From Actinomycetota bacterium (GTDB lineage Bacteria > Actinomycetota > Actinomycetes > S36-B12 > CAIYMF01): a stretch of DNA of 64,000 nucleotides. Positions 1-64,000 of this stretch are shown piece after piece. The notes beneath the pieces were generated by a model. It did not search any database and had not been told where the DNA came from. It saw only the letters and a list, made by a program, of their open reading frames with translations. The DNA lies in the NCBI GenBank assembly GCA_026393115.1, contig JAPLAU010000008.1:62001-126000 (forward strand), given 5' to 3'. A program made the translations under genes and the position numbers. Position 1 is the stretch's first letter. Each line of letters opens with the position of its first letter.

Positions 1-718
1 TGCCGTGGGGACTTCCTGCATCGACGAGAACTCGCAGCCTGCCTCCGGGCGACACATCGCGCGGAATCTGATCATTGAGGAGAACGCCATCGCTGTCGAC
101 CGCCGGCGTATCGGTCAGCGGCCACAGTGTGACGAGGCCGGTAACGGGGGTTTCAGCGGGACTTGGAAGCCATGGCAGGAATGTGCGCCCGAGGCCTACG
201 CGCGTGAGGTTGCCGTCACCCGGATCGGACTGCGCCTCAACGGCGAGCAGGTACACACCGGCGCTGCCAAGTGCGAGTGTTGCCATGGGCACGGTGAGGA
301 TGAACGGAGCTGTTTGCCCGGGCCGCAGATCGGCGATAGGGGGAGTGCGGGTTCCGCCAACGCCCGAACCATTAGGGGAACTGGTTCCGTTGCTGATGTC
401 GACAAGTGTCTTGCGATCGGCGAGCGGTTCGCCGCCGACGCGCAATCGCACCGTGACGCCGAGAACAGTTTCGCCCGACGTGTTCGCCACCGTTCCGGTC
501 AGCGTGAGGGTGTCAGTCGCAAGCGGCGCAAGCGGCGTGAGTGACGTGATCGCGATGGTCACGGGGGGCGGAGTTTCGGCGGCCACGCTGCTGGTGATCG
601 CCGATGGAAGAATTACCGCAGCGAGGACGACAAGAACTGACAGTGCCGCCCTTCGAGTACGGCCTGCTCGCGTCACGCCTGCTTGTCTGGCGCGTGACTG
701 CTCGCCTGCTCGCGTCAC
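1..718 (-). CDS. DUF6049 family secreted/membrane-anchored protein, partial
   Basis: This gene runs off the left edge, so only the first 239 codons are present. The GTG at 718 overlaps the stop of the upstream Nudix gene by four bases (GTGA), which indicates translational coupling. The N-terminus is Arg-rich and is followed by a hydrophobic segment at about residues 23-45 ([17 protein letters not shown]) ending near an AAET cleavage-like site, so it is exported. The next part is a beta-rich region ([19 protein letters not shown]) typical of the extracytoplasmic part of DUF6049 proteins. In Actinobacteria this family sits between the Nudix gene and murJ; the missing downstream part cannot be checked here. 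Its function is unknown, but the genomic link to the flippase MurJ suggests an envelope role. Confidence 0.8.
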
Positions 719-1497
719 GCGCTGTCGGCCCCCGCGTGCCCCTCGTCAGCGTCACTCAACCCCGGCTTCAGGGCGCGGACATCGACGTGGAAGCCCGCAT
801 CCGCAAGCAATCCGGGAACACGCTCCAACAGCCTGCGCTCGTCGGCATAGCCCAACCGCGTGGGCAGTTCCGCCACCGGAACCCAGGCCACTTCTTCCAC
901 TTCAATGTCTTCGTCCGACAGGTCACCGCCCGTGGCTTCAAGCACGAAGTGGTGCACGGTCTTGTGAATGCGTCGACCTTCGGCCACGAACCAAAAATCA
1001 ATGACTCCGAGTGGGGCGATGACCCGTGAATAAATTCCGGTCTCTTCCTGCGCCTCACGAACGGCGGCCTGTTCGGCCGTTTCGCCTTCTTCCAGATGGC
1101 CCTTGGGCATCGACCACACCAGTCGCTTGCGACGATCGAGCCGGCCAATCAGAGCAGCCTCGATCTGACCGCCGTCGAGTCGCAGGACCAAGCCGCCCGC
1201 GCTGGTTTCCTCGACGCGGGTCAGGCGACGGGTGCGAGTCGACTTAGCGGCTGTCTTCGAGGCGGGTTTCGAGGCAGGTTTCGGGCCGGGTTTCGGGCCA
1301 GGTTTGTCGGATTGTGTGGTCGAACTCCTGCGCGAAGGCTTCCGGTTCGCGTTGGATGTGCGGTTATCCGTAGCCCGTTCAGGTTGAGGCGACGGCTCAG
1401 ACGCTGTACTGCCACCGACCGCATCGCGCTCTGAAGACGGGGTTGGCGAGCTCGTCGGCTTCGTCTCCCCGCCTCCCGGTTCAAGGGTGGTGGACAT
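715..1497 (-). CDS. Nudix hydrolase with long disordered N-terminus
   Basis: The protein has 260 residues. A complete Nudix box lies at residues 133-155 (GHLEEGE, then REAQEETGI), so a nucleoside-diphosphate-linked substrate is hydrolysed with metal help. The domain starts near residue 95. The first 90 residues are low-complexity, with a Pro-Lys repeat ([15 protein letters not shown], about 67-81), so they are probably disordered. The position next to the CCA-adding enzyme matches the MutT4-like Nudix gene of other Actinobacteria. The start is supported by a TAGGCT hexamer ending six bases before the ATG, which suggests a leaderless transcript. The gene diverges from cca and is coupled to the DUF6049 gene. 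The substrate cannot be told from sequence; housecleaning of oxidised nucleotides or dinucleoside polyphosphates are the usual options. Confidence 0.88.
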
Positions 1498-1503
1498 GGG
1501 GCA

Positions 1504-1544
1504 AGCCTACGGTGCGCGACCCACGGGGCCGACCACCGTAGGCT
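1504..1544. promoter_or_regulatory. Symmetrical divergent promoter pair (11-bp perfect inverted repeat)
   Basis: AGCCTACGGTG at 1504-1514 and CACCGTAGGCT at 1534-1544 are perfect inverted copies separated by 19 bases. Each arm contains a TAGGCT -10-like hexamer pointing outward. The left one (minus strand) ends 6 nt before the Nudix ATG, and the right one ends 8 nt before the cca GTG. Both transcripts would be leaderless. No clear -35 was seen. The dyad may bind a regulator or simply reflect two similar promoters. Confidence 0.6.
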
Positions 1545-1552
1545 GAGACACC

Positions 1553-3025
1553 GTGTCGCCCATCCTCCGTCCGGCTCAGCAGCAGGCCCTTGGGGCCTGG
1601 CTTGACGCTGCCCCGGGTCTGGAGGAACTCGCCGGACGCTTCGAGGCCGCTGGCTGGGAGGTCGCGCTGGTCGGAGGCGCTGTTCGCGATCTGGTGACCC
1701 AGACGGATGCCGACGGTTCCCGCCCCGCACCCATTCCCGTCGACATCGACCTCACGACGAATGCGCACCCGCACGTGGTGCAGCAGCTTGTCGCCGGCTG
1801 GGCGACCGCCGTCTGGGATGTGGGCATCGCCTTCGGCACTGTCGGCGCCACCTACGGCGCCGTTCAATACGAAATCACGACGTACCGCACTGAGTTGTAT
1901 TCGGAAGATTCGCGCAAACCCGAGGTGGCGTACGGAACGTCGCTCGAGGACGATCTACTGCGGCGGGATTTCCGGGTCAACGCCATGGCAGTGCGTCTGC
2001 CGAGCCGAGAGTTTGTCGATCCATTCGACGGATTGGCCGACCTCGCCGAAGGTGTGTTGCGAACGCCCGGCAGCCCGGCCGATTCATTCGGTGACGATCC
2101 ATTGCGCATCATGCGCGCCGCGCGTTTCATCTCCCAGTTGAGTTTCTCGGTGGCACCCGACGTGGTCGAGTCCGCCACGCAGATGAGTGATCGCATTGCC
2201 ATCGTGTCGGCCGAGCGGGTGCGCGAAGAACTGGTTCGTTTGGTGATGGGTCGCAGTCCGCGCGAGGGTTTGGCCTTCATGGTGCAAACCGGTCTCGCAG
2301 CGCACGTGCTGCCCGAACTTCCGACGCTGGCACTCGAGATCGACGAGCATCACCATCACAAGGACGTGTACGAGCACACCCTCACCGTGCTCGAGCAGGC
2401 GATGGTTCTCGAGAATGCACACCAGCCGGTGAGTGGTCCTGACTTCGTGTTGCGCTTCGCGGCTCTGATGCACGATGTGGGTAAGCCGCGCACCCGCAAG
2501 TTTGAAGCCGACGGCGGTGTCTCGTTTCACCATCACGAAGTTGTCGGTGCCAAGATCACGCGCAAGCGCATGCAGGCATTGCGGTTTTCCAATGACGATA
2601 TTGACGCGGTGTCCCGCCTCGTCGAACTGCACCTGCGATTCCATGGCTACGGCACCGGCGAATGGACTGACTCGGCAGTGCGACGTTACGTACGCGACGC
2701 GGGCGACTTGCTCGATCGACTGCACAAGTTGACGCGCGCCGACTGCACTACGCGCAATCGTCGCAAGGCCGAACGTTTGCAGCGCACCTACGACGACCTT
2801 GAACAACGCATTGAGCGACTGTCCGCCGAAGAGGAACTTGCGTCGATTCGCCCCGAACTCGACGGAGCTCAGATCATGGCCCTGCTCGATATTCCCGCAG
2901 GTCCGATGGTGGGCGAGGCGTACCGATTTCTGCTCGACGTGCGACTCGATCGCGGACCCCTCGGTGAGGAGCTCGCGACCGAGGCACTACGCGCCTGGTG
3001 GGCTGCGCGGTCACGCGAGTTGTAG
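1553..3025 (+). CDS. cca: CCA-adding tRNA nucleotidyltransferase (poly(A) polymerase family)
   Basis: This 490-residue enzyme adds or repairs the 3'-CCA end of tRNA. The class II nucleotidyltransferase motifs are all present: GGAVRD at residues 41-46, the metal-binding DID at 64-66, and RRDFRVNA at 137-144. An HD domain follows (MHDVG, with HD at 307-308), which is common in bacterial enzymes with 2',3'-cyclic phosphodiesterase activity. The length fits the actinobacterial family, where the gene is often called pcnA. The GTG start follows a TAGGCT hexamer by 8 nt. The stop (TAG, 3023-3025) abuts the stop of the convergent membrane-protein gene with no gap. Confidence 0.95.
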   Translation: MSPILRPAQQQALGAWLDAAPGLEELAGRFEAAGWEVALVGGAVRDLVTQTDADGSRPAPIPVDIDLTTNAHPHVVQQLVAGWATAVWDVGIAFGTVGATYGAVQYEITTYRTELYSEDSRKPEVAYGTSLEDDLLRRDFRVNAMAVRLPSREFVDPFDGLADLAEGVLRTPGSPADSFGDDPLRIMRAARFISQLSFSVAPDVVESATQMSDRIAIVSAERVREELVRLVMGRSPREGLAFMVQTGLAAHVLPELPTLALEIDEHHHHKDVYEHTLTVLEQAMVLENAHQPVSGPDFVLRFAALMHDVGKPRTRKFEADGGVSFHHHEVVGAKITRKRMQALRFSNDDIDAVSRLVELHLRFHGYGTGEWTDSAVRRYVRDAGDLLDRLHKLTRADCTTRNRRKAERLQRTYDDLEQRIERLSAEEELASIRPELDGAQIMALLDIPAGPMVGEAYRFLLDVRLDRGPLGEELATEALRAWWAARSREL

Positions 3026-4225
3026 TTACTCGAGTACGGCGTCCTTGGGCTTGCCGAGCCCGAACCACAGCAGCACACCGATCACGATGAGCGAGACTGA
3101 CACGATCAGCAACTGACCCAGCGTCAGACTGAGCGCGAGGATGATCACGATGGCGCTGACACCGATGGCGAGTGCAAGCAGCCGGCCATAACGGCGAAGC
3201 CACCCAGCGAAACCGGAGCCTTCGGCGCTTTCAACGTCGGCGCGAGTCCACGAGCGAATCTTCGCGGCGGGAGCGGATTGACCGAACAGCCAGCCCAGCA
3301 CTGCCATCGCGATGCCGATTCCGAGCATCCATTCAATTCCGTTTGTCAGGAACCGCGTCAAGGTTGTGAAGAATGCTGCTTCAGCTGCCGCTAAGGGAGT
3401 GTTCTGCAATGCCAACTGCACTTGGCTCTCACCAATACTCAATCCCACGCGCAGGAGAACGGCCCCGACAAGTACAGCAAGGCCCACTGCCAACACCATG
3501 CGTGCACGTCGACGCGCCAGGATGATCGCCAGAATGAACAAAGCAATGGCGACCCAGAGAGTCCATGTCGATACTGGGTGGGTCACCGAGTAAATGGCCT
3601 GTGCCTGAGCAAGTTGATCGCTCTGGAGTAGAACGATCTGCTTGTCCTTCGGTGGCGTTTCGGGAAGTTTCGACGCGAAGGAAACACCGTCGTCGACCAT
3701 CCGCTGTCGCACCGCTTGGTAAAGAGCCGTGGTATCAAGCAGGACCGTTCCGTTCTTATCGACCTGAAGTGGGCCGTCGGGCTTGCCCTCAAGCAAGGTC
3801 ACCAAGGACTTCTGAGCGGCCGTATTGAAGACCACCCACGCCTTCTGGAATGCTGCGCTCTGCATGACCTTGAGCACCGCACGGTCGAGCAGATTGTCGA
3901 TAGCGGATGTGAGGGGGCCGACCAGTGCCTGGCCCGCGGGAGGCAGCACCTTTGCCAACGCTGCACTCACATCAATGGCGGAGGTCACTTGCTCGCTGAC
4001 GATGGTGGCGACTGTGTCTTGGATAGCAGGATCACTCGAGAGCGGTGTGACCGTTTCGATGTACTGAGTGGTCTCAGTGATCGTGCGCTGCGCCCAGAAG
4101 GCCGTGAGCCCGAGCGGAAGCAGAAGGGCTGCGATCACGAAGAACACGACGGCAACGATGGAGCGCGACTTACGGGGTCTCTTTACAACGGGTGTCTCGG
4201 TGCTCTCGGTCGCGGTCTCACTCAT
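3026..4225 (-). CDS. Polytopic membrane protein of unknown function
   Basis: The protein has 399 residues. A charged N-terminus (KRPRKSRS) leads into a first membrane helix at about 22-46. A hydrophilic region of about 165 residues follows, probably extracytoplasmic. Four or five more helices lie at about 214-238, 242-262, 293-315, 345-368 and 372-393. No catalytic motif was recognised. The ATG at 4225 is preceded by a good ribosome binding site (GAGGAG). It probably forms a co-oriented group with the MFS, ino1 and PadR genes. I do not recognise a named family; the large external loop suggests an envelope or sensory role, which is inference only. Confidence 0.75.
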   Translation of the reverse strand: MSETATESTETPVVKRPRKSRSIVAVVFFVIAALLLPLGLTAFWAQRTITETTQYIETVTPLSSDPAIQDTVATIVSEQVTSAIDVSAALAKVLPPAGQALVGPLTSAIDNLLDRAVLKVMQSAAFQKAWVVFNTAAQKSLVTLLEGKPDGPLQVDKNGTVLLDTTALYQAVRQRMVDDGVSFASKLPETPPKDKQIVLLQSDQLAQAQAIYSVTHPVSTWTLWVAIALFILAIILARRRARMVLAVGLAVLVGAVLLRVGLSIGESQVQLALQNTPLAAAEAAFFTTLTRFLTNGIEWMLGIGIAMAVLGWLFGQSAPAAKIRSWTRADVESAEGSGFAGWLRRYGRLLALAIGVSAIVIILALSLTLGQLLIVSVSLIVIGVLLWFGLGKPKDAVLE

Positions 4226-4267
4226 GCCTGCTCCTCGGATCGGTTGAATGAACTCTAGGGGCTTGCG

Positions 4268-5593
4268 TCAAGCAAGCGAGCCCCGTCGACGCGAGACGAC
4301 GAAGTACCACCCGGCAGCGAGAACAAGAACGAGTGAAATCAACACGTCAATCAGCGCCGACATACCGCTGATCGGCGACGTGAACGCGATCCACACCACA
4401 CCGATGACCAGCCCGATATTGACCGAGACGTCGTACAACGAGAAGACGCGACCGCGATGGTCGTCACTGACATCCTTCTGAACGATGGTGTCGCTGGTGA
4501 CCTTGACCGATTGGCCGGAGTATCCGATTCCAAAGCCAGCAACCAGCAATCCGGTAATTCCTGTGAGCCCCGGCCAGTTCAACGTGGTGCCGAGTAAACC
4601 GACGATTGTGAGTACTGCCGCGATGAGCAGACTCATAACACTCCACGGAACCGAGCCGAGGTGTCGCGTGGCCCATGGCGTCAATACCGCACCGATCAGT
4701 GCGCCAGCGGCGGTGACACCCACGACCACGGTGAGGCCGGCAAGCGCACCCGCGGGCTCGTTGGGGTCGTTGAGTGTGTTGCGCAGTATCAGGATTGCCA
4801 ACACGGTGGCCGCGCCAAATGCGATGCGGTGCATTGAGACCACCGCGATCGCGTCGGAGGCGGCGCGACGTTCGCGAAGGTGGTGGAAGCCGTCAATGAG
4901 TCCGCGCCACACGTCGCGAACACCTTCACCCACGATGTCGCCGTGTGGTCCGAGCAGATCGCGCGGAATGGTGCGGGCGACGAATGAGGCGCATAGATAT
5001 CCGACACCTGCGCACGCCAGCACCACCATGCTGCCTCGGTCGCCGCCTCCGCTGAGTGCGCGAATGCCAACACCCACGAGCCCGCCAATGGAGGATGCGA
5101 CCGTTCCAGCCGTGGGCGACAACGCGTTAGCGGTTACGAGCCCCGAGGGTTCGACCGTGTGAGGAAGGGAGGCGGAAAGTCCAGCGAGAACGAACCGACC
5201 GATTCCGAGCGTCACCAGTACCGCGAGGGCGAGATCGCCGCCGTCGTGACCGAGCACCACCAAGGTGGCCAGGATCGAGACCGACAGTGTGCGGAGCAGG
5301 TTGGCGTAGACGAGCACGCCTCGGCGACGCCATCGGTCGAGGAATACGCCGACGAAGGGTCCGATCAGTGAGTACGGCAGCAGCAGGACGACAAACGCGA
5401 TGGCGATGCGCGGTGCCGTTGCCTGACGTTCGGGCGAGAAGAGCACGAAGGTGGCGAGTGCTGCCTGCACGAGGCCGTCGGCGAATTGCCCGGTGAGGCG
5501 CACTGCGAACAGTCGCCGGAACGGCGAGGAGCCCAGCACATGCCGGAGCTCGGTGAGGGCCACGGGGTCCACCGTAGACGCACCCAACGCCAC
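4268..5593 (-). CDS. Major facilitator superfamily transporter
   Basis: The protein has 441 residues and about 12 hydrophobic segments. A typical MFS loop motif follows the second helix (GVFLDRWRRRGVLVYAN), and a long cytoplasmic loop sits in the middle. A member of this family commonly lies near ino1 in Actinobacteria. The substrate is unknown; family members are mostly drug/proton antiporters. The start is uncertain. The GTG at 5593 is the longest option. GTGs at 5572 or 5563 also fit, and a TACGGT hexamer lies 7 nt before the 5563 start, as in other leaderless genes here. The C-terminus ends in a basic stretch (SRRRGS). Confidence 0.85.
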   Translation of the reverse strand: MALGASTVDPVALTELRHVLGSSPFRRLFAVRLTGQFADGLVQAALATFVLFSPERQATAPRIAIAFVVLLLPYSLIGPFVGVFLDRWRRRGVLVYANLLRTLSVSILATLVVLGHDGGDLALAVLVTLGIGRFVLAGLSASLPHTVEPSGLVTANALSPTAGTVASSIGGLVGVGIRALSGGGDRGSMVVLACAGVGYLCASFVARTIPRDLLGPHGDIVGEGVRDVWRGLIDGFHHLRERRAASDAIAVVSMHRIAFGAATVLAILILRNTLNDPNEPAGALAGLTVVVGVTAAGALIGAVLTPWATRHLGSVPWSVMSLLIAAVLTIVGLLGTTLNWPGLTGITGLLVAGFGIGYSGQSVKVTSDTIVQKDVSDDHRGRVFSLYDVSVNIGLVIGVVWIAFTSPISGMSALIDVLISLVLVLAAGWYFVVSRRRGSLA

Positions 5594-5677
5594 GCGGGGC
5601 CTGGTCTCCGGTGAGGTGGAGTCCAGACCCCGCGAGTGTGGTGTGGTGTGTCAGTGCACGCATGGGCGCACGGTGGT

Positions 5678-6757
5678 TCAGCTCTCGATCGAACCAGCGA
5701 TGAAGTCCTCGACAGCCTGCTTGGCTTCGTCGTCGGAGTACTGCACCGGCGGCGACTTCATGAAGTAGCTCGAGGCCGACAGAATCGGTCCGCCGATGCC
5801 ACGGTCCTGGGCGATCTTGGCGGCGCGGATCGCGTCGATGATGATTCCGGCCGAGTTGGGTGAGTCCCATACCTCGAGCTTGTATTCCAAGCTCAGCGGC
5901 ACGTCACCGAAGTTGCGCCCCTCAAGGCGCACGAAGGCCCACTTGCGGTCGTCGAGCCACGCGACGTAGTCGCTCGGTCCGATGTGCACGTTGCGCGGTG
6001 AAATTTCGTCGCGCAACTGCGAAGTGACCGACTGCGTCTTGGAGATCTTCTTCGACTCAAGACGGTCGCGCTCGAGCATGTTCTTGAAGTCCATGTTGCC
6101 GCCGACGTTGAGCTGGTACGTGCGGTCGACGGTGACGCCGCGGTCTTCGAAGAGCTTGGCAAGAACGCGGTGCGTGATAGTGGCACCAATCTGCGACTTG
6201 ATGTCGTCGCCAACGATCGGAACACCAGCGGCGGTGAACTTGTCAGCCCACTCCTTGGTGCCCGCAATGAAGACGGGGAGGGCGTTGACGAAGGCGACCT
6301 TGGCGTCAATGGCGCACTGGGCGTAGAACTTCGCGGCCTTCTCGGAACCAACGGGCAAGTAGCACACGAGTACATCGGCCTGCGTGTCCCTGAGCACCTG
6401 CACGACGTCGACGGGCTCATCGTCACTCTCGATGACCATCTCGCGGTAGTACTTGCCAAGACCGTCAAGGGTGTGACCGCGCGACACGATGATGCCGGTG
6501 GGCGGGACGTCTGCGATCTTGATGGTGTTGTTCTCGCTGGCAACGATGGCTTCCGAGAGGTCTTGGCCGACCTTCTTGGCGTCAACGTCGAATGCGGCAA
6601 CGAACTCAATGTCGCTGATGTGGTACGGACCGAACGTGACGTGCATGAGTCCCGGAACGGAACTACTTGCATCAGCGTCGCGGTAGTACTCAACTCCTTG
6701 GACGAGCGACGAGGCGCAGTTTCCGACCCCGACGATCGCGACCTTCAGACTTCCCAT
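5678..6757 (-). CDS. ino1: Inositol-3-phosphate synthase
   Basis: This 359-residue enzyme converts glucose 6-phosphate to 1D-myo-inositol 3-phosphate with NAD+. In Actinobacteria the product feeds phosphatidylinositol lipids and mycothiol. The NAD-binding loop lies near the N-terminus ([13 protein letters not shown], about residues 10-22). The actinobacterial family motif [17 protein letters not shown] is present in the middle. The length is that of the short bacterial form. The ATG at 6757 is preceded by GAGGAAAGG. Only 15 nt separate it from the PadR gene, so the two are probably cotranscribed, as in mycobacteria. Confidence 0.95.
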
Positions 6758-6772
6758 TGTGTTGACCTTTCC

Positions 6773-7411
6773 TCACCTGTGTGTTGAACCGGATCGGTCG
6801 GACCCGGTGGTCGTGCTGACCTCGGAGATACTCCGTGGAGTTCGTGAGCGCGCTGCGCCGTCTTCGCCGGCGATGAGGTCATCGATCCAGCGCACTTCGC
6901 GCTCGACGGACTCGAGTCCGTGGCGCTGAAGTTCAAGGGTGTAGTTGTCGAGGCGTTCGCGGGTGCTGCGCAGTGAGGCTCTCAAGGTCGAGAGGCGCTC
7001 TTCGAGTCGGCTGCGGCGGCCCTCAAGAATGTGGCGACGCACGTCGGCGTCGGCGCTGCTGAAGAATGCGAAACGAATTCCGAAAGCGTCGTCGTCCCAG
7101 GTTTCGGGACCGGTTTCGGCGACGAGTTCGGCGAATCGCTCTTTGCCGTCGGCAGTGAGTTCGTAGACGATGCGAGCGCGCTTACCCGACAGAGCTGGTC
7201 CGTCGCTGCTGGCCGGACCAGCGGCGGCAATCAGGCCGGCCGATTCGAGAGTGCGCAGGCACGGGTAGAGCGATCCGTAGGAAATGGCATGGAACGTACC
7301 GAGCACCCCATTGAGTCGCTTGCGCAGTTCGTAACCGTGCATCGGAGCGTCGTGGAGCAGTCCGAGAACGGCGAACTCGAGCAAACTCGACTTCGAGCCG
7401 GAACGGGCCAC
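6773..7411 (-). CDS. PadR family transcriptional regulator
   Basis: The protein has 212 residues. The N-terminal winged-helix domain is clear (LEFAVLGLLHDAPMHGYEL, with SLYPCLRTLE as recognition and wing region). The C-terminal half is helical and charged (about 120-180), matching the PadR dimerisation part. The GTG at 7411 has an AAGGAG ribosome binding site. It lies immediately upstream of ino1, an arrangement shared with other Actinobacteria, so control of ino1 or of itself is likely. Palindromic ATGT/ACAT sequences in its promoter (7459-7492) are candidate operators. The ligand is unknown. Confidence 0.88.
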   Translation of the reverse strand: MARSGSKSSLLEFAVLGLLHDAPMHGYELRKRLNGVLGTFHAISYGSLYPCLRTLESAGLIAAAGPASSDGPALSGKRARIVYELTADGKERFAELVAETGPETWDDDAFGIRFAFFSSADADVRRHILEGRRSRLEERLSTLRASLRSTRERLDNYTLELQRHGLESVEREVRWIDDLIAGEDGAARSRTPRSISEVSTTTGSDRSGSTHR

Positions 7412-7458
7412 CGAATCTCCTTGGACGCTGAATTCAACGGGTTACTAAGTGCATTCTC

Positions 7459-7492
7459 GATGTAACACATGGTTATATCGGTTCGATACATC
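7459..7492 (-). promoter_or_regulatory. Candidate PadR operator and promoter
   Basis: GATGTA (7459-7464) and TACATC (7487-7492) form an outer inverted repeat, and ATGTAACACAT (7460-7470) is itself an ATGT-N3-ACAT dyad. On the minus strand a TATAAC -10-like hexamer (7477-7472) lies between the arms. PadR proteins usually bind ATGT-N-ACAT sequences, so autoregulation of the PadR-ino1 unit is plausible. Confidence 0.45.
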
Positions 7493-7520
7493 TCAACGAT
7501 ACCCCATCCGGCGCCAGTCC

Positions 7521-7572
7521 TCACCCCTACCCACCGCACCCACCGCGCTCACCCCTACCCACCGCACCCACA
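7521..7572. repeat. 23-bp direct repeat, two copies
   Basis: A 23-base C-rich sequence beginning TCACCCCTACCCACC occurs at 7521-7543 and 7550-7572, a period of 29 bases. It lies between the divergent PadR and DUF5318 genes. No function can be assigned. Confidence 0.7.
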
Positions 7573-7578
7573 ATTCAC

Positions 7579-7637
7579 CGAGACCCCACTCCAGAGCTAT
7601 TTCACGTGCCCGGAAGTGACGCTGGAACGGGGTCTCG
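7579..7637. repeat. Long imperfect inverted repeat (hairpin)
   Basis: Perfect 9-base arms CGAGACCCC (7579-7587) and GGGGTCTCG (7629-7637) enclose two further nested pairings, TCCAG/CTGGA and TCAC/GTGA, with matching two-base internal loops between the first two stems. The element is intergenic, before the DUF5318 promoter. It looks like a small palindromic repeat element; no second copy was seen here. Confidence 0.5.
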
Positions 7638-7675
7638 ACGATGGGTTGAAATGAGCACGGCGGCTCCCGGACGCT

Positions 7676-7681
7676 TAGAGT
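7676..7681 (+). promoter_or_regulatory. -10 element for leaderless DUF5318 transcript
   Basis: TAGAGT ends 6 nt before the GTG at 7688, and no ribosome binding site is present. This matches the other leaderless starts of the window. Confidence 0.5.
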
Positions 7682-7687
7682 CAGTCT

Positions 7688-8200
7688 GTGGCCGGGCAAC
7701 GATCGTCATCGATCAAGGGCAGTCGCGTGCCCGGCCGGTCGGGCCCCGCGCCCGACGAACGGCCTCAGGATGCGCCGCGAGTTCGCGTTGCGAATCCGGC
7801 CGAGCCTCGCGATGTGGTGAGTTTCGCACTACAGCGCCGGGCCGCCCTCGAAGACCTCTTCACCGGTGGCGCGCTCAGAAGCGATGCCTGCGACGCCGAT
7901 CCGTATCTGCTGCGTGCGGCGCAGTGGCATGGTGAGGCCACCGAACGAAAGTGCCCAGTGTGCCGACGCACCGAACTCACACACGTCACCTACACCTTTG
8001 GTGCTCAGTTGGGTCCCTACTCAGGCCGCGTTCGGGCTACCGGTGCATTGCCCGCGCTGGCCACTGAGTACGGAGAGTTTCGGGTGTATGTGGTGGAGGT
8101 GTGCCAGATGTGCACCTGGAACCACTTGGTGACGTCGTACGTATTGGGCGACGGAATTCCGCGAGCGGCACCGCGCCGTCCGCGCGATCTACTCGACTGA
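7688..8200 (+). CDS. DUF5318 family zinc-ribbon-like protein
   Basis: The protein has 170 residues and matches the family of mycobacterial Rv0049, conserved next to ponA. After a polar tail of about 40 residues come the conserved blocks CDADPYLLRAAQWHG and SYVLG. Two Cys pairs, CPVC (about 88-91) and CQMC (about 138-141), are spaced as a zinc-ribbon-like site. The function is unknown in every species I know of. The stable association with ino1/PadR on one side and the penicillin-binding protein on the other suggests a cell-wall or growth link. The transcript is probably leaderless from TAGAGT at 7676. Confidence 0.85.
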   Translation: MAGQRSSSIKGSRVPGRSGPAPDERPQDAPRVRVANPAEPRDVVSFALQRRAALEDLFTGGALRSDACDADPYLLRAAQWHGEATERKCPVCRRTELTHVTYTFGAQLGPYSGRVRATGALPALATEYGEFRVYVVEVCQMCTWNHLVTSYVLGDGIPRAAPRRPRDLLD

Positions 8201-8205
8201 CGCAC

Positions 8206-8211
8206 TACCAT
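8206..8211 (+). promoter_or_regulatory. -10 element for leaderless PhyH-like transcript
   Basis: TACCAT ends 7 nt before the ATG at 8219 and there is no Shine-Dalgarno sequence. Confidence 0.4.
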
Positions 8212-8218
8212 CACGCGC

Positions 8219-9067
8219 ATGAGCGATCCCATTGGGCAGGAGCGTCGTCAGGGCGGCACGTATCTCATTACTCAGGCCGATCGCGAGGCCTTTGCACGCG
8301 ATGGCTATGTGCATCTGCGCGGCGTCATGTCGGCCGACGAGATGGATGCCATCGACGATGTGTACACCCGATTCCTTCGGCGTGAGATCGACGTTGTGGG
8401 CAAAGACTTCAATGACATGACCACAGGCGAGCACGGAACTGATCCATCCGGCTACGCGATCGTCAATGTGATGCTTCCGCGTAAGTACTACCCGCAGTGG
8501 CAGGGCAATGTCTTTGAGCAGCGTGCCATCAGCATTGCCACACAGTTGTGCGGTGAGGGCATGGTCATCGACTTCGACCAGCTTCTCGCCAAGCGCCCGG
8601 GCCGCGTCGACGCGGTGTTCGGCTGGCATCAAGATCAGGCCTACTGGATTGACACCGACGACCGTCGCACCGCGACGTGCTGGTTGGCCGTTGACGACTC
8701 GACGGTCGACAACGGATGCCTGCAGTTCCTCCCGGGAAGTCAGCACGAGCCAGTACGCCCACACTTTCCGTTGCACGGTGATCGAGGCGAGAGTCACACG
8801 CTGGTCACCGATTTGCATGAAGGCGACGTCATGAGGCCGGTGCCGATTTCGCGCGGCGACATCACCGTTCACTGCGAAGGAATCTTGCACGGATCCGGCG
8901 GTAACGTCACCGTCGATTCGTGGCGGCGGGCTTACATCGTTGCTCTGCGCAGTGAAGAGACCGTGGGCGAAGAGCGCCGACGCGGTTTCACACACTCGCA
9001 TAACGACGGTCTTGAGGTACTTGACAGTGTCGCGGGCGTGCTGGCGGCCGATGGTGAGGCAGGCTAG
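8219..9067 (+). CDS. Phytanoyl-CoA dioxygenase (PhyH) family protein
   Basis: The protein has 282 residues. It carries the Fe(II)/2-oxoglutarate triad of the PhyH family: H137 and D139 in FGWHQDQAYW, a distal His at about 224 in GILHGSGGN, and a 2-oxoglutarate-binding Arg at about 236-237 (SWRRAYIV). It should hydroxylate a small molecule or acyl chain, but the substrate cannot be told; the family includes phytanoyl-CoA, ectoine and natural-product hydroxylases. It is not part of the usual conserved neighbourhood between DUF5318 and ponA, so it is probably a lineage-specific insertion. The start follows a TACCAT hexamer by 7 nt. Confidence 0.85.
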   Translation: MSDPIGQERRQGGTYLITQADREAFARDGYVHLRGVMSADEMDAIDDVYTRFLRREIDVVGKDFNDMTTGEHGTDPSGYAIVNVMLPRKYYPQWQGNVFEQRAISIATQLCGEGMVIDFDQLLAKRPGRVDAVFGWHQDQAYWIDTDDRRTATCWLAVDDSTVDNGCLQFLPGSQHEPVRPHFPLHGDRGESHTLVTDLHEGDVMRPVPISRGDITVHCEGILHGSGGNVTVDSWRRAYIVALRSEETVGEERRRGFTHSHNDGLEVLDSVAGVLAADGEAG

Positions 9068-9155
9068 AGGGAACGTTCGGCCTCCTCAACGCGTTGTGCG
9101 GTGAGGACCACCTTCCCCGTGTCACCTCCTAGTGAGCTCCTAGTAAGGCAGCGAC

Positions 9156-11291
9156 ATGCGCATCGATTACCCGCGACGTAATCGCATGGGCTGGCGACGC
9201 TGGTTTCCTTCGTGGCGGTTGATTCTCGGAACGGTGGTCGTCGCAGGGGCGTTGGCGGTCGGGGCCTTCGCAGCGGCCGTGGTGTTGACGCCCATTCCCG
9301 AACCCAATGATGTGGCGCGCGCGCAAACCTCGATCGTCTACTGGAATGACGGCACGACCGAACTCGGTCGACTCGGTGACGTGAACCGAGTCGATGTGCC
9401 GCTCAGTTCCGTTCCGGATTATGTGCAGCACGCTGTGCTCGCTGCCGAAGACCGCGAGTTCTACAACCACGGAGGTTTCTCTCCCACCGGCGTTGCGCGC
9501 GCTGTGATGAATAACCTGCAGGGTGGCTCGACTCAGGGTGCCTCAACCATCACGCAGCAGTACGCGAAGAACGCCTTCCTCTCTCAGGAACGGTCCTGGC
9601 AGCGCAAGGCCAAGGAACTCGTCCTGTCGGTGAAACTCGAAACCACCGTCGGAAAGGATCAGATTCTCGGTGACTACCTGAACACCGTGTACTTCGGCCG
9701 CGGTGCCTACGGCATCGAATCGGCGGCGCAGGCGTACTTCGGTGTACCCGCGTCGCAACTCACCGTGGCGCAGGGGGCCATGCTCGCGGCACTGCTGAAG
9801 TCACCCGAAGGTATGTCTCCCGATCGCAATCCTGAACGACTCAAGGCGCGCTGGGTGTATGTCGTTGACGGCTTGGTGGAGAAGGGGTGGCTCACGGCGA
9901 GCGCTCGCAAGAAGCTCACCTTCCCCTCGGTGAAAGCACGTTCGTCAAGCGTTCAAATGAGCGGAACGAACGGCTACTTGATCGATGCGGTGCGACAGGA
10001 ACTGGGTGACCGCGGCATCACTGAGGCCGAACTCGGCATCGGCGGATTGAGCATCGTGTCGACCTTCGATCAAAAGGCGCAGGCTGCTGCGGTCGCGGCA
10101 GTCAAGGAGCAAGGTCCTACTGAGGGAACCAAGGGCCTGCGCATCGGACTGGCTTCCGTGCGACCCGCGACGGGCGAAGTAGCGGCGATGTATGGCGGCG
10201 CCGACTATCGCAAGAACCCGCTCAACAACGCGACGATGGCGATTGGTCAGGCCGGTTCAACCTTCAAGCCATTTGCGCTTGCATCCGCGCTGCAGAACGG
10301 AATCTCCCTCGACTCGATGTGGAATGGCGACAACGGACGCGATATCGGTGGCTACAAAGTCGTCAACTATGGCGACGAAAGTTGGGGAGACATCTCGCTG
10401 CTGACGGCGACCGAGAACTCGGTCAACAGCGTGTACGTCGATGTGGAGAACACCGTGGGTGTCGACAAGGTCGCCGATGCCGCACTTCAAGCGGGGATTC
10501 CGGCCAATACGGTCGGGCTCAAACCCAACCTGACATTCGTGCTCGGAACGGCGAGCCCGCACGTCATCGATCTCGCACACGCCTACGCCACGTTTGCCGC
10601 CCGGGGTATCGACAACTCGCCCACGACGATCGTGCGAGTGACAGGCCCGGATGGCTCATCGCTCTACGAGGCCGCAGCTGCTGGTCGCCAGGTGTTCGAT
10701 CCGGCGATTGCCGATCAGGTCAACTACGCCTTGCAGAAGGTTGTGACCGACGGAACGGGCGCTGCGGCGCAGGAACTCGGACGACCCGCCGCCGGCAAGA
10801 CCGGGACGACCAACGACAACAAATCGGCGTGGTTCGTCGGGTACACCCCCCAATTCGCAACGGCGGTGATGATGGTCAAGGACGGCCCCAACGGACTGCC
10901 CGTGTCGCTCTCTGGAACCGGTGGTCTCGACACGGTGACGGGTGGCTCATTCCCCGCCCGTATCTGGACGGCCTACATGTCCGGCGCTCTCGAGGGGACC
11001 CCTGTCGAAGAGTTTGTTGACCCATTCGCCGATGGTTCAGGTACGTCGTCTCCTTCAGTGTCGCCGTCGCCGACTGATTCGCCGTCTCCTACGGTGTCGC
11101 CGTCGCCGACTGATTCCCCGTCTCCCACGGTGTCGCCGTCGCCGACTGATTCGCCGTCTCCTACGGTGTCGCCGTCGCCGACTGATTCGCCGTCGCCGAC
11201 TGATTCCCCGTCTCCCACGGTGTCGCCCTCGCCGACTGATTCCCCGTCTCCCACGGACACGGCTTCACCTACCCCGTCTGCCTCGCCGTAG
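9156..11291 (+). CDS. ponA: Class A penicillin-binding protein (glycosyltransferase/transpeptidase)
   Basis: This 711-residue bifunctional enzyme polymerises and crosslinks peptidoglycan. A short basic tail and one membrane helix (about 22-45) anchor it. The GT51 domain has the catalytic EDRE at 98-101 and QGASTITQQ at 127-135. The transpeptidase domain has SxxK at 368-371 (STFK), SVN at 422-424 and KTGT at 548-551, so both activities look intact. The last 75 residues are a Ser-Pro-Thr-Asp repeat, a likely extended wall-spanning tail. Upstream there is a weak AAGG site, and CTCCTAGT is repeated at 9126-9133 and 9137-9144, a possible operator. No PASTA domain is present. This is the PonA1-type position of Actinobacteria. 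Confidence 0.95.
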   Translation: MRIDYPRRNRMGWRRWFPSWRLILGTVVVAGALAVGAFAAAVVLTPIPEPNDVARAQTSIVYWNDGTTELGRLGDVNRVDVPLSSVPDYVQHAVLAAEDREFYNHGGFSPTGVARAVMNNLQGGSTQGASTITQQYAKNAFLSQERSWQRKAKELVLSVKLETTVGKDQILGDYLNTVYFGRGAYGIESAAQAYFGVPASQLTVAQGAMLAALLKSPEGMSPDRNPERLKARWVYVVDGLVEKGWLTASARKKLTFPSVKARSSSVQMSGTNGYLIDAVRQELGDRGITEAELGIGGLSIVSTFDQKAQAAAVAAVKEQGPTEGTKGLRIGLASVRPATGEVAAMYGGADYRKNPLNNATMAIGQAGSTFKPFALASALQNGISLDSMWNGDNGRDIGGYKVVNYGDESWGDISLLTATENSVNSVYVDVENTVGVDKVADAALQAGIPANTVGLKPNLTFVLGTASPHVIDLAHAYATFAARGIDNSPTTIVRVTGPDGSSLYEAAAAGRQVFDPAIADQVNYALQKVVTDGTGAAAQELGRPAAGKTGTTNDNKSAWFVGYTPQFATAVMMVKDGPNGLPVSLSGTGGLDTVTGGSFPARIWTAYMSGALEGTPVEEFVDPFADGSGTSSPSVSPSPTDSPSPTVSPSPTDSPSPTVSPSPTDSPSPTVSPSPTDSPSPTDSPSPTVSPSPTDSPSPTDTASPTPSASP
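11040..11290 (+). repeat. Coding tandem repeat in ponA tail
   Basis: A 36-base unit encoding SPSPTDSPSPTV is repeated about five times with variants in which half-units are duplicated. Codon differences such as TCTCCT/TCTCCC alternate between units. The region is prone to copy-number change and possibly to O-glycosylation of Thr/Ser. Confidence 0.85.
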
Positions 11292-11312
11292 CCGATCGGC
11301 CATGATTGGCGC

Positions 11313-12704
11313 GTGAGCGAAGTCGCCGTCGATCCCACGCGCGATGATCCGCTGCTGATTCCTGCTACTGAGGGTCTGGGCGGACCACTGGGCGCGCACG
11401 CGTGGGCGGCGTTTAACTGGTGGACGCCGATTCGCGTCATCTTGCTGGCCCTAGGTGGCGCGCTGACGGTTGGCTATTTGCAGAAGGCACCATGCCGCGA
11501 TCCATCGCGATGGGTCGATCAGTTTCAACTGACACATGCCTGCTACACCGATGTGCTGGCGTCGTGGGGATCATTCAAACTCATTTCAGGCGCAATTCCG
11601 TACGTCGATTTCGCGACTCCCTACCCGACGCTCACCGGTGTGTTCATGGAAGTCGCCGCGCGCCTGACCGGGCTGATGCCGGTGAGCGAGGCGCAGCGCG
11701 TGGCGGCCTACTTCGACATCAGCGTGGTACTGCTTTCGGCTCTGGCCGTGATCGCGGTGGTAACTACGGCGCTGCTGTCGCCGCGACGTCGTCCGTGGGA
11801 TGCGTTGATGGTCGCTGTCGCGCCGGTGATGATCTTGCAGGCATTCACGAACTGGGACCTGCTGCCTGTGGCGCTTCTCGGTATCGCGATGGTGGCGTGG
11901 AGTCGAGGTGCACCGGCGTGGGCCGGGATGTGGCTCGGTCTTGCCACGGCCGCGAAGTTTTGGCCGCTGCTCTTGCTCTTGGCGCTGGTGCTGCTGTGTT
12001 GGCGCGCTGGCCGAATGCGTGAGTGGTTCACGATCGTGCTGACGACGGTGATGACGTGGGCTGCCGTTTCAATACCCGTGTGGCTTTTTGCGCCGGCCGG
12101 TTTCGGCGAGTTCTGGGCGCATAATCTCCATCGCGGTGCTGACTGGGATTCGCTGTGGCTGCCCATCGAGAAGGTCACTGGATGGGAGACCGGCCGAGCG
12201 ACGGATTTGCGCGTGCTGGCTGCCTTGATCGTGGCCACGGTCGCGGTTGCGGTGTTGGTGTGGAAGGCGCCGCGGCGGCCTCGAGTTCCGCAAATCATGT
12301 TCGTGTTGCTCGCGCTCTTTCTCATTGTGGGCAAGGTCTTTAGTCCGCAAGACGCTCTGTGGCTTACTCCGCTCGCTGTGTTGGCGCGACCGCGCTGGCG
12401 CGCATTCCTGGTATGGCAAGCGGCCGAGGTGTTACTCACCATCAACCGGTTGCTGATGCTGGTGGGCTTGGAGAAGTCAGACAAGGGACTTCCCGACGGA
12501 TGGTGGTACGTCACCGTTGCGGTGCGCGATATTTCGCTGCTCGTGCTGGTGGGATTCGTCGTCTGGGACATCTGGGATTCGCGTCGCGACGTCGTGCGCG
12601 ATGACGGGGTAGATGATCCTGCAGGCGGTCCACTCGATGAAGCGGCAGATCGACGTGAACGCGCGCGCGCGAGTGAGAGCGACAGCGAACCGATGCCAGT
12701 ATGA
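11313..12704 (+). CDS. GT87 (DUF2029) polyprenyl-phosphate-sugar glycosyltransferase, copy 1
   Basis: The protein has 463 residues and about 10-11 membrane helices, as in the GT-C fold family that includes mycobacterial alpha-mannosyltransferases. An acidic residue set in the first external loop (DQFQLTHACYTDVLASWG) and the segments PVMILQAFTNWDLLPVAL and AAKFWPLLLL are family-like. The position after ponA matches Rv0051. The donor is probably a polyprenyl-phosphate hexose, and the acceptor a lipoglycan or wall glycan. The GTG start follows CATGAT by 6 nt, a possible leaderless -10. The stop overlaps the next gene's ATG by four bases, and that gene is a paralogue. The C-terminal 40 residues are charged and cytoplasmic. 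Confidence 0.85.
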   Translation: MSEVAVDPTRDDPLLIPATEGLGGPLGAHAWAAFNWWTPIRVILLALGGALTVGYLQKAPCRDPSRWVDQFQLTHACYTDVLASWGSFKLISGAIPYVDFATPYPTLTGVFMEVAARLTGLMPVSEAQRVAAYFDISVVLLSALAVIAVVTTALLSPRRRPWDALMVAVAPVMILQAFTNWDLLPVALLGIAMVAWSRGAPAWAGMWLGLATAAKFWPLLLLLALVLLCWRAGRMREWFTIVLTTVMTWAAVSIPVWLFAPAGFGEFWAHNLHRGADWDSLWLPIEKVTGWETGRATDLRVLAALIVATVAVAVLVWKAPRRPRVPQIMFVLLALFLIVGKVFSPQDALWLTPLAVLARPRWRAFLVWQAAEVLLTINRLLMLVGLEKSDKGLPDGWWYVTVAVRDISLLVLVGFVVWDIWDSRRDVVRDDGVDDPAGGPLDEAADRRERARASESDSEPMPV

Positions 12705-14071
12705 GTAGCGAGCCAACCGAGGGCCGAACGGTTCGGGTTCCACCGCTGTGGTTGGTGCTGCTGCTTACGGCGCTTGTGTTTGCGATCGGTGCCCTCTGGA
12801 AAATCGGATGCGGCCCGCCGTACGAGCAACTCTGCTACAACGACGTCTTCCCGCTGTACAGCGGCCGTGGTCTGTTCAACGGCGTGCGCGTGTACCTCGA
12901 TGCCTATGACGGTCGCTACCTCGAATACCCGGTGCTCACCGGAGTAGTGCTGCAAGTTGCCGGTTGGATCACCGGCTCAGGTGGCGACTTGATGGAGAAG
13001 TCGCACACCTTCGTCGCGGTGACCGCGTTGCTGCTCCTTCCGTTCGCTCTGGCGACGACAGCGGCGATGTGGCACACCGAGCCCGGTACACGGATTCACC
13101 CCCCTTCGTGGGCATCTTTTGACCGAAGAACCCCGAAACGGTCTTCTATTGACCGAAGAAGCCGTTGGCGCGGGGCTGCTGCTGTGGGTGCTGTGAGTGC
13201 GGTGAGTGCGGTGCGCGAGCGGGTGGGGCCGCGGGCGGCTCTGATGGTGGCGGTTGCTCCGGTGTTGTTACTCGACGGGACCATCAACTGGGATCTCGTC
13301 GCGGTTGCGTTCACCGCTCTCGCCATGTGGGCGTGGTCGCGCGATGCTCCGCTCTGGACCGGAATCTTCCTCGGGCTAGGTGCCTCCGCCAAGCTCTATC
13401 CGCTGTTCATTCTGGGACCGTTGTTGGTGTTGTGCGTGCGCGACCGCCGGTGGCAGGCAGCGCTGCGCGCTGTTGCTGGAACGGCGGGTGCGTGGCTGAT
13501 CGCGAATCTTCCCGTGATGCTGCTCAACTTCCAAGGGTGGAAGGAGTTCTATACCTTCTCGCAGACGCGCGGAATCGACTTCGGCTCGATCTGGTTGGCG
13601 TGGTCGAATTTCGGGCACCCGTTCATCGATTCCTCGACTGCGAATACTGCGTCTGCCGCCCTCTTCCTCGTGGGCTGTCTTGCGGTCGCTGTGCTCGCGT
13701 GGCTGTGCCCCGCAGCGCGCCTAGCGCAACTGGCCTTTTTGGTCATTGCGGTCTTTGTGTTGGTGAACAAGGTGTACTCGCCCCAGTACGCACTCTGGCT
13801 GTTACCGCTTGCGGCTTTGGCGCGACCGCGGTGGCCCGCTTTTCTTCTCTGGCAACTCGGCGAGGTGGTCTATTTCGTTGCCATCTGGCGATTCTTGTCC
13901 GGTTACGGACAGGTCATCGTTCCCGACGGCGCCATCAGCACCTCTGCGTACACGTGGGCGATCGTGATCCACGTCGCGCTCACCGTGATGTTCGGAGCAC
14001 TCATCGTCGTGGATGTGGTGCGTGAGAGTCGTCAGTTCCAGACGATCGCATCAGCGCGCGTGGTGGTGTAG
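12701..14071 (+). CDS. GT87 (DUF2029) glycosyltransferase, copy 2, with an inserted repeat
   Basis: The protein has 456 residues and is a tandem paralogue of the preceding gene, translationally coupled through ATGAG. Shared segments include MVAVAPVLLLDG, INWDLVAVAFTALAMWAWSR and YSPQYALWLLPLAALARPRW, close to the copy 1 sequences. Between the third and fourth membrane segments it has about 45 extra residues that copy 1 lacks. These include two SxDRR units (SFDRR and SIDRR) encoded by a palindromic repeat, followed by an AVGAVSAVSAV stretch. The repeat also occurs at about 42.05 kb. The end overlaps the convergent alanine-racemase-like gene by 40 bases. The enzyme probably acts in the same glycan pathway as copy 1. 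Confidence 0.84.
   Translation: MSSEPTEGRTVRVPPLWLVLLLTALVFAIGALWKIGCGPPYEQLCYNDVFPLYSGRGLFNGVRVYLDAYDGRYLEYPVLTGVVLQVAGWITGSGGDLMEKSHTFVAVTALLLLPFALATTAAMWHTEPGTRIHPPSWASFDRRTPKRSSIDRRSRWRGAAAVGAVSAVSAVRERVGPRAALMVAVAPVLLLDGTINWDLVAVAFTALAMWAWSRDAPLWTGIFLGLGASAKLYPLFILGPLLVLCVRDRRWQAALRAVAGTAGAWLIANLPVMLLNFQGWKEFYTFSQTRGIDFGSIWLAWSNFGHPFIDSSTANTASAALFLVGCLAVAVLAWLCPAARLAQLAFLVIAVFVLVNKVYSPQYALWLLPLAALARPRWPAFLLWQLGEVVYFVAIWRFLSGYGQVIVPDGAISTSAYTWAIVIHVALTVMFGALIVVDVVRESRQFQTIASARVVV
13105..13165 (+). repeat. Two-unit palindromic repeat, copy 1 (in frame in GT87 gene)
   Basis: Two TTGACCGAAGAA units begin at 13119 and 13149, exactly 30 bases apart, and are preceded by TTCGTGG. Each unit sits in a small hairpin; the second closes with AACGG and CCGTT. 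The same architecture, unit period and TTCGTGG flank occur at 42021-42078. Copy 1 is read in frame as SxDRR, TPKR, SxDRR inside the glycosyltransferase. Confidence 0.7.
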
Positions 14072-15228
14072 CGAACGACGCACGGAACTTCGTCGCCGAC
14101 CGCAGGCGGAACGACGCCGCGTGGGATACGCAACAGCGACACCGACACATGCGGCGGCTCGGCGAACCATAACTGTTCGCCGCGCAGGCGGAAGGGCGAA
14201 CGTGAGCGACCAGTTGCTTCGAGTGCGCCATTTCCGGCTGCAGCCACGCGAGCTCTCACCGACGTGACTGACGACGGTGCGCTGAGCGCGACTCCGTGCG
14301 ACGTTCCGCCACTGACGACGACGATGCCGCCACCTGAGGGTGCTCGGCGTTGCCGGTAACCCACTTCGCGGTCGGTGATGTGAACCGCGAGCACCGTTCC
14401 ACTCGCCGACAGTGTGCTGCGAGCGCCGTGCCAGAGCCGAGTGCCGACGCGTGCACGCAACGGGATGCCGGCAACAGCAGAGCGCACGGAGGTGAGTTCG
14501 GAATCATCAAGGTGGCTAACCCACAACGTCGCTGCGCCATCCGGTGCTGCCGCACCGAGCCGGTCGGAGATGAGAGCGGTCCACAGCAGCGCCCAGGCAA
14601 TGACTTCTCGAGCGCGGGCAGTTCCGTGTTCGACCATTCCGGTGGTGGTGTCGTGCAACATGGCCGACGCGGGGCGCCGGGGTGCGGGCGGCTGGGTGAG
14701 CGGTAGGTGCAGCGCGAGTCCTTCGAGCACGATGGCGTCGGGCACGCGGGCATCGCTGAGCAGGCGCGCTACATCGCTCTCGTCAAGCCCGAAACGATGC
14801 ATTGACGTGAGGCCTTCGATGAGCACGCGAATCGGGCGACCGAGTCGGTCGGCGGTCTCGATGGCACTGTGCCATCCCTCTTCACTCGCGATGGTGCGAA
14901 TCAGTCGGGGACCGTAGTCGGCGTTGTCGAGTTCACCCCAGGTCGCGTGAGCGACGGGGTCACGCGGGTCATGCGGTTCGAGTACGACGATGGCCCCACT
15001 GAACGTCGAGGCAACATCGGCTACTTCGAAGACCGTGCCAACCGCAATCACCTCAGAGCCGAGAAGGGAAGCTTCGGACGCGAGGGCGTCATTGCGAAGT
15101 CCGTAGCCGTTGCCCTTGATGACGGGAACGAGGCCACCGATGCCACCGACCGCCGAAGCGATGGCGTCGCGGGTGGTTGCGGCGTTGGCACGCCAAGGAA
15201 CGGTGTCAACGCAGATGCGGAAGGTCAC
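14032..15228 (-). CDS. Alanine-racemase-like PLP enzyme
   Basis: The protein has 398 residues. The N-terminal barrel has VIKGNGYGL, which matches the VVKANAYG motif whose Lys (here K38) binds pyridoxal phosphate. The C-terminal region is divergent: the usual racemase Tyr motif is hard to place, and EVGYRQRRAPSGGG is the nearest match. It may therefore be a specialised amino-acid racemase or a related PLP protein rather than the housekeeping Alr. It precedes the FemX-type gene on the same strand with a gap of 37 bases, which suggests a shared role in the peptide part of peptidoglycan. The GTG start follows CAGGCT by 6 nt. Confidence 0.75.
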   Translation of the reverse strand: MTFRICVDTVPWRANAATTRDAIASAVGGIGGLVPVIKGNGYGLRNDALASEASLLGSEVIAVGTVFEVADVASTFSGAIVVLEPHDPRDPVAHATWGELDNADYGPRLIRTIASEEGWHSAIETADRLGRPIRVLIEGLTSMHRFGLDESDVARLLSDARVPDAIVLEGLALHLPLTQPPAPRRPASAMLHDTTTGMVEHGTARAREVIAWALLWTALISDRLGAAAPDGAATLWVSHLDDSELTSVRSAVAGIPLRARVGTRLWHGARSTLSASGTVLAVHITDREVGYRQRRAPSGGGIVVVSGGTSHGVALSAPSSVTSVRARVAAAGNGALEATGRSRSPFRLRGEQLWFAEPPHVSVSLLRIPRGVVPPAVGDEVPCVVRYTTTRADAIVWN

Positions 15229-15265
15229 CGCACCAGCCTGTCACACGAGCGCCGGGTCGCGTCAC

Positions 15266-16426
15266 CTACCTACGGGCGAGGTAGGCGTCGAACGCCTTGG
15301 CCATCAGCGGACGCAGAGCGAAGTCCCACTCGCCAACGTATTCACGCGCCACGCCGCCGGTGCCGAGCTTAAATTGCAGCAGACCGAAGAGGTGATCGTC
15401 GGGGTCGAGGGTGTCGGTGATGCCGCGCATGTCGTACACGGTGGCTCCGGACTCAAGCGCGTCGACCATCATGCGCCACTGAATAGCGTTGGACGGTCGC
15501 ACGTCGCGACCCTCATTGGAGGAAGCGCCGTAGGAATACCAGACGTGACGGCCAACTCGCACCCACGTGGTGGCGGCGATGACCTTTCCTTCGTAGCGTG
15601 CGAGGTACAACCGAATGCGGTCGGGATCTTCGGCCGACATCGCGGCGAACATGCGTTGGAAGTAGGCGAGCCCGCGGGGAGTAAATCGATCGCGGTGCGC
15701 CGTCTCGACGTATACGGCGTGGAATTCGGGAAGGTCATCGGCCGTGCCGCGCTCAACGACAACGCCCGATTTCTCGGCCTTCTTGATGTTGCGGCGCCAC
15801 AGTTGGTTGAAGCTGGTGAGCAGGCTGGCCTCCGTTTGATCAGCCAACGGAACCTGAAAGACATACCGCGGTTGCACGTCACCGAAACCGGCGCCGGTGT
15901 CGGGCTTTTGCCGCCACCCCATCGAACGCAGACGGTCAACGAGTGCGCGTGCGCGGTCGTCGTGTCGATCGGCGTCGACCTCGCGAAGGCGCCGCGCGGT
16001 CCCTTGAGCAATGGCCTCTTTGAGGGTGTCGGTTGACCACTCGCGCACCGTGACAACAGGCCCCATCTTGACCGCGAATGCGCCTGCTGCCTTGAGGTGT
16101 TCGAGTAGGGGGTTGAGCCAGTCGGCCAGGTCGTGAGGCGAACCGTCGGGCGCGGTAGCCCGCTCGCCGAGCCAGTCGATGTCAGGCCCTTCGGGCAGGT
16201 AGGCCAGGAAGCGCTTGAGTTTCGGAACCTGGCGGTAGAGCACCAGTCCGGCGCCGACCAAATCTCCGGCCGGGGTGAACCATCCGACGGATTCGTTGGT
16301 CCACTCAGCCTTGACAGTCCCCCACGAGGGCAACTGCAGGAACGAGATGGTGTGACCGTCAGCCGTGTGGGCGTTGACGTAGGCCAGATGCTCATCGCGG
16401 CTCAGGGTCCGCACCGTCAGGGTCAC
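15266..16426 (-). CDS. FemA/B/X-family peptidyltransferase (peptidoglycan crossbridge)
   Basis: This 386-residue protein belongs to the FemABX group, which uses aminoacyl-tRNA to add amino acids to the lipid II stem peptide. Typical family blocks are present: the N-terminal FLQLPSWGTVKAEW, LYRQVPKLKRFLAYLPEGPD, the central NQLWRRNIKKAEKSG followed by a helical arm, and the C-terminal SNEGRDVRPSNAIQWRMM and DMRGITDTL. The amino acid added is not readable from sequence. The neighbouring racemase-like gene raises the possibility of a D-amino acid link. A TAGGCT hexamer on the minus strand (16440-16435) ends 8 nt before the GTG, so the transcript is probably leaderless. The gene just downstream on the same strand is the alanine-racemase-like one. 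Confidence 0.9.
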   Translation of the reverse strand: MTLTVRTLSRDEHLAYVNAHTADGHTISFLQLPSWGTVKAEWTNESVGWFTPAGDLVGAGLVLYRQVPKLKRFLAYLPEGPDIDWLGERATAPDGSPHDLADWLNPLLEHLKAAGAFAVKMGPVVTVREWSTDTLKEAIAQGTARRLREVDADRHDDRARALVDRLRSMGWRQKPDTGAGFGDVQPRYVFQVPLADQTEASLLTSFNQLWRRNIKKAEKSGVVVERGTADDLPEFHAVYVETAHRDRFTPRGLAYFQRMFAAMSAEDPDRIRLYLARYEGKVIAATTWVRVGRHVWYSYGASSNEGRDVRPSNAIQWRMMVDALESGATVYDMRGITDTLDPDDHLFGLLQFKLGTGGVAREYVGEWDFALRPLMAKAFDAYLARR

Positions 16427-16434
16427 GGGAAGTC

Positions 16435-16440
16435 AGCCTA
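16435..16440 (-). promoter_or_regulatory. -10 element of the FemX gene
   Basis: TAGGCT on the minus strand ends 8 nt before the GTG at 16426, with no ribosome binding site between. Confidence 0.45.
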
Positions 16441-16460
16441 CGCGGGGCGCGAGGGTGTTC

Positions 16461-17576
16461 TCAGCGACCCTGCGCCGTGGCTGTGAGAATCTCCTCAAGT
16501 CGCGCTGCCGTGGCCGACCACGTGAAGCCAGAGGCGTAGATGCGGGCGTTGTCGCTCATGACGCGGCGCTGCTCGCGATCGCGCAGTAGTCCGCGCACCT
16601 TGTTAACGAAGTCGCCCTCGTCCTCGGCCAACCAGCCGGTACGACCGTCGAGCACCGACTCAGTGACTCCGCCGGCCTCACGGAAGGCGACGACAGGTGC
16701 CCCGAGTGACCCCGCCTCGATGATGGCCAGCCCCCAGCCTTCCTTGAGTGAGGGCAGCAGACTCACGGCCGAGGCGCTCAATACGTCGGCCTTTTCTTGC
16801 TCGGAAACAAATCCGGCGAATCGCACCGATTTTTCAATTCCGAGAGCTCGCGCCAGCTCACGCAACTGAGGTAACCAGTACCCCTGGCCGAGTACGTCGA
16901 GGGTGATTCCGGGGAATTCCTCTTGCAGCGCGACCACCGTGCGCAGTGCGATTTCGACGCGCTTGTGCGGCACGAGCCGGCCAAGCACCGACAGCAATGG
17001 AGGTGCATCCGGGTCGTAGACCACATCGGAGGTGGGGCGGTCGAGGCCGCTGACGACTACTTCAATGCGGTCAGCGTCGACTCCGAGGGAAATAAGTTCG
17101 TCGCGAGTTGCTTGCGAGACCGCGATGTAGTGCGAGTTGCGATAGATCGCAGGGGCCACGCGCGATTCGAGTGCCCAGCCAAAGCGTGCTCGTGTGGTGC
17201 CAAACACCTCGGGCCACTGCTCTCGGTGCACGTGGTGCACGAGGTTAATCACCGGAGTACGCGTCACGGCCGGACTCCAGAACGGAATGCCGTTCTGGAC
17301 GTCGACAATGACGTCGGCGGCGTTGCCCCTCAGCGCTGTGGTGATCATCGAACGGCCGTACACCGAGAAGCGACCGCCCTTGCGAATGAACGTCCGTCCG
17401 TCAATGACTTCAGTTGCCAAACTGCCTGGGTATCGGGCCGTGACGATGGTGACCGAGTGGCCTCGCTCAGCGAGCCAACTGGTGACGCGGTCAAGGAAGA
17501 TCTCGGCCCCGCCTGCCTCAGGATGCGCGTGGTCGCGCCATGACAGGAAGAGGATGCGCAACGGGCGTTCTCCCAT
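16461..17576 (-). CDS. Glycosyltransferase family 4
   Basis: The protein has 371 residues and a GT-B fold. The N-terminal domain begins RILFLSWRDHAHPEAGGAE, a common opening for GT4 enzymes. The C-terminal donor domain has VLGRLVPHKRVEIAL and the EX7E-type motif EGWGLAIIEAGSLGAPVVA. It is cytoplasmic and probably uses a nucleotide sugar to build a lipid-linked glycan. An open frame continues upstream to 17882. I chose the ATG at 17576 because the methionine fits the domain start, and a TACAGT hexamer on the minus strand (17589-17584) ends exactly 7 nt before it. The upstream extension would also overlap the divergent methyltransferase gene. Confidence 0.9.
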   Translation of the reverse strand: MGERPLRILFLSWRDHAHPEAGGAEIFLDRVTSWLAERGHSVTIVTARYPGSLATEVIDGRTFIRKGGRFSVYGRSMITTALRGNAADVIVDVQNGIPFWSPAVTRTPVINLVHHVHREQWPEVFGTTRARFGWALESRVAPAIYRNSHYIAVSQATRDELISLGVDADRIEVVVSGLDRPTSDVVYDPDAPPLLSVLGRLVPHKRVEIALRTVVALQEEFPGITLDVLGQGYWLPQLRELARALGIEKSVRFAGFVSEQEKADVLSASAVSLLPSLKEGWGLAIIEAGSLGAPVVAFREAGGVTESVLDGRTGWLAEDEGDFVNKVRGLLRDREQRRVMSDNARIYASGFTWSATAARLEEILTATAQGR

Positions 17577-17583
17577 GTCTCGG

Positions 17584-17609
17584 ACTGTACAGGGCCGCCT
17601 GCTTAGACT
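17584..17609. promoter_or_regulatory. Divergent leaderless promoters between GT4 and methyltransferase genes
   Basis: On the minus strand TACAGT (17589-17584) lies 7 nt before the GT4 ATG. On the plus strand TAGACT (17604-17609) lies 6 nt before the methyltransferase GTG at 17616. Neither gene has a ribosome binding site. Confidence 0.55.
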
Positions 17610-17615
17610 GCTTGG

Positions 17616-18338
17616 GTGAAGGGCAACGGAGTTGGCAGATCGGTCGAACTGCTCAAGGCATTTCGACTCGAACAGTCTGCCCCTGACGTCTTCTACGGTG
17701 CTTTGGCTCACGACACTGCATCGATGATTGCTCGGCATCGCCCACTTGAGGGCGCGCTCGTGCTCGATGCAGGCTCGGGTCCGCGTCAATTCGCTGAAAC
17801 GTTCACCGCGGCTGGTGCGAGGTACATCGGCATCGATCACGATGAGTCGGCGCTCGATCCCATCACCAACCCGCGGGCGCACGCGCTCGTCGCTGACGCT
17901 CGGGCTATTCCGCTTGCCGACGGGTGCGTCGATATTGCGTACTCAAGCAACGTCTTCGAACACGTCAAGGCACCAGAACAACTCGGTGATGAACTCGTGC
18001 GGGTCACTCGCCCCGGCGGACTCATCGTGGTCTCGTACACAAACTGGCTGTCGCCATGGGGCGGGCACGAAACGTCGCCCTATCACTACCTCGGTGGTGA
18101 ACGGGCCATCGAGCGCTACACCCAGCGCCATGGCCGTGCACCCAAGAACCGAGTCGACGTCACTCTCTTCCGCACTTCGGTGGCACAAGGTCTTCGCTGG
18201 GCCCGTACCCAGCGTGATGCGGAATTGATCGAGGCGCGCCCCCGCTATTACCCCGGCTGGACATCGTGGCTTGTCCGCGTTCCGGCAGCTCGTGAGGTTC
18301 TCACATGGAACCTCTGGATGACGTTGCGCCGGCGATGA
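17616..18338 (+). CDS. SAM-dependent methyltransferase (class I)
   Basis: The protein has 240 residues. The SAM-binding motif I is LVLDAGSGPRQFAETF (DAGSG at 51-55), followed by GIDHDE and the motif IV region CVDIAYSSNVFEHVKAPE, as in the type 11 methyltransferase family. It lies directly before the AftD-like gene, and its TGA overlaps that ATG (ATGA), so the two are translated together. A role in methylating a sugar or a lipid-linked glycan intermediate is likely but inferred. The GTG start follows TAGACT by 6 nt. Confidence 0.87.
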   Translation: MKGNGVGRSVELLKAFRLEQSAPDVFYGALAHDTASMIARHRPLEGALVLDAGSGPRQFAETFTAAGARYIGIDHDESALDPITNPRAHALVADARAIPLADGCVDIAYSSNVFEHVKAPEQLGDELVRVTRPGGLIVVSYTNWLSPWGGHETSPYHYLGGERAIERYTQRHGRAPKNRVDVTLFRTSVAQGLRWARTQRDAELIEARPRYYPGWTSWLVRVPAAREVLTWNLWMTLRRR

Positions 18339-21300
18339 GTGCCGCAACGCGTACGGCGTCCGTGAGGGCCATCCCGAGTCGCAGGGTGTGGCAGGCCGTA
18401 GGAGCCGTGGTTCTAGTAGCGCTGGCATTTTCCCAAAATGGTGGCCTGATTACGCCCGACACCAAACTCGACCTCGTGATCGACCCGGTGGGCTTCCTTG
18501 GCCGGGCCTTGTCGGCATGGGATCCGCAGGCAGCATTTGGTCAGGTTCAGAATCAGGCGTACGGATACCTCTGGCCGATGGGCCCCTTCTTCGCGGCGGG
18601 GCACAGTGTCGCAGTGCCCGACTGGGTGACTCAGCGCCTGTGGTGGTCGCTGTTACTGCTCGTTGCCTACTTCGGAATTCTGCGACTGCTGGCATTGTGG
18701 CGCGTCGGAACACCGACAACTCGCGTGATCGCTGCTCTGGCTTACGCGCTCTCACCGCGGGTGCTGTCAGTCATTGGCACCATTTCCTCGGAGGCGTGGC
18801 CGCTGGCGGTATTGCCGTGGATCCTCATTCCACTGGTTCGAGGGGCCCGAGGCGGTGATCCGCGGCGTGCGGCGATGTGGTCGGGCGTTGCGATTGCGTG
18901 CCTCGGTGCAGTGAATGCCGTGGCGACTGTCATGGTGCTGGTACCCGCGGTGTTGTTCTTGCTCACTCGCGCACGAGGCGTTCGTAGGCGTGCGTTGGCG
19001 GGTTGGTGGACTCTTGCGGCCGTTCTCGCCTGCCTCTGGTGGTTGATCCCTCTCGCGGTGCAGTCGCGCGTGGCACCGCCCTTCCTGTCGACCATCGAGT
19101 CGGCGTCAGTCACCACGTCGCCGACTTCACTGCTCAACGGCCTGCGTGGCACCGCGCAGTGGATGGCGTATGTCGGCGGTGGCAGTGGTGCCGTGTGGGA
19201 TGCCGGGGGATGGTTGGCGTCAAATGCGTGGGCTATCGCGGCGACGGCCGCGGTTGCCGCACTGGGCGTGGGGGGACTCGCTGCGCGAGTCGGTGGAGAG
19301 CGCAGATTCCTCGCGCTCACAGCGCTGGTGGGATTAGTTGCTCTCGCGATTGGCTATTCCGGGGCAGTCGGAAGTCCGGTAGCAGGCTTCGCGCAACATC
19401 TCCTTGATGGGCCACTTGCGCCATTGCGCAACGTGCACAAGGCAGATCCTTTGATTCGGCTTCCGCTCGTGGTCGGACTCGCAGCAGCACTCGCCGCCTT
19501 ACCGCGTCTGTTGGCGCCGCTGGCAGCACGCATGCTCGAGCGTCCCGATCCTGTGCGGCAGTCTCGGTACGCTCATGTGCTCGCGGGTCTGCTCGTAGTT
19601 CCTGTTCTCATTCTCGCGGTGGCCCCAGCCCTCCAAGGGCGATTGTCACCGCCCGGTTCGATGCTGGCTATTCCCGGTCAATGGACCGATGCCGTTGAGG
19701 CACTCGCGGCCGATCCCGAGGCCATGTCTGGCACAACCCTCCTCGTTCCCGCATCGAACTTTGGTTCCTACTCGTGGGGTCGCCCGCTCGATGAGCCGAT
19801 GCAAGCTCTGGCGAAGAGTCGTTGGGCGATCCGCAATGGAATTCCGCTAGGGGCGCCTGGAGCCACGCGATGGCTCGATGGAATCCAAGCTTCGCTTGCT
19901 CAAGGCGTGCGCGACGACCACCTCGCCGATGCTTTGCGCTCGGCCGGCGTGAGCAGACTGCTGCTGCGCAATGACCTTGACCCAAGCGCTGGCATGCCAT
20001 CGGCCGCCGCCGCGCGCGCCACCCTGCTCGCGTCTCCCGGAATCCATGTGATCGATGGGTTCGGTATTGGTGGAAGTACTGCGGCGGGACTGCCGGGGGT
20101 GGCAACAGGAACTGATGGCCTTCCTGCGATTGAGCTCTTTGCGGTCGATGGTCCGAGTCAGGATGCCGAAGTCATCACGTCACTGCTGCATGTCTCGGGT
20201 GGACCTGAAGCGACCGCCGCGGCCCTCGCGGGAGTGGCGACCGTTCTGGGGCCCGATGATTCCACTGCACCTCTTGACGTCGTGACGGATACCTACCGAC
20301 TTCGCTCCCAAAACTTTGGCGCTGAACGCGGTTCCGATCTGACCACGACGCTCGATGCTGGTGCCGACTTCTTGCGTGGTCGACCCGCAGGTGACATCAC
20401 GGCGTGGGACTCCTCCGTGGCACGCTCACAGTTGTCCTTGCCACCTGCCGCGACTGCAAGTTCGAGTGCGGCCGATCCGTTTGGACTGATCTATCGGGGA
20501 AGCGGCAGTGGTCCGGCAGCAGCGGCCGATGCAGACCCGGCCACTGCGTGGGTCTCTCAACCCGATGACGGCGACCCGTGGTGGCTACAGACCTTCTCGA
20601 CTCGCCCTGTCGGAATGGTTCGAATTCTTGTCAGCCGTGACACGGCACTTGCCACCGTCAACACCGTTGGTGTGGAAGCGGGGGGCAAGGTGGTTGAGGT
20701 TCCTGTGGGTTCTGACGGTGTCGCACTGACTGACTTCGGCGGAATTGCCAGTGATCATGTGCGCGTCACCTTGCATCCCGAATCGCACGAACCCGTTTCT
20801 CTCATTGACGTCGAGGTGGTCGGGGTTGCGCCCGATAGCCGCACCGTTCTTGTTCCGGGAACTGCCCCCGCGGCACGGCTGACGGCTAGTTCGGGCAGTC
20901 GACGGGATTGCCTGCGCACGCGCGGCGACCTTGTCACGTGCGCCAGGGGTAGCGGAATTGTTGGTGAGGATGATGCGGGGTGGAGCCGCACACTCACGCT
21001 GTCGGCCCCGGCTGAACTAACTGGCGTCACGGTGGCGTTGCGACCGTCGGTCCAAGCCGCGGCAATGATCGATCGTGCGTCCGGTGCTGACGTCACCGCA
21101 CCGCGAAGCCTGCTCAGTGATCCGCTGGCCCGACCAGCGGCCGCGCTGGACGACGATCTCGGAACCGCGTGGCTGACTCAAACCGGCGACCTCGCACCAG
21201 AACTCACGGTGACCTATCCCGAACCGGTCACTGTCAGAGGTATTGCGGTTGTTACCGACCCACTCGATCGAGGCAGAATCAGTCGCGCGACTGTTGTCGT

Positions 21301-22405
21301 TGATGGTGTTCCGCGTACGACGACCTTGAAGGGGAAACTGCCAGCCACGTTTGCTCCAGTTACGGGTCGCTCGGTTCGCGTGATCTTCACCCTCAAGAGC
21401 GCCGGCGCAGCAGCGCGCGCCCCGGTGCGAGTGCGTTCGATTGACCTGCTGGGTGCCCCGCGCCTTTCTTCTGCCACAGTGACGGTTCCTTGCGGCGAGG
21501 GACCTTCGATCACCATGAACGGTCAGCAGATTCCGCTCTCCATCACGGCACCGTCTAGCGACCTGCTTGACGGCGCACCGGTGCCGGCGGTTCCGTGCCA
21601 ACAAGTAACCATGAACGCAAAGACGACGGTGACGACGAAGTCGACGCCCGTCTGGCGAGTGACCTCCGTTGACATCGGAACAGTGAGCGCACCGGCGGCA
21701 ACGGCCGTAGCCACCACTGAGCGAAGCGACGAATCGGCACGGTGGACACCGGGTGCTGGTGCGGCGGGCAGGGTTCTTGCCACGACGTGGGGCTTCAACT
21801 CAGGATGGCGAGCGACGGCCGATGGGCAAAACCTGATGCCCGTGCGCGTCGATGGGTGGCGCCAGGGTTGGGTGCTTCCTGCAACGACTGCGACTACGGC
21901 GGTGGTCGCCGACTTCGGTCCAGGAATCTGGCACCGCGTTGGCTTGGGGGTGGGCGCTGTTGCGCTGCTGGCATTGCTCGCGTTGGCATTGATTCGACCT
22001 CGCAGCCGTCAGTGGCCGGCACTTGCTCCGGCGGCCGGGTCGCGTTGGGGAGGTCCGGCAATCGCCGTGATAGTTCCCGTAGCGCTGGGTGGCGTCGCGG
22101 GTCTCGCGGCGACCGCGTTGGTGGGGTTTGTGTCGAAGTGGGGACTCAAACCGCGGGCAGCGGCGCTTGTTGGTGCGGTGGCCCTCACTCTGTCGGGACT
22201 CACCGTGGCCGTGACGACGCGAACGAGTTGGGGAGTGGGCGTCATACCCGCAGTGGCTCAGGTGCTTGCCTTGTTCGCGGTGGCCGCCGTTGGTTGGCTC
22301 TCAGCGCGGATGAGCACCGGCGCGTCGGAGCACGGGCAACTCGATTACGCGCCAACTCACCTCAGCGACGACAAAGGTGACGCCAAGCCCGAGAACGGCA
22401 AGTAG
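18335..22405 (+). CDS. AftD-type alpha-(1->3)-arabinofuranosyltransferase-like protein (DUF3367)
   Basis: This giant GT-C protein has 1356 residues. The N-terminal region matches mycobacterial AftD, with TPDTKLDLVIDPVGFLGRAL and FGQVQNQAYGYLWP in the first external loop. About 10-12 membrane helices cover residues 20-440. The extracytoplasmic C-terminal part holds at least two discoidin-like carbohydrate-binding modules (about 710-830 and 920-1030), and further helices end the protein. AftD branches arabinan with decaprenyl-phosphoarabinose; in this organism the polymer is unknown. I chose the ATG at 18335 (ATGA overlap with the methyltransferase); the frame also allows 18305. The end overlaps the convergent acyltransferase by 105 bases. 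Confidence 0.85.
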   Translation: MSAATRTASVRAIPSRRVWQAVGAVVLVALAFSQNGGLITPDTKLDLVIDPVGFLGRALSAWDPQAAFGQVQNQAYGYLWPMGPFFAAGHSVAVPDWVTQRLWWSLLLLVAYFGILRLLALWRVGTPTTRVIAALAYALSPRVLSVIGTISSEAWPLAVLPWILIPLVRGARGGDPRRAAMWSGVAIACLGAVNAVATVMVLVPAVLFLLTRARGVRRRALAGWWTLAAVLACLWWLIPLAVQSRVAPPFLSTIESASVTTSPTSLLNGLRGTAQWMAYVGGGSGAVWDAGGWLASNAWAIAATAAVAALGVGGLAARVGGERRFLALTALVGLVALAIGYSGAVGSPVAGFAQHLLDGPLAPLRNVHKADPLIRLPLVVGLAAALAALPRLLAPLAARMLERPDPVRQSRYAHVLAGLLVVPVLILAVAPALQGRLSPPGSMLAIPGQWTDAVEALAADPEAMSGTTLLVPASNFGSYSWGRPLDEPMQALAKSRWAIRNGIPLGAPGATRWLDGIQASLAQGVRDDHLADALRSAGVSRLLLRNDLDPSAGMPSAAAARATLLASPGIHVIDGFGIGGSTAAGLPGVATGTDGLPAIELFAVDGPSQDAEVITSLLHVSGGPEATAAALAGVATVLGPDDSTAPLDVVTDTYRLRSQNFGAERGSDLTTTLDAGADFLRGRPAGDITAWDSSVARSQLSLPPAATASSSAADPFGLIYRGSGSGPAAAADADPATAWVSQPDDGDPWWLQTFSTRPVGMVRILVSRDTALATVNTVGVEAGGKVVEVPVGSDGVALTDFGGIASDHVRVTLHPESHEPVSLIDVEVVGVAPDSRTVLVPGTAPAARLTASSGSRRDCLRTRGDLVTCARGSGIVGEDDAGWSRTLTLSAPAELTGVTVALRPSVQAAAMIDRASGADVTAPRSLLSDPLARPAAALDDDLGTAWLTQTGDLAPELTVTYPEPVTVRGIAVVTDPLDRGRISRATVVVDGVPRTTTLKGKLPATFAPVTGRSVRVIFTLKSAGAAARAPVRVRSIDLLGAPRLSSATVTVPCGEGPSITMNGQQIPLSITAPSSDLLDGAPVPAVPCQQVTMNAKTTVTTKSTPVWRVTSVDIGTVSAPAATAVATTERSDESARWTPGAGAAGRVLATTWGFNSGWRATADGQNLMPVRVDGWRQGWVLPATTATTAVVADFGPGIWHRVGLGVGAVALLALLALALIRPRSRQWPALAPAAGSRWGGPAIAVIVPVALGGVAGLAATALVGFVSKWGLKPRAAALVGAVALTLSGLTVAVTTRTSWGVGVIPAVAQVLALFAVAAVGWLSARMSTGASEHGQLDYAPTHLSDDKGDAKPENGK

Positions 22406-23446
22406 TAGCAGTCCCCCGCTGAACAGCTCGAGTCCGAGAACTCGACGGAGCAGTTCAATCACGAGCAAATGCCACAGGAACATTCCGTAGGAGACCCTGC
22501 CCAGTGCCCTGCCGACTCGACCACCGAGTGCGCGCGCAAACGAGGTGGTTGACGGGGCCATCGCACCTGCGAGTACCACCAGGAAAGCGACGATGGCGTA
22601 GAGCACCTCCTTGGTAACGGCCGGCAGCGGCTGAGGCGGCGTGAGAGTGAGCGGTCCGGCAATCGGCGTGCAGGCGAGCGCAAATACTGCGAGGGCCAGT
22701 GCGACCAGTGCCCACGGGGAACTGAGAACACCACCCCAACGCGAAGCGAGTCGCGAACTCGAATCGCGCAGTGTGGGTTCAAGAACGGCGATCGCGAGGC
22801 CAACGGCAAACCAGTCGAGATGTCCGGGGAGCCACACTGCGGCCACGTGGTCGAAGGGAAGAATCTGCCCGGCCACCAGAGCGATCCACACCAGGGCGAG
22901 TACCGAAACGGCGCCGAGCAGAGCAAGTGCGCGTCGCATCGAGTGGGTGGCCGCGCGTGCAACGAAAGGTGCAATGAAAGGAAGCAGGACATAGAAGGCG
23001 ACTTCAGTGCACAAACTCCACGTTTGGGTAAAGCCGTCGAGGAGGTCATTGGTATAGACCTGCGTGAGGGTGACGTTGGACGCGACGGCCGTGGGAGTCG
23101 CTCCGCGGGCGGTCGTGAGCACGACGACGAGGAGCGCGACCCAGTAGGCGGGCAGAATTCGAGCGGCTCTCCGCAATGCGTAGGTGCGCACGCGTGGTGT
23201 GTGTTCACCGTCAGCGGCTGCAACCCAGGGACGAGTGAGCAGAAATCCGGAGAGCGCGAAGAACAGGGCGACGCCGATGTCGAATCGCGCGAGCGTAGCT
23301 CCCAGTCCACCGAGGGAGTAGGAGCCAGTCACAAAACCCACGTGGGTGAGCACAACAAGAGTCGCTGCGATTCCGCGCAGACCGTCAAGGGCGGGAATGC
23401 TCAGTCGACTCGACCTGACCCGCTCGGGAGATGCCGTCTCCTTCAT
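22301..23446 (-). CDS. Acyltransferase 3 (OafA/YrhL-type) membrane protein
   Basis: The protein has 381 residues and about 10 membrane helices. The family opening LDGLRGIAATLVVLTHVGF contains the conserved Arg and the catalytic-region His, and FFALSGFLLTRPWV follows. The C-terminus ends in a basic VSWRVIELPVLRR segment. Such proteins O-acylate glycans or lipids at the outer face. The ATG at 23446 has a strong ribosome binding site (AGGGAGGT). Its last 35 codons run opposite to the 3' end of the AftD-like gene, an unusually long convergent overlap. It probably acetylates the polysaccharide made by the neighbouring transferases. Confidence 0.88.
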   Translation of the reverse strand: MKETASPERVRSSRLSIPALDGLRGIAATLVVLTHVGFVTGSYSLGGLGATLARFDIGVALFFALSGFLLTRPWVAAADGEHTPRVRTYALRRAARILPAYWVALLVVVLTTARGATPTAVASNVTLTQVYTNDLLDGFTQTWSLCTEVAFYVLLPFIAPFVARAATHSMRRALALLGAVSVLALVWIALVAGQILPFDHVAAVWLPGHLDWFAVGLAIAVLEPTLRDSSSRLASRWGGVLSSPWALVALALAVFALACTPIAGPLTLTPPQPLPAVTKEVLYAIVAFLVVLAGAMAPSTTSFARALGGRVGRALGRVSYGMFLWHLLVIELLRRVLGLELFSGGLLLLAVLGLGVTFVVAEVSWRVIELPVLRRAGAHPR

Positions 23447-23568
23447 GGCACCTCCCTGCCCCGACCGGGCGTGGTCGCGTGAACAGGGGTCCGTCGTGCC
23501 CCTAGGAGGGTTACTCTGCCACAGGGTGTTCTACTGAATGTGGGAACAAGATTCGCGGAGGAGTCGTC

Positions 23569-24597
23569 GTGCAGGGACGTGGGGTGGTTCGGGCGAAGGC
23601 GCCGCTGCGGCTGAGTTTCGCCGGCGGTGGAACCGACGTTCCTCCCTTCCCCGCCCTCGAGGGCGGGGCGGTGCTGTCTGCCACGATTACTCGCTACACG
23701 TTTGCGTCGCTTCGACCCCGTGCCGACCGGCAAGTGTCGGTCACGAGTTTGGATTTCGACCGCGAAGTTCAGTTTGGGGTCGATGATCCACTGAATCTTG
23801 ACGGTGATCTCGATCTACCCAAGGCCGCGGTGCATCGCATGATTGACCGCGATGCGGCCGGGTTCGATCTGTTCCTCACCTCCAACGTTCCGCCAGGCTC
23901 GGGGCTCGGGTCCTCGTCGTCGATGATGGTCGCCCTCGTCGGCCTGTTGCAGGAGCACTACGGGTTGACGCTCACCGACTACGAGATCGCTGGCATGGCG
24001 GCAGCACTTGAGCGCGAAGACCTCGGCATCCGGGGTGGACTTCAAGACTTCTACGCGGCAACCTTCGGAGGGTTCAACTACATCGAGTTCGAGGCCGACC
24101 GTGTGGTGGTCAATCCGCTGCGCATTTCACCTGACACGGTAAATGAACTCGAAGCAACCATGCTGCTCGTGTACACCGGTCGCACTCGCATGAGCGATCA
24201 CATCATTAGTGATCAAACGCAGCGTTACGTGGCGCAGGAGCCAGACAGCCTCATTGGCCTTCGGCTGCAGCGCGAACTGGCACTGTCGATGAAGGACGCT
24301 CTTTTGCGACAAGAGCACGATCTGTTCGGCTCGCTCTTGCATGAAGCATGGGTGGCCAAGCGCTTGATGAGTCCGCGCATTTCAACTCCCGAGATAGACG
24401 AGGCGTATGACGAGGCTCGCAAGGCAGGCGCGTTGGGAGGCAAAGTCACCGGTGCAGGCGGCGGTGGTTTCATGGTGTTCTACTGTCCGTTCGACAAGAG
24501 GCACTTAGTGGCCGAGCGCATGACTGCCCTCGGGTTGGTCGTTACTGAGTTCGCCTTTACTGCCAAGGGACTCACGACATGGAGGACTGGTGGCTGA
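23569..24597 (+). CDS. hddA: D-glycero-D-manno-heptose 7-phosphate kinase-like GHMP kinase
   Basis: The protein has 342 residues. The N-terminal block RAKAPLRLSFAGGGTDVPPF is characteristic of HddA-type kinases, and the GHMP ATP loop PPGSGLGSSSSMM lies at 108-120. A C-terminal GKVTGAGGGGFMVFY motif completes the family signature. It should phosphorylate heptose 7-phosphate at C1. The next two genes encode the isomerase and phosphatase of the same pathway, so the assignment gains support from context. The GTG start has a GGAGGAG site. The stop overlaps the gmhA start by eight bases. L-fucose kinase-like activity is the main alternative. Confidence 0.85.
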   Translation: MQGRGVVRAKAPLRLSFAGGGTDVPPFPALEGGAVLSATITRYTFASLRPRADRQVSVTSLDFDREVQFGVDDPLNLDGDLDLPKAAVHRMIDRDAAGFDLFLTSNVPPGSGLGSSSSMMVALVGLLQEHYGLTLTDYEIAGMAAALEREDLGIRGGLQDFYAATFGGFNYIEFEADRVVVNPLRISPDTVNELEATMLLVYTGRTRMSDHIISDQTQRYVAQEPDSLIGLRLQRELALSMKDALLRQEHDLFGSLLHEAWVAKRLMSPRISTPEIDEAYDEARKAGALGGKVTGAGGGGFMVFYCPFDKRHLVAERMTALGLVVTEFAFTAKGLTTWRTGG

Positions 24598-25162
24598 CGA
24601 TCGTGTGACGAGGCTGCAGCAGGCGGCCGAGGTCGTGGCGCTCTTGCAGCGCGCGGATTTGCTCGTGGCCCTCGGGCAGGCATCCGAGCTGGTTGTCACC
24701 ACGCTCCGCAGTGGTGCAACTGTGCTGCTCTGCGGCAATGGCGGAAGTTCTGCAGACGCCGCACATCTGGCGGCGGAGTTTGTTGGTCGATGCACGGTCG
24801 AGCGTGGCGCGTTGCCGGCCATCTGCCTGTCGGACTCATCCAGCGTCGTCACAGCAGTCGGAAATGACTACGGCTTCGACCGCGTGTTCGCGCGGCAGGT
24901 CGAGGCTTTCGGAAAGCCAGGTGACCTGCTCATCGCCCTGTCGACATCGGGTCGTTCCCCCAATTGCGTCAACGCATTGACGACGGCGCGCGAGCGGGGA
25001 GTCGCGACGCTTGGATTCCTTGGTCGTGACGGAGGCGACATGGCTGCACTCTGCGATGTCGCGTTGATCGCGCCGTCTGACGTGACCGCGCGCATTCAAG
25101 AGTGCCATCAGGTGTGGGCGCACATCATCGCCGAGGATGTCGACCGGCTGTGGGCGAACTAG
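24590..25162 (+). CDS. gmhA: Phosphoheptose isomerase (SIS domain)
   Basis: The protein has 190 residues with a single SIS domain. GmhA blocks are clear: LLCGNGGSSADAAHLAAEFVGR, ICLSDSSSVVTAVGNDYGFDRVFARQ in pieces, LIALSTSGRSPN, and a C-terminal IQECHQVWAHIIAEDVD. It converts sedoheptulose 7-phosphate to D-glycero-D-manno-heptose 7-phosphate. It starts with a GTG inside the end of hddA and is followed by gmhB with a 13-base overlap, so the three genes are one coupled unit. Confidence 0.92.
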   Translation: MADDRVTRLQQAAEVVALLQRADLLVALGQASELVVTTLRSGATVLLCGNGGSSADAAHLAAEFVGRCTVERGALPAICLSDSSSVVTAVGNDYGFDRVFARQVEAFGKPGDLLIALSTSGRSPNCVNALTTARERGVATLGFLGRDGGDMAALCDVALIAPSDVTARIQECHQVWAHIIAEDVDRLWAN

Positions 25163-25623
25163 AGCTTCTTCCCGACGAGGTGCGTCTGGTGATTCTTGAC
25201 CGAGACGGCACGATCGTCGAAGGTGCGGCTGAAGGGCACTATCTGATCGACCCCGCTGACGTGCGGCTGTTGCCGTGGGCGGCACCTGCCATTGCGCGGT
25301 GGAATCGTGACGGGCGCCGAGTCGCCGTGGCGACCAATCAACGATGTGTTGCGCTGGGATTGTGTACTCGTGAACGAGTCGACGAGGTCAATGCGCGAGT
25401 GAGTGCGCTGCTTGCCGAGCAGGACGCACACATCGATGAGTGGTACGTGTGTGCGCACGGCATTGAGGAGTGTGAGTGCCGCAAACCGTTGCCAGGATTG
25501 CTGTTGCGAGCGATGGCAGATGCAGGAGTTGGCCCCGAGAGCGCGGTGATGATCGGCGACAGTGCTGCCGATGGCGGCGCAGCTGATGCGGCAGGAATTG
25601 CGTGGTTGCACGTCAGCGCGTGA
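25150..25623 (+). CDS. gmhB: D-glycero-D-manno-heptose 1,7-bisphosphate phosphatase-like HAD protein
   Basis: The protein has 157 residues. HAD motif I is LVILDRDGTIVEG, and the final motif is VMIGDSAADGGAA. A Cys/His cluster (CAHGIEECECRKP) resembles the structural zinc site of GmhB. It removes the C7 phosphate from heptose 1,7-bisphosphate. I chose the GTG at 25150, which lies just before the domain and overlaps gmhA; a frame open from 25102 would add an unlikely tail. The guanylyl- or adenylyltransferase that would complete the nucleotide-heptose route is not in this window. Confidence 0.87.
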   Translation: MGELELLPDEVRLVILDRDGTIVEGAAEGHYLIDPADVRLLPWAAPAIARWNRDGRRVAVATNQRCVALGLCTRERVDEVNARVSALLAEQDAHIDEWYVCAHGIEECECRKPLPGLLLRAMADAGVGPESAVMIGDSAADGGAADAAGIAWLHVSA

Positions 25624-25624
25624 A

Positions 25625-28219
25625 TCACGGTCGTGTTGTCATACGGCGAAGTTGAGGTAGTAACCACTGCCACACCAATCGGGCGCCATCAGGTGTGAGG
25701 TGGAGACCGTCTCCGCGCAGTTGAACGCCATCGCGAGTCGGTTCGAAGCCGGCGGGACAGAGGTACGAATTGAGATCGAGCACCGTGACCGGAAACCCGG
25801 CTGCTTTGGCGGCTGCACGGGCCGCCTGGTTGGCCATAGCGACGCGTGCCACGGAGTTGATGACACTTGGCTCCGGGCCAATGCCAAAGTCGGAAATACT
25901 GTGACAGTGATCCAACAAGATGGCGACCGACTTGCTGTGCCGGTGGAGCATCGCCAACTGAGCGATGAAGTCCTTGGTGAGTGCCGTTCGCCACTCAGGG
26001 GAACCAGCGGTGAGTACCTGCCCCGAGTCGACCCGGTCAAACTGCTCCCAACTTCCTACGGCGAGGACTCCAACGTCCGCTGACGCCTTCGCGGCCTCGG
26101 CTTCTTGCCGCTTGATCCACTCGAGACACGCAGGTAGTGGGTTGATCGCCTTACCGTCGGCAATGAGTGGAACGCCCAACACGCTGCACCCAAACTGCGT
26201 TGAGTCGGTCACGGTCAATTCAGACCCGAGTTCGGCAGGGAGATAGTTCGCCAATGTGAACGCTTGACTGTCACCGAGGAGGAATACCGAGGTTGACGGC
26301 CCACTCGTCGAGTGAATAGGCGGCGGAGGTAACTGCGGTGCGATCCACTTCCATAAAGCCGCCGCTCCCTCTGCCGTGTAGTGAACTCCGTCAGAGCGCC
26401 AATGGTTCGGATCCGAGTATGAACCCGAGGCACACATTTGGCTTTCGACGTCGAGCACAGTGAGGTGAGGTACTCGCTGAGCAACGCGCGCGATGACGTC
26501 GTTTACCGCCTGCCGGCGAATGTCAGAATTGCGGTCTCGCGAGAGGTCCTTTCCGTTGATCACCCACGACTTCGATTGCATGCACGGAACATTGGTGAGA
26601 AAGACGCTCGCCCCTCCTGACCCTGCGATCGCGACGGCTTGAGTCAGGATCCCCTCGAGATACGTGCCGTACTCGGGTGTGCCGACCCGCAGGATCTTTC
26701 CGTTGATGCGATGGTCATGAAGTTCCCAAGGGCCAACGGAAACGATTGCCGAATCCGGTTGACTTGAAGCGATTTTTTGCCGCCATCGTTCCGGCCAGTC
26801 TGAACATGTCTGGTCTACAAGTACGTCGGTGTCGTCTACGACGATGTCCATCGCTGCGAGCCCACAGCCAATGCGCGTCTCCCCGGCGAGGCTGATCGTG
26901 CTGCGCATCGACTCGGGCAGGTAGTAACCAAGGTTAAAAGCCACCGAATCTCCGCCAAGAAAGACTTTGGTTGCGCCGGCGGGTGTGGCTGATCCGCTAT
27001 CGGGTCCAGGCAGGGTTGCTGACTGGCCGCTCGCGAAGTTGGACAACGGATTTGCCTGTGCACTGACCGTCGCGAGAAGTAAGGCGGCAACTGTGGCAAG
27101 TGCGGCGGCGCTGATGGCCGCAACGCGCTGCCCGGGCTTCAGCTTCCCCAGCGCACCTCGGCGGATTGGCATCTCGACAAAGCGGAACGACGCGGCTGCG
27201 ATAACTGCAGTGACAAGAACTCGCAGTAGCAACAGTGGAACACCCGTAAACCCAACCCGACTCGGCTCGAGAGCGAGAAAGACCGGCCAGTGCCAGAGAT
27301 AGAGCCCATACGAGATCATGCCGACAGCGACGAGTGGGCGTAACGACAGGATGCGATCGATGGGAGAACGCGGAGCGAGAGTAATGCCAGCGATAACAGC
27401 CGTCGAAGCAAGTGCCAAGACGAGGAAGCCGCCGCGATACATCCACTCGGCTGAGTCTTGGACAAGAAGGAAGAAGGCAAGCACAACAGCGGCGCCGGTG
27501 ATCGCCGCGATGTTGGCGACGGGCCTGGCCCAGGCTGGGACTGGTCGACCAGAAATCGCCACAGCCAAGACAGCGCCAACAAGGAGAGTCTGAAGGCGAG
27601 TGTCGGTTCCAAAGTAGATGCGCGACGGATCGGCACCGGGCTTGGTGAGAAGGGACATCAAGGTTGCGGAGACGAGCGACGCTGCGGCAAAGAACAACGC
27701 AATCCATCGGCGTCTGCGTAGTAGGCGCATGGCAACAATGAATACGAAAGGAAAGATCAGGTAGAACTGCTCCTCGATCGCAAGCGACCACGTGTGTCGA
27801 AAGGGCGACGGAGTGGCGAACTGGTCAAAGTAGCTTTGGCCCTGCGTCACGAACGACCAGTTCGAGACATACAGAAGTGTCGCGAGACCGTCGCGACGTA
27901 CTCGGCTGAGCAAATCGGTATCGGCAACGAGCCACGCCCAGAGCACAACTGCCAAGATGAGAACGACGAGTGCGGGAAGTAGCCTGCGGGCCCGCCTCAT
28001 CCAGAAGGCGCCAAGTGCAATGCGCCCTGTGTGGCCCCACTCAGCAAGTAGCAAACTTGTAATCAGAAACCCCGAGAGCGCAAAAAAGACGTCGACTCCG
28101 AGAAAACCGCCCGGGAGAGACCCGACTCCACCGTGGTACAGCATCACGGCAACGACCGCGACTGCCCTCAGGCCGTCGAGGCCCGGAAGATAGCGAAGTC
28201 TTTCGCCGCGACCACTCAC
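25625..28219 (-). CDS. Acyltransferase 3 fused to two SGNH domains
   Basis: The protein has 864 residues. The N-terminal acyltransferase-3 membrane domain (about 1-385) opens with YLPGLDGLRAVAVVAVMLYHGG and has the DVFFALSGFLITSLLL motif. It is followed not by one but by two SGNH-like hydrolase domains. The first has GGDSVAFN and RSDGVHYT, and the second has LGDSQAFT and RGDGLHLT, so both keep a Ser and an Asp-His pair. Single AT3-SGNH fusions are known sugar O-acetyltransferases of cell-surface polymers. The start is uncertain: GTG at 28219 with CATGAT six bases before it is my choice, and TTG at 28294 is possible. The gene converges with gmhB. Confidence 0.85.
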   Translation of the reverse strand: MSGRGERLRYLPGLDGLRAVAVVAVMLYHGGVGSLPGGFLGVDVFFALSGFLITSLLLAEWGHTGRIALGAFWMRRARRLLPALVVLILAVVLWAWLVADTDLLSRVRRDGLATLLYVSNWSFVTQGQSYFDQFATPSPFRHTWSLAIEEQFYLIFPFVFIVAMRLLRRRRWIALFFAAASLVSATLMSLLTKPGADPSRIYFGTDTRLQTLLVGAVLAVAISGRPVPAWARPVANIAAITGAAVVLAFFLLVQDSAEWMYRGGFLVLALASTAVIAGITLAPRSPIDRILSLRPLVAVGMISYGLYLWHWPVFLALEPSRVGFTGVPLLLLRVLVTAVIAAASFRFVEMPIRRGALGKLKPGQRVAAISAAALATVAALLLATVSAQANPLSNFASGQSATLPGPDSGSATPAGATKVFLGGDSVAFNLGYYLPESMRSTISLAGETRIGCGLAAMDIVVDDTDVLVDQTCSDWPERWRQKIASSQPDSAIVSVGPWELHDHRINGKILRVGTPEYGTYLEGILTQAVAIAGSGGASVFLTNVPCMQSKSWVINGKDLSRDRNSDIRRQAVNDVIARVAQRVPHLTVLDVESQMCASGSYSDPNHWRSDGVHYTAEGAAALWKWIAPQLPPPPIHSTSGPSTSVFLLGDSQAFTLANYLPAELGSELTVTDSTQFGCSVLGVPLIADGKAINPLPACLEWIKRQEAEAAKASADVGVLAVGSWEQFDRVDSGQVLTAGSPEWRTALTKDFIAQLAMLHRHSKSVAILLDHCHSISDFGIGPEPSVINSVARVAMANQAARAAAKAAGFPVTVLDLNSYLCPAGFEPTRDGVQLRGDGLHLTPDGARLVWQWLLPQLRRMTTRP

Positions 28220-28339
28220 CTCGCAATCATGCCTCCCGTCGATGTCGGAACAGAAGCGGGCGGGTCTCGGTCCGGTATCGAACGCTGATCCCAAGGAATC
28301 ACGAAGATATGCTCACCACAACCCAAGGTCGGGAGGGCG

Positions 28340-29170
28340 ATGGACGTCGAGGGGTTTGCAGGGGCGCTAGTGAACTCGGTGGGTCCCGAGGGTGTGCCTG
28401 ACGACCCCGAATCACTGGTCCACCGAATCTGTGAAGATATTCGGGGAATGTCGACACCTTCGGCCTTGACGGTGTTGCGGGCTGCAGTCGCCGCCATGGA
28501 GCCAGGCGAGTTGTACCTCGAGGTTGGCTCCTACCGTGGTCGGTCCCTCGTGGGCGCCTTGGCCGAGAGCGACAAGTGTGGAGTAGCGGTTGAGAACTTC
28601 TCTGAATTCCCTGAATCTGCCAGTGAGGCATCCGCGGAATTGGCAGCGAGCCTGATCCGTTGGAAGGTCGATTCCCGAGTCACGGTGCTCGACGGAGACG
28701 CTTTTGAATTGCTACCGCGAGTTCATCTGCCCGCCCCAGTGGGCGTCTACTTCTACGACGGGGTGCACTCGGGGTGGGCTCAATACGCTGCCCTCGGAAT
28801 TGCCGAGAGACTTCTCGCCGATCGGGCGGTTGTGATCATCGACGATGCGACGTGGCCTCAGGTGGCACAGGCGACCGACTCGTATCTAGCGCGACATTCT
28901 GGCTACCAATTGATCGCTGATTACCGCGCACTGTCGCAAGATGATCCGGTCTGGTGCAATGGGTTGCGCGTGTATGCGTGGCGGCGTCCGGCAAGTTGGA
29001 GTCCGTCGATTGGCCGGGATGTGGCCTGGCGGGCACATGCCCAGCGGCGTATTGACTCGCCGCTACGCAGTGCGGCGTGGTCTCTCCTGTCTGACCATCC
29101 GCGGTCATTCAATGCGGTGCGGACGTTGGTGACTCGGGGTGCAACGCAAGTGACGGAGCAGCATGACTGA
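28340..29170 (+). CDS. Class I SAM-dependent methyltransferase (Methyltransf_24-like)
   Basis: The protein has 276 residues. The SAM-binding part has LYLEVGSYRGRSLVGAL (EVGSYRG at 61-67), then GVAVENFSEF, VTVLDGDAFELL, and YFYDGVHSGW with VVIIDDATWPQV. These are the motifs of the type 24 family, which often methylates sugars or natural products. The last 70 residues are Arg-rich and less conserved. The ATG has a GGGAGGGCG site. The end overlaps the next AftD-like gene by eight bases, so they are coupled. The substrate is unknown; a glycan role is inferred from neighbours. Confidence 0.82.
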   Translation: MDVEGFAGALVNSVGPEGVPDDPESLVHRICEDIRGMSTPSALTVLRAAVAAMEPGELYLEVGSYRGRSLVGALAESDKCGVAVENFSEFPESASEASAELAASLIRWKVDSRVTVLDGDAFELLPRVHLPAPVGVYFYDGVHSGWAQYAALGIAERLLADRAVVIIDDATWPQVAQATDSYLARHSGYQLIADYRALSQDDPVWCNGLRVYAWRRPASWSPSIGRDVAWRAHAQRRIDSPLRSAAWSLLSDHPRSFNAVRTLVTRGATQVTEQHD

Positions 29171-32100
29171 GTTGTTGGACCATGCTGTGGATGCCGGTCC
29201 CTCAGTTGGCCTGAGTGGGCGATGGCGCAATTTCGAGGAACGAACCCGTCGGTGGGCGTCGTCCGGGGCAGGGTTCGCGTCGATTGCATTGTGGACGGCG
29301 TTGGCTCTCGTCGTTGTACTCAATAGCCCCGGAGTGTTCGTCCCTGACATTAAGCCCGAGGTCTATCTGCAACCCTGGGCGTCGGTCGGGCTATTCGCAA
29401 TGCCTTGGCAAGTGTCGCCTCAATTGGGGTGGGCGAACTTCAATGTGGGGCTGGCGCCGGTCCCCCTTGCGGTCGCTGCCATTCAGTTACTGGGGGTCGA
29501 TCCGGAATTCTCAGTGCGCGTGGTGCGACTGTTGTTGCTCACGATTGCGGCGGCTGGCGCTGCCCGCCTCATCTGCGTTGTAGGTCCGGGACGAGACCGT
29601 CCGTGGGTGCGGTTGGCCGCGGCCGTTCTTATCGTGGCGAATCCCTACACGGTCGTGGGAGGCTCCACGCTCGCGGTCTTGCTGCCGATGGCGTTCCTGC
29701 CGTGGTTTCTCATCGCCGTAATCAAGTCGATCTGGCAGGGTGGCTGGAGATGGCCAGCCGTTGCTGCGCTCGTATTTGCGGCCATGTCGGGGATGAATGT
29801 GGGCGTGATTCCCCTACTGCAACTGGTCAGTGTTCCGTTTCTCGCGTGGTTTGCAGTGCGTGATCGAGGGCTCGCAGTTCGCACGGGAGTGAGGGCATTG
29901 CTGCGCATCGCTGTGTTGGTGATTGCCGTATCGCTGTACTGGATCGTTCCGTCTCTTTCAGGTGCGGCCTTCGGGGTCTCGGTTGTGCAAAATTCCGAGA
30001 CGCTCGACGGCATCCATGCGATTTCTTCAATTGCGGAGGTCGTGCGAGGACTCGGCATGTGGTCGATGTACGGCTCCGACACTCAGGGGCCGTGGCAACC
30101 GGGCTTTGTCTCGTATCTCACGTCTCCACTTGTCGTCGTGGCCACTTTCGGATTCTTCGTGGCCGTGCTCTGGAGTCTTGGCCGGATCCCGCGGTCGATC
30201 GCGCGGCCCTTCGGCGCGATGGCCGTGACTGCCGCTGTTCTCATGATGGGTCTTTACCCCATCGATCACCCGGCACCTATGGCTTCTGCTCTGCGCTGGG
30301 TGTTCACCGAGTTCCCAGTCTCCGGAGCATTTCGAACCCTCAACAAGCTGGGTGCGGTTCTTGTCATCGCTGGTGTGATTCTTGTGACGTCTGCTCTGAG
30401 TACTCTTGCGCCCCGGACTTGGAGTGTCCCTCGTCGGGTTTGCACAGTGCTTGCTGTGGTGGCTGTGCTGTCGGCCAGTGTCTGGCCAGCGCTCTCAGGA
30501 GGTCTCTACCCGCGCGAACTTCCGATACCTGATTACTGGAAACAGGCCGCGGCCGCGGTTGATGCACGCAATACCGACTCGCGTGTGTGGCTCATCCCTG
30601 GAGAGGTTCAGGGTGATTACACCTGGTCTACGTCCCAGCCTGATGATCTGGCGCTTCCGCTCTTCACTCGGCGCTCCCTGTTGCGCACGGTATTGCCGAC
30701 GGCATCGCCGAGCGCAGCCAACTTACTGGCTGGCATAGACAGTCGATTGCAGGCGGGAGAGCTCTTCCCTGGCACATTGTCGTCATTCGCACGGCGCCTG
30801 TCGGTCGGTGATCTTGTTGTCCGAAACGATTCGCAATGGCTCCCCCCACTAGGTGCACGTCCATGGGTGGTGCGGGGCCAGATTGCTGGTGACACGGGGC
30901 TCGGCAAGGAGCAGGCGTGGGGAACGCCGGGCGAGAATATTGAGAACGGAGGTGGTCTCGAGCAATTTGGTGACCAGAGCCTGCCGCCCGTGCAGGCGTT
31001 CCCCGTTGTCTCACCGCTTCCTTTCATTCGCGCCGAAAGTCTGCGAGGGGCCTTGTTGGTGGCGGGGGATGGGGCGTCACTTTCCGCGGTTTATGAAGCG
31101 GGGCTGATGCCACAGGATCAGTCACACCTGTACTTGGGTGATCTCAGTGAACGTCAATTTGCCGACCTTCTCGGACCGGAACGCAGGATCGTTCTCACCG
31201 ATGGCAATCGACGCATCAATGTTTCGCCCGCTCGCCTTACTCAAGGGCAGAGTGCACTTCTCCCGGCGTCACAGGAGTTGGAGTCATCGCGCGCGCTGGG
31301 CACCGCGGATGATCAGACAGTGCTGCAAGTTGAGGGCGGCTCGGTTTCGGTGACGCCGGTGCAGAGCATTGGGGCTCCCATCGCGTGGGGAACACCGGAG
31401 AAAGCGTTCGACGGTAATCGGCGTACTTCGTGGCAATTCGGCGGATTCGAGCAGGTCGTTGGTACGTCGTTGACAGCCAGTTTCCCGGAGCCGCTCGACG
31501 TCGGGACCATCTCGATTACACAAGTGAGCACAGGGCCGGTGAGCATCGATTCGGTGGTTGTCGCGGCTGGCAACCAGACAGTGGAAGCAAAGCTTCGGCC
31601 CGATGGTACGACCCGGATTCCACTCGATGCAAGCAATGCGTCGAGCCTGACCGTCACGGTGAAATCCACTCAAGGTTCAGGACTAAATCTGGTCGCCATT
31701 TCAGAGATCACCATCCCAGGATTTCAACTCTCCCGGGTCGCGCGTTTACCCGACCGACTTGACCTGATGGCCTCGCAACTGGACGCCTCGGGCTGGCTGG
31801 CGCTTGCCGGAACACCAATCGACGTAGTGTTGAGAAGAGAGTCAACAGGATCTTGGAACTCCTCGGAAGAGGACGGCCTACTACGCGACTTCTCGCTCCC
31901 TCTGGATCGAAGCTTCCGCGTCTATGGCCTTGCCCGGGTGCCCCCGGCGACCCTTGATGCCGATGGCTGTTTCCCGCTGGCCCAGATCGATGGTCAACCG
32001 GTGCGCGCCCGCGTCTTGGGCCCTTCTGCGTCCCCCTACGCGTCTTTGGTCGCCGGTTGCGACCCGCTCATGCTTCTCCAAGGCAAGCATCAGATTCGGC

Positions 32101-32858
32101 CCGCGCCCGGGGCCGTCGTCGATCGGCTGACTCTGCGTGATTCCTTGGGCGAGAAGGTGGTGTCGCCGGGTCCCGTGCCAGCGGTAACTTTCTCGGAGCA
32201 ACCGGGTCCTCGCTACGGCGTCTCGGTGGCGAATACGCCAGTACCGGTTCTTCTTGTTGCGGCTGAGGCGGCTGATCCTCGGTGGAATTGGTCCGGCCCC
32301 ACACTCACGCCTAGGACGATGATTGTTGACGGGGGATTGAATGGCTGGATACTTCCTGCCGGCTCGGCGACCTCTGGCGTCATCGCGTTCGGACCACAGT
32401 CGCGCGATGTGGTGGCCATGACAATTTCGGCTCTTGTGGTCCTCGGATGCCTGGTACTGGCTGTTCCCCTCGTGTTCGGCCGATTCCGACGCCGTGATCC
32501 CGACGTCGTGGTGGCTAGTTCGAGGGCGTTCTCAGTGTGGGCTTTGGTGATCCCTGTCGTGGTGTTGTTCCTTGCTCTCGGCACGGTGCCTGCCCTTGCG
32601 GGTGGAGTGGCAGTCGTGTGGTGGTTGCGCGAGCGTTCGTGGCGACGGTTGGTGAGTGCGTCGGTACTTCTTGGCGTGTGTGTTCCCGTGGTGTGGTTGT
32701 TGGGTGCCCGTGACATTTTCGGTACCGTCTCCGGTGCGCTGGTGACTACGAATGCATGGCCCAACGTCGTTGCCGGTGCCGCCTTATCTGTTGCGCTCAT
32801 CGCGCAGGTCGTGCGGGGTCGCCACGATCCCCACGTTCCTCAGGAGGTAGCGCCATGA
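29163..32858 (+). CDS. Second AftD-like (DUF3367) membrane glycosyltransferase
   Basis: The protein has 1231 residues. The first external loop (VFVPDIKPEVYLQPWASVGL) corresponds to the AftD loop PDTKLDLVIDPVG of the gene 11 kb upstream but is clearly diverged. About 11 helices fill residues 35-430. The long external part includes a discoidin-like module near 740-850 (PEKAFDGNRRTSWQFGG) and a GWILPAGSATSGVIAFGP segment like that of AftD. Terminal helices follow near 1080-1220. It is coupled to the methyltransferase before it and to the GT2 gene after it. It probably adds a sugar from a polyprenyl-phosphate donor to a surface glycan; the sugar is not known. Confidence 0.78.
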   Translation: MTELLDHAVDAGPSVGLSGRWRNFEERTRRWASSGAGFASIALWTALALVVVLNSPGVFVPDIKPEVYLQPWASVGLFAMPWQVSPQLGWANFNVGLAPVPLAVAAIQLLGVDPEFSVRVVRLLLLTIAAAGAARLICVVGPGRDRPWVRLAAAVLIVANPYTVVGGSTLAVLLPMAFLPWFLIAVIKSIWQGGWRWPAVAALVFAAMSGMNVGVIPLLQLVSVPFLAWFAVRDRGLAVRTGVRALLRIAVLVIAVSLYWIVPSLSGAAFGVSVVQNSETLDGIHAISSIAEVVRGLGMWSMYGSDTQGPWQPGFVSYLTSPLVVVATFGFFVAVLWSLGRIPRSIARPFGAMAVTAAVLMMGLYPIDHPAPMASALRWVFTEFPVSGAFRTLNKLGAVLVIAGVILVTSALSTLAPRTWSVPRRVCTVLAVVAVLSASVWPALSGGLYPRELPIPDYWKQAAAAVDARNTDSRVWLIPGEVQGDYTWSTSQPDDLALPLFTRRSLLRTVLPTASPSAANLLAGIDSRLQAGELFPGTLSSFARRLSVGDLVVRNDSQWLPPLGARPWVVRGQIAGDTGLGKEQAWGTPGENIENGGGLEQFGDQSLPPVQAFPVVSPLPFIRAESLRGALLVAGDGASLSAVYEAGLMPQDQSHLYLGDLSERQFADLLGPERRIVLTDGNRRINVSPARLTQGQSALLPASQELESSRALGTADDQTVLQVEGGSVSVTPVQSIGAPIAWGTPEKAFDGNRRTSWQFGGFEQVVGTSLTASFPEPLDVGTISITQVSTGPVSIDSVVVAAGNQTVEAKLRPDGTTRIPLDASNASSLTVTVKSTQGSGLNLVAISEITIPGFQLSRVARLPDRLDLMASQLDASGWLALAGTPIDVVLRRESTGSWNSSEEDGLLRDFSLPLDRSFRVYGLARVPPATLDADGCFPLAQIDGQPVRARVLGPSASPYASLVAGCDPLMLLQGKHQIRPAPGAVVDRLTLRDSLGEKVVSPGPVPAVTFSEQPGPRYGVSVANTPVPVLLVAAEAADPRWNWSGPTLTPRTMIVDGGLNGWILPAGSATSGVIAFGPQSRDVVAMTISALVVLGCLVLAVPLVFGRFRRRDPDVVVASSRAFSVWALVIPVVVLFLALGTVPALAGGVAVVWWLRERSWRRLVSASVLLGVCVPVVWLLGARDIFGTVSGALVTTNAWPNVVAGAALSVALIAQVVRGRHDPHVPQEVAP

Positions 32859-33673
32859 CTGAGACCGTTTCGGTCGTAGTGACGACCAAGAATGTTGAGC
32901 GAACGCTCGAAGCGTGTCTGGATTCGATTGCGGCACAGACATTTCAACCGCTGGAGATCATCGTTGTCGACAACTTCAGCGTCGACGCCACGCGGGAAAT
33001 TGCCCGACGTTGGACCGACAAGTTGTTGGTAGCAGGACCTGAGCGCAGTGTGCAACGGAACACGGGATTCGAAGCTGCCGAGGGTAATTGGGTGATGTGG
33101 GTTGATGCCGACATGGTGTTGCGGCCCGATGTTCTCGAGGCGTGTCTCGCAGCTGTTCACGAGTCGGGCGCACGCGCGGTGTCGGTTCCGGAGACGACAG
33201 TCGGTCAGGGATATTGGACTCGAGTGCGTGCCCTTGAGCGACACTGCTATTCCGATCAACCGGCGCTGTTCAACCCGCGTTTCCTTGAGCGAGGGTTGTT
33301 GGAGGAACTCGGTGGTTTTGATTCGTCCATGGCTGGTCCTGAGGATGCCGATCTGAGGCACCGCCTTGCCGCAGCGAGTGTTCCCTGTGGTGTGGCCAAG
33401 GCCTGGATCGATCATGACGAGGGACGTTTGACATTGCGCGGCGTGTGGGGAAAACGGGTCTACTACGGTACGAGTATTCCGGCGTTCACACAGAGCAATC
33501 CGAGTGGTCTTGCCGATCAGGCCCGCGACACGATGGCGGCGTACTGGAGCCATCGGGGTGATCTTGTGCGGCGACCAGATCTTGCGGCGGGGATGGTGGT
33601 GCTACGTGGCATGGAGTCAGTTGCCTATCTGCGCGGAGCATGGGAGGGACGCCGTGAACGCCATGGAAGCTGA
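32855..33673 (+). CDS. Glycosyltransferase family 2
   Basis: The protein has 272 residues, with a GT-A fold beginning VSVVVTTKNVERTLEACLDS. The metal-binding DAD lies at 84-86 (MWVDADMVLRP). An acidic motif (AGPEDADLRHRL) marks the acceptor side. No membrane helix was seen, so it acts in the cytoplasm, probably on a lipid-linked glycan or a polyprenyl phosphate. I chose the ATG at 32855, which overlaps the preceding TGA (ATGA) and has AGGAGG at 32842-32847, rather than an upstream GTG frame. The gene overlaps the following methyltransferase gene by 20 bases. Confidence 0.88.
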   Translation: MTETVSVVVTTKNVERTLEACLDSIAAQTFQPLEIIVVDNFSVDATREIARRWTDKLLVAGPERSVQRNTGFEAAEGNWVMWVDADMVLRPDVLEACLAAVHESGARAVSVPETTVGQGYWTRVRALERHCYSDQPALFNPRFLERGLLEELGGFDSSMAGPEDADLRHRLAAASVPCGVAKAWIDHDEGRLTLRGVWGKRVYYGTSIPAFTQSNPSGLADQARDTMAAYWSHRGDLVRRPDLAAGMVVLRGMESVAYLRGAWEGRRERHGS

Positions 33674-34499
33674 GCCGATGTGCGAGGTCTGCGGTGGTGC
33701 AACGCGTGAACGAATAACTGGCCGCGGGCTACTCCGTGAGTGTGCCGAGTGTGGGCATGTGCGGCGTGATCTCTCGCTCATGCCCGCCCGTCGGGAAGAA
33801 ACCTGGGGCGGCAGTGGGACGGGGGAACGTGTGCGCGTCGATCTAACCTACCGCCGACTGCGCCGACGGTTACGGGGTCTTCGCATCGATCGGGTGCTCG
33901 ATGTTGGCTGCGGAGATGGAGCGCTTCTACGACGCTTTCTCGATGATGGGGCCGACGTGGTGGGCTGCGATCCGGGGCTCCTCGGGCGACCCGTTGACGA
34001 GAGAGTGAGTCAATTGAGTGCCGTACATGCCTGCACTCTCGATGAATTGCCAGACAGTGAACCCTTCGACCTCGTGTTGGCAGTTCATGTCGTAGAACAC
34101 CTGCCGACCGCGGTGCCGGCATGGCAGTCGCTGCTGCATCGAACGCGGCCCGGCGGAACTGTGTACGCCGTGACTCCTGCCGCGGACAGTGGGCAACTGG
34201 ATGCGTTTGAGGACGCATGGTGGATGCTCGACGATCCGACGCACGTTCGCTTCTACTCGGGCGACTCCCTCGCTCAAGCCGCTCTCGCGGCCGGAGCGGC
34301 CGCTGTGGTGATTCGCCGACCGCGAGATGACAGCCTGATGTGCGAAGGAATGAGTGTGGGCAATTGGCTCTCTGACAAGGGAGTCTCGGCCAGAGTTGCA
34401 AGCACTCTTGGTCTGCTGAGCGCGCCGGTTTTCGCTGGGCGGCGAATGGTGAACTCGAAGTGGAGCCCTGTGATTGAGGCGTGGGTCACGGCCTCTTAG
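33654..34499 (+). CDS. Zinc-ribbon plus SAM-dependent methyltransferase
   Basis: The protein has 281 residues. An N-terminal CxxC pair set (C10, C13, C30, C33: CEVCGG and CAECGH) is a zinc ribbon as in sugar C-methyltransferases and related enzymes. The SAM domain starts with VLDVGCGDGALLRRFL, followed by VVGCDPG and FDLVLAVHVVEHLPT. The GTG at 33654 follows GGGAGGG by 5 nt, which favours it over the ATG at 33663. It ends the polysaccharide island; its stop is interleaved with that of the convergent exonuclease gene. Confidence 0.82.
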   Translation: MNAMEAEPMCEVCGGATRERITGRGLLRECAECGHVRRDLSLMPARREETWGGSGTGERVRVDLTYRRLRRRLRGLRIDRVLDVGCGDGALLRRFLDDGADVVGCDPGLLGRPVDERVSQLSAVHACTLDELPDSEPFDLVLAVHVVEHLPTAVPAWQSLLHRTRPGGTVYAVTPAADSGQLDAFEDAWWMLDDPTHVRFYSGDSLAQAALAAGAAAVVIRRPRDDSLMCEGMSVGNWLSDKGVSARVASTLGLLSAPVFAGRRMVNSKWSPVIEAWVTAS

Positions 34500-35281
34500 C
34501 CATTGAGTTCAACCACCACGGGCGCGTGATCGCTCGTTCCCTTGCCCTTGCGCGCCTCGCGATCGACGTACGCGTCGGTGACCCGCGAAGCGAAAGCCGG
34601 ATTCGCATACGCAAGGTCGATGCGCATGCCCTTGTTCTTCGGAAAGGCCAACTGCCGGTAGTCCCAGAAGGTGTACGCGATGTCGTACTTCAGCGGTCGC
34701 GGGAGTACCTCAACCAGACCTGTTGCTTCAAGTGCGGTGAGCGTCGCCCGCTCTTGCGGTGTCACGTGCGTGGACTCGGCGAACAGCGCAATGTCCCACA
34801 CATCGGCATCGGTGGGCGCGACGTTGTAGTCGCCGAGATAGGCCAACGGAAGGTCGCCCACAGCCGCGAGTTCTGCCTCGGCAGTGACGCGCAGTTGCTC
34901 AAGCCAGGTCAACTTGTACTGAAAGTGTTCGTGTGAGGGTTCGCGGCCGTTCGGCACGTACAGCGACCACACCCGCACGCCGCCGCACGTCGCACCGATG
35001 GCGCGCGGCTCGACGACTCCCTCGAATTCGGGTTGATTCGGAAGGTCGCGCACGACGTCGGAGATGCCGACGCGCGAGATGATCGCGACGCCATTCCAGC
35101 GACCATCGCCATGTGCTGCCGATTCATATCCCGCCGCGGCCAGCGCCTCAGCCGGAAAGGCGTCGGTGGCGCACTTGAGTTCCTGCAGGCACACCACATC
35201 GGGTTCAACGCGTTCGAGCCACGCGAGCAGGTGCTCGAGGCGAGAGGTCACCGAGTTGATGTTCCAGGTTGCAATCCGCAT
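34496..35281 (-). CDS. xthA: Exodeoxyribonuclease III
   Basis: This 261-residue protein is an AP endonuclease/3'-exonuclease of the ExoIII family, used in base excision repair. Family motifs are MRIATWNINSV at the start, VVCLQELKC (the metal-binding Glu), YLGDYNVAP (catalytic Asp and Asn), and the terminal SDHAPVVVEL (Asp-His). An open frame extends upstream to 35644, but homologues begin at MRIATWN, so the ATG at 35281 is chosen. It is not related to the polysaccharide cluster and marks the return to housekeeping genes. Confidence 0.93.
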   Translation of the reverse strand: MRIATWNINSVTSRLEHLLAWLERVEPDVVCLQELKCATDAFPAEALAAAGYESAAHGDGRWNGVAIISRVGISDVVRDLPNQPEFEGVVEPRAIGATCGGVRVWSLYVPNGREPSHEHFQYKLTWLEQLRVTAEAELAAVGDLPLAYLGDYNVAPTDADVWDIALFAESTHVTPQERATLTALEATGLVEVLPRPLKYDIAYTFWDYRQLAFPKNKGMRIDLAYANPAFASRVTDAYVDREARKGKGTSDHAPVVVELNG

Positions 35282-35333
35282 CGCTGTCGTTTCCACCCCC
35301 TGATTCTGCCCGACTCCTACCCCCACCCCTTCA

Positions 35334-35353
35334 CCCCCATTTCCGCATGGGGG
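35334..35353. other. GC-rich hairpin in the xthA / secreted-protein gap
   Basis: CCCCCAT (35334-35340) pairs with ATGGGGG (35347-35353) around a six-base loop. There is no following T run, so it is not a clear intrinsic terminator. It lies in the 194-base gap before the leaderless start at 35476. Confidence 0.4.
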
Positions 35354-35463
35354 GACATTAGGCACGCATAGACGCAGTTTTCGGTACCCATGGAATGAAA
35401 TGGGGAGGCGTCCACAGCGCGGAATGCCCTCGCGCAGGCCTAGGTGCTGGGCCCACCCTGCAC

Positions 35464-35469
35464 TAGGTT
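35464..35469 (+). promoter_or_regulatory. -10 element of the secreted-protein gene
   Basis: TAGGTT ends 6 nt before the ATG at 35476, again without a ribosome binding site. Confidence 0.5.
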
Positions 35470-35475
35470 CGATGA

Positions 35476-35997
35476 ATGAACCCAACGCGAACTCGCCTCC
35501 TGCGCGCCACGGCACTTGCCTCAGCAGCTGCCCTCGGGATGGTTCCAATCGCTGCGGCCGCCTCAGCCGACGCCGCGCCGGCTGAGAAGAAGGCCAAGGC
35601 TCCGAGCGAGAAAACCACCCTTCCGCTCTGCTCACCCACGGCACCGACTCTCGCGAGCCCGCAGTTCTACGGCGCCAAGGTCACGGTGGGTTTCTTCGAT
35701 GGGGTTAAGCCATTTCCTGCGGTGAACAAGGCCAAGGCGGGTGGCACCCAAGAATTGGAGTTCCGGGTCGAAGACTCCGGGGCTGGGTGTGTCATGTCCG
35801 ATGTCAACGTGGGTTATCTAGCGGTGGTTCACGTCGATTGCGCAACGCTGGATCCGGTTGACTACCTTGACAACGCCCCGGCGGTCTTCGAGGTGCGCGA
35901 GAAGCACTTCAGCGCCAAGTGGGCGGTGCCGGCGGGCAAGGGGCAGTGCTACACGGTGCGAAACGCTGATGTCATGGCGTTGTACCGCACGAAGTGA
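35476..35997 (+). CDS. Secreted protein of unknown function
   Basis: The protein has 173 residues. A clear Sec signal peptide covers residues 1-34: basic TRTRLLR, hydrophobic core, and a cleavage-like ADAAPA. The mature part begins with a Lys/Glu-rich linker and then a beta-rich domain with three Cys (LPLCSP, AGCVMSD, HVDCATLD) and a fourth near the end (GQCYTV), so disulfide pairing is possible. No family was recognised. It is followed by a GNAT-like gene with a four-base overlap, which suggests a two-gene operon. Confidence 0.72.
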   Translation: MNPTRTRLLRATALASAAALGMVPIAAAASADAAPAEKKAKAPSEKTTLPLCSPTAPTLASPQFYGAKVTVGFFDGVKPFPAVNKAKAGGTQELEFRVEDSGAGCVMSDVNVGYLAVVHVDCATLDPVDYLDNAPAVFEVREKHFSAKWAVPAGKGQCYTVRNADVMALYRTK

Positions 35998-36653
35998 CGC
36001 ACGGCTCAATCGAAGCGCCGGCTGACTTCGCCGGCATCTGGTACTTGCGTACGGCGTTGATCGGCCACGACCTGTGGTCGGTTCGGGCCTACCTCAGCGA
36101 TGACCACCCCGACTCAAGCATCGTGGGTCCCGGAGTCGATGCATCGCAGTACTCCGACGCTCTCGTGCTGTGGAAGGCGGGCCTCGATTCGCACCTGCGC
36201 CGCCACATCAGCGTCGCGCAGTGGGCCGTGGCAGGCCTTCCGGATCTCTGGCTGGTGGAAGTACCCGACTCAGTCGATGGACGCCCCGGCTGCAGCATCG
36301 TCGCATTTGCCACCGACCACCTTCCGCCAGGCACCGTTATCGCGAACGATGAGTTCGAGCAGATAGCGCTCACCAACGATGATCAGGCGGGCGCGATGCG
36401 TTGGTGGGCTGACACAGGAACGCTGGATCAGGTGTTCGTGAAGCCCGACATGCGCCGGCGGCATATCGGCAGCTGGCTCGCCTATGCGGTCGAGGCACTG
36501 CACCAGCAACACGGCTGGCCGGGAGTAGTCACTGTGCCGGGACGTCGAACCGACCTTGGCGAACTCGGAACCCACAGACATCAACGCAGGATGGCTCCGC
36601 GCACCGAGCGGGTTGAAGTGGTCGATCCGGAGACCGGACAACGAGCCCCCTGA
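35994..36653 (+). CDS. GNAT-like acetyltransferase, weakly supported
   Basis: The protein has 219 residues. The segment TGTLDQVFVKPDMRRRHIGSWLAYAVEAL (about 140-168 overall) looks like the acetyl-CoA-binding motif of GNAT enzymes (VxPxxRRxxIG), and a beta-alpha pattern surrounds it. The N-terminal half is not recognisable. It starts with GTGA overlapping the secreted-protein stop, so the two are coupled. The C-terminal 40 residues are Arg-rich and probably disordered. Substrate unknown; the family call rests on this one motif. Confidence 0.55.
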   Translation: MTHGSIEAPADFAGIWYLRTALIGHDLWSVRAYLSDDHPDSSIVGPGVDASQYSDALVLWKAGLDSHLRRHISVAQWAVAGLPDLWLVEVPDSVDGRPGCSIVAFATDHLPPGTVIANDEFEQIALTNDDQAGAMRWWADTGTLDQVFVKPDMRRRHIGSWLAYAVEALHQQHGWPGVVTVPGRRTDLGELGTHRHQRRMAPRTERVEVVDPETGQRAP

Positions 36654-36701
36654 TCGATCGGCTGCCGTTGTCCACATCACCGAATCGATGGGGCCATCCA
36701 C

Positions 36702-36723
36702 GGGCTCAACGACTGCTGAGCCC
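36702..36723 (+). terminator. Candidate hairpin terminator before rpsF
   Basis: GGGCTCA (36702-36708) and TGAGCCC (36717-36723) form a perfect 7-bp stem with an 8-base loop, 48 bases after the GNAT-like stop and before the rpsF promoter. No T tract follows, as is common in Actinobacteria. Confidence 0.45.
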
Positions 36724-36766
36724 GATGTCACACCGACCTGATTTCCTGCATGGAGGGGTTGCGCGG

Positions 36767-36877
36767 TAGCCTTGGCAGGCTTGCCGGTTCCCCCGGGATC
36801 CACTCGGAGGAGCGTCAAGCCGACGCACACCCTCCTGCCACGGAGAGCCCGTGGCCGTTTAGCCCACAGGAGGTGGG
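36767..36877 (+). promoter_or_regulatory. rpsF promoter and structured leader
   Basis: A TAGCCT -10-like hexamer (36767-36772) predicts a leader of about 100 nt. Just before the start a CCACGG / CCGTGG hairpin with a five-base loop precedes the AGGAGGTGGG ribosome binding site. S6:S18 binding to rpsF leaders is known in other bacteria; whether this hairpin is such a site is not shown. Confidence 0.4.
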
Positions 36878-37231
36878 ATGTCTACGCGTCACTACGAGGT
36901 CATGGTGATCCTCGACCCTGAACTAGAAGAGCGCACTGTCGCTCCCAGTCTCGATGCCTTTCTCAATGTCGTGAAGGTCGACGGCGGAACCGTCGACAAG
37001 GTCGACATCTGGGGACGTCGTCGTCTCGCCTACGAAATCGACAAGCGCAGTGAAGGTATCTACGCGGTGCTCGACATCTCGTGCACGCCTGCTGCAGTTG
37101 CCGAACTCGACCGCCAGCTCAACCTCAACGACGCCGTGCTGCGCACCAAGGTGCACCGTCCGGCCGTTGTGAAGCCGGCCGTTGTGAAGCCAGTTTTCGA
37201 CAAGCCAGCTGCGGTGAAGGCCGAGGCCTGA
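36878..37231 (+). CDS. rpsF: 30S ribosomal protein S6
   Basis: The protein has 117 residues. The core matches bacterial S6 ([16 protein letters not shown] at the start, [10 protein letters not shown] in the middle). The core ends near residue 90. A tail of about 25 residues follows, built from repeats of PAVVKP encoded by a 15-base direct repeat (from about 37157). Most actinobacterial S6 proteins are about 96 residues, so the tail is an extension. It heads the rpsF-ssb-rpsR-rplI block, with a strong AGGAGG site. Confidence 0.95.
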
Positions 37232-37232
37232 C

Positions 37233-37745
37233 ATGGCCGGCGAGACTCCCATCACGGTCGTCGGAAACCTAGTCGACGACCCTGAATTGCGATTCACGCC
37301 GAGCGGTTCGGCCGTGGCGAACTTCCGCATCGCCTCAACCCCTCGCACGTTCGATCGTCAGACGAACGAGTGGAAAGACGGCGACTCACTGTTCCTCACG
37401 TGCAACGTCTGGCGTCAGTACGCCGAGAACGTTGCCGAGTCCCTGTCCAAGGGAATGCGCGTCATCGTCACCGGCCGGCTCAAGCAGCGGTCGTACGAAA
37501 CGCGTGAGGGCGAGAAGCGCACCGTGTTCGAAGTAGAGGTCGACGAAGTCGGCCCAGCGCTGCGCAGTGCCACTGCCAAGGTCACCAAGGGTGCCCGCGG
37601 CGGCGGCGGCGGTGGTGGTGGCGGCGGATTCGGCGGCGGCGACTCCGGCAGTTCCGGCGGCTCCTCTTCAGGTGGCAACGACCCGTGGGCATCATCCGGT
37701 GGCGGTACCGCTTCCGGTGGTGGCTTCGACGAGCCTCCCTTCTAA
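37233..37745 (+). CDS. ssb: Single-stranded DNA-binding protein
   Basis: The protein has 170 residues. An OB-fold domain covers residues 1-110 ([53 protein letters not shown]). A Gly/Ser-rich linker follows, and the C-terminal tip is DEPPF, the acidic peptide that recruits DNA-replication partners. It begins one base after the rpsF stop and is followed by rpsR, the common arrangement in bacteria. Confidence 0.96.
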
Positions 37746-37814
37746 CCTCCCCCAACCGACCATGCCGGCGGCTCAATCAGAGCGCCGGGAATCCGAAACC
37801 TACGGAGAACCACC

Positions 37815-38060
37815 ATGGCCCCCAAGCCTCCCGCACGTCAGATCAAGATCAAGAAGAAGGCCTGTGTCTTCTGTCGTGAAGACGCGATGCCGATCGACTA
37901 CAAGGACGTCCCCTTGCTGCGTAAGTACATCTCTGACCGCGGCAAGATCCGGGCCCGTCGGGTGACCGGCAACTGCACCCAGCACCAGCGCGACATCGCC
38001 ATGGCAGTCAAGAATGCCCGCGAGGTCGCACTGCTTCCCTACACCGCCTCGGTGCGCTGA
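37815..38060 (+). CDS. rpsR: 30S ribosomal protein S18
   Basis: The protein has 81 residues. It keeps a zinc-type CxxC (CVFC, residues 17-20) and a later NCTQH, so it is the zinc-binding (C+) form of S18. Actinobacteria often carry a second, zinc-free S18 paralogue elsewhere under Zur control; none is in this window. The core [15 protein letters not shown] is typical. It is followed by rplI after 25 bases. Confidence 0.96.
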
Positions 38061-38085
38061 CCCCACCACCCCAGGAGCAACGAAG

Positions 38086-38532
38086 ATGAAGCTCATCCTC
38101 ACCGCCGACGTCCCCGGACTCGGCACCCCCGGCGACGTCGTCGAGGTCAAGGACGGCTACGGCCGCAATTACTTGCTGCCCCGTGGTCACGCTGTGGCGT
38201 GGACCAAGGGTGGCGAAAAGCAGGTGGCACAGATCAAGCGGGCACGTGGTGCGCGCGAGATCCGTGGCGTCGAGCACGCTCAGGAAGTCAAGAGCGCACT
38301 CGGTGCACTCACCGTGGTCATCACCCAGCGTGCCGGAGACGGCGGCCGGTTGTTCGGCTCGGTGACGACGGCCGACGTCGTGGCAGCGATTTCTGCTGCT
38401 GGCGGTCCTGCACTCGACAAGGGCGCCATTCGCGTCACCACCCCGATCAAGACGGTGGGTACGCACTCAGTCTCGGTGTCATTGCACCCTGAGGTCGAGT
38501 TTGCGCTCCCCGTTGAGGTTGTCGCCGCCTGA
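38086..38532 (+). CDS. rplI: 50S ribosomal protein L9
   Basis: The protein has 148 residues. The N-terminal domain begins [21 protein letters not shown] and has [14 protein letters not shown] long central helix (about 40-75) leads to the C-terminal domain ([15 protein letters not shown]). The ATG at 38086 is chosen over upstream options because it has AGGAG at 38073-38077 and matches the conserved N-terminus. The next gene starts within two bases of the stop. Confidence 0.96.
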
Positions 38533-38533
38533 C

Positions 38534-39028
38534 ATGACGTACCGCGTGGTGGTGGTGTGCTCCGGTAATATCTGCCGCAGCCCCATCGCCGAAGCGGTGC
38601 TTCGTGGTGCGTTCGACGAAGCTGGGCTTGTCGTTGACGTCAGCAGCGCCGGCACGGGTGGTTGGCACGCGGGTGATCCCGCCGACCCGCGGGCCATGCG
38701 CGTCCTTGAGGCGCACGGTTATGAGCTCGTCCACTCGGCTCGCCAGTTTGATCCGCGCTGGTTCGACGATGTCGATCTCGTTCTGGCCCTCGACGCTGAA
38801 AATCTGGCCGATCTGCGTCGCCTCGCCCAGAGGCATGGGCTTGCGCATGCCCACGTGCGCGCCTTGAGATCGTTCGATCCGGCGGTGTCCGATCTACCTG
38901 AAATGTCTGCTGAACTCGACGTTCCCGACCCCTATTACGGGGACGACGAAGGGTTCGAAGTCGTCCTGCAGATAATCGAGGCTGCCGCCCCGGGGGTTGT
39001 GGATTACGCCCGAATTGACGGATTTTAG
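38534..39028 (+). CDS. Low-molecular-weight protein tyrosine phosphatase-like
   Basis: The protein has 164 residues. The P-loop CSGNICRSP (C9 to R15, CX5R) is intact near the N-terminus, and the general-acid motif DPYYGDDEGF is present near residue 135. It should dephosphorylate tyrosine residues in proteins. It starts one base after rplI and precedes dnaB by 321 bases, so it is cotranscribed with ribosomal genes. In pathogens such as mycobacteria the family is secreted (PtpA); no signal is visible here. The gene interrupts the usual rplI-dnaB adjacency. Confidence 0.88.
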   Translation: MTYRVVVVCSGNICRSPIAEAVLRGAFDEAGLVVDVSSAGTGGWHAGDPADPRAMRVLEAHGYELVHSARQFDPRWFDDVDLVLALDAENLADLRRLAQRHGLAHAHVRALRSFDPAVSDLPEMSAELDVPDPYYGDDEGFEVVLQIIEAAAPGVVDYARIDGF

Positions 39029-39038
39029 CGCCTGATTT

Positions 39039-39068
39039 CACACGTGTGGTGACCCTCTGTGACCCTCT
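39039..39068. repeat. Palindrome and tandem direct repeat before dnaB
   Basis: CACACGTGTG (39039-39048) is a perfect 10-base palindrome. GTGACCCTCT follows twice in tandem (39049-39058 and 39059-39068). They lie just after the phosphatase stop in the 321-base gap before dnaB. No function is known. Confidence 0.6.
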
Positions 39069-39142
39069 CAAGACACGCCCGACGGTTATCTTGTCCCCAC
39101 ACCCGGTGCACAGTCTTTCCGCAGGTCAGAGTCCCTATTTGA

Positions 39143-39159
39143 GGCAAGGAAATTTTGCC
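39143..39159. other. Short A/T-rich hairpin in dnaB upstream region
   Basis: GGCAA and TTGCC flank a GGAAATT loop (39143-39159). It is the most AT-rich patch of the gap and lies just before the first DnaA-box-like site. Confidence 0.35.
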
Positions 39160-39168
39160 CTCCCCACG

Positions 39169-39233
39169 TTATCCACAGGTCTATCCGGAGGCTTCGTGGC
39201 GAGTCCCCAAGGTTATCCACAGCTCTGTCCACA
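39169..39233 (+). promoter_or_regulatory. Cluster of DnaA-box-like sites upstream of dnaB
   Basis: Two perfect DnaA boxes TTATCCACA lie at 39169-39177 and 39213-39221, and a one-mismatch CTGTCCACA lies at 39225-39233, all in the same orientation. The first two are 44 bases apart, about four helical turns. DnaA could regulate dnaB here, or the site could titrate DnaA. There is no dnaA or dnaN next to it, so it is not taken as oriC. Confidence 0.6.
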
Positions 39234-39311
39234 GGCGCTGTCGACAGGGGTCAGTTCGGCCCCGTAGCGTCACGCTCACAAGCACTGTCGGTACCTCGCG
39301 ATAGAACGAAG

Positions 39312-39333
39312 GGGTCCAGTTCAATCCGGACCC
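39312..39333 (+). promoter_or_regulatory. dnaB: Hairpin in the dnaB leader
   Basis: GGGTCC (39312-39317) and GGACCC (39328-39333) form a 6-bp stem with a ten-base loop just before the AAAGGAG ribosome binding site (39337-39343). Upstream, TAGCGT in 39266-39271 is a possible -10. Confidence 0.35.
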
Positions 39334-39349
39334 ACCAAAGGAGCGTGGA

Positions 39350-40708
39350 ATGAGCGTCGCAGAGTTCCCGCGCGCTTCCGACGATGCATTGCCCGACCGT
39401 TTGCCACCGCAAGACATCGCGGCCGAGCAGAGCGTTCTAGGCGCCATGCTGCTGAGCAAAGACGCAGTCGCCGACGTAGTCGAGACCCTTCGCGAGAGCG
39501 ATTTCTACCGCCCCACGCACCAGACCATTTACGGCACCATCCTCGATCTCTATGGCCGCGGCGAGCCCGCTGACGCCATCACCGTGGCTGCAGCGCTCGG
39601 AAAGAATGGTGAACTGAGCCGCATCGGTGGAGCGCCCTACTTGCACACACTCGTTGCGGGCGTTCCTACCGCCGCCAACGCGTCCTACTACGCGCGCATT
39701 GTGTCTGAGCGCGCGATTCTGCGGCGCCTTGTTGAAGCCGGCACGCGCATCACGCAAATGGGATACACGGCCGACGGTGAGGTCGACGATCTCGTCGATC
39801 GCGCGCAGGCCGAGGTGTACGACGTCACCGAGCGGCGCATGAGTGAGGACTACCGCCCGCTCAGCGCCTTGATGAACGACGCTCTCGCCGAGATCGAAGC
39901 AATCGGAAACCGCGGCGGCGAAATGGTCGGCGTTCCCACGGGCTTCGCCGATCTCGACCGACTCACCAACGGCTTGCACCCGGGCCAGCTGTGCATCATC
40001 GCCGCTCGACCAGCCATCGGAAAATCGACGCTTGGCCTCGACCTCGCGCGATCGGCATCAATCAAGCACGGACTCACTAGCGCCATCTTCAGCCTAGAAA
40101 TGAGCCGCAACGAAATCGTCATGCGATTGCTGTCGGCCGAAGCTCAGATCGGTCTGCACAACATGCGCAGCGGTTCGATGAGCGATGCCGACTGGACTCG
40201 CCTGGCGCGCAAGATGTCGGCCGTCAGCGAAGCACCGCTCTTCATCGATGACTCACCGAACCTCACGATGATGGAGATTCGCGCGAAGGCGCGGCGGTTG
40301 CGTCAGCGCAACGACCTGCGCCTGATCATTGTCGACTATCTGCAGCTCATGACCAGCGGTCGCAAAGTCGAGTCACGCCAGCAAGAGGTCAGTGAGTTCT
40401 CGCGTCAGATGAAGTTGTTGGCTAAGGAACTTGAAGTTCCGGTCGTCGCGATCTCGCAGCTCAACCGTGGTCCTGAACAGCGCACTGACAAGAAGCCAAT
40501 GCTCTCTGACCTTCGTGAATCCGGATCGCTTGAGCAAGACGCCGACATCGTGGTGTTGATCAGTCGCGAAGATGCCTACGAGCGTGAATCACCGCGCGCG
40601 GGTGAAGCCGACTTCATCATTGCCAAACACCGCAACGGGCCGACCGGCCAGGTGACCGTCGCATTCCAGGGACACTACTCGCGCTTCGTCGATATGGCCG
40701 TCACGTAG
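39350..40708 (+). CDS. dnaB: Replicative DNA helicase
   Basis: This 452-residue hexameric helicase opens the replication fork. The N-terminal collar domain (about 20-160) starts with PQDIAAEQSVLGAML. The RecA-like domain has Walker A AARPAIGKST at 218-227, and LRLIIVDYLQLM as Walker B near 325. The C-terminal half has VAISQLNRG and LSDLRESGSLEQDAD. There is no intein, unlike some mycobacterial homologues. The ATG has a good AAAGGAG site. It is the last gene of the rpsF block. Confidence 0.97.
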   Translation: MSVAEFPRASDDALPDRLPPQDIAAEQSVLGAMLLSKDAVADVVETLRESDFYRPTHQTIYGTILDLYGRGEPADAITVAAALGKNGELSRIGGAPYLHTLVAGVPTAANASYYARIVSERAILRRLVEAGTRITQMGYTADGEVDDLVDRAQAEVYDVTERRMSEDYRPLSALMNDALAEIEAIGNRGGEMVGVPTGFADLDRLTNGLHPGQLCIIAARPAIGKSTLGLDLARSASIKHGLTSAIFSLEMSRNEIVMRLLSAEAQIGLHNMRSGSMSDADWTRLARKMSAVSEAPLFIDDSPNLTMMEIRAKARRLRQRNDLRLIIVDYLQLMTSGRKVESRQQEVSEFSRQMKLLAKELEVPVVAISQLNRGPEQRTDKKPMLSDLRESGSLEQDADIVVLISREDAYERESPRAGEADFIIAKHRNGPTGQVTVAFQGHYSRFVDMAVT

Positions 40709-40730
40709 CAGCACGAAGGGTCTGCGATCC

Positions 40731-41903
40731 TCAGTGCTCGTCGAAGCGAATGCGGTGACGTGCCTCGCGGAAACGGATCGCCTCGTAGGTCACCAGCGCG
40801 ATCATGACGCCCGCCACGATGACGAGCGAGGCCAAAGACGGCAGCAACGTACCCACCGGAATCAGCGCGATCAGCACCACTGACGCGACGAGTCGCTGGA
40901 CGTTGACGGTACGGATGTTGCGCAGCCGAAAGGCCACGTGCGCTAAGAGGTACAGTGCCATCCCACCGAAGAGTGCCACGGACACAACCGTCTTCAGTGG
41001 CGCATCGATGTCGAGCAGAGTCTTCTTCAGTCCGAGCGCGACCAGCACAATGCCGAACACCATGAACAGGTGGATGTAGCTGTACGAGTCACGCGCCATA
41101 TTTGCCTGCACGCGCCCGCTCAGGGAAGCGAACTTGCGTGCGGCCACCAGCGCCACCACGTCGAAGTACAGCCACCACATGGCACACACCACGACACCAC
41201 CGAGCGCAGCGGCGGTCACGACTCCGGCGGACAGGGTCTCGCCCGCGGCACTGACGCCGACGGCCACCACCGACTCGCCGAGCGCGATGATGATGATGAG
41301 TCCGTGGCGCTCGGCGAAGTGCTCTGCGTCGACCTTCCAACCAGAAGTGCCCACTACCAGCGGAGTAGCGAAATCGATGATGATCGCCAGTGTCCACAGC
41401 ACCGCGCGCACAGGTCCGGGCGACATGAATCCGGCCGCCAGAATCATGGCGGCCCCTGCGAGCATTCCCGGAGTTAGCCTCAGCACCGCCCCGAACACAT
41501 CCGGGTTATCGCGAGTGGTGAACAAGTAGAGAAGTACGTGCAGGGCGCGCACCGCGTAGTAGGCGGCACCGAACAGCAGCGCGTACTCACCGAAGGCCGC
41601 GGGCGCCGCCAGCCCGACCACGAGCATGGCGAACATCGCCAACATCATCACTAGGCGCGACGTCACGTCGTCGTCGATGCGGATCGAGTTGGTTAGCCAG
41701 GCGTATCCGACCCACGCCCACCAGATCACCGCGAGCACAGCGAAGCCTCGAAGCATGCCGAGCCAGGTGAGGTCGGCGGCCATGAGAGTTGTCACCTGGG
41801 TGAGGGCGAAGACAAAGACGAGGTCGAAGAAGAGTTCGAGCGGAGTGACCGCGTGTTTGTCCACAACCACTACGTCGTGGCGGTGCTCGTCCGGTGCGCT
41901 CAT
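40731..41903 (-). CDS. Low temperature requirement A (LtrA) family membrane protein
   Basis: The protein has 390 residues. It opens VTPLELFFDLVFVFALTQVTTLM, the LtrA family signature, and has about 11 helices plus RHGLIIIIALGESVVAVGV near the middle, another family block. The role is unknown; the name comes from a cold-sensitive Listeria mutant. I set the start at the ATG at 41903. A frame open to 42155 reads backwards through the intergenic palindromic repeat and adds a Pro/Arg-rich tail not typical of the family. It converges with dnaB. Confidence 0.86.
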   Translation of the reverse strand: MSAPDEHRHDVVVVDKHAVTPLELFFDLVFVFALTQVTTLMAADLTWLGMLRGFAVLAVIWWAWVGYAWLTNSIRIDDDVTSRLVMMLAMFAMLVVGLAAPAAFGEYALLFGAAYYAVRALHVLLYLFTTRDNPDVFGAVLRLTPGMLAGAAMILAAGFMSPGPVRAVLWTLAIIIDFATPLVVGTSGWKVDAEHFAERHGLIIIIALGESVVAVGVSAAGETLSAGVVTAAALGGVVVCAMWWLYFDVVALVAARKFASLSGRVQANMARDSYSYIHLFMVFGIVLVALGLKKTLLDIDAPLKTVVSVALFGGMALYLLAHVAFRLRNIRTVNVQRLVASVVLIALIPVGTLLPSLASLVIVAGVMIALVTYEAIRFREARHRIRFDEH

Positions 41904-42291
41904 GCCGGTGATTCTCCCGTGCGCAGGATGGAACTGTCGCGGAGGCGCTGGCCCTTTCGTGTCTGCCGCTAGGTGCGTGGGTCTGTCGGGTCCATTCGAT
42001 ACAGCGCGTGCCGTCCCTGGTTCGTGGTCACCTCTTGACCAAAGAAGCCCCAGACGGGCATCTCTTGACCAAAGATGCACGGGTCGAGAGGGAGCCGTAC
42101 CGACGTCTCGGAGTTTCTTCAGCCAGAGACCGTGACCGCGTGGCATTGAGTTCATGTGGCAAGGGTTCAGAGCAGCCCATAGTGTGCGCTCACATGCCTA
42201 CAGCGACTCCGTACCAGCGTGAGAGAGTAGACAGTGCTGGGCCTGACACCTATCGCCCGCGTACTTGCACCGCCACCCACAGGAGTTCTTC
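41904..42291. other. 388-base intergenic region with a dispersed repeat
   Basis: This gap separates LtrA (minus) from the ABC ATPase gene (plus). It contains copy 2 of the two-unit palindromic repeat (42021-42078). The ABC gene's ribosome binding site AGGAG (42281-42285) lies at its right end. No convincing gene or further promoter was seen in the rest. Confidence 0.5.
42021..42078 (+). repeat. Two-unit palindromic repeat, copy 2 (intergenic)
   Basis: TTGACCAAAGA units begin at 42035 and 42065, 30 bases apart, preceded by TTCGTGG. TGGTCA / TGACCA and GCATCT / AGATGC hairpins enclose the units. Aligned to copy 1 at 13105, both share the TTCGTGG flank, the units, a CCCC stretch and an ACGG between units. 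Read forward, copy 2 also gives SxLDQR units, parallel to the in-frame reading of copy 1. Confidence 0.7.
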
Positions 42292-43218
42292 GTGATAGAG
42301 GTCGACGATCTGACCAAGCAGTACGGCGACGTGACAGCAGTCGACGCAATCACCTTCACAGTGAGGCCAGGAATTGTCACTGGCTTCCTTGGTCCCAATG
42401 GTGCTGGTAAGTCAACGACGATGCGCACGATCCTCGGACTCGACCGGCCGACGTCAGGAACGGCCACGGTCAACGGTCGCGCATTCCGTGCGGCCAAGGC
42501 TCCCCTGACCGAACTCGGCGCGATGCTTGAAGCGAAAGCGGTCGACAAGGGCCGCTCCGCGCGCAATCACCTGCTTGCTGTCGGCGCCACCATCGGCGTC
42601 GGTCGACGGCGCGTTGACGAGATGCTTGACATGGTGGGCCTAGCCGACGTGGCGACGAAGAACGCTGGTGGGTTCTCACTCGGCATGAGTCAGCGGCTCG
42701 GTATCGCCACCGCGTTGATCGGAAACCCCGGAGTCGTGATGCTCGACGAACCGGTGAACGGCCTGGACCCCGATGGAATTCTGTGGATCCGCAACCTCCT
42801 TCAGCAATTGGCCGCCGAAGGTCGCACAGTATTCGTCTCGTCACACCTGATGAGCGAAATGGAATTGACCGCCGAACACCTCATCGTGATCGGACGTGGT
42901 CGCATTCTCGCTGACATCTCGATGGAGGGTTTCATCGCAATGTCGTCGCAGCACCGAGTGGTCGTCGAATCACCCGACGCGCAGAAACTGCGCGACCTGC
43001 TCGTCGGCCCTGACGTATCGATCACATCAACCGAACCATCGCGTCTTGAAATCGAAGGTATTACGGCCCCGCACGTGGGTGAGGTTGCTGCTGCCAACGG
43101 CGTTGTGCTGCACCAACTCGCCGACATTGCACCATCACTGGAGGAAGCGTTCATGGAACTCACCGCCGACAGCGTCACCTTCCACGGATCCGTATCGGCC
43201 CAGGGGAGTGCCTCATGA
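42292..43218 (+). CDS. ABC transporter ATP-binding protein
   Basis: The protein has 308 residues. Walker A GPNGAGKS is at about 34-41, the signature FSLGMSQRLGIATALIG near 135-150, and Walker B VVMLDEPVNGLDPDG follows. About 80 extra residues at the C-terminus resemble those of NatA/CcmA-type drug or lantibiotic self-protection exporters. GTG at 42292 with AGGAG is preferred to the upstream frame start. The next gene starts with an ATGA overlap and is the permease. Confidence 0.93.
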   Translation: MIEVDDLTKQYGDVTAVDAITFTVRPGIVTGFLGPNGAGKSTTMRTILGLDRPTSGTATVNGRAFRAAKAPLTELGAMLEAKAVDKGRSARNHLLAVGATIGVGRRRVDEMLDMVGLADVATKNAGGFSLGMSQRLGIATALIGNPGVVMLDEPVNGLDPDGILWIRNLLQQLAAEGRTVFVSSHLMSEMELTAEHLIVIGRGRILADISMEGFIAMSSQHRVVVESPDAQKLRDLLVGPDVSITSTEPSRLEIEGITAPHVGEVAAANGVVLHQLADIAPSLEEAFMELTADSVTFHGSVSAQGSAS

Positions 43219-44045
43219 CCTCGCTGACCACCACGTCACCTCTCGGCTCGATCGAGGGCCGCCCCACGTCGCTGGTGCGCGTTCTGAATTCCGAATGGAT
43301 CAAGATGCGTACGTTGCGGTCGACCTGGATCACCCTGGTCGCGATCGTCCTCGTCATCATTGCCTTCGGCCTTATTTCGGCGATGGTCTCCAGCGGCCGC
43401 ATTTCCACTCAGGGCGGCGGGCCGCCGCGGTCGGTGGGTCCGTTGTCGCTCGTGCTCGCGGGCGCAAACCTTGCGGTACTCATCGTCGCGGTCATGGGCG
43501 CGATCGTGGGGGCCCGCGAATTCAGCACCGGAATGATCCGCGCCACGTTCTCGGCCGTGCCCAAGCGACTGCCGGTGCTCTGGAGCAAGTTGATCGTGTT
43601 CACCGCAGTTCTGTTACCCATCGTTGCCGTGAGCGTGGTGGCGGTGTTCTTCCTTGGCATGCGTGTGCTCAGCGGAGCAGGGGCGGCCTCCGTGGCCTGG
43701 AGCGACGACGGCGTCGCGCGCAGCGTGCTCGGTACCGCGTTCTACATCGTGGGTCTGGGAATCATCGGAGTGGCCATCGGAATTCTGCTGCGCAGTACCG
43801 CCGCTTCCATCGGAGTCGTGATCGGTGCCGTCATCTTCTTACCGGCGCTGGCATCGGCTCTGCTTCCCGACAGTTGGGACGAGGTTCTCAAATACCTGCC
43901 GTCGAACTCGGCCACTGCATTCACCGGCAGCAGTCAGACCGGCGCCACGCTTCTGACTCCTGGCACCGGACTGATCGTGTTCACCGCGTGGATCGTGCTC
44001 GCGATTGTTGGAGCTGCCGTCGTACTCACGCGCCGCGACGCCTGA
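43215..44045 (+). CDS. ABC-2 type transporter permease
   Basis: The protein has 276 residues and six helices in the ABC-2 pattern. The N-terminal segment (NSEWIKMRTLRSTWITLVAIVLV) is typical of the family, in which the first part lies in the cytoplasm next to the membrane. It is coupled to the ATPase gene. Substrate unknown; such pairs often export antimicrobial peptides or are linked to membrane stress. Confidence 0.92.
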   Translation: MTSLTTTSPLGSIEGRPTSLVRVLNSEWIKMRTLRSTWITLVAIVLVIIAFGLISAMVSSGRISTQGGGPPRSVGPLSLVLAGANLAVLIVAVMGAIVGAREFSTGMIRATFSAVPKRLPVLWSKLIVFTAVLLPIVAVSVVAVFFLGMRVLSGAGAASVAWSDDGVARSVLGTAFYIVGLGIIGVAIGILLRSTAASIGVVIGAVIFLPALASALLPDSWDEVLKYLPSNSATAFTGSSQTGATLLTPGTGLIVFTAWIVLAIVGAAVVLTRRDA

Positions 44046-44161
44046 ATTCGCTGCAAGGAACCTGCGCGGAAGGACTAGCGTTGCGCTCGCGGAGTCAGGT
44101 GCGCAGTGATCGATCACGCGCGATTACCCCTGACCGGCCAACAACCCGGGAAGGCGAGCGC

Positions 44162-45058
44162 ATGGACGACACGAAGAGCGAGGCGCACACGCAGAAGGCC
44201 GAATCGAAATGGCACCGATTCTGGCGGCTCGTGATGGTGCCGCCAATGCAGCCCGAGGAAATGACGCCGGCCCAACGCCGCTACGACAGTTACGCGGCGT
44301 TCCCGATGTTCCTTGCCGCCCTCTTGTGGATGCTCTCGGCCTTCTTTACGTGGGTGCCCGCAATTCACGCTGACTACGAGAAGACCGGACTCATTCTCGG
44401 CCTGTCGACATGGTTCGTCTTCGTGCTCGACATGCTGATCCGCTTCCTGATTGATCCAAGAAAGAAGGATTTCTTCAAGCGCAATTGGCCTCTGCTTACC
44501 GCCTTGATCTTCCCGCCCTTGCGCGTGCTGTTGGTGGCCTCCGCGGTGGTGCGCATCAAGCGCGACCGCAATGCCCTTGCCAAGATGGTGGGCCTGTACG
44601 CGGTGTACGCCGTGGCGTTCGTGGTCGTCTTCGGCGCTGCCATGACCCTCTCCTTCGAAATCGACGCATCTGGCTCGACGATCCGGTCGTACGGCGACGC
44701 GGTGTGGTGGGGATTCGAGACCGTCACGACCGTGGGGTTCGGAGACTTCACTCCAGTGACTGTGGCCGGCCGAACCGTCGCGGTGATGATTATGTTCACT
44801 GGCGCGGGCGCTGTGGGTGCGCTCACCGCCGCCGTGGCTTCGCGTTTCATCAACAACTCGAACTCGTCGTCTTCTTCTTCGTCTTCTTCATCATCATCGA
44901 ATGCCAGTGCGCCGCAACCATCGACTACCGTGCCGATCGTCGACAGTGCACCTCTAGATGATCTGTCGAGGCAGCTCGTGGCGCTGCAAGCACAGATCGC
45001 GCTCATCGCCGACAAACTCGGTGTGAGTACGGGAAGTACTAGCCCGGAAGCTGGCTAG
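44162..45058 (+). CDS. Potassium channel-like protein with C-terminal serine run
   Basis: The protein has 298 residues. The selectivity filter TTVGFGD (TVGFGD at 190-195) marks a K+ channel, with a pore helix and a following membrane helix (about 200-228). Upstream helices lie at 44-66, 76-98, 109-132 and 142-164, so it resembles a voltage-gated-type six-helix subunit, with Arg/Lys residues at the fourth (VVRIKRDR). After the last helix there is a run of twelve serines (235-246 approx.) and a predicted coiled-coil region (LSRQLVALQAQIALIADKL). The start ATG at 44162 follows AAGG; an upstream open frame overlaps the ABC permease in another frame and is not coding. Confidence 0.85.
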   Translation: MDDTKSEAHTQKAESKWHRFWRLVMVPPMQPEEMTPAQRRYDSYAAFPMFLAALLWMLSAFFTWVPAIHADYEKTGLILGLSTWFVFVLDMLIRFLIDPRKKDFFKRNWPLLTALIFPPLRVLLVASAVVRIKRDRNALAKMVGLYAVYAVAFVVVFGAAMTLSFEIDASGSTIRSYGDAVWWGFETVTTVGFGDFTPVTVAGRTVAVMIMFTGAGAVGALTAAVASRFINNSNSSSSSSSSSSSSNASAPQPSTTVPIVDSAPLDDLSRQLVALQAQIALIADKLGVSTGSTSPEAG

Positions 45059-45076
45059 CGACTACCGCATACCGGG

Positions 45077-45916
45077 CTACAGCAGCACCTCTCCTTGCAC
45101 CACCGTCACACTGTGACCGCCGACCCAGATGTCATCACCCGCGCGGTCGACGTAGATACGGCCACGCCGACCAATGACTGTTCCCTGTGCCGCGACGTAG
45201 CTGTCGGGAAGGATCCCAGCACCGATAAGCCACTGCGCGGCTGAGGCATTGAATGATCCGGTGATGGGGTCTTCAGTCAGACCTTGATTGCCGGGAAAGA
45301 ACGTACGGATCTCGACCGCAATGCCAGAACCCTCCGGGTACAACCCAGCGACGCCGACGTCCATGCCGTTCAGTAGTTGTGGGTCGGGTGTGAGATCGAG
45401 TACTGCCTGCGCCGAACGCAGCAACACTCCTCGCCAGCCCGGACCGTTGTCGCACCAACTGTGATCAACGATGTCGTCGCGCGTGATGCTCAGCAGGCGA
45501 AGGGTTGCATCGAGTTCGTCTTCAGAGAGTGGTCCACTGCGTTGTAGTGGAGGTGCAGCGAATGCCAACCGATCACCGTCGCGCCTGATCGGCACCAGTC
45601 CTGCACCACACTCCTGCACGATCACGTCACCTTGCGGCGTACCGCCTGCCGCCAGCCACGCATGGCATGAACCCAACGTGGGGTGTCCGGCGAATGGCAG
45701 TTCGCGCCCCGGGCAGAAGATGCGCACGTGATAGTCGGCATCAGGATGCGTGGGCGGACCGATGAAGGTCGCTTCGGAGAGATTCGTCCACGCGGTGAAG
45801 TCGAGCATCTGTTGCGTATCGAGACCTTCGCGGTCAAGTACCACAGCGACAGGGTTGCCCATCAGCGACTCGTCGGTGAATACGTCGACTTGAGCAAATC
45901 TTCTACGTGAGGTCAT
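45077..45916 (-). CDS. PhzF family epimerase/isomerase
   Basis: The protein has 279 residues. The family opening DVFTDESLMGNPVAVVLD is followed by TNLSEATFI, where the Glu is the catalytic residue of the fold. Other family blocks are ELPFAGHPTLGSCHAWL and the repeat-like second half (PITGSFNASAAQWL). The fold is shared with diaminopimelate epimerase. The reaction is unknown in most family members outside phenazine synthesis, and no phenazine genes are nearby. The start ATG at 45916 follows CATTGT by 7 nt, possibly leaderless. Confidence 0.87.
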   Translation of the reverse strand: MTSRRRFAQVDVFTDESLMGNPVAVVLDREGLDTQQMLDFTAWTNLSEATFIGPPTHPDADYHVRIFCPGRELPFAGHPTLGSCHAWLAAGGTPQGDVIVQECGAGLVPIRRDGDRLAFAAPPLQRSGPLSEDELDATLRLLSITRDDIVDHSWCDNGPGWRGVLLRSAQAVLDLTPDPQLLNGMDVGVAGLYPEGSGIAVEIRTFFPGNQGLTEDPITGSFNASAAQWLIGAGILPDSYVAAQGTVIGRRGRIYVDRAGDDIWVGGHSVTVVQGEVLL

Positions 45917-45993
45917 GGAATCAACAATGCCAGAACGCAGTCACATTGCGTCGTGCACGCTGTGGCCGCCGACTACCTTCATGCGCATGCGGT

Positions 45994-47349
45994 CTACGCA
46001 GTCCTGACGTACTTGAGCAACAGGTATCCGCGGGTCCATGTGAGCGTGGTGCTGCCACTGGCACTGCGGCCTGTGACGGCTTTGGTGAAGGCTGCAGGGT
46101 TTGCGTGGAACAGGCCCGCGGTGGGGTCGTACAGCAGGGTGTTGATGTAGTTCGACGTCGCGCACTGCCGTTGTTCGTTTTCCGATGTGGCAATAGCCGG
46201 AAAGTTAATGGCCAGTTGATCGGGTGCTGCGCCACACGCACGCTCAGTTGCTGCAGCCAGTGTCTGTGGCGTCGTCGATGCGCCGAAATAGTCGGTCGCG
46301 TAGAACGTGGCATCGGTTCCGATGAACTCACCGGTGCTATTTGCCACCTGAGGGTCACCAGCAGCAGTGATGTGGCCCGTCACAACCTTTGCGAAATCGG
46401 CGGCGCATGTGGTGGGGTTGTAGGCGCCGTCGACAGTCAACTTCGGATATCCGGCCTGCGTCTCGCCAACATCCTGTGCAGAAGGAAATCCATTAGCAAA
46501 ACATGCCTGCGGTGCTGTCGATGCCTTGCGCATTTCCTTGCGCGCATCGTCAATGCCGAGTCCGAGGAAGGTTCGACTGAAGACCCGATCCTGATGTCCG
46601 TTGACACTGACTTCATACACATTGGCAGATCCCAACGGCGCGTTGGTGGGGTAACTAATCTGCGCAGACGAGCCGCCGACTTCCACAACACCAACAGGAG
46701 GAGTTTGGGTGGTGAAGGCACCGACGAGCGAGTCGTTGACATTGGTCCACGACCATACGCCTTCCTCAGCGCTTCCATCAGAGGTGCGCACATCACCTGC
46801 TTTGAATCCGGCCGCCGTAATGGCAGTGCGAATGATGTCGTAGAAGTCGGCGATCGCGGTGGGGTGACTCGATGCCCACTTCTGCTCGGCCACGCGCATT
46901 CCAGCCGTAGCGAGCAGATTCACTTCAACATCAGCAGGCGTCTCACCCATCGCGGTCACTGTGGTGGTGAGGTCGGTGAGTAGCGGGGTGATGATTTCGG
47001 GAACCACACTGGCCTGCAGATCAGGCTGGGTGGGGTCGACGAAGTTGTCGATGCCATCTTCATCGCCGCCTGATGCCGTGCGCTTGAACTCGGTCTCCTT
47101 CACGTTGATCACCAGCGGGTACGGTCCAGGTTCAACTGAGTAGAGGTAGAGCCGCGTCTTACTGCTGGATGCGTCGATGACCGCGACCTTGAGGGCACTC
47201 TTTCCAACGGTGGTGAGGGCGCCAGCGACTGCTGCACCCGACTTGGAGGCGGTTGTTGAGGGTTCATGCACGAAGGTGCTGGTCGAACACGCAGACGTCA
47301 ACAGTGCGAGGGATATGAGCAGGAGGACAGACGTTCGACGCGTCGACAT
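45994..47349 (-). CDS. Lipoprotein apyrase (GDA1/CD39 family nucleoside phosphatase)
   Basis: The protein has 451 residues. An N-terminal lipobox LTSAC (Cys at 21) predicts a membrane-anchored, extracytoplasmic lipoprotein. The four apyrase-conserved regions are visible: ACR1 DASSSKTRLYLY (from about 59), ACR2 ATAGMR at 147-152, ACR3 with Glu in AEEGVWSW (about 196), and ACR4 VEVGGSSAQI at 222-231. These residues bind phosphate and metal in NTPDases, so it probably hydrolyses extracellular NTPs/NDPs. The family is mostly eukaryotic, with few bacterial members. The start follows TAACGT by 6 nt. The function in this organism is open; phosphate scavenging is likely. Confidence 0.85.
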   Translation of the reverse strand: MSTRRTSVLLLISLALLTSACSTSTFVHEPSTTASKSGAAVAGALTTVGKSALKVAVIDASSSKTRLYLYSVEPGPYPLVINVKETEFKRTASGGDEDGIDNFVDPTQPDLQASVVPEIITPLLTDLTTTVTAMGETPADVEVNLLATAGMRVAEQKWASSHPTAIADFYDIIRTAITAAGFKAGDVRTSDGSAEEGVWSWTNVNDSLVGAFTTQTPPVGVVEVGGSSAQISYPTNAPLGSANVYEVSVNGHQDRVFSRTFLGLGIDDARKEMRKASTAPQACFANGFPSAQDVGETQAGYPKLTVDGAYNPTTCAADFAKVVTGHITAAGDPQVANSTGEFIGTDATFYATDYFGASTTPQTLAAATERACGAAPDQLAINFPAIATSENEQRQCATSNYINTLLYDPTAGLFHANPAAFTKAVTGRSASGSTTLTWTRGYLLLKYVRTA

Positions 47350-47355
47350 ATGGTC

Positions 47356-47437
47356 ACGTTAGCAAGTGCGGGCTTTTGCCCATCTTGGATCGGCCAGGCT
47401 GAGCCTCTGAGTGACGTCGATATCGGGCTACTAGGTT
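47356..47437. promoter_or_regulatory. Divergent leaderless promoters for apyrase and cupin genes
   Basis: On the minus strand TAACGT (47361-47356) ends 6 nt before the apyrase ATG (47349). On the plus strand TAGGTT (47432-47437) ends 7 nt before the cupin ATG (47445). Confidence 0.5.
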
Positions 47438-47444
47438 CTACCCC

Positions 47445-47816
47445 ATGAATCCACTCCAGAGCTTCCCGGTCGTCGCTCTTGAACCTGACTCCGACGGCAC
47501 CCGCAATGCGTGCCGCGACATTATCGTCCCGCCCGGTGCGGCGTGGGACGGATTCGCACTCATGGAGTGGGAGTTGGAAAAGGCCGGCTGGCAGGATCTG
47601 CATCCCCATGATGAGACGACCTACATGCTTGAAGGTGAACTCGAAATTGAAAGCGAAGGAGTGACGGTCATTCTTCGCCCGGGTGATGCCGTTAAGGTTC
47701 GCGGGGGGCATCTGGGCAGGTATGTCGCTCGCAACTACGCGCGCATGCTCGCGATTTACGGTCCGAATCCCACGGGCGCGGAGAGTTCGTCATTCAGTTC
47801 GTGGCGCGTTGAGTAG
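47445..47816 (+). CDS. Cupin domain protein
   Basis: The protein has 123 residues forming one cupin barrel. The metal-binding pattern is partial: HPHDETTYMLEGELEIE has the first motif, and PGDAVKVRGGHLGRYV the second, with a possible His at about 89. The function is unknown; small cupins are often isomerases, dioxygenases or sensing domains. It is leaderless, and the neighbouring amidohydrolase gene after 103 bases may be a partner. Confidence 0.75.
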   Translation: MNPLQSFPVVALEPDSDGTRNACRDIIVPPGAAWDGFALMEWELEKAGWQDLHPHDETTYMLEGELEIESEGVTVILRPGDAVKVRGGHLGRYVARNYARMLAIYGPNPTGAESSSFSSWRVE

Positions 47817-47919
47817 CGCACCTCACTTCGTCGGGCACTGACGCGGCACGATGCGTGCGCGGTAACTCGGTTCGTGGCGGTCGCTAGAGTCGAGGCGATC
47901 GCGATTCTCGGAGGCTGAC

Positions 47920-49191
47920 GTGACTACCACGACCCTGTTCGACAACGTCCGCGTTTTCGACGGCCTTTCCGATCGGCTGTCGGACACAACGAGCGTGCTG
48001 GTTAGCGGTGGGGTGATCACCGCCATTGGTGAGATTCCTGTGCCAGCCCCCGGTGAAGTGCGCACGGTCATTGCTGGTGGTGGGCGCACGTTGATGCCGG
48101 GCCTCATCGACGCTCACGTCCACCTCACGATGGGGATTCCGCTGCCCGTGGCGGTGGGGCAGGACCCGCTCTACATCGGTCTCGTTGCCGGCTCCAATGC
48201 CACCGAAACCTTGATGCGGGGATTCACGAGTGTGCGTGATGCCGGTGGCCCCGTGTTCGGAATTAAGAATGCGATCGACCATGGGGTAGTCCCAGGTCCG
48301 AGAGTGTGGCCGTCAGGTGCTCTTATTTCGCAGACCTCCGGACACGGTGACTTCCGCGGCCAAGCGGATTTTCCGCGCGGAGTGTGCGGGCACCTTTCGC
48401 ACTTCGAGCAGATCGGAGTCGCCGTGATTGCCGACGGAGTTCCAGAGGTGCTGCGCGGAGTACGCGAGCAACTGGCCCGCGGCGCAAGTCAGATCAAGGT
48501 GATGGCCGGTGGTGGCGTCGCCTCACCCAACGATCCGCTCGACGTCACGCAGTACACCGAAAGTGAATTGCGCGCTGCGGTTGAGGCTGCCGAAGACTGG
48601 GGCACTTACGTTCTTGTGCACGCGTACACGCCGAAATCGATTACGCGGGCGGTCGGGGCAGGAGTGAAATGCGTTGAGCACGGGCAACTTGCTGATGAGG
48701 CCGCAGTAGAGGCGATGGCCGAGAACGACGTGTGGTGGAGCCTGCAGCCGTTCCTCGCTGATGAGTTCGCCAATCAGCACGCCAATCCAACGAACCGGGC
48801 CAAGCAACTGCGCGTGGCGAATGGCACCGACACGGCATACGAACTCGCGCGCAAGCACAACGTCAAGGTGGCCTGGGGTACGGACGCGCTCTTCGACCAG
48901 CGCGTGATTCGACTTCAAGGCGCCCAACTTGCTCGCATGACCCGCTGGTACACACCGGCTGAGGTCTTGCAGATGGCCACCTCGGTCAATGGTGAATTGC
49001 TTCAGATGAGTGGCGAGCGCTCGCCGTATCCCGGTCGACTCGGCGTCGTGGAAGCCGGCGCGCTTGCCGACCTGCTGTTGGTAGATGGCAACCCGCTAGA
49101 GAATCTTGATCTCGTTGCGGATGCCGAGACGAACTTCGTCGTGATCATGAAGGCTGGCGTTGTGTACAAGAACACGTTGCCGTCAGCATGA
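47920..49191 (+). CDS. Amidohydrolase family (imidazolonepropionase/prolidase-like)
   Basis: The protein has 423 residues. Metal-binding HxH lies in PGLIDAHVHLTMG (about 70), and later His residues (VLVHAYTPKS, CVEHGQL) and a final Asp (AWGTDALFD) complete the metal-dependent hydrolase site. An N-terminal beta-sandwich surrounds the barrel. Closest groups hydrolyse peptide, imidazole or similar bonds; exact substrate unknown. The GTG has GGAGG, and TAGAGT (47885-47890) is a -10 candidate, giving a short leader. The end overlaps the PLP lyase gene (ATGA), so the two are a catabolic pair. Confidence 0.85.
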   Translation: MTTTTLFDNVRVFDGLSDRLSDTTSVLVSGGVITAIGEIPVPAPGEVRTVIAGGGRTLMPGLIDAHVHLTMGIPLPVAVGQDPLYIGLVAGSNATETLMRGFTSVRDAGGPVFGIKNAIDHGVVPGPRVWPSGALISQTSGHGDFRGQADFPRGVCGHLSHFEQIGVAVIADGVPEVLRGVREQLARGASQIKVMAGGGVASPNDPLDVTQYTESELRAAVEAAEDWGTYVLVHAYTPKSITRAVGAGVKCVEHGQLADEAAVEAMAENDVWWSLQPFLADEFANQHANPTNRAKQLRVANGTDTAYELARKHNVKVAWGTDALFDQRVIRLQGAQLARMTRWYTPAEVLQMATSVNGELLQMSGERSPYPGRLGVVEAGALADLLLVDGNPLENLDLVADAETNFVVIMKAGVVYKNTLPSA

Positions 49192-50255
49192 CCACACCCG
49201 ACAGTGCGTGGCTTCTGCGCGAACGCGATCGCAGTTGGACGTGTGAGGGTGCACCGGGCGAAGTCGTGGCATTCCATCAGTCACTCGACGGTTACGCGCA
49301 CACTCCGCTGGTGTCGCTGCCTTCTCTGGCCGAAGAGCTCGGAGTCGCGCGAGTATTAATGAAAGACGAGTCGTTGCGTCTAGGCCTGCCGGCGTTCAAA
49401 GCACTCGGTGCATCGTGGGCCATTCATCGTGCACTCGCAGAACGTGACGCCGACCTTGGTCCGGCGTTACTCGTCACCGCCACTGATGGAAACCACGGGC
49501 GTGCGGTGGCGCGTTTCGCGCGCATGCTTGACCATCGAGCACACATCGTGATCCCCGTCGGGGTGCACCCCGTAGCAATTGCGGCGATCGAATCTGAAGG
49601 TGCGCGCGTCACGATGGTTGAGGGCAGTTACGACGAAGCCGTTGCTGCGGCCGCTGAGGTGGCGCGCGTTGAAGGCGGCATCTTGGTGCAAGACACCGCG
49701 TGGGCCGGTTACGAAACGATTCCCGCGTGGATTGTTGAGGGCTACGCGACGCTCTTCGCCGAAATCGACGAACAACTGGCCACTGAGCCTGACCTCGTCA
49801 TCGTTCCTGTGGGTGTTGGATCGCTTGCCCAAGCGGCGGTGACGCACTACCGGCGAGCCGACTGCGCGGGTTCGACTTCGGTCGTTTCTGTTGAGCCCGA
49901 AACGGCAGCCTGTGTGCTTGCCAGTCTGCGTGCTGGCGAGGCGGTATCAATTCCCACCTCGTACACGGTGATGGCGGGGCTCAATTGTGGAACTCCGTCA
50001 ACCTTGGCGTGGCCGCTGCTTCACGCGGGATTGGATGGCGCCGTTTCCGTTACCGATTCGGCGGCGCAAACAGCCGTGCACGATCTGGCGGCGCAGGGCC
50101 TTGAGGCCGGGCCATGCGGCGGTGCCGGCGTTGCCGCTGCCCGCCTGCTGCTGGTCGGCGACGGTGCATCGGCTCGACGCTCAACCCTAGGAATCACGTC
50201 GGACAGCACCGTGGTGCTGCTCGTCACTGAGGGGACCGAAGCCAATCCGGCCTGA
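49188..50255 (+). CDS. Diaminopropionate ammonia-lyase-like PLP enzyme
   Basis: The protein has 355 residues of the fold-type II PLP family. The PLP Lys is K71 in RLGLPAFKALGASWA. Other blocks, VTATDGNHGRAVARFAR and VIVPVGVGSLAQAAV, match diaminopropionate ammonia-lyases, and the second half has GPCGGAGVAAARLL. It is somewhat shorter than the family norm of about 390-400. The amidohydrolase it is coupled to may release its substrate. Threonine/serine dehydratase-like activity is the alternative. Confidence 0.78.
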   Translation: MTTPDSAWLLRERDRSWTCEGAPGEVVAFHQSLDGYAHTPLVSLPSLAEELGVARVLMKDESLRLGLPAFKALGASWAIHRALAERDADLGPALLVTATDGNHGRAVARFARMLDHRAHIVIPVGVHPVAIAAIESEGARVTMVEGSYDEAVAAAAEVARVEGGILVQDTAWAGYETIPAWIVEGYATLFAEIDEQLATEPDLVIVPVGVGSLAQAAVTHYRRADCAGSTSVVSVEPETAACVLASLRAGEAVSIPTSYTVMAGLNCGTPSTLAWPLLHAGLDGAVSVTDSAAQTAVHDLAAQGLEAGPCGGAGVAAARLLLVGDGASARRSTLGITSDSTVVLLVTEGTEANPA

Positions 50256-50285
50256 GTGGGCCACGAGCCGTCACTTACGGCCGGA

Positions 50286-50317
50286 TAGTGTGGTGTGCAC
50301 TGAGCCGCAGGGGCTCA
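50286..50317 (+). promoter_or_regulatory. Promoter and hairpin of ABC-F leader
   Basis: TAGTGT (50286-50291) is followed by a leader of about 65 nt that contains the hairpin TGAGCC / GGCTCA (50301-50306 and 50312-50317). Leaders of ABC-F genes are often regulated by translation attenuation. No clear leader peptide was confirmed. Confidence 0.4.
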
Positions 50318-50360
50318 CCAGCTGAACTCGCGGTGATGCGGGTCAATCGAAAAGGACTCC

Positions 50361-52124
50361 GTGGCCGCACGAAATCTCATCAGTGCCGAGGACATCAGCA
50401 AGTCCTATGGCCACGAACCGCTGTTGGCCAAGGTGTCACTCGGGGTCAGTGAAGCTGAGCGCGTTGGCATTGTCGGGCGCAACGGTGCCGGTAAAAGCAC
50501 ACTGTTGCGACTCCTTGCGCGTGAGGAATCCGCCGATAGTGGGCGCGTCACCATGGGCAATGACGTGCGTCTGGGGTTTCTTCGCCAGGCCGATAGTTTC
50601 CCGCCCGAGGTCACCGTGCGCGAGGCCGTCATTGGTGATCAGGAAGCGCACGAGTGGGCGACCGAAGCGCGCATTCGCGATGTGCTGGAAGGCCTTCTCG
50701 GGGGCCACGACGATGCTGTCCTCGCGCGCACCCTCGGCACAATGTCGGGTGGGGAACGACGTCGGGTCGATCTCGCCCGTTTGCTGATCTCTGACCTTGA
50801 CGTGTTGCTCCTTGATGAGCCCACCAACCACCTTGACGTCGAAGTGATTGCCTGGCTCGCCGACCACCTCAAGTCACGCAACCGACTCAGCGTGCTGGTT
50901 GTCACTCACGATCGCTGGTTCCTTGATGAAGTTTGCAGCGACATGTGGGAAGTCGTCGACGGCGGAGTGGAAGAATACGAGGGCGGCTACAGCGCCTACG
51001 TGCTGTCGAAGGCCGAGCGTGAACGTCAGGCCGCTGTCACCGAACAACGCCGCAGCATGTTGATTCGCAAGGAACTTGCGTGGCTTCGGCGTGGGCCGCC
51101 CGCGCGCACGACCAAGCCCAAATTCCGTATCGACGCTGCAAACGCGTTAATCGAGGCCGAGCCGCCTCCTCGCAACAACGTCGAGTTGATGTCGTTCGCG
51201 GGAGCGCGTCTGGGTAAGACCGTGTACGAGGTCAAAGATGCTGAGTTGAGTATCGGCGAGAAGGTGCTCGTCGACAGGTTCACACTGTCGATCGGTCCGG
51301 GTGAGCGACTGGGCATTCTCGGTTCGAATGGTGTGGGCAAGACGACGCTGATGCGCCTGCTCGTGGGCGAAGTGTCGGCGACGCGGGGCAAGGTCGTCAC
51401 CGGGGTGACGGTCAAGCCGGCCTACTTGTCGCAAGCGCTCGAAGAACTCGATCCGACCTGGCGTGTTCTCGAAGCAGTGGAACAAGTGGCAATGCGTGTT
51501 GATCTCGGCAAGGGTCGCGAGCTCAGTGCCTCGCAATTGTGTGAACGTCTTGGCTTCGGATCGGGCGCACAGTGGACGCCAGTCGGTGATCTGTCGGGTG
51601 GTGAGCGACGTCGACTGCAACTCACGCGTCTGCTGATGGCCGGGCCGAATGTTCTGCTGCTCGATGAGCCCACCAACGATTTTGATGTCGAGACGCTCTC
51701 GGCACTGGAAGACCTGCTGGATGGATTCGCCGGTTCGATCATCGTGATCTCCCACGACCGCTACTTCCTCGAGCGTGTGTGTGATGACTTCGTCTGTCTC
51801 CTCGGTGATCAGGCTGTTCTTTCGCTCACCGGTGGGGTCGAGCAGTACCTCACTCTGCTATCCGGCACGCGCGGTGCCCAGTCGGGCGGGACCGCCGAGC
51901 CGGCGCCGGTGCGCAGCGCGGCAACTGAGCGCGAGACACGCAAGGAGATGCAGCGGCTCGAGCGGCTGATCGCGCGGCTTGACAAAGCCGAGGCGCAGTT
52001 GCACGTGAAAATCGCTGACGTGGCAGCAGATTTCGAAGCCGCCCGCGAACTCAACGACCAATTGCGGGTGCTGCGGGTCGAACGTGAAGCGGCCGAAGAA
52101 GCGTGGCTCCAACTCGCTGAGTAG
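50361..52124 (+). CDS. ABC-F family ATPase
   Basis: The protein has 587 residues with two ABC domains and no membrane helix. Walker A motifs are GRNGAGKST (39-47) and GSNGVGKTT (about 319-327). Signatures are TMSGGERRRVDLARL and DLSGGERRRLQLTRL, and Walker B sites follow (LLLDEPTNHLDVE and LLLDEPTNDFDVE). The C-terminal 65 residues form a charged coiled coil like that of Uup. ABC-F proteins act on ribosomes. The GTG has AAAGGA. Confidence 0.92.
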   Translation: MAARNLISAEDISKSYGHEPLLAKVSLGVSEAERVGIVGRNGAGKSTLLRLLAREESADSGRVTMGNDVRLGFLRQADSFPPEVTVREAVIGDQEAHEWATEARIRDVLEGLLGGHDDAVLARTLGTMSGGERRRVDLARLLISDLDVLLLDEPTNHLDVEVIAWLADHLKSRNRLSVLVVTHDRWFLDEVCSDMWEVVDGGVEEYEGGYSAYVLSKAERERQAAVTEQRRSMLIRKELAWLRRGPPARTTKPKFRIDAANALIEAEPPPRNNVELMSFAGARLGKTVYEVKDAELSIGEKVLVDRFTLSIGPGERLGILGSNGVGKTTLMRLLVGEVSATRGKVVTGVTVKPAYLSQALEELDPTWRVLEAVEQVAMRVDLGKGRELSASQLCERLGFGSGAQWTPVGDLSGGERRRLQLTRLLMAGPNVLLLDEPTNDFDVETLSALEDLLDGFAGSIIVISHDRYFLERVCDDFVCLLGDQAVLSLTGGVEQYLTLLSGTRGAQSGGTAEPAPVRSAATERETRKEMQRLERLIARLDKAEAQLHVKIADVAADFEAARELNDQLRVLRVEREAAEEAWLQLAE

Positions 52125-52215
52125 CCGAACACGCCCCGGCCCCTGGCTACCGAGACTGTGGCCACTCACCTGTAGGGTCGGCGGAAATGACGATCCATCA
52201 CATGAGGAGTAAGCC

Positions 52216-53826
52216 TTGACTACCGCCTCGTACGGCGACGATGTCTCTCCGGTCTCCGACGTCAGAGGACTACGGCACGGTGCGGGTGCGCGACTGGCGA
52301 CGGCGCTCGCCTTCACCTCCATTCGACCCATTGTGGGTTTCGGTGGAACGGCACTGCTCATCAGCTACGCAGGTCTGAGTGCGTGGCAAGCGCTGGTGGC
52401 ACTGCTTGTCGTATTACTTCTCGTGGCCGTCGTTTTTGGAGCACTTGCTTCGCGGTGGCCGATTGAGGGCGGAGTTCACGGCTGGGCGCGGCAACTCACC
52501 GGGGCACGTGGTGGATTCTTCACCGGGTGGCTCTACCTGTGCTCGTACGTGCTGTTCATGGCGTCACTCGCGTACTTCGACGTGCAGCGAATCTTCTTCT
52601 TGTTCGGTCTCGAGCCTCCCACGGTGCTGATTGCGAGTATCTGTACCGCCGCCGTGCTGCTGCTGGCAACAGTCGCTAACACTTTGACCCGAGCGTGGAT
52701 CAAAGTCATCGCACTCATTGCTGTGGCTGCCTCACTCATTGGCTGCATCGGGTACTCGGTCGCGCTGATCGCGGGGCACTCCAGCCGTGGGTTCGGCGAC
52801 ATTCTGAGCTCAGGCGGTTCCGATGCGGGCGGTGCATGGCTCAGTGGTCCATTCCTTGTTGCTCTGGCCTGGGCATCGGCGTTCGCATTCCGTGGTTTTG
52901 AGATTCCCAGCGACATCTCGGAGGAAATGGACGACGCACCACGCGTGGTACCTCGGGCAATGTTGACGGGCTTGATTGTCGGCGGCGTGCTGACCATCAT
53001 CGCCGGTATTTCCATCGCACTGGTGGTGCCGGCAGCTCCAGAGGTGAGTGACGAACTGGCGAGCAACCCCTACGCAGCATCCGTCGGCGTGACGGTGGAT
53101 GTGGCGATGGGTTCTGGTGCGGCGAAATTTCTCGCGTTGCTCTTGGTGATTGCGACGTTCGCTGCGATCGCTGTGTGCCAACTCGCAGCGTCACGCACGA
53201 TCTGGACGATGGCGCGTGACCGCGAACTGCCGGGCAGTTCGTGGCTTGTTCAACTGTCGCCGCGCCGACGACTTCCTCGCAACGCCATCATCGTCGCCGG
53301 CGTGATTGGTGTGATCCTCCCTTTCCTGATTTTTGAAATCAAGACCGCCTACGTGCTGCAAGGTGCGAGTGCGACGCCATTGTTGATTGCTTTCCTGATT
53401 CCGCTCGTGGGGCTGCTGCGCTCTCGCATCCGAAGCTCGTGGGAGTCAGGGCCATTTGGTCTAGGCCGTTGGATGACGCCTGTTGCAGTAATCGCGGCCC
53501 TTGCACTACTCGGACTGGCGCTCAATGCCCTGTGGCCCCGCGAGCAGTTGTACGGAAGCGGTCGCGGACTCTGGGGGCCGAGCGCAATCACTGTGGTAAT
53601 CGTGATTCTGGGCCTAGGCGTGATGGCCTGGGCCTATCGCGATGGCGGCGTCCACGTGCGGCATCACGGGCACGTCGAGCGTGACCTCAACGAACGGGTG
53701 CGCCTTGGGCACGCGGGTACCTGCGTGTCATGCCACCGCGATTTGGCGGCGGGCGATGAGGCTTTCTGGAACCCCGAGGCACACGTGGTCATCTGCGTTG
53801 CCTGCGAAGAAGTTGTGGTTGAGTAG
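52216..53826 (+). CDS. APC-family amino-acid permease with C-terminal Cys/His domain
   Basis: The protein has 536 residues. Residues 30-460 form 12-13 helices of the APC superfamily (IVGFGGTALLISYAGLSAW at helix 1). The last 70 residues are hydrophilic and look like a separate small domain: His-rich HVRHHGHVERD, then CVSCHRDL and CVAC near the end, a CxxC pair set 25 residues apart. Such a zinc-ribbon-like tail on a transporter is unusual. The TTG start is supported by GAGGAG, and TAGGGT (52173-52178) lies upstream. Its substrate is unknown. Confidence 0.85.
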   Translation: MTTASYGDDVSPVSDVRGLRHGAGARLATALAFTSIRPIVGFGGTALLISYAGLSAWQALVALLVVLLLVAVVFGALASRWPIEGGVHGWARQLTGARGGFFTGWLYLCSYVLFMASLAYFDVQRIFFLFGLEPPTVLIASICTAAVLLLATVANTLTRAWIKVIALIAVAASLIGCIGYSVALIAGHSSRGFGDILSSGGSDAGGAWLSGPFLVALAWASAFAFRGFEIPSDISEEMDDAPRVVPRAMLTGLIVGGVLTIIAGISIALVVPAAPEVSDELASNPYAASVGVTVDVAMGSGAAKFLALLLVIATFAAIAVCQLAASRTIWTMARDRELPGSSWLVQLSPRRRLPRNAIIVAGVIGVILPFLIFEIKTAYVLQGASATPLLIAFLIPLVGLLRSRIRSSWESGPFGLGRWMTPVAVIAALALLGLALNALWPREQLYGSGRGLWGPSAITVVIVILGLGVMAWAYRDGGVHVRHHGHVERDLNERVRLGHAGTCVSCHRDLAAGDEAFWNPEAHVVICVACEEVVVE

Positions 53827-53834
53827 AGGCTCAC

Positions 53835-53896
53835 TTGGCTACTGTGTGTACGTTGTGCTACACTCCGAGTAACCGATAAGCCGGTTGCCCGGAGTG
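53835..53896 (+). promoter_or_regulatory. Strong promoter with dyad symmetry around the start point
   Basis: A -35 TTGGCT (53835-53840), an 18-base spacer and an extended -10 TGCTACACT (53856-53864) form a complete promoter. A 36-base imperfect dyad overlaps it: CACTCCG (53861-53867) with CGGAGTG (53890-53896), and AACCG (53871-53875) with CGGTT (53882-53886). This may be an operator or the first hairpin of the RNA. Confidence 0.6.
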
Positions 53897-54046
53897 ACGT
53901 TGCGACCTCCGGTTTCCTCGCAGTCAAAGCTACTTGCAGCCAATCGCCGTATACCAGCTTTCGATCGCAGCAACAGTGCGGCATTACCGCTCCCATTCGT
54001 CTGACGAATGAGTTGCAGCTGGTAAGGCCGTTGAAGGGAGAACCTC

Positions 54047-54082
54047 ATGTACGAGGTCGACTACGGCCCCTGGGACGACTAG
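54047..54082 (+). CDS. Micro-ORF, 11 residues, unknown
   Basis: ATG at 54047 to TAG at 54080-54082 encodes MYEVDYGPWDD. GGGAG ends 6 nt before the ATG, an ideal ribosome binding site. It could be a leader peptide, an acidic peptide product or a chance ORF in a regulatory RNA. No downstream plus-strand gene exists for almost 2.9 kb, so it is not a leader of an adjacent operon. The peptide is unlike any family I know. Confidence 0.4.
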   Translation: MYEVDYGPWDD

Positions 54083-54108
54083 GAGCCACGGCATCACGCC
54101 GAACTAGA

Positions 54109-54149
54109 ACGAAGGGTGGAATGGGCATCGCGCCTGTTCCACCCTTCGT
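54109..54149. terminator. Very strong bidirectional terminator hairpin
   Basis: A perfect 13-base stem (54109-54121 with 54137-54149, arms ACGAAGGGTGGAA and TTCCACCCTTCGT) continues inward with TGGGC/GCCTG around a five-base loop. It stands right after the micro-ORF and just before the stop of the convergent MBL gene, so it can serve both transcripts. Confidence 0.7.
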
Positions 54150-54152
54150 ACG

Positions 54153-55016
54153 TTATTCGCCGTTTCTCGTTGCCGCTGCACGCGCCTGATTGGCTTCGTG
54201 CAACTCGCGCATGTCAGGAAAATCGACGCGCGGATCGTCAGAATCACCGCGTGTGATGAGGTCATCGAGGTAGCGCCGATCGGCGTCGATGCGCGACAGT
54301 GCGTCGGCTGCGGGAGTTCCGTGACCGGGGATGAGTAACGAGCATCGGGCCGCGACGCCGGCGATGCGGTCAAGCCCCTGCAGGTACGCACCAAGATCGG
54401 GGTTGGCTTCATCAGGCATCGGCAGTTCGATATCGCTACCGAGGTCGCCGCAGACGAGAACGCCGAGGTCGACCACTTCAACCGCGACGTGAGCCGGCGC
54501 ATGAGCATCGTGTTCGTGTAGCACGATGTCGCGTCCGCGCCACGGGAGCGCGTAGGCAGGTGGCAGGTCGCGCAGCACATGAGATGCAGCGGGGTCGGGT
54601 ACGTCGTCGGGTGCGCGTCCACCGGGAATCTCAACGAGTCGGCCGGCGATGTCAATGACCTCCGGTGGCAGGTCGCCGATGAGAGGAGCAAGAAACTCCT
54701 CGCGACGATTCTCATGCGCCCATGCGGTCCAGCGTGATGCGTAGCGTGGAGTAGGAGTGTCGGTGTGCGCATCAAGGTCGGGGTGCCACAGCACATGGTC
54801 GTAGTGAACATGGGTGGCCAATCCAAGACCGCACGTGAGGCCGAGCGCCCGCATTCCCGCCGGAATCGACGCGAGTTCGTCGACGTCCCAGTTTGGATCG
54901 ATGACGACGCAGGCACCGTCGTCGCCGCGAATCACCGTGCTCAACGCTGCATAGCGTCGTGAAGTTTGCACCCAGACGTGAGGTGCCACTTCAACCAGCG
55001 GGGAAGGAGAAGTCAT
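54153..55016 (-). CDS. Metallo-beta-lactamase-fold hydrolase
   Basis: The protein has 287 residues from the ATG at 55016. Metal-binding THVHYDH (HxHxDH) lies near residue 75, and later blocks HEHDAHAPAHVAVEVVD and LLIPGHGTPA add the other ligands. Family members include glyoxalase II-like and quorum-quenching enzymes; the substrate here is unknown. The frame is also open to a GTG at 55052 that would overlap rmlD; the ATG is my preference because family proteins start near VEVAPHVWV. It follows rmlD in the same direction. Confidence 0.82.
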   Translation of the reverse strand: MTSPSPLVEVAPHVWVQTSRRYAALSTVIRGDDGACVVIDPNWDVDELASIPAGMRALGLTCGLGLATHVHYDHVLWHPDLDAHTDTPTPRYASRWTAWAHENRREEFLAPLIGDLPPEVIDIAGRLVEIPGGRAPDDVPDPAASHVLRDLPPAYALPWRGRDIVLHEHDAHAPAHVAVEVVDLGVLVCGDLGSDIELPMPDEANPDLGAYLQGLDRIAGVAARCSLLIPGHGTPAADALSRIDADRRYLDDLITRGDSDDPRVDFPDMRELHEANQARAAATRNGE

Positions 55017-55021
55017 CGCGC

Positions 55022-55897
55022 TCAACTTTCTGGGGAATTGAAGGAGGGCCACGCAACTTCGAACGCCGAGTTCCAGTCACGCATCGGACCCAGACCGTGG
55101 AGTGCCCATGCGTCGTGACCGAGTACCGAGTACGCGGGTCGAGGTGCCGGACGCGGGAACTTGTCGGTGGTCGTGGGAAGTACCCGTGCGGTGTCGGCGC
55201 CGATCATGGTGAAGATGCGTTGCGTGAAATCGAACCACGTCGTGGCACCCGACGCCGTCGCGTGGAAGGTGCCGGCGGGAACTCCGCGCACGAGTGCGAG
55301 CGTGAGTCGCGTTGCGAGATCGTGTGACCATGTCGGCTGTCCGTGTTGGTCGCTCACCACTTCGAGGGTGTCGCGCTGCTGTTCAAGGGCAATCATCGTG
55401 CGCACGAAATTCGGCCCGTGCGCTCCGTACAACCACGCAGTGCGAAGAATGTGAGAGCGATCGGAATTGATACGGCGAACCGCCTGCTCGCCAGCGGCCT
55501 TCGTGCGACCGTAGGCCGTGCGGGGTGCCATCGCGGCGTCTTCGGGGTAGGGCGTTGTTGCCGTACCGTCAAAGACGTAGTCGGTCGAAATGTGCGTCAT
55601 CCATGCGCCCGTGCGCGCGCATGCGCGGGCGATGTGTTCAGGACCAACCGCGTTCACGGCGAAGGCAAGGTCTTCGTTTTCCTCCGCTGCATCAACGGCG
55701 GTATACGCCGCGCAGTTCACGACGATGTCAAAGCCGTTCACCGCAGCGTCGACGGACGCCGCATTGGTGATGTCGATGTCGGGAAGGTCGAGTCCGACAA
55801 CATCGCGATCGTGAAGAACGGTCATCAGGTCGGTTCCGAGCATCCCGCGGTGACCGATAACAAGCCATCGACCATCAACCTGCGCAGGAGGTGTCAT
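55022..55897 (-). CDS. rmlD: dTDP-4-dehydrorhamnose reductase
   Basis: The protein has 291 residues. The NADPH-binding loop is VIGHRGMLGTDLM near the N-terminus, and the catalytic pattern YGRTKAAGE (YxxxK) is present near 145. This enzyme makes dTDP-L-rhamnose. I chose the ATG at 55897 because its ATG overlaps the rmlB stop (ATGA), rather than a longer frame to 55957. The gene is in the same operon as rmlB. Confidence 0.9.
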   Translation of the reverse strand: MTPPAQVDGRWLVIGHRGMLGTDLMTVLHDRDVVGLDLPDIDITNAASVDAAVNGFDIVVNCAAYTAVDAAEENEDLAFAVNAVGPEHIARACARTGAWMTHISTDYVFDGTATTPYPEDAAMAPRTAYGRTKAAGEQAVRRINSDRSHILRTAWLYGAHGPNFVRTMIALEQQRDTLEVVSDQHGQPTWSHDLATRLTLALVRGVPAGTFHATASGATTWFDFTQRIFTMIGADTARVLPTTTDKFPRPAPRPAYSVLGHDAWALHGLGPMRDWNSAFEVAWPSFNSPES

Positions 55898-56889
55898 GAC
55901 GAGAGTGTCTCTTGAGCCTTGAGTGGCTCCCACCACGCGCGGTTGTCGCGGTACCACTGCACGGTGTCGGCGAGGCCGTGATCAAACTCGACTAGCGGCT
56001 GGTAGCCCAATTCGCGAGTGCTTTTCGCAATGTCAACGGAGTAGCGACGATCGTGGCCCTTGCGGTCTTCGACCATTACCACCCGACTCCAGTCGGTGCC
56101 AGTTCCGTCGAGCAGTCGTTCGGTGAGTTCGCGGTTGGTGAGTTCGGTGCCGCCGCCGATGTTGTACACCTCACCTGACTTTCCGTGTGCGATGGCCAGA
56201 GCGATTCCGCGGCAGTGATCGTCGACATGCAGCCAGTCGCGCACATTCATTCCATCGCCGTACAGCGGAACGGTGCCGCCGTCGATGAGGTTGGTGATGA
56301 ACAGCGGCATGACCTTTTCTGGAAACTGGTACGGCCCGTAGTTGTTGGAGCAGCGAGTGATGACGACATCAAGGTGGTGAGTGCGGGCGTACGAACGCGC
56401 GATGAGATCGCTGGAGGCCTTGGAGGCCGCATAGGGCGAGTTGGGTTCGAGCGGATGAGTTTCGGGCCACGAACCTTCGTCGATACTGCCGTAGACCTCG
56501 TCGGTGGAGACGTGCAGGAATCGGCCGAGGCCATGGCGATGAGCGGCGTCGAGGAGGGTTTGGGTTCCGACGACATTGGTCATGACGAAGTCGCGGGCAC
56601 CGAGAATCGATCGATCGACGTGTGACTCGGCAGCAAAGTGCACGACAAGGTCGGTGTCGGCAATGAGTTGATCGACCAGTTCAGCATCAAGGATGTTGCC
56701 TTCAACAAACGTGATGCGGTCGGCGACGGACTCAATATTGGTCAGGCTTCCGGCATACGTCAGCGCATCGAGGACGGTGATGTCGGCGTTGACCACGCGC
56801 GGGTCGACACCGTCGTAGCCCCCGGTGGCGAGGGTGCGGGTGAAATGCGACCCGATGAAGCCGGCACCGCCGGTGATGAGGATGCGCAT
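55894..56889 (-). CDS. rmlB: dTDP-glucose 4,6-dehydratase
   Basis: The protein has 331 residues of the extended short-chain dehydrogenase family. NAD-binding ITGGAGFIGSHF opens the protein, VSTDEVYGS carries the active-site Asp/Glu area, and YAASKASSDL has the catalytic Tyr and Lys. It converts dTDP-glucose to the 4-keto-6-deoxy sugar. It diverges from rmlA. Confidence 0.95.
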   Translation of the reverse strand: MRILITGGAGFIGSHFTRTLATGGYDGVDPRVVNADITVLDALTYAGSLTNIESVADRITFVEGNILDAELVDQLIADTDLVVHFAAESHVDRSILGARDFVMTNVVGTQTLLDAAHRHGLGRFLHVSTDEVYGSIDEGSWPETHPLEPNSPYAASKASSDLIARSYARTHHLDVVITRCSNNYGPYQFPEKVMPLFITNLIDGGTVPLYGDGMNVRDWLHVDDHCRGIALAIAHGKSGEVYNIGGGTELTNRELTERLLDGTGTDWSRVVMVEDRKGHDRRYSVDIAKSTRELGYQPLVEFDHGLADTVQWYRDNRAWWEPLKAQETLSS

Positions 56890-56965
56890 CGGGTAAACCT
56901 CGACTCTGGGTAGCGATCTGACGAGATTCCATCGTACCGACTCAGTCAGCAGGGCGTGGATCCCT

Positions 56966-56971
56966 TAGCCT
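56966..56971 (+). promoter_or_regulatory. rmlA: -10 element of the rmlA leaderless start
   Basis: TAGCCT ends 7 nt before the ATG at 56979, without a ribosome binding site. Confidence 0.5.
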
Positions 56972-56978
56972 TGGGCAT

Positions 56979-57896
56979 ATGCGAGGAATTGTGTTGGCGG
57001 GGGGCTCGGGAACGCGCCTGCACCCGATTACGCGGGGTTCGAGCAAGCAGCTGCTGCCCGTCTACGACAAGCCGATGATCTACTACCCGCTGTCGACCGT
57101 CATGAGTACGGGCATTCGCGAGATCTTGATCATCACCACACCCGAGGATGCGCCGCAGTTTCACCGTCTCTTGGGCGATGGCCACGAGCTAGGAGTCGAA
57201 CTCACCTACGCGGTGCAGCCCAAGCCCGAAGGACTCGCGCAGGCATTCGTCATTGGTGCGGATTTTCTCAACGGTGGTTCCGCGTGTTTGATTCTGGGCG
57301 ACAACATCTTCTACGGCTCACAACTCTCACCGGTGCTCAAAGCCAGTACTGAGGTTGATGGCGGGCACGTGTTTGCCTACCACGTGAGTAATCCGCGTGA
57401 TTACGGTGTAGTTGAGTTCGATGCCTCGGGTCGCGCCGTTTCGATCGAAGAGAAGCCCCTGTCGCCGCGCAGTAACTACGCCGTGCCAGGGCTGTACTTC
57501 TACGATGCTGATGTGGTCGAGGTGGCTCGCAGCATCACTCCGAGTGCGCGGGGCGAACTCGAAATCACCGCAATCAATGAGCACTACATGCAGCAGGGCC
57601 GTTTGAGCGTGACAGTGCTCGACCGCGGTACCGCGTGGCTTGATACCGGAACTGTCGACTCGCTCATGGCGGCGGGCGAATTCGTGCAGGTAGTCGAGAA
57701 ACGGCAGGGACTCAAAATCGGCTGCATTGAGGAAGTTGCCTGGCGCGAGGGCTTCATCGACGATGAGGGCTTGCGTGCCGTGGCCGAACCCCTGCGTAAG
57801 AGCGGCTATGGCGACTACCTCCTCGGCTTGCTCGAGGGCCAATCTAATCCCGGAACCCTGCACCGCGGAGCCGCCGGCACTAACGGTGGTGCGTAG
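56979..57896 (+). CDS. rmlA: Glucose-1-phosphate thymidylyltransferase
   Basis: The protein has 305 residues. The nucleotide-binding loop [18 protein letters not shown] at the start and the [17 protein letters not shown] block are diagnostic. It makes dTDP-glucose from dTTP and glucose 1-phosphate, the first step toward rhamnose. It diverges from rmlB/rmlD, and the next gene, UDP-sugar dehydrogenase, starts two bases after its stop. Confidence 0.96.
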
Positions 57897-57897
57897 C

Positions 57898-59217
57898 GTG
57901 CCGCTGCGTCTGACGGTTATTGGTACGGGGTATCTCGGAGCTGTTCACGCCGCTTGCATGGCCGACCTCGGTTTCGAGGTGATCGGTGTCGATCGTGATC
58001 AGTCGCGGGTTGAGGCGTTGGCGCGCGCCGAAGCACCGTTCTTCGAGCCGGGCCTCAACGATTTGCTCGCACGTACTGTTGCCTCTGGTCGATTGCGATT
58101 CACCACATCGTTAGAAGAGGCAGCCGCTTACGGTGACGTGCACTTTGTCTGCGTCGGCACCCCGCAGCTTCCGGGCTCGCGTGCTGCTGACCTCGGTCAG
58201 GTCAACGCGACAATTGAGGCGCTCGCCCCGCTGCTTACCCGCCCGTGCTTGGTCGTCGGCAAGTCAACGGTGCCTGTCGGAACCGCGGTAACCATTGCCG
58301 AAAGGCTGAGGCAGTTGGCGCCGGCCGGCGATGGCGTCGACCTGGCCTGGAACCCTGAGTTTCTGCGCGAAGGTTTCGCCATCCAGGACACCGTTCACCC
58401 CGATCGGTTGGTGATTGGTGTGCAGTCGCAGTTAGCGGAAGCGACTCTGCGCGAGGTGTACGCGACCTTGCTTAGTAACGGCGTTCCGATGGTGGTCACC
58501 GATTATGCAACGGCCGAATTGGTGAAAGTGTCGGCGAACGCATTCCTCGCGACCAAGATCTCATTCATCAATGCCATGGCGGAAGTATGTGAGGCTGCGG
58601 GCGCCGACGTTACGGTGCTGGCGCGAGCAATCGGCTACGACGAGCGCATCGGCCATCGCTTCCTGCGCGCTGGACTCGGTTTTGGCGGAGGGTGCCTGCC
58701 GAAGGACATTCGCGCGTTCATGGCGCGTGCTGACGAGCTGGGCGCCGGCGAGGCAGTGGCGTTCCTCAATGAAGTTGACGCCATCAACCTGCGTCGACGC
58801 GCACGCACGGTCGACATGGCGCGTGAGTTGTGCGGTGGTTCGTTTGAGGGTGTCACTGCCGCGTGCTTGGGTGCAGCCTTCAAGCCAAATAGTGACGATG
58901 TGCGTGACAGCCCCGCGCTTCATGTGGCGGCCGCATTGCAGGAAGAGGGCGCCACGGTTCGCGTGTATGACCCCGAGGCGATGGGTCCGGCAGCCCGGCA
59001 GTTCCCCGACCTCGTGTATGCGGAATCGGTTGACCAGGCGCTGGCCGGTGCCGACGTGGTGCTGCTGCTCACTGAATGGGATGAGTTCGCCCAACTCACG
59101 CCCGAGCGTGCAGGCACTCTGGTGGAACAGCGCCGCATCGTTGACGCCCGCAATGTGTTGAATCCGGTTCAGTGGCGCGAGGCTGGCTTCGTCTTTCGTG
59201 CACTCGGCCGACCGTAG
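57898..59217 (+). CDS. ugd: UDP-glucose/GDP-mannose 6-dehydrogenase family protein
   Basis: The protein has 439 residues. The NAD loop VIGTGYLGAVHAACMA opens it, and the catalytic Cys lies in FGGGCLPKDIRAF (about 260). Other blocks are WNPEFLREGFAI and GAAFKPNSDDVRDSPAL. It should oxidise UDP-glucose to UDP-glucuronate. The GTG at 57898 starts just after the rmlA stop; a much longer upstream frame is not real. Its location after rmlA suggests supply of acidic or pentose sugars to surface glycans. Confidence 0.9.
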   Translation: MPLRLTVIGTGYLGAVHAACMADLGFEVIGVDRDQSRVEALARAEAPFFEPGLNDLLARTVASGRLRFTTSLEEAAAYGDVHFVCVGTPQLPGSRAADLGQVNATIEALAPLLTRPCLVVGKSTVPVGTAVTIAERLRQLAPAGDGVDLAWNPEFLREGFAIQDTVHPDRLVIGVQSQLAEATLREVYATLLSNGVPMVVTDYATAELVKVSANAFLATKISFINAMAEVCEAAGADVTVLARAIGYDERIGHRFLRAGLGFGGGCLPKDIRAFMARADELGAGEAVAFLNEVDAINLRRRARTVDMARELCGGSFEGVTAACLGAAFKPNSDDVRDSPALHVAAALQEEGATVRVYDPEAMGPAARQFPDLVYAESVDQALAGADVVLLLTEWDEFAQLTPERAGTLVEQRRIVDARNVLNPVQWREAGFVFRALGRP

Positions 59218-59226
59218 AACGTTCGC

Positions 59227-60006
59227 TTACACGTTCCACCAGAGCGTGGCCACCTCGCGGTTCGTGCTCTCACCAAATTCGGCGAGTGCTGCAGCCACCT
59301 CATCGTCGCGATCGGCCGGCAAACACAAACGAGTGCGGGCCATCTCGACTCGCTGTTCCATCGGTAGTGCCACGCGCGCGCCCCATGCTGTGTCAATCCA
59401 TAACTCCAACTGTGCGTCGATTCCGGCCTCGCGTGCGCAGTCGAGTAGGTCGTGGGCGGTTGGAGTGGTGGGGCGGGTGAGTCCCCAGAACCTTTCCCAC
59501 AGTGGGTTGAGGTGGGTGAGGGGATGAAGGTAGGGGAGTTCGACTACGACACGACGTCGCGCGTGTGATGACAGGGTGGTCAAGAACGGATCGATGTCGC
59601 GAACGTTGAACACGACGTGATGACACACCACCACGTCGGCCTCAGGAGTATCGGTTGCCACCTCGGGCCACGCGCCGAGTACACCCTCGAACGTTGCGCC
59701 GCGTACCAACGCCTCGCGCTCGGCAACGTCGAGCATCGCGCTCTGAGTGTCGACGGCGATGATGTGCCCGGCCGGAGGAATGAGGGCCATCGATGCGCGA
59801 CCACCGCCACTTCCGACATCAAGCACCGTGCCGTCAGTGGGCACTACCTCACGGGCTCGTTGGTGTGACGGAGAATCGGGAATGACCTCGGGTGGGGTGA
59901 ATTGAGCGACCGGGTGAACCCACGGACTCGCGGGCGCCTGATCGAGGATTTCACGCGGAATCGCCCAGGATTCGAGAGCATCAGCCCAGTTGTGAGCAGC
60001 AGTCAT
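59227..60006 (-). CDS. SAM-dependent methyltransferase (class I)
   Basis: The protein has 259 residues. Motif I is GTVLDVGSGGGRASMALI and GHIIAVDTQSAML follows, as in type 25/11 methyltransferases. The motif IV region ADVVVCHHVVFNVRDI is present. The substrate is unknown. The TAGTCT hexamer 6 nt before the ATG at 60006 indicates a leaderless transcript. It converges with ugd. Confidence 0.86.
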   Translation of the reverse strand: MTAAHNWADALESWAIPREILDQAPASPWVHPVAQFTPPEVIPDSPSHQRAREVVPTDGTVLDVGSGGGRASMALIPPAGHIIAVDTQSAMLDVAEREALVRGATFEGVLGAWPEVATDTPEADVVVCHHVVFNVRDIDPFLTTLSSHARRRVVVELPYLHPLTHLNPLWERFWGLTRPTTPTAHDLLDCAREAGIDAQLELWIDTAWGARVALPMEQRVEMARTRLCLPADRDDEVAAALAEFGESTNREVATLWWNV

Positions 60007-60012
60007 GCCATG

Positions 60013-60018
60013 AGACTA
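60013..60018 (-). promoter_or_regulatory. -10 element of methyltransferase gene
   Basis: TAGTCT on the minus strand (60018-60013) ends 6 nt before the ATG at 60006. Confidence 0.45.
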
Positions 60019-60026
60019 CTTGCCGG

Positions 60027-60812
60027 TTAGTCGCCGAGGTCGTGGTCGTCGACACTCGGCATGTGATCGGCGGATAGTTCCTCCGAGCCGAGAATGGCGT
60101 GATGTTCGGGCGAGGGTGACTCAACTCCGAACAGTCGGTGCATGAGTGCCAGGCCCATTGCGACGGCTTGACCAATAAGTACGGCAAAGAGAAGGGTTCC
60201 GATTCCCACGGTTCCGCCGAGTAGCCAACCAAAGCCCAGCACCACGACTTCAATGCACAATCGCACGACTCCGACTGGCCAGCCGGTCACTCGGTGTAGG
60301 CCGGTCATCCAGCCATCGCGCGGTCCGGGCCCGTGGCCGGAGGTGAGGTAGAAGCCGCTACCGATTCCGATGATTGCGATGCCGCCGAACACCATGACGA
60401 ATTGCAGGAGCAATGACTGGGGAGGTCCTTTGCTCGTCAGTGCGCTGTAGGTAATGCCCAGAGCGAGCGCGATCACGAGGATGTTCATGATCGTGCCGAG
60501 ACCGGGGCGTTGACGAAGTGGAATCCAGAGCAGGAGCACGCAGGTGGAAATGAACAGGGTGGTCCAGCCGATGGAGATTCCGGTGCGGATCGAAACGCCC
60601 TGTGCAAGAACCGACCACGGCGCTGCGCCGAGATTGGCGGCGAGCAGCAATCCTTCACCGGTTCCGAAGAGCCAGAGACCGGCGATGAGGGCGGCGAACG
60701 AGCCGGGCGTCGGGCGCCATATGCGCGGAGCGGTGAAACGAGTGGGTGAGAGCGTGCGTGCACCGCGCAGCACCGCACCGATGCGGGCCAGAAGAGAGGG
60801 GTCCGTCGGCAC
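60027..60812 (-). CDS. YczE/YitT-like membrane protein
   Basis: The protein has 261 residues and about five or six helices. The segment LFGTGEGLLLAANLGAAPWSVLAQG matches YczE-type proteins, and GFYLTSGHGPGPRDGWMTGL is another family block. The C-terminal 40 residues are acidic and His-rich and lie in the cytoplasm. Its function is unknown. GTG at 60812 follows a TAGGCT hexamer by 6 nt. Confidence 0.82.
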   Translation of the reverse strand: MPTDPSLLARIGAVLRGARTLSPTRFTAPRIWRPTPGSFAALIAGLWLFGTGEGLLLAANLGAAPWSVLAQGVSIRTGISIGWTTLFISTCVLLLWIPLRQRPGLGTIMNILVIALALGITYSALTSKGPPQSLLLQFVMVFGGIAIIGIGSGFYLTSGHGPGPRDGWMTGLHRVTGWPVGVVRLCIEVVVLGFGWLLGGTVGIGTLLFAVLIGQAVAMGLALMHRLFGVESPSPEHHAILGSEELSADHMPSVDDHDLGD

Positions 60813-60818
60813 CCCTTG

Positions 60819-60824
60819 AGCCTA
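60819..60824 (-). promoter_or_regulatory. -10 element of YczE-like gene
   Basis: TAGGCT on the minus strand (60824-60819) ends 6 nt before the GTG at 60812. Confidence 0.45.
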
Positions 60825-60884
60825 GGGGTCCGCGGTGCGGGACGTCGGGTCGCGCGTGCACTCGCACCCCCTCAGGATGGTCAC

Positions 60885-61565
60885 ATGACACCTGAGTGCG
60901 ACGGACTGCTGTTAGACGTGGGCTTGGTTGTCGCGCTCTCGCCGTGGGAGTTGGCCGACATCTTCGAGGACAGTCGAGGGTTACCGTCGCGCTCAATTCC
61001 CGGTCGCGGACCCTTTGACGTGGCAGCCGGAGAATTCGTTGATGAGCGCTGGGATGCCCACCGACGGGGTGAGATCACCGAGCGCGAGTACTGGATGGAG
61101 TTCAACGACGCGGCGCTGGCGAACGGCATCGACCTTGAGGGGCATCCCAATCTGATGCGCGCACTTCTGCGCTCGGCGGATGACCGGGGCGTGCGTCCCG
61201 AGGCAGTCGCACTGATGGAAGCGACGCGGGCGGCGGGAATTCGCACGGGGTTTCTGTCGAATGAGTTGTACGACTTCCACGGCAAAGAGTGGGCGCAGTC
61301 GCAGTCATGGTTCCAGTTGGCGGATTTCGCGGTTGATTCAACGGAGGTGGGCGTTCGCAAGCCAGCTCCTGAGCCGTATGCGCGGGCCATTGAGGTGATG
61401 GGCTACTCAGCCGATCGCATCGTGTTTGTTGACGACAATCCGACCTACGTTGCAGGCGGGGTGAAGGCGGGACTGCGCTGCGTTCTGCTTGATGTGCTCG
61501 AACCGTGGGTCGCCTTCGATCAGGCAGCGGCGTTGCTGGGGCTTGCCCCGGTTGGACGTCTTTGA
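60885..61565 (+). CDS. HAD superfamily hydrolase
   Basis: The protein has 226 residues. Motif I is DGLLLDVGLVVAL, in which the DxG form (instead of DxD) is the one seen in many HAD-IA proteins. Motif II is IRTGFLSNEL, motif III KPAPEPYARAIEVM, and motif IV VFVDDNPTYVAGG. Phosphatase or epoxide-type activity is possible; the substrate is unknown. The ATG at 60885 follows CAGGAT by 6 nt and is preferred to an upstream frame that has an unusual tail. Confidence 0.85.
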   Translation: MTPECDGLLLDVGLVVALSPWELADIFEDSRGLPSRSIPGRGPFDVAAGEFVDERWDAHRRGEITEREYWMEFNDAALANGIDLEGHPNLMRALLRSADDRGVRPEAVALMEATRAAGIRTGFLSNELYDFHGKEWAQSQSWFQLADFAVDSTEVGVRKPAPEPYARAIEVMGYSADRIVFVDDNPTYVAGGVKAGLRCVLLDVLEPWVAFDQAAALLGLAPVGRL

Positions 61566-61626
61566 ACGTTCGTCGATTGAGTGTGGGCGCTAGTCTCAGA
61601 TCACCCTGAGAATGAGGAGCGTTTCC

Positions 61627-62994
61627 ATGACCCCGGTCGATCGCGATCGCCTTGCTGTTGTGCTTGCTGACGAGCGCATCCTCTACACCGAGCGCCACCC
61701 ACGCTCCCAGGAGCTTTTCGAGCGAGCTGACCACCTCTTTGGCCGCGTTCCGATGACGTGGATGAACAAGTGGTCGGGCGGCTTTCCGATCTACCTCGAT
61801 CATGCGCATGGCAATCGCATCACCGATGTAGACGGTCACACCTACATCGACTTCGCGTTGGGCGACACCGGCGCGATGGCAGGCCACTCGCCCAAACCCA
61901 CCATCGAGGCAGTGCAGAAGCGCATTGGTGCACTGGGCGGAATCACAACGATGCTTCCGACCGAAGACGCAGAGTGGGTGGGCGCTGAACTTGCTCGCCG
62001 GTTCGGCCTGCCGCTGTGGTCGTTCGCACTCACTGCGACCGATGCCAACCGTTGGGCGATTCGTCTGGCCCGACAGGTGACTGCGCGACCCAAGATCTTG
62101 GTGTTCAACTACTGCTACCACGGTTCCGTTGACGAAATCTTTGCGCTGGGGCAACCGGACGGCCACACGGTGTCGCGACCTGGCAACGTGGCGCCTCCTG
62201 TTCCGCTCGACCTGACAACGCGAGCTGTCGAGTTCAATGATTTGCCGGCTTTGGAACGCGCTCTCGCGCACGGTGATGTGGCGGCGATTTTGATGGAGCC
62301 GGCGCTCACCAACGTCGGCATTGTGCTGCCCGAGCCCGGTTATCTCGACGGTGTACGACGGCTCGCAACGCAGTACGGAACGCTGCTGATGATCGATGAG
62401 ACGCACACGTTTTCCGCGGGCCCTGGTGGAATGACCAAACAACTCGGCCTCGAGCCCGATATCTTCATCATCGGAAAGTCCATCGGCGGCGGAATTCCAA
62501 GCGGTGCTTACGGCTTGTCACAGAAGGTCGCCGACATGGTGACTCATCACACGCAGACCAGCGATGTCGACATCATCGACGTCGGTGGAGTGGGCGGAAC
62601 GCTCGCGGGTAACGCGATGTCGGTGTCGGCAATGCGCGCGACACTGGAGCATGTGCTTACTGACGATGTGTGGCCGCCAATGATCGCGCTCGCGACGTCA
62701 TTCACGGAGGGTGTCGCTGACGTGATCGAGCGATACGACCTGCCGTGGTCGGTAGCGCAGTTGGGTGCTCGCTCGGAGTATCGATTCGCTTGGCCAGCTC
62801 CGCGCAATGGAAGTGAATCGGAGGACGCGGCTGATGACGACATCGAAGAATTCCTGCATCTGTTCTGCGCGAATCGAGGTGTGCTCATCACGCCGTTCCA
62901 TAACATGGCGCTGATGTGTCCGGATACGTCCGAAACTGATGTCGAGCGTCACACTGAGGTGTTCGAAGACGCGGTGCGCACACTGCGCGGATAG
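61627..62994 (+). CDS. Class III aminotransferase
   Basis: The protein has 455 residues. The PLP Lys is K284 in IIGKSIGGGIPSGAYGL, and the preceding LLMIDETHTF has the PLP-binding Asp (D257). It is close to the glutamate-1-semialdehyde aminomutase-like group of class III transaminases. The substrate is unknown. The start at 61627 is preferred since GAGGAG (61614-61619) precedes it by 7 nt; TAGTCT (61591-61596) is the -10 candidate. It converges with the PP2C gene. Confidence 0.88.
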   Translation: MTPVDRDRLAVVLADERILYTERHPRSQELFERADHLFGRVPMTWMNKWSGGFPIYLDHAHGNRITDVDGHTYIDFALGDTGAMAGHSPKPTIEAVQKRIGALGGITTMLPTEDAEWVGAELARRFGLPLWSFALTATDANRWAIRLARQVTARPKILVFNYCYHGSVDEIFALGQPDGHTVSRPGNVAPPVPLDLTTRAVEFNDLPALERALAHGDVAAILMEPALTNVGIVLPEPGYLDGVRRLATQYGTLLMIDETHTFSAGPGGMTKQLGLEPDIFIIGKSIGGGIPSGAYGLSQKVADMVTHHTQTSDVDIIDVGGVGGTLAGNAMSVSAMRATLEHVLTDDVWPPMIALATSFTEGVADVIERYDLPWSVAQLGARSEYRFAWPAPRNGSESEDAADDDIEEFLHLFCANRGVLITPFHNMALMCPDTSETDVERHTEVFEDAVRTLRG

Positions 62995-62996
62995 TT

Positions 62997-64000
62997 CTAG
63001 TCGCGTGCGATGGCGGTGAGGGTGACATCGTCGCGACGCCAATCGACCGCGCGTTCGCGAGCAGCGGCGAGTACTCGCTCGACGACTTCCGCGGGGGGTG
63101 CGTCGTCGGCGACTGCGGCATCGATGAGCGCAATGAGGCCGTCGTCTCCGAGTTCATCGCCCGCGGCATTGTGCGACTCAACGAGCCCATCGCTCCAGGC
63201 GAGCAGGAGATCTCCGCGATACAGGGTTTCGGTGCGACACGTCCAAGTTCCTCCGAGACCTGAGACGAGTGGGCCGGTCGGATCAAGTCGGATCGGTGAT
63301 CCGTCAGCGCGACGAAGCAGCGGCGGTGGATGTCCGGCGTTGGCCCAGGTGGTCGCTCCGGTTGCTGGGTCGACCACCATCACCGCGCACGTGGCGAACT
63401 GGGCTTCCTCGTCAGCGAACGCGCGCGCCGCATGTTCAAGTGCCGTGTCAGGCGCGAAGCCGGTGGCGAGCGCACTTCCGATGACGTTCTTGAGGCGTAC
63501 GGCGCCGATACCGGCGGCCGGTCCGTGGCCGGCGACGTCGGTCACGATCACGGCGGCGCGGCCGTCGGGCAAGTGCATCACGTTCCACCAGTCACCGGCG
63601 AGTACACCTTCGGCTGGCTGCAGTACTCCGGCAATGGAGAGTCCCGGGACGGTCACGCTGTCGCTGGCCTCAAGTTCAGCGCGAATAGCCGCGACGACGG
63701 GGCCTTGCTGGGTGAGACCTTGGCGGGCCGCGGTTGCTTCATCAAGTTGCAGGACGAGTTGTCGGCGCATGGCCTCTGCGTCGATGCCGGTGGCTTCAAG
63801 TTCGGGCGGACCACTGGGATCGATGGGGTGGTAGCGACCCTCGGGTGTGGCCGCGGTGCGCAGCTGCGCGCGTAGGTGGTCGAGCGGATTGAGGACCCAT
63901 TGACGAAGTGCGGCGAGTCCGGCGAGTAGCAGGAGCAGCAGGATGAGTCCGGCGATGACGAGTGCCCATGCGAGTTTGCTGGCGAAGGTGCTGAAGTCTT
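62997..64000 (-). CDS. Membrane-bound HAMP-PP2C (SpoIIE-type) phosphatase, partial
   Basis: The gene enters from beyond the right edge, so its N-terminal part is missing. In the visible 333 residues a membrane helix (WALVIAGLILLLLLLAGL) comes first, then a HAMP linker (NPLDHLRAQLRT), a coiled linker (LVLQLDEATAARQGL), and a PP2C-type serine phosphatase domain with GDWWNVMHL, DVAGHGPAAG and LLAWSDGLVESHN. These phosphatases usually act on anti-sigma-factor antagonists, so a stress-response pathway is likely. The sensing domain lies outside the window. Confidence 0.88.
   Translation of the reverse strand, partial: DFSTFASKLAWALVIAGLILLLLLLAGLAALRQWVLNPLDHLRAQLRTAATPEGRYHPIDPSGPPELEATGIDAEAMRRQLVLQLDEATAARQGLTQQGPVVAAIRAELEASDSVTVPGLSIAGVLQPAEGVLAGDWWNVMHLPDGRAAVIVTDVAGHGPAAGIGAVRLKNVIGSALATGFAPDTALEHAARAFADEEAQFATCAVMVVDPATGATTWANAGHPPPLLRRADGSPIRLDPTGPLVSGLGGTWTCRTETLYRGDLLLAWSDGLVESHNAAGDELGDDGLIALIDAAVADDAPPAEVVERVLAAARERAVDWRRDDVTLTAIARD

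Follow-up and report, generated by a model that had tools for sequence, protein, structure and literature searches.

The window, a 64,000-nt stretch of actinomycete DNA, contains between a permease gene and a convergent MBL-fold gene a small unit with the frame MYEVDYGPWDD, and the comparative evidence described below indicates that this 11-codon frame is a real, very short gene. The reading that we favor, with reasonable though far from full confidence, is that of a stand-alone, monocistronic gene for a micropeptide which acts in trans via its C-terminus. The proposed action through a free C-terminus follows from the pattern of conservation: only the last seven residues are conserved, and the N-terminus varies in both length and sequence.

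Layout of the unit

All elements described in the earlier note were found in the window sequence, between positions 53835 and 54149 (Table 1). An ABC-F-like ATPase gene (50361-52124) and an amino-acid permease gene (52216-53826) precede the unit, and on its 3′ side lie the MBL-fold gene (54153-55052, minus strand) and then rmlD/rfbB/rfbA-type genes. Downstream, no plus-strand gene with a family match begins before 56979, so that the plus strand is free of such genes for about 2.9 kb. At its C-terminus the plus-strand permease extends beyond the Pfam permease match, which ends at residue 452 of 536, and this additional part resembles a zinc ribbon in having two CxxC motifs (CVSC...CVAC).

Table 1. 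Features of the unit, in window coordinates
Feature	Positions	Strand	Details or basis
Sigma-70-type promoter	53835..53864	+	TTGGCT 53835-53840, 18-nt spacer, extended TG, TACACT 53859-53864
Conserved 5′-terminal hairpin 1 (GTAACC / GGTTGC), then CCGG	53869..53888	+	Alignment of relatives, covariance model R1
Small second 5′ helix (CGG...CCG) plus following segment	53889..53916	+	89.8% of cells paired in alignment; window copy imperfect
Stem upstream of RBS (ACCAGCT / AGCTGGT) enclosing hairpin 53994-54010	53953..54023	+	Inverted repeats I5 and I6
Shine-Dalgarno sequence GAAGGGAG	54033..54040	+	Anti-SD duplex −12.4 kcal/mol
Micro-ORF MYEVDYGPWDD	54047..54082	+	11 codons and TAG; ATG at 54047; comparative evidence
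Small hairpin CCTGG-GACGA-CTAGG including the stop codon	54069..54083	+	Fold vs. shuffled downstream sequence
Terminator-like hairpin, 18-nt arms 54109-54126 / 54132-54149, 13 bp perfect	54109..54149	.	Inverted repeat

Some of these signals are weaker or narrower than had been thought. What had been called a full promoter does have the described hexamers, spacing, and extended TG, but it agrees with the consensus at 8 of 12 positions and for this reason stayed below the cut-off of the promoter scanner and was left uncalled. TACACT-like boxes are found in relatives at an equal distance from the 5′ hairpin (e.g., L036, L075, L086, L088, and L113). The 36-base dyad placed over the start point is likewise present (53861-53896, 15-nt arms, 87% complementary), and the relatives narrow the transcribed hairpin to hairpin 1 inside it. 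The terminator stem proved as perfect as described, yet no T-run follows it in the window; it separates the unit from the convergent MBL gene. In most relatives a GC-rich hairpin could be read, by eye and unscored, within about 100 nt 3′ of the ORF.

A conserved family of micro-ORFs

In BLASTN comparisons with 60 relatives the matches piled up on the ORF, each of them being a tiny ORF with the same ending. The family has the form M-x(0-4)-D-[Y/F/L]-G-P-W-D-D-stop and is present in a single copy per genome. Nearly all members have 9-12 codons (24 loci with nine codons and ATG, 15 with 11), the shortest form being MNDYGPWDD, and L060, readable as 14 codons, is the sole possible longer member. 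The encoded peptide is acidic, with D-[Y/F]-G-P-W-D-D at the C-terminus as its fixed part.

Among 395 genomes of the class, 26 had a single match each to a degenerate pattern, [YF]GPWDD followed by a stop codon; the reversed pattern matched none. One of the 26 (G256), with TGG in place of the stop codon, was rejected as a chance match. Scanning 84,980 species with the pattern gave 51 loci, about 49 of them in Actinomycetes; the counts are uncorrected by tree and the loci are not independent events. The carriers belong to Nanopelagicales, Frankiales, Sporichthyaceae, Motilibacter, and MAGs labeled Pseudonocardiales, with organism names taken from the MAG titles. The two other loci, in Desulfosporosinus (L070) and Sphingobacterium (L083), were discarded as chance since the start codon/RBS was missing at the right place. 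Other GPWDD strings in relatives lay inside longer ORFs and did not recur.

Because the search pattern fixes the peptide, codon counts in the collection-wide pattern set are biased. A profile of the RBS and ORF without fixed residues (R2) was run on the same 395 genomes of the class and matched 28 of them at E<1e-8, the next match standing at 5e-5. Three members absent from the pattern matches were added in this way, two reading MDDIDLGPWDD and one MNDDDFGPWHD. As these diverged forms were found without requiring the exact peptide, we rejected the idea that the ending is the tail of a larger protein.

In the 28-genome R2 set, which is less biased than the pattern set yet has seeds from the same pattern, pairwise differences at codon positions 1, 2, and 3 numbered 28, 24, and 88. 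The changes were mostly synonymous, with Gly and Pro codons varying at the wobble base only; the Y/F/L swaps were conservative, and the sole other residue change was one D-to-H. Within four lineages the last 24 nt of the ORF (the core) were 90-96% identical, compared with 71-76% for the RBS/start region and mostly 50-62% for the other flanks, the random level being about 49%. All 52 members tested have a start codon and a Shine-Dalgarno sequence at proper spacing, and the mean energy of the SD duplex was −10.0 kcal/mol (n=52) vs. −5.3 kcal/mol for other called genes at the same loci, whose start sites are uncertain. The near-ideal ribosome binding site and the ORF claimed for the window are thus upheld, the first by its duplex energy and the second by strong conservation in relatives. 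The micro-ORF is far beyond chance on this comparative evidence, and the substitution pattern argues that its frame is under protein-level purifying selection. Part of the selection may act on the RNA, since conservation extends to the hairpins at the 5′ end and at the stop codon.

Within the class sample all nine genomes of the window's family and all eight Sporichthyaceae carry the micro-ORF, and most other families were without it. Genus g4 of the window's family showed no micro-ORF in its two assemblies, which are only 78-85% complete. About 270 genomes of other classes of the phylum gave no case besides the window. The exact pattern had no match among IMG/VR viral contigs, and a phage or mobile origin was rejected accordingly. 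Several copies (G001:C217, G011:C206, G081:C320, and G161:C231) are situated less than about 350 bases from the end of a contig, a hint of hard-to-assemble sequence near the unit in metagenomes.

The family is undescribed in the searchable literature, in agreement with the earlier note: the string 'GPWDD' was not found in a full-text search of 5.39 million papers, and Rfam 15 gave no match above the gathering score in the window or in 20 relatives (144 kb). The best sub-threshold Rfam matches were at chance level and mainly to eukaryotic families. No tRNA or tmRNA was found, and the ORF differs from a tmRNA tag in having a start codon and a Shine-Dalgarno sequence; both candidates were rejected.

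RNA structure around the micro-ORF

The whole 285-nt transcript folds with a z of −4.6. The middle part without the two end hairpins, for which a three-way junction had been proposed, reached a z of −1.64, and 12 of 200 shuffles folded as well. The excess stability therefore sits in the end hairpins, and the junction, being unexceptional, is unproven and not supported as the key structure.

The 5′ hairpin, in turn, came out of the suggested covariance analysis as conserved with compensatory changes. Counterparts of hairpin 1 (GCARCC-CRCCNAGN-GGYTGC, then CCGG) stand right behind the −10 box in 27 loci. In an alignment of 21 sequences 98% of the cells of helix 1 were paired and double changes affected 4 of the 6 pairs, a signal exceeding that of both shuffles and slides. 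A covariance model of the 5′ domain, R1, which holds no peptide sequence, matched the window at 53865-53916 (E 6.5e-4, 37 bits) and 12 of the 395 genomes. Eleven of the 12 carry the micro-ORF, 10 of these 11 loci being training members of R1; the twelfth, in a genome of another family (G220, L132), has no micro-ORF and was rejected as chance.

These observations bear on a dual-function RNA, in which the 5′ hairpin domain (loop approximately CRCCNAGN, flanks CCGG / CCCGGUCC) would serve as a base-pairing or protein-binding sRNA and the peptide would be a second product. Such a role would agree with the covariation, with the ORF accompanying nearly all matches of a peptide-free model, with the stability of the whole transcript, and with a second hairpin upstream of the RBS in some lineages. 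Against it, the SigR-promoter Frankiales and the Nanopelagicales genus g3 keep the peptide without hairpin 1, identity of the flanks outside the hairpin is near random, and the R1 matches are mostly the model's own training loci. We regard the dual-function RNA as unlikely, though it carries more weight than the other alternatives.

In other lineages the 5′ end carries another hairpin or no recognizable one, which makes hairpin 1 a lineage feature and the peptide the constant part. As the 5′ architecture differs by lineage and the peptide stays unchanged, the unit is to be seen primarily as a micropeptide gene and not as the structured RNA unit formerly described. It may have a second function at the RNA level. 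When conservation of the peptide was set against that of the stems, the peptide proved strongly conserved, and the refuting outcome, with neither conserved, did not occur. Six SigR-promoter Frankiales (L071, L074, L091, L093, L104, and L108) possess, in place of the CRCCNAGN hairpin, a different one at the 5′ end whose 8-nt loop is of the GGAANGAT type. A CGTCTCCGC...GCGTnGCAGACG stem upstream of the RBS is common to six relatives and shows some covariation; the window aligns poorly with it. In the minimum-energy fold of the window, 53911-53918 of the 5′ UTR (GGTTTCC) pairs with the SD region (54036-54044), so that translation of this copy might be structure-gated.

At the other end, the pairing of the ORF end with the sequence 3′ of the stop codon exceeds what shuffling of that sequence gives (mean z −1.6 over 53 loci, p<0.1 in 58%), and the register of this hairpin varies between lineages. 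At L086 (GACGACTGAGCGCTCCGCGCTCGGT) and L088 (GGGACGACTAGTCCC) the ORF end and the post-stop sequence are tandemly duplicated, as if the stop-codon hairpin region were self-copying.

Nascent chains that are acidic and contain proline are linked to intrinsic ribosome destabilization. The unit could then be a sensor of ribosome arrest or termination, with the D-Y-G-P-W-D-D-stop chain and the stop hairpin stalling or destabilizing the ribosome and the fate of the transcript as output. The composition of the chain would suit such a role, as would the conserved residues abutting the stop codon, as in arrest peptides, and the pairing signal above shuffles. Yet most genomes offer no downstream gene to regulate, the hairpin shifts its register by lineage, and a ribosome at the stop codon would melt it; we consider a sensor improbable.

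Genomic context, promoters, and known systems

Clustering of the neighboring genes gave different genes per family, none common across families, and no functional theme. A convergent neighbor is frequent, about 60 nt downstream. In a handful of lineages a gene on the same strand follows at 100-300 nt (aspartate kinase in L092, L099, and L101; FMN oxidoreductase in genus g3), and no same-strand downstream gene was found conserved across families. Such genes, together with the short ORF and the hairpins, are what a leader peptide or attenuator of a neighboring gene would have in its favor. Since the neighbors differ between families and often converge, as in the window with its long plus-strand gap, the unit is not a leader, the earlier note having already argued that it is not simply one, and that explanation is largely refuted and barely retains any probability. 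The gene order and copy number indicate that the unit is autonomous and single-copy, which supports the self-contained transcription unit of the earlier note.

The same neighborhoods speak to whether the ORF encodes a RiPP precursor, whose very small core peptide would be processed by tailoring enzymes as in microcin C or the biarylitides. Its extreme shortness, fixed aromatics, and conserved C-terminus would be in keeping with this, and precursor genes this small exist (microcin C, 7 aa, PMC6495379; biarylitides, 5 aa, PMC13417212). However, known tiny precursors adjoin their enzymes, and the 377 called neighbors in 54 loci contained no P450 or genuine radical-SAM motif, the two kinds of motif searched for in the fetched neighborhoods, and no conserved neighbor. 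Of the motif matches among the neighbors, the three in C23 we take to be a methylamine-dehydrogenase-type Cys motif and not true radical-SAM; a further match lay at L075. One copy per genome across families is also unlike a patchy antibiotic cluster. With no linked genes, a RiPP precursor, like a leader, is disfavored, and we deem it very unlikely.

The mccA gene of microcin C stands in an operon with mccB and others, and its peptide ends in Asn. It resembles the unit in being tiny (7 codons), with a functional C-terminus and a short transcript (PMC6495379), and differs from it in that the unit has no linked maturation gene and ends in Asp-Asp. Biarylitide precursors (PMC13417212, PMC12951456) are likewise minimal genes with aromatic residues, but their five codons lie next to a P450 gene, of which no motif was seen near any of the 54 loci. 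Synteny with HAD-hydrolase and oxidoreductase genes is what identifies Ms1 RNA, likewise a single-copy intergenic RNA gene of actinobacteria, which has been described as non-coding (PMC9130861). The unit lacks that synteny, having permease and MBL-fold flanks, as well as an Rfam match. What is presumably a HAD-like ORF lies about 7 kb from the unit in the window and is not adjacent to it. Of a more general sort is the likeness to stand-alone bacterial microprotein genes and small mRNAs, which have their own promoter, a strong RBS, a tiny conserved ORF, and their own terminator and are missed by annotation. Compared with these, the present family stands at the extreme low end (9-12 codons), and what it conserves is a fixed motif at the C-terminus, directly before the stop codon; neither Rfam nor the full-text literature gave a named microprotein or RNA family matching the unit.

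SigH and SigR are ECF sigma factors of the thiol/heat stress type. Of about 51 loci, 12 carry the motif GGGAAY-N18/19-GTT upstream, between −146 and −228 relative to the conserved core, and 1 Mb of sequence from these loci contains 23 such sites altogether. GGGAAY was present at −260 to −130 in 19 of 49 loci vs. 3.5% expected. These upstream motifs fit the published SigR/SigH consensus, GGGAAT(G/C)-16 nt-(C/G)GTTG (PMC3489674), and about a quarter of the relatives would have such a promoter. The resemblance to SigH/SigR regulon genes (PMC3489674) extends to several lineages and not to the window, where the unit has no promoter of this type and a sigma-70 (housekeeping) one instead. Regulon membership thus appears lineage-specific; the micropeptide is probably stress-linked in several lineages, and this role is not extendable to the window copy, given its housekeeping-type promoter. 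In Motilibacter (L046, L077) the micro-ORF lies 116-118 nt behind a same-strand gene and lacks the 5′ hairpin. We take the upstream gene for a cold-shock-protein gene, and the micro-ORF may be read from the csp transcript.

For the favored micropeptide gene these data suggest the following course. Transcription would yield a small mRNA, in the window about 280 nt long, beginning at the 5′ hairpin, which would probably protect its end, offering a near-ideal ribosome binding site, and ending at the terminator. Translation would give an acidic peptide of 9-12 residues with a free D-[Y/F]-G-P-W-D-D C-terminus, which we infer to accumulate and to act in trans, docking its GPWDD-COOH tail in a conserved cytoplasmic protein, probably during stress. 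An enzyme, a chaperone, a protease, or a ribosome factor would be candidate partners. Whether the Actinomycetes possess here a new family of ultra-short free-standing genes (9-12 codons), encoding a stress-linked adaptor-like or signal-like peptide with an invariant GPWDD-COOH and no partner gene adjoining, we judge from sequence comparison to be an even question.

If translated, the family would, to our knowledge, be among the shortest free-standing conserved protein-coding genes in bacteria. Its members are far shorter than the length cut-offs used in genome annotation, yet the gene is near-universal in at least two families; its discovery shows that a search for shared ORF endings can reveal genes of this kind. 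As a defined peptide with a fixed C-terminal motif, it would allow its binding partner to be fished for directly.
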